From positions 1 to 6,670 of the forward strand of contig USJI01000062.1 of the NCBI GenBank assembly GCA_900554975.1: DNA of 6,670 nt, written 5' to 3'. The stretch comes from an uncultured Ruminococcus sp. (GTDB taxonomy: Bacteria > Bacillota > Clostridia > Oscillospirales > Ruminococcaceae). Position numbers and translations under genes: made by a program. Positions 1 through 6,670 of this stretch are shown here, in pieces (positions within the stretch are counted from its first letter, which is position 1; the number at the start of each line of letters is the position of its first letter). A model generated the notes under the pieces. It was not told the DNA's origin and did no database searches. It saw only the letters and a program-made list of their open reading frames with translations.

Positions 1-318
1 CTTGTTGACGATATGCTTATGCCGATAATCGGAATGGTTCTCGCCGGTATCAACTTTAAAAATCTTGGAATTACAATTCCCTGGGGAAACGAGCCTTACA
101 TAAACATAGGTAATTTTCTTCAGGCAGTTATAACATTCCTGCTCACTGCTTTCTGTGTATTTATTATTGTAAAGATAATAAATTCATTCCACAAAAAGCC
201 TGAACCTAAGAAGGAAGACCCGAAGCCTACAAACGAGGAGCTTCTTCTTATTGAAATAAGAGATCTTCTGAAACAGCAAAACGGTATCGAAACTGATTCC
301 GAAACTGAATCAAAATAA
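1..318 (+). CDS. mscL: Large-conductance mechanosensitive channel MscL, 3' part
   Basis: Membrane channel that opens under high membrane tension and releases solutes during hypo-osmotic shock. Frame 1 is open from the first base, so the gene enters from outside the window; 105 residues and the TAA stop are present. The fragment begins with LVDDMLMPIIG, matching the end of the first transmembrane helix in the family (LVADIIMPPLG in E. coli). A periplasmic loop follows, then the second membrane helix at about fragment residues 37-57, a charged Lys/Pro/Glu linker, and the conserved C-terminal bundle helix EELLLIEIRDLLKQQN. The family is about 135-150 residues long, so roughly 35-40 N-terminal residues, including most of helix 1, lie to the left. 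The ATG at 13 is internal, not the start. The gene is the only plus-strand gene here and converges on the HD-domain gene. Confidence 0.95.
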   Translation, partial: LVDDMLMPIIGMVLAGINFKNLGITIPWGNEPYINIGNFLQAVITFLLTAFCVFIIVKIINSFHKKPEPKKEDPKPTNEELLLIEIRDLLKQQNGIETDSETESK

Positions 319-323
319 TTCAA

Positions 324-348
324 GGGGCGCTTTAAAGCGTCCCTTTTT
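324..348 (+). terminator. Rho-independent terminator of mscL, possibly bidirectional
   Basis: Starting 5 nt after the mscL stop, GGGGCGCTTT pairs with AAAGCGTCCC (one G-T wobble) around a very short AT loop, and TTTTT follows at 344-348. The hairpin also lies just downstream of the HD-domain gene, which ends at 356 on the other strand. In that direction the stem is preceded by A residues, but the T-run after it is interrupted. It is therefore a good terminator for mscL and a weaker one for the minus-strand gene. Confidence 0.85.
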
Positions 349-355
349 ATAATTT

Positions 356-838
356 CTAACCTACAAACTCCAGCGATTTATAAACCACGCACTTAGATGT
401 TTCAAATGCAGCACATATTTTGTCAGCAATACACAAAATAACCGATTCACGGTATTTTGGCGGAGTGATATTCAGCGGAAACATATGCCTTATTATCATA
501 TCCTTTTCAATTTTATTCAGATTAAAATCACGCTGAGCATTTCTGAGTGCTGTTCTTGCATGGGTAAGCCCATGGAATTTATGTGACTTGTCCGGAACGT
601 GCCAGTCATAGAGAAAATAATCATGAAGCAAAGCTCCTCTTACAAGAGAACGTTCATTTGAATCTATAAGCAATGCCCTTGAAAGTGCAAGACTCACACA
701 GGCAACACTTACAGAATGTTCATAAACACTTATTGAGCCATGCTGATAAAAATTCCGGGAGGACTGCATTCCTTCTGATGACAGTATATCAGCACCATAA
801 TAGAAAACATCGTTTTTAATCGACTGTAAATCAACCAT
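356..838 (-). CDS. HD-domain protein, probable metal-dependent phosphohydrolase
   Basis: A 160-residue cytosolic protein of the HD superfamily, whose members use a divalent metal to hydrolyse phosphate esters; the substrate cannot be told from sequence. Visible metal-ligand candidates are H41 (VYEHS), the H72-D73 pair (LLHDY), H118 (RHMFPL) and D139 (IADKI), with extra histidines H89 and H93, so the H...HD...H...D series looks complete. An ATG at 892 would give 178 residues. The ATG at 838 is preferred because it has GGAGGTG six bases upstream, and the upstream ATG coincides with the -35 box of a good promoter. The gene follows the flavodoxin gene with no visible terminator between them, so read-through is possible. 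The HD assignment is firm; the function is open. Confidence 0.88.
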   Translation of the reverse strand: MVDLQSIKNDVFYYGADILSSEGMQSSRNFYQHGSISVYEHSVSVACVSLALSRALLIDSNERSLVRGALLHDYFLYDWHVPDKSHKFHGLTHARTALRNAQRDFNLNKIEKDMIIRHMFPLNITPPKYRESVILCIADKICAAFETSKCVVYKSLEFVG

Positions 839-844
839 CGAAAA

Positions 845-851
845 CACCTCC
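845..851 (-). promoter_or_regulatory. Ribosome binding site that fixes the HD-domain gene start
   Basis: GGAGGTG on the minus strand lies six bases before the ATG at 838. It is the strong Shine-Dalgarno site that supports the 160-residue start over the upstream in-frame ATG at 892. Confidence 0.85.
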
Positions 852-863
852 AACGATATTTTC

Positions 864-892
864 ATTATATCACAATTATTTCCGGAGTTCAA
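864..892 (-). promoter_or_regulatory. Sigma-A promoter of the HD-domain gene, extended -10
   Basis: On the minus strand TTGAAC (887-892) is separated by 17 bp from a perfect TATAAT (864-869). The -10 box is preceded by TG plus one base, so it is an extended -10 element. Transcription would start near 857, leaving a leader of about 19 nt with the GGAGGTG site inside it. The promoter lies in the gap after the flavodoxin gene and gives the HD gene independent expression. Confidence 0.8.
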
Positions 893-902
893 GAGATACA
901 GT

Positions 903-1385
903 TCAGATATTCAATCCTTCAACCCAGTTTTTAATGCCACTTTCATTTGTATGATTCAGAACAGCACCTTCTTCAATAATTGCTGTGTCTGATACGCTTC
1001 CTTTGAGTTCGGCAACTGTTTTTCCGAATCCGCTTCCGCCTGAAGTTGCAAACAGAATGATTCTCTTTCCGGAAAAATCATAGCTTTCAAGAAATGTATT
1101 TATAATTGTCGGTGCAACATACCACCATACAGGAAATCCTACAAACACTGTCTGATATTCGTCCATATTGCTGCACTTTTCCGCAATTTCAGGTCTTGAT
1201 GACTTATCGCTCATCTCAACGCTGCTGCGGCTCTGCTTGTTTGTCCAGTCAAGATCCTGTTTTGTATAAGGCTTTACAGGTTTGATTTCAAAAAGGTCAC
1301 CGCCTGAAGCCTTTGCAACTGCCTTTGCAGCTTTTTCTGTTACTCCGCTTGCTGAAAAATATGCAACCAAAACTTTGTTACTCAT
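903..1385 (-). CDS. Small flavodoxin family protein
   Basis: A 160-residue cytosolic FMN-binding electron carrier or quinone/NAD(P)H-type reductase of the flavodoxin superfamily (Flavodoxin_4-like). The N-terminus VLVAYFSASGVTEKAA (residues 5-20) is beta-strand 1 plus the FMN phosphate-binding loop. GFPVWWYVAPTIINTFLE (83-100) and FATSGGSGFG (112-121) are the segments that surround the isoalloxazine ring. The length is typical for the family. The gene starts 4 bp after the stop of the CMD-cupin gene; its GGAAG site (1395-1399) lies inside that gene, so the two are translationally coupled and co-transcribed. Such flavodoxins are often found beside CMD and cupin proteins in Firmicutes, which suggests a shared redox or detoxification role. 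The physiological partner is unknown. Confidence 0.9.
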   Translation of the reverse strand: MSNKVLVAYFSASGVTEKAAKAVAKASGGDLFEIKPVKPYTKQDLDWTNKQSRSSVEMSDKSSRPEIAEKCSNMDEYQTVFVGFPVWWYVAPTIINTFLESYDFSGKRIILFATSGGSGFGKTVAELKGSVSDTAIIEEGAVLNHTNESGIKNWVEGLNI

Positions 1386-1389
1386 AATA

Positions 1390-2133
1390 TTATACTTCCA
1401 GATTATTATATACTTCGTCAGTTACAGGTTCAAGCCATTCATTTGATGTGTTTTCACCCGGACATTCAACTGCCAGATGGCTGAACCAGCTGCTTGCCTT
1501 TGCTCCATGCCAGTGCTTTACATTTGCAGGTATTGTCACAACATCACCCGGTTTGAGGCTCTGTGCAGGTTTTCCTTCTTCCTGATACCATCCTTCGCCG
1601 TCAACACATACAAGAATCTGTCCGCCGCCCTTGTCAGCGTGATGAACGTGCCAGTTATTGCGGCATTTCGGTTCAAATGTTACATTTGCAATAAAAACAG
1701 TTTCCTTTGGGTCTGTAAGCGGTTTAAGATAGGAATTGCCGATAAAATACTTTGCAAAATTTACATTCGGCTCACCCATTCCAAAGAATCCGCCATGTTC
1801 ATCAGCTGATGTATCATCTGCATATACTTCCCTGGCCATACGGAATGCTGCCCATGCATTGGGCCAGCCTGCATAAAAAGCAACATGAGTAAGTATCTCA
1901 GCCATTTCAGTTTTTGTAACACCATTTTTCTTTGCTGTTGACAGATGATACATCAGCGAAGTATCAACAATACCTTTGCTTATAAGTGCCGTAAGAGTTA
2001 CAACAGAACGCATTTTAAGCGAAAGCTTGTCCTCTCTTGACCATACTTCACCGAACAAAACATCATCATTAAGCTGTGCAAATTTTGGTGCAAATTCTCC
2101 GAGTGCATCTCTGCCCGCTGTTTGTTTTACCAT
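1390..2133 (-). CDS. Carboxymuconolactone decarboxylase-cupin fusion protein
   Basis: A 247-residue two-domain protein. Residues about 18-105 form a carboxymuconolactone decarboxylase (CMD)-family helical domain, recognisable by the VTLTALISKG segment, H63, NGVTKTEMAEILTHVAFYAG and the PNAWAAFRMA end. It has no cysteine, so it lacks the CxxC pair of AhpD peroxidase-type members. Residues about 143-225 form a cupin barrel: motif 1 carries H162 and H164, with Q172 where the classical motif has Glu, and motif 2 (PGDVVTIPANVKHWHG) supplies H207, so a metal site is likely. The ATG at 2133 has GGAGG eight bases upstream (2142-2146). It is the first gene of an operon with the flavodoxin gene, behind a MerR-type promoter. 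The true substrate is unknown; decarboxylation of carboxymuconolactone should not be assumed. Confidence 0.9.
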   Translation of the reverse strand: MVKQTAGRDALGEFAPKFAQLNDDVLFGEVWSREDKLSLKMRSVVTLTALISKGIVDTSLMYHLSTAKKNGVTKTEMAEILTHVAFYAGWPNAWAAFRMAREVYADDTSADEHGGFFGMGEPNVNFAKYFIGNSYLKPLTDPKETVFIANVTFEPKCRNNWHVHHADKGGGQILVCVDGEGWYQEEGKPAQSLKPGDVVTIPANVKHWHGAKASSWFSHLAVECPGENTSNEWLEPVTDEVYNNLEV

Positions 2134-2171
2134 TTTTGTTTCCTCCAGTTTGTATTTTTTTCTATAACAAT

Positions 2172-2202
2172 ATTATATTCCTTTAAGTGAACTCCAAGTC
2201 AA
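2172..2202 (-). promoter_or_regulatory. MerR-type promoter of the CMD-cupin/flavodoxin operon
   Basis: On the minus strand TTGACT (2197-2202) and a perfect TATAAT (2172-2177) are separated by 19 bp rather than the usual 17. An imperfect dyad, CTTGGAGTT/CACTTAAAG (2181-2198), lies between them with six of nine positions pairing. A long spacer with an operator inside it is the hallmark of promoters activated by MerR-family regulators, which untwist the DNA to realign the two boxes. Transcription would start near 2165, giving a leader of about 30 nt. The regulator gene is not in the window; its inducer (aldehyde, quinone, thiol or oxidative stress are candidates from the family) is inferred only. 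Confidence 0.78.
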
Positions 2203-2231
2203 TAGCTTTAAAACATTTTCTGTCATTTGCA

Positions 2232-2264
2232 CAAAAAGTCACTCTGTTTTTATGCAGAGTGACT
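2232..2264 (-). terminator. Rho-independent terminator after spoVM
   Basis: Ten perfectly paired bases (AGTCACTCTG with CAGAGTGACT, arms 2255-2264 and 2237-2246) enclose an 8-nt loop and are followed on the minus strand by TTTT. It begins 12 nt beyond the spoVM stop and closes the phosphatase-kinase-rsgA-thiN-spoVM operon. It lies 30 bp upstream of the next promoter, so it insulates the CMD-cupin operon from read-through. On the plus strand there is no gene that needs it. Confidence 0.9.
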
Positions 2265-2275
2265 AAATGATATTT

Positions 2276-2365
2276 TTATTCAGTTTGTTCTTCCTTTTTG
2301 ATTCTGAAAATCATTCTGAGTAAACCGGACAAAATTTTCGGACTTTTTACAATTACAACTTTCAT
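2276..2365 (-). CDS. spoVM: Stage V sporulation protein SpoVM-like micro-protein, 29 aa
   Basis: A 29-codon gene with ATG at 2365, GGAGG eight bases upstream (2374-2378) and TAA at 2276-2278, followed by a strong terminator. The product begins MKVVIVKSPKILSGLLR, then MIFRIKKEEQTE. It aligns without gaps to Bacillus subtilis SpoVM (MKFYTIKLPKFLGGIVR...) over the first 17 residues, sharing M1, K2, K7, P9, K10, L12, G14 and R17. P9 is the residue known to be needed for SpoVM to find the curved forespore membrane. SpoVM is an amphipathic helix that anchors the SpoIVA coat base layer on the forespore. Position also fits: spoVM follows thiN in B. subtilis. The C-terminus is three residues longer and more charged than the 26-residue Bacillus protein. 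Identification rests on alignment from memory plus synteny. Confidence 0.85.
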   Translation of the reverse strand: MKVVIVKSPKILSGLLRMIFRIKKEEQTE

Positions 2366-2385
2366 AGTAAGAGCCTCCAATCAAG

Positions 2386-2401
2386 ATTATAGTTTATTAT
2401 A
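2386..2401 (-). promoter_or_regulatory. Tandem TATAAT boxes upstream of spoVM, possible promoter
   Basis: Two TATAAT hexamers (2396-2401 and 2386-2391) lie in the 45-bp gap between thiN and spoVM. The upstream box has only a poor -35 candidate (ATGAAC, 18-bp spacing). The downstream box would start transcription on top of the ribosome binding site. In Bacillus, spoVM has its own sigma-E promoter, but no convincing sigma-E element could be matched here. AT-richness alone could explain both boxes. Confidence 0.3.
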
Positions 2402-2410
2402 TTCTGATTT

Positions 2411-3052
2411 TCAGATTTGGTTCATATCTTTTGAATAAATTATAAGCAAAATGCCCTTTTCCAGTGAAATAACGCCTGATTTTCCCGTAACTTTATTGCT
2501 TACACCAAGCGGAAAACTGCTTTTGAGAACGGCATCTTTCAGCGGATACTGAAAACCCGTTGCGGTAATCCCTGAGCATTCCTCGGTATAGGCGAACATT
2601 GAAAAGTAATATCCGTTCATACGGCTGTAAACCTTTATTCCCGGTCCCTGCATGGTAACATGGTTTCCGTCATCAATAAGCTCCCCGTAAGCGCCATGCC
2701 CGAGAATATATCTCAGAGTCTGTATATTTGCTATCGTATGATCCATTCTTCCGCCGGTTGCACCGCATATAACAATATGTTTAAACCCTCTGTTAAGTGC
2801 AAGCTTTACTGCAAGCATGGTATCGGTATCGTCTTTCTGTTCCGGATGTCTGATTATCTCACAGTCATCAGGAAGTGTCTTTTTATATGTATCAAAATCG
2901 CCTATCAGAACGTCCGGCTTTATCCCAAGTTTTTTTGCCAGAGCATAGCCACCATCCGCACAGATAACATAACGATTACTGTCAAATCCAAGTTCCGAAC
3001 ACTTTGCATCAGGTGAACCTGCAAAAATATAGCATTTTATATTCTTTCCCAA
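2411..3052 (-). CDS. thiN: Thiamine pyrophosphokinase
   Basis: Transfers pyrophosphate from ATP to thiamine to give thiamine pyrophosphate (EC 2.7.6.2), acting in the cytosol. The 213-residue length is normal. The N-terminal catalytic domain shows ICADGGYALAKKLGIKPDVLIGDFDT (residues 30-55, with D33 and the GDFDT motif), then HPEQKDDTDTMLAV (69-82, acidic cluster D74, D75, D77) and CGATGGRMDHTIANIQ (96-111). The C-terminal part is the thiamin-binding beta-sandwich. The start is a TTG at 3052, placed directly after the rsgA TAA stop with no gap; GGGAG (3062-3066) lies nine bases upstream inside rsgA, and no ATG in frame would retain the first motif. It is co-transcribed with rsgA and followed by spoVM. 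No TPP riboswitch is seen, as expected for a gene inside an operon. Confidence 0.96.
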   Translation of the reverse strand: MGKNIKCYIFAGSPDAKCSELGFDSNRYVICADGGYALAKKLGIKPDVLIGDFDTYKKTLPDDCEIIRHPEQKDDTDTMLAVKLALNRGFKHIVICGATGGRMDHTIANIQTLRYILGHGAYGELIDDGNHVTMQGPGIKVYSRMNGYYFSMFAYTEECSGITATGFQYPLKDAVLKSSFPLGVSNKVTGKSGVISLEKGILLIIYSKDMNQI

Positions 3053-3919
3053 TTATTTCAGCTCCCATTCCCTGATTTGTTTTGCCTCATCATACATACT
3101 GCAATAACTTTCATGTCTGCTTTGAGGAATTTCCCCATTTTCAACTGCTTCAATTATCCTGCACCCTTTTTCCGTTGTGTGTGAACAGTCACGGAAACGG
3201 CAGTCGCCCTCATACTGTCTGAACTCTCTGAAACAGTCGGCAAGGTCTTCCTTTCTGATGATATTGTATTTATTCGTTTCAAATGTTGAAAATCCCGGAG
3301 TATCTGCAATATATCCGCCCCACGGCAGTTTGTAAAGCTCAGCGTGTCTTGTGGTATGCTTTCCTCGTCCGAGCTTCTTGCTTATTTCACCTGTCGGAAT
3401 GTTAAAATCTCCGCACACTTCATTTAAAAGTGTGGACTTTCCGACACCGCTGTTTCCGGTAAATGCACTTATCTTATCTTTCAGCAAAACTCTTATTTTC
3501 TCAGCAGGGTTGTCCGAATTATAGTCAATTGTATAAATTGAAATCCCTGTTTTTTCATATATTGAAACTATTCTGCTGCAATCTTCAATATCTGTCTTTG
3601 TTATAACTATAACAGGCTCAATATTCTGATATTCAGCAACAGCTATGAACTTATCAAGGAGCAGCATATTCGGTGAAGGTTCTGCAACAGATACAACAAA
3701 AATAAGCTGGTCAAGATTTGAAAGCGGCGGCCTTATAAGGTGATTTTTTCTCGGAAGTATTTCTGTAATGACTCCATCCTCAAAAACGGCTCTGTCACCG
3801 ACGCATGGAGCAATTCCCTTATTGCGGAAAACTCCCCTTGCCTTGCATTCATATACATTGTCGGAGGACTCTGTAAAATAGAGTCCTCCGATTGATTTAA
3901 CGATTATTCCCTCAGCCAT
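3053..3919 (-). CDS. rsgA: Ribosome small-subunit-dependent GTPase RsgA
   Basis: Circularly permuted GTPase that checks and completes late 30S subunit assembly; GTP hydrolysis is stimulated by the small subunit. The 288 residues hold an N-terminal OB-fold (about 1-65) for rRNA contact, then the permuted G-domain: G4 ITKTD (106-110), G1 GNSGVGKST (155-163), G2 region GRGKHTTRH (184-192) and G3 DTPG (206-209). The C-terminal zinc motif is C240-x4-C245-x-H247-x5-C253. G4 reads TKxD instead of NKxD, a variant I recall from Gram-positive RsgA proteins, so activity is expected. The ATG at 3919 follows the kinase stop by 2 bp with CGGAG (3927-3931) seven bases upstream, which means translational coupling. 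B. subtilis has the same prpC-prkC-rsgA order. Confidence 0.97.
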   Translation of the reverse strand: MAEGIIVKSIGGLYFTESSDNVYECKARGVFRNKGIAPCVGDRAVFEDGVITEILPRKNHLIRPPLSNLDQLIFVVSVAEPSPNMLLLDKFIAVAEYQNIEPVIVITKTDIEDCSRIVSIYEKTGISIYTIDYNSDNPAEKIRVLLKDKISAFTGNSGVGKSTLLNEVCGDFNIPTGEISKKLGRGKHTTRHAELYKLPWGGYIADTPGFSTFETNKYNIIRKEDLADCFREFRQYEGDCRFRDCSHTTEKGCRIIEAVENGEIPQSRHESYCSMYDEAKQIREWELK

Positions 3920-3921
3920 AA

Positions 3922-6126
3922 TTATTCTCCGCCTTCTTCCGAAGAAGAATCATCTGCCGGAGCTTCTGTTTCAGACTTCGGTGCTTCTGTTTCTGGTTCA
4001 GGAGCCTGTGTCTGTTCCGGTTCTTTATAGAGTCCGTCAACAATAGTAAATGCACCGTCTATATCTTCTTCAACAGCCGTGAACGTACCTTCTTCAAAAT
4101 TCATATTATACTTGCCGAGAACCGCCGTAAGATTGTTGCTGAGATTTGTCAGAACCATTGTGATTTCTTCATTGGTTCCCTTTCCTCTTACCGTTACAAG
4201 GTTTTCCTTTGAATAGTCAGCTGACAACGTGAAACTCTGATATATAGCAACACCGTTCTGATAAGCTGTTATAGTAAATCTTCCTGTTGCATTGCCCGGG
4301 AAGTAGAATTTCATATCCACATCGCCCTCAGGCTCTTTTCCTGTGCTGACCGTAAATGTAATAGTCGAATCAGCAGGAACTTTCTCACCGGATTTGATGC
4401 TCTGTTTCAGAATAGTTCCCTCTGCTTCGCTTGAGTCTTTCTTTTCAGTCTTTACACTGATTCCCCAGACGCCGCACTGAACTTTTGCATCTTCTATCTG
4501 TTTGCCGACAAAGTTAGTCATTTCAATTTCTTCAACATCAGAACCTTTGCTGACATATACAAGAACTGTTGAACCTGGTTTTACTTCCTCAAGTGCCGCC
4601 GGTTCTGTATCAAAAACAAGTTCCTCATCTACTTCATCATTCGCCTGATATTGGAATTCGACCTCCAGTCCGGCAGCCCTCAGAGCCTCTCCGGCAGTGA
4701 TATAATGGTAATTGATAACATTCGGAACTTTAATTGTCTTCGAACCCAGACTTACCTTTACCTTAACTATCTCGCCTTTCTTTACACCGTCACCCTCAGG
4801 AATACTCTGTTCAAAAATCTTATCTTTTTCAAGGTCTGAATATTCCGTTGAATCAACCTGTATATCAAGATTCGGATATGCTTCGTGTGCCTGATTGTAA
4901 TCCATTCCGACAAGCTGCGGCATAGCAAATTCCGATGAACTTTTCTTTCCCTCATCAGAAAATACGCCCTTTACAAGCGTTGCGATAAAGAATACTGCAA
5001 CCATTATAACAACAACCGTTACTGCTGACAAAACAGGAACGAAAAGTGACTTGCTTTTTGTTTCCTCCTCATCAAGGTCACTGTAATCCTCATCATAAGT
5101 ATCATACATTACATCGTCTTCAGAATACACGTCATTCTGAGGAACATTATGCTTTTCTGTATATTCATTTCTGTAATGATTCTGCTGGTTCTGCGGCGGT
5201 GTTTCTATATTTTCCGTAACAGGACGGAAATAACGTGTCCTCATTCCTGAATCCTGATTTTTGCTTTTTGTAATATAGCCAAACCTCACATCAGGGTCAG
5301 CCTTGAACCTGTCAATATCCCTGAGCATTTCAAGTGCTGTCTGATATCTGTCCGCAGGATTCTTTTCCATAGCGTGAACTATAATTTCTTCAAGCGGTTC
5401 AGGAATATCCGGATTTATTCTTCTTGGAAGCGTAGCAACATTCTGCATATGCATAACAGCGATAGAAACCGGATTATCTGTATCAAACGGCTTCTGACCT
5501 GTCAGCATCTCATAAAGCATTACACCAACAGAATAAAGGTCGCTCTTGGCATCTGTAACATCTCCCCTTGCCTGTTCCGGGCTTATATAATGCACCGTTC
5601 CGATAGCCTGGTCAGTTGCAGTTTTGCCTTCTTCCCTTGCAAATTTTGCAATACCGAAATCCATGACCTTTATAGTTCCGTCTGTGAACATCATGATGTT
5701 CTGCGGCTTTATGTCACGATGAACAATACCTCTTTCATGAGCATGCTGCAACGCCCTTAAAATCTGGGTTACGAAATGCACAGCGTCTTTCCAGCTGAGC
5801 ACACGCTCATTTTCTATATATTCTTTCAGCGTTATGCCGTCAATATATTCCATTATAATAAACTGTATTTTATCAGAAAATCCCACATCATATATTTTTA
5901 CAATGTTAGGATGTGACAAAACAGCAATAGCTTTCGATTCATTTCTGAATCTTCTCAGGAATTCCTCACTTTCGGCAAATTCCTTTTTAAGAATCTTTAT
6001 TGCAATAACCTTGTTGTCAACAATATCAATACCCTTATAAACGTCAGCCATTCCACCCTCGCCGATAAGCTCGGTTATTTCATAGCGTCCGTCCAGTCTT
6101 TTCCCAATATTTTTATCCTTTTCCAT
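3922..6126 (-). CDS. prkC: PASTA-domain Ser/Thr protein kinase, PrkC/PknB type
   Basis: Membrane Hanks-type kinase that senses muropeptides or lipid II and phosphorylates cytosolic targets controlling wall growth and dormancy. The 734 residues contain an N-terminal kinase domain (about 15-275) with the glycine loop GEGGMA (22-27), K44, E63, catalytic HRDIKPQN (136-143), DFG (156-158) and an activation loop with T169, T171 and T177 before SPE. An acidic Tyr/Asp/Glu juxtamembrane stretch (334-355) precedes one membrane helix (about 361-385). Outside the cell follow three PASTA domains (about 399-461, 463-528, 533-597). A further extracellular segment (about 602-698) does not look like PASTA, and a Pro/Glu/Thr-rich acidic tail (701-734) ends the protein. 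The ATG at 6126 has GGAGG five bases upstream (6132-6136). The cognate PP2C phosphatase gene lies 25 bp upstream and rsgA 2 bp downstream. Confidence 0.97.
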   Translation of the reverse strand: MEKDKNIGKRLDGRYEITELIGEGGMADVYKGIDIVDNKVIAIKILKKEFAESEEFLRRFRNESKAIAVLSHPNIVKIYDVGFSDKIQFIIMEYIDGITLKEYIENERVLSWKDAVHFVTQILRALQHAHERGIVHRDIKPQNIMMFTDGTIKVMDFGIAKFAREEGKTATDQAIGTVHYISPEQARGDVTDAKSDLYSVGVMLYEMLTGQKPFDTDNPVSIAVMHMQNVATLPRRINPDIPEPLEEIIVHAMEKNPADRYQTALEMLRDIDRFKADPDVRFGYITKSKNQDSGMRTRYFRPVTENIETPPQNQQNHYRNEYTEKHNVPQNDVYSEDDVMYDTYDEDYSDLDEEETKSKSLFVPVLSAVTVVVIMVAVFFIATLVKGVFSDEGKKSSSEFAMPQLVGMDYNQAHEAYPNLDIQVDSTEYSDLEKDKIFEQSIPEGDGVKKGEIVKVKVSLGSKTIKVPNVINYHYITAGEALRAAGLEVEFQYQANDEVDEELVFDTEPAALEEVKPGSTVLVYVSKGSDVEEIEMTNFVGKQIEDAKVQCGVWGISVKTEKKDSSEAEGTILKQSIKSGEKVPADSTITFTVSTGKEPEGDVDMKFYFPGNATGRFTITAYQNGVAIYQSFTLSADYSKENLVTVRGKGTNEEITMVLTNLSNNLTAVLGKYNMNFEEGTFTAVEEDIDGAFTIVDGLYKEPEQTQAPEPETEAPKSETEAPADDSSSEEGGE

Positions 6127-6151
6127 CTATTCCTCCACACTCCCGCTTTGC

Positions 6152-6670
6152 TTAATCGGTTATTACTGCCAGGGTTATATTATCTCGTCCGCCCTTGCTG
6201 AGTGCAAGATCTGTAAGTGCTCTGGACACTTCATCAACAGGGGTGGATTTTATAACCTCATAAATCTCACTGTCACTGCAATAACCCGAAAGTCCGTCTG
6301 AGCAAAGAAGTATCATAAATTTATTCTCACGCTTCATACGGAAAAAGTCAGGCTTGACAGTCTTTTCCACGCCCACAGCTTTTGTAAGCATATTTCGCTT
6401 AGGGTGGCTTGAAACCTCATCAGGAGCAATTTTCCCCTGCATCAAAAGCAGATTCACCAGCGTATGATCTGAAGTTATCAGATGAATTCCGCTTTCATCA
6501 ATATAATATGCACGGCTGTCGCCGACATTTATTATATATATATATTCTTTGTCCACATATGCAGCCACACACGTTGTTCCCATTCCGAAACTTCTGTAAT
6601 TCATTCGTGCTGTTGTATAGACAATTGAATTGGCGGCAGATATTGAAGCTGTCATAAGCTGCCTTACTCC
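6152..6670 (-). CDS. prpC: PP2C-family Ser/Thr phosphatase, 3' part
   Basis: Metal-dependent PP2C (PPM) phosphatase that reverses phosphorylation by the neighbouring PASTA kinase. The frame is open to the right edge (the codons before the ATG at 6655 read GVRQL), so this ATG is internal and the gene starts outside the window. The 172 residues present carry the family motifs GMGTT, VGDSRAYYI, TSDHTLV, HPKRNMLTKAVG, LLCSDGLSG and GGRDNITLAVI; these include the metal-binding Asp residues of SDG and GRDN. Compared with the usual 240-250 residues, about 70 N-terminal residues, including the DGMGG motif, are missing. It ends 25 bp before the kinase start. The gene is called stp or prpC in related genomes. 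Confidence 0.95.
   Translation of the reverse strand, partial: GVRQLMTASISAANSIVYTTARMNYRSFGMGTTCVAAYVDKEYIYIINVGDSRAYYIDESGIHLITSDHTLVNLLLMQGKIAPDEVSSHPKRNMLTKAVGVEKTVKPDFFRMKRENKFMILLCSDGLSGYCSDSEIYEVIKSTPVDEVSRALTDLALSKGGRDNITLAVITD

Follow-up and report, generated by a model that had tools for sequence, protein, structure and literature searches.

The short open reading frame (ORF) on the minus strand at positions 2276-2365 of the 6,670-nt stretch of DNA analysed here (the window) is spoVM, an ordinary member of a known family, and its frame is under purifying selection. The encoded peptide is likely an amphipathic helix on the outer forespore membrane that helps to anchor SpoIVA, together with SipL, during assembly of the spore coat by the mother cell, a reading to which we assign a probability of about 0.9. 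The gene itself is a normal family member; the part worth following is its predicted promoter, which differs at the -35 element from the one preceding the sipL-spoIVA genes of related genomes. The features of the window are collected in Table 1.

Table 1. Genes and predicted signals in the window.
Feature	Position	Strand	Details
spoVM coding sequence	2276..2365	minus	29 codons plus stop, ATG start; peptide MKVVIVKSPKILSGLLRMIFRIKKEEQTE
Ribosome binding site GGAGG	2374..2378	minus	8 nt before the spoVM ATG
Hairpin resembling an intrinsic terminator	2237..2264	minus	10 pairs plus T tail; downstream of spoVM
Predicted spoVM -10 box GAATATAAT	2396..2404	minus	from enrichment upstream of spoVM genes and the information profile
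Predicted -35 AC (GAACCAAA)	2420..2421	minus	within the terminal thiN codons
thiN, thiamine diphosphokinase (upstream neighbour)	2411..3052	minus	TIGR01378, 148 bits (cut-off 76.4)
rsgA, ribosome small subunit-dependent GTPase A	3053..3919	minus	TIGR00157, 210.9 bits
PASTA-domain Ser/Thr kinase (PrkC/PknB type)	3922..6126	minus	NF033483, 564.3 bits
Stp1-type PP2C phosphatase	6152..6670	minus	NF033484, 184.9 bits; cut by the window end

The 29-residue peptide matched NF033436 (SpoVM_broad, NCBIfam), a curated equivalog model, along all 26 of its positions (profile positions 1-26) at 46.5 bits, over the cut-off of 31 (E = 2.6e-12), with a tail reaching three residues past the model; the SpoVM identity proposed in the first-pass annotation is thus borne out by a profile search. 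A Pfam-A profile search of the peptide gave no matches, and no SpoVM came up when the single peptide was searched against the PDB; the B. subtilis structure (PDB 2mvh) was retrieved by an alignment of SpoVM sequences as query, at an E value of only 0.074. The signals described earlier for the ORF are all present: the ATG is preceded by a GGAGG ribosome binding site, and the gene is followed by a terminator-like hairpin. Similar purine-rich ribosome binding sites precede spoVM in many relatives, and the region 2100-2700 contains two terminator-like sites, as compared with a mean of 0.4 in shuffled sequences.

Comparison with the 26-residue B. subtilis SpoVM, whose first 17 residues are given by PDB 2mvh, yielded eight identities (M1, K2, K7, P9, K10, L12, G14 and R17), exactly those that had been read from the sequence at first pass. 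The two peptides are also alike in having an amphipathic stretch after Pro9: the window peptide consists of a Lys-rich N-terminal part, Pro9 and then this stretch, and its hydrophobic moment over residues 10-24, computed from sequence alone, is 0.73, as compared with 0.34 in shuffles (p = 0.016) and with 0.60 for B. subtilis SpoVM. Pro9 is the sole fully conserved residue in a published SpoVM alignment (PMC5607322); it is kept in the window peptide and in C. difficile SpoVM, which belongs to the same family, and is invariant across 13 aligned sequences. Among the residues K2, I6 and I15, which are functionally important (PMC5607322), K2 is retained, while positions 6 and 15 hold V and L in place of the I6 and I15 of B. 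subtilis, conservative changes that are present in relatives too. The window peptide further differs from its B. subtilis counterpart in S8 and in an acidic tail, EEQTE, that brings it to 29 residues. The longer C-terminus, KKEEQTE, had been singled out as unlike Bacillus; this is correct, but such a tail is typical of near relatives: the window and five of the six near orthologues have KKEExTE, and the sixth (G393) has KKEGTSE. Position 17 is C rather than R in two genomes from the genus of G001 (L043 and L067). At several other loci (L070, L071, L072, L081, L084, L086 and L060) the spoVM start appears to be TTG or GTG, and gene callers might overlook the spoVM genes of relatives more often for this reason.

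On the minus strand the genes follow the order Stp1-type phosphatase, PASTA kinase, rsgA, thiN and spoVM, ending in the terminator-like hairpin, with 45 nt between the thiN stop and the spoVM ATG. The phosphatase scores below its model's cut-off of 230, as expected for a gene that is cut. Positions 2133-1390 hold a gene fusing a CMD-family (carboxymuconolactone-decarboxylase) domain to a cupin, with a flavodoxin gene (1385-903) adjoining, and no viral contigs encoding the RsgA were found. The place after thiN, which is also that of spoVM in B. subtilis, had been part of the original argument for the gene, and the neighbour is indeed ThiN. An RsgA search of 396 genomes from the family of G152, of which 44 matched at E = 1e-115 or better, gave the seven nearest genomes, and six of these keep the arrangement (identities for the seven: G272 81%, G218 77%, G024 76%, G393 75%, G359 75%, G319 74% and G143 72%). 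No spoVM was found within the 7 kb read at the locus of G319, where a repeat-rich stretch (L094) follows thiN at the place at which relatives carry spoVM. Among the 20 closest genomes by RsgA, spoVM lies near rsgA in 15, following thiN in 12 of them and a second kinase gene in three (G387, G349 and G197); it was not found near rsgA in G113, G308, G319, G321 and G223, and a whole-genome search of G113 gave no SpoVM. Five relatives (L089 to L093) have rsgA between two PASTA kinase genes, and in L091 to L093 the second kinase, not thiN, precedes spoVM. A ThiN query of the GTDB collection returned 19 loci, mostly from Ruminococcus, Ruminococcaceae, Clostridiales or Clostridia and including two from Lachnospiraceae, and a single SpoVM match was found in each of 17 of the 19 genomes.

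The reading frame, whose conservation in close relatives had been put forward as a check, is conserved: pN/pS is 0.17 across seven sequences (with pS at 0.83, close to saturation) and 0.23 when pooled over 43 distinct coding sequences, window included, a set of loci fitting the SpoVM pattern from which 5 of the 17 ThiN-search loci, lacking that fit, were left out. Frame-disrupting indels were absent from seven near orthologues; among the SpoVM matches listed, G050 and G199 carry one in-frame TAA each. With just 29 codons and no Pfam match, the ORF might be suspected of having arisen by chance, or of being conserved as non-coding sequence. Against this stand the strength of its match to a curated equivalog model and the pattern of variation, with 27 of 28 columns variable at the third codon position, as compared with 12 at the first and 4 at the second; the window also drew no RNA-family match at curated thresholds. 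Together the NF033436 match and the codon-position pattern rule out a chance or non-coding ORF, and we give that explanation negligible weight.

In other genomes of the family spoVM is linked to the genes of its presumed partners. At least 28 family genomes have it on the strand of spoIVA and 1.6 to 3.0 kb ahead of that gene (a lower bound, from 35 genomes picked by eye among the matches listed, 7 of them without the arrangement). In 5 of 5 loci fetched (L243 to L247) the intervening gene was related to the sipL-like gene (24 to 34% identity over its length), which in the two genomes tested encodes a Pfam SipL domain and a LysM domain. Thus, in the five loci read, spoVM, sipL and spoIVA form a three-gene cluster of the coat base. 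SpoIVA works with SipL in C. difficile (PMC6436350), and a sipL-like gene precedes spoIVA in the window's relatives too.

SpoVM also co-occurs with other sporulation proteins. In 197 genomes from the family of G001 (those without a match being identified from the numbering of the handles), 161 have SpoVM, counted at E = 0.001 or better (141 of them score above the cut-off), and 168 have SpoIVA; 152 genomes have both, 9 SpoVM only, 16 SpoIVA only and 20 neither, an association with a Fisher odds ratio of 21 (p = 2.7e-11, ignoring kinship). The next comparison covers 45 genomes: those of the ThiN search, the SpoVM-only genomes, two others from the genus of G001, and 16 out of the 20 in which both proteins are missing. 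A SigE-grade match, defined by our own line of 273 bits or more (14 of the 45 reach the curated cut-off of 348.6), occurs in 26 of 27 SpoVM-positive genomes, with G013 the sole exception, as compared with 0 of 18 SpoVM-negative ones; conversely, 18 of the 19 genomes without such a match are also without SpoVM. All nine SpoVM-only genomes reach this SigE line (274 to 356 bits), and their missing SpoIVA is therefore likely an assembly loss. Spo0A exceeds its cut-off in 18 of the 27 SpoVM-positive and 5 of the 18 SpoVM-negative genomes. In 13 of the 45, SigG-grade matches were found in 7 of 7 SpoVM-positive versus 0 of 6 SpoVM-negative genomes (364 to 413 bits, below the curated cut-off of 457), and SASP in 6 of 7 versus 0 of 6.

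Closer to the window, SpoIVA is present in all 7 nearest genomes by RsgA and SigE in 5; for the 20 closest the counts are 18 and 16, with E = 1e-60 or better for SigE, which was not found in G218, G319, G113 and G308. G113 and G308 lack SpoIVA, SigE and, at the locus, spoVM; all three are present in G387, G349 and G197, whose gene order is the same. SpoIVA is present without spoVM at the rsgA-thiN locus in G319, G321 and G223, and G218, among the seven nearest, has SpoVM and SpoIVA with no SigE match. In two relatives a sigK-like gene appears to be split into two pieces about 8 kb apart (G134:C1:1477031-1477384 and 1485314-1485598; G055:C10:4972-5292 and 13819-14202), which recalls the skin elements of other spore formers.

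Alignment of the thiN-spoVM gaps of the nearest relatives first revealed the box GAATATAAT. Allowing one mismatch, it occurs within 150 nt upstream of 25 of 55 spoVM genes, which are non-independent, as compared with 3.0 in 50 shuffles (sd 1.8, most 7). The same box precedes the sipL-like gene ahead of spoIVA in 16 of 20 genomes, six times exactly (shuffle level 1.7, sd 1.2, most 5), with two of the 16 boxes at 146 and 160 nt from the start. The -35 elements were compared for boxes within 110 nt of the start, in rows chosen by the -10 box alone (15 for sipL, and 20 for spoVM after removal of 4 near-duplicates from 24). Before spoVM, AC stands at -17 or -18 in 17 of 20 rows and ATA at -18 in none, whereas before sipL ATA stands at -18 in 14 of 15 rows and AC at -17 or -18 in none (AC at -16 in 5 of 15). 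This contrast, of which a limited literature search found no earlier report, resembles the published difference between sigma-K and sigma-E promoters of C. difficile, which share a common -10 and carry AC and ATA, respectively, at the -35 (PMC3789822); a sigma-K-type promoter of sigK combines the -10 CATATAAT with AC (PMC3789822). Where the AC box falls in or beside the last thiN codons, as it does in the window, G272, G218 and G359, it may owe some of its conservation to ThiN; genomes whose spoVM is distant from thiN (G024) or comes after another gene (G387, G349 and G197) have the box as well.

Scans with these motifs indicate how far the classes can be carried. The B. subtilis sigma-E consensus, applied to the 150 nt upstream of 43 spoVM genes, gave a mean best score of 7.7 versus 8.3 in shuffles; a score of at least 12 out of 15 was reached by 6 of 43 upstream regions, where about 2 were expected (4.6% per sequence), and one of 13 by none. 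Within about 480 nt upstream of spoIVA itself, GAATATAAT occurs in 1 of 26 cases, fewer than in shuffles (4.4), its rarity there following from the sipL-like gene that lies between; it was found upstream of 0 of 5 SASP genes and 1 of 9 sigE genes. In 400 kb of G361, the sole site combining [GT][AC]ATA with GAATA[TCA]A[AC]T is that of sipL-spoIVA. A looser ATA scan of the same sequence returned five gene-linked sites (sipL-spoIVA, a CwlD-like cortex amidase scoring 195.8 bits, below its cut-off of 221.55, GlgA, an S1-domain protein and one short ORF), and a looser AC scan six (RnfC, an acetyltransferase, an AMP-binding enzyme, a DUF2201 protein and two short ORFs). A further scan took in 679 kb, made up of stretches of G024, G272 and G143 plus the window, and counted only those sites that have an ORF no more than about 130 nt away. 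Here the exact AC form precedes the spoVM genes of G272 and the window only, and the exact ATA form precedes four ORFs, none a recognised sporulation gene and one of them inside the kinase gene; in G272 the ATA form ahead of the sipL-like gene has one mismatch. Upstream of the sigK-like genes of 20 mostly distant genomes, AC was found twice and ATA once, versus 0.4 and 0.3 in shuffles. The ATA form fits a sigma-E class at sipL-spoIVA and perhaps cwlD; the box alone is not specific, and the AC class is uncalibrated. A second exact GAATATAAT lies at 2180-2172, before the CMD/cupin gene, with neither an AC nor an ATA -35.

The predicted promoter suggests that the mother cell expresses spoVM, and the factor in charge may be sigma-K, or else sigma-E acting with SpoIIID. 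The spoVM gene is turned on by sigma-E in B. subtilis (PMC517825), where SpoIIID is also required for it (PMC5607322), and is sigma-E controlled in C. difficile (PMC5607322), whereas the -35 predicted here is of the AC type and unlike that of sipL-spoIVA. With AC before the one gene and ATA before the other, spoVM may be switched on later than spoIVA. A bolder reading is that in this Ruminococcus-type lineage spoVM has left the sigma-E programme for a sigma-K-type promoter of its own (AC-N16-AATATAAT) while sipL-spoIVA has one of sigma-E type, so that SpoVM would come after SpoIVA and serve late encasement or cortex control, not act as the first coat landmark; we hold this tentatively, and think it rather unlikely. 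A SpoIIID site at the -35 together with sigma-E is possible, and so is a housekeeping sigma-A promoter, given that the -10 contains TATAAT and that an exact GAATATAAT also precedes an unrelated gene.

Two further explanations accept the gene and question its use. It could be a relic, not yet decayed, in a lineage that has lost sporulation. Family genomes without sporulation genes do exist, namely the 20 of 197 with neither SpoVM nor SpoIVA, and the absence of a SigE match from G218, which keeps SpoVM and SpoIVA, and from G319, which keeps SpoIVA without SpoVM at the locus, would fit such a loss, although incomplete assembly could also explain both. The low pN/pS, the conservation of the ribosome binding site, promoter element and tail, the SpoIVA and SigE of the nearest genomes and the near-absence of SpoVM where no SigE-grade match is found all argue against a relic, which we therefore consider improbable. 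Alternatively, SpoVM may be kept for a role outside sporulation, such as membrane-curvature sensing or the tuning of FtsH in growing cells: 9 of the 161 SpoVM-positive genomes are without SpoIVA, spoVM ends a housekeeping cluster (phosphatase, kinase, rsgA and thiN), and its -10 box contains TATAAT, like housekeeping promoters. However, those nine genomes all have a SigE-grade match and have likely lost SpoIVA in assembly, 18 of the 19 genomes without SigE are without SpoVM, and spoVM is linked to sipL-spoIVA in other genomes, making such a role very improbable.

We therefore favour the reading of the gene as a working part of the spore-coat base. In B. subtilis, SpoVM is an amphipathic helix on the outer forespore membrane, where it anchors SpoIVA. 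By analogy, the window's SpoVM would lie as such a helix on the same membrane and, once bound, would help to anchor SpoIVA and, with SpoIVA, also SipL; it would act in the mother cell, presumably its site of expression, during the building of the spore coat. The remaining genes of the sporulation pathway are probably present in the genome from which the window comes, and this Ruminococcus-like bacterium likely can form true spores. SpoVM is largely dispensable in C. difficile (PMC5607322), so its importance here may be small.

The first-pass annotation had connected the gene with cryptic sporulation; SpoVM does support a spore programme, but the idea is less new than it appeared, as sporulation of R. 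bromii, a gut Ruminococcus, is in print (PMC5814915). Few Oscillospirales assemblies were classed as spore-forming by one prediction tool, 1 of 34 in one set (PMC12536801), and spoVM goes unnamed in the main texts of PMC12536801 and PMC11536998. The gene is rarely recognised in annotation, with 70 missed copies listed by Galperin and co-workers in 2012 (PMC3533761), the only paper that one literature search on SpoVM and sporulation in ruminococci returned. Because spoVM is so often missed, a confirmed copy with a conserved frame, a promoter element and a terminator is a good marker, and the sharpness with which SpoVM tracks SigE in the 45 genomes makes it usable as such in assemblies. In the coat assembly of Bacillus, SpoVM acts with or before SpoIVA, and the contrast between the spoVM and sipL promoters lets this order be probed elsewhere. 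For the organism itself, the confirmed spoVM marks an uncultured Ruminococcus-like lineage as one that keeps the sporulation programme.
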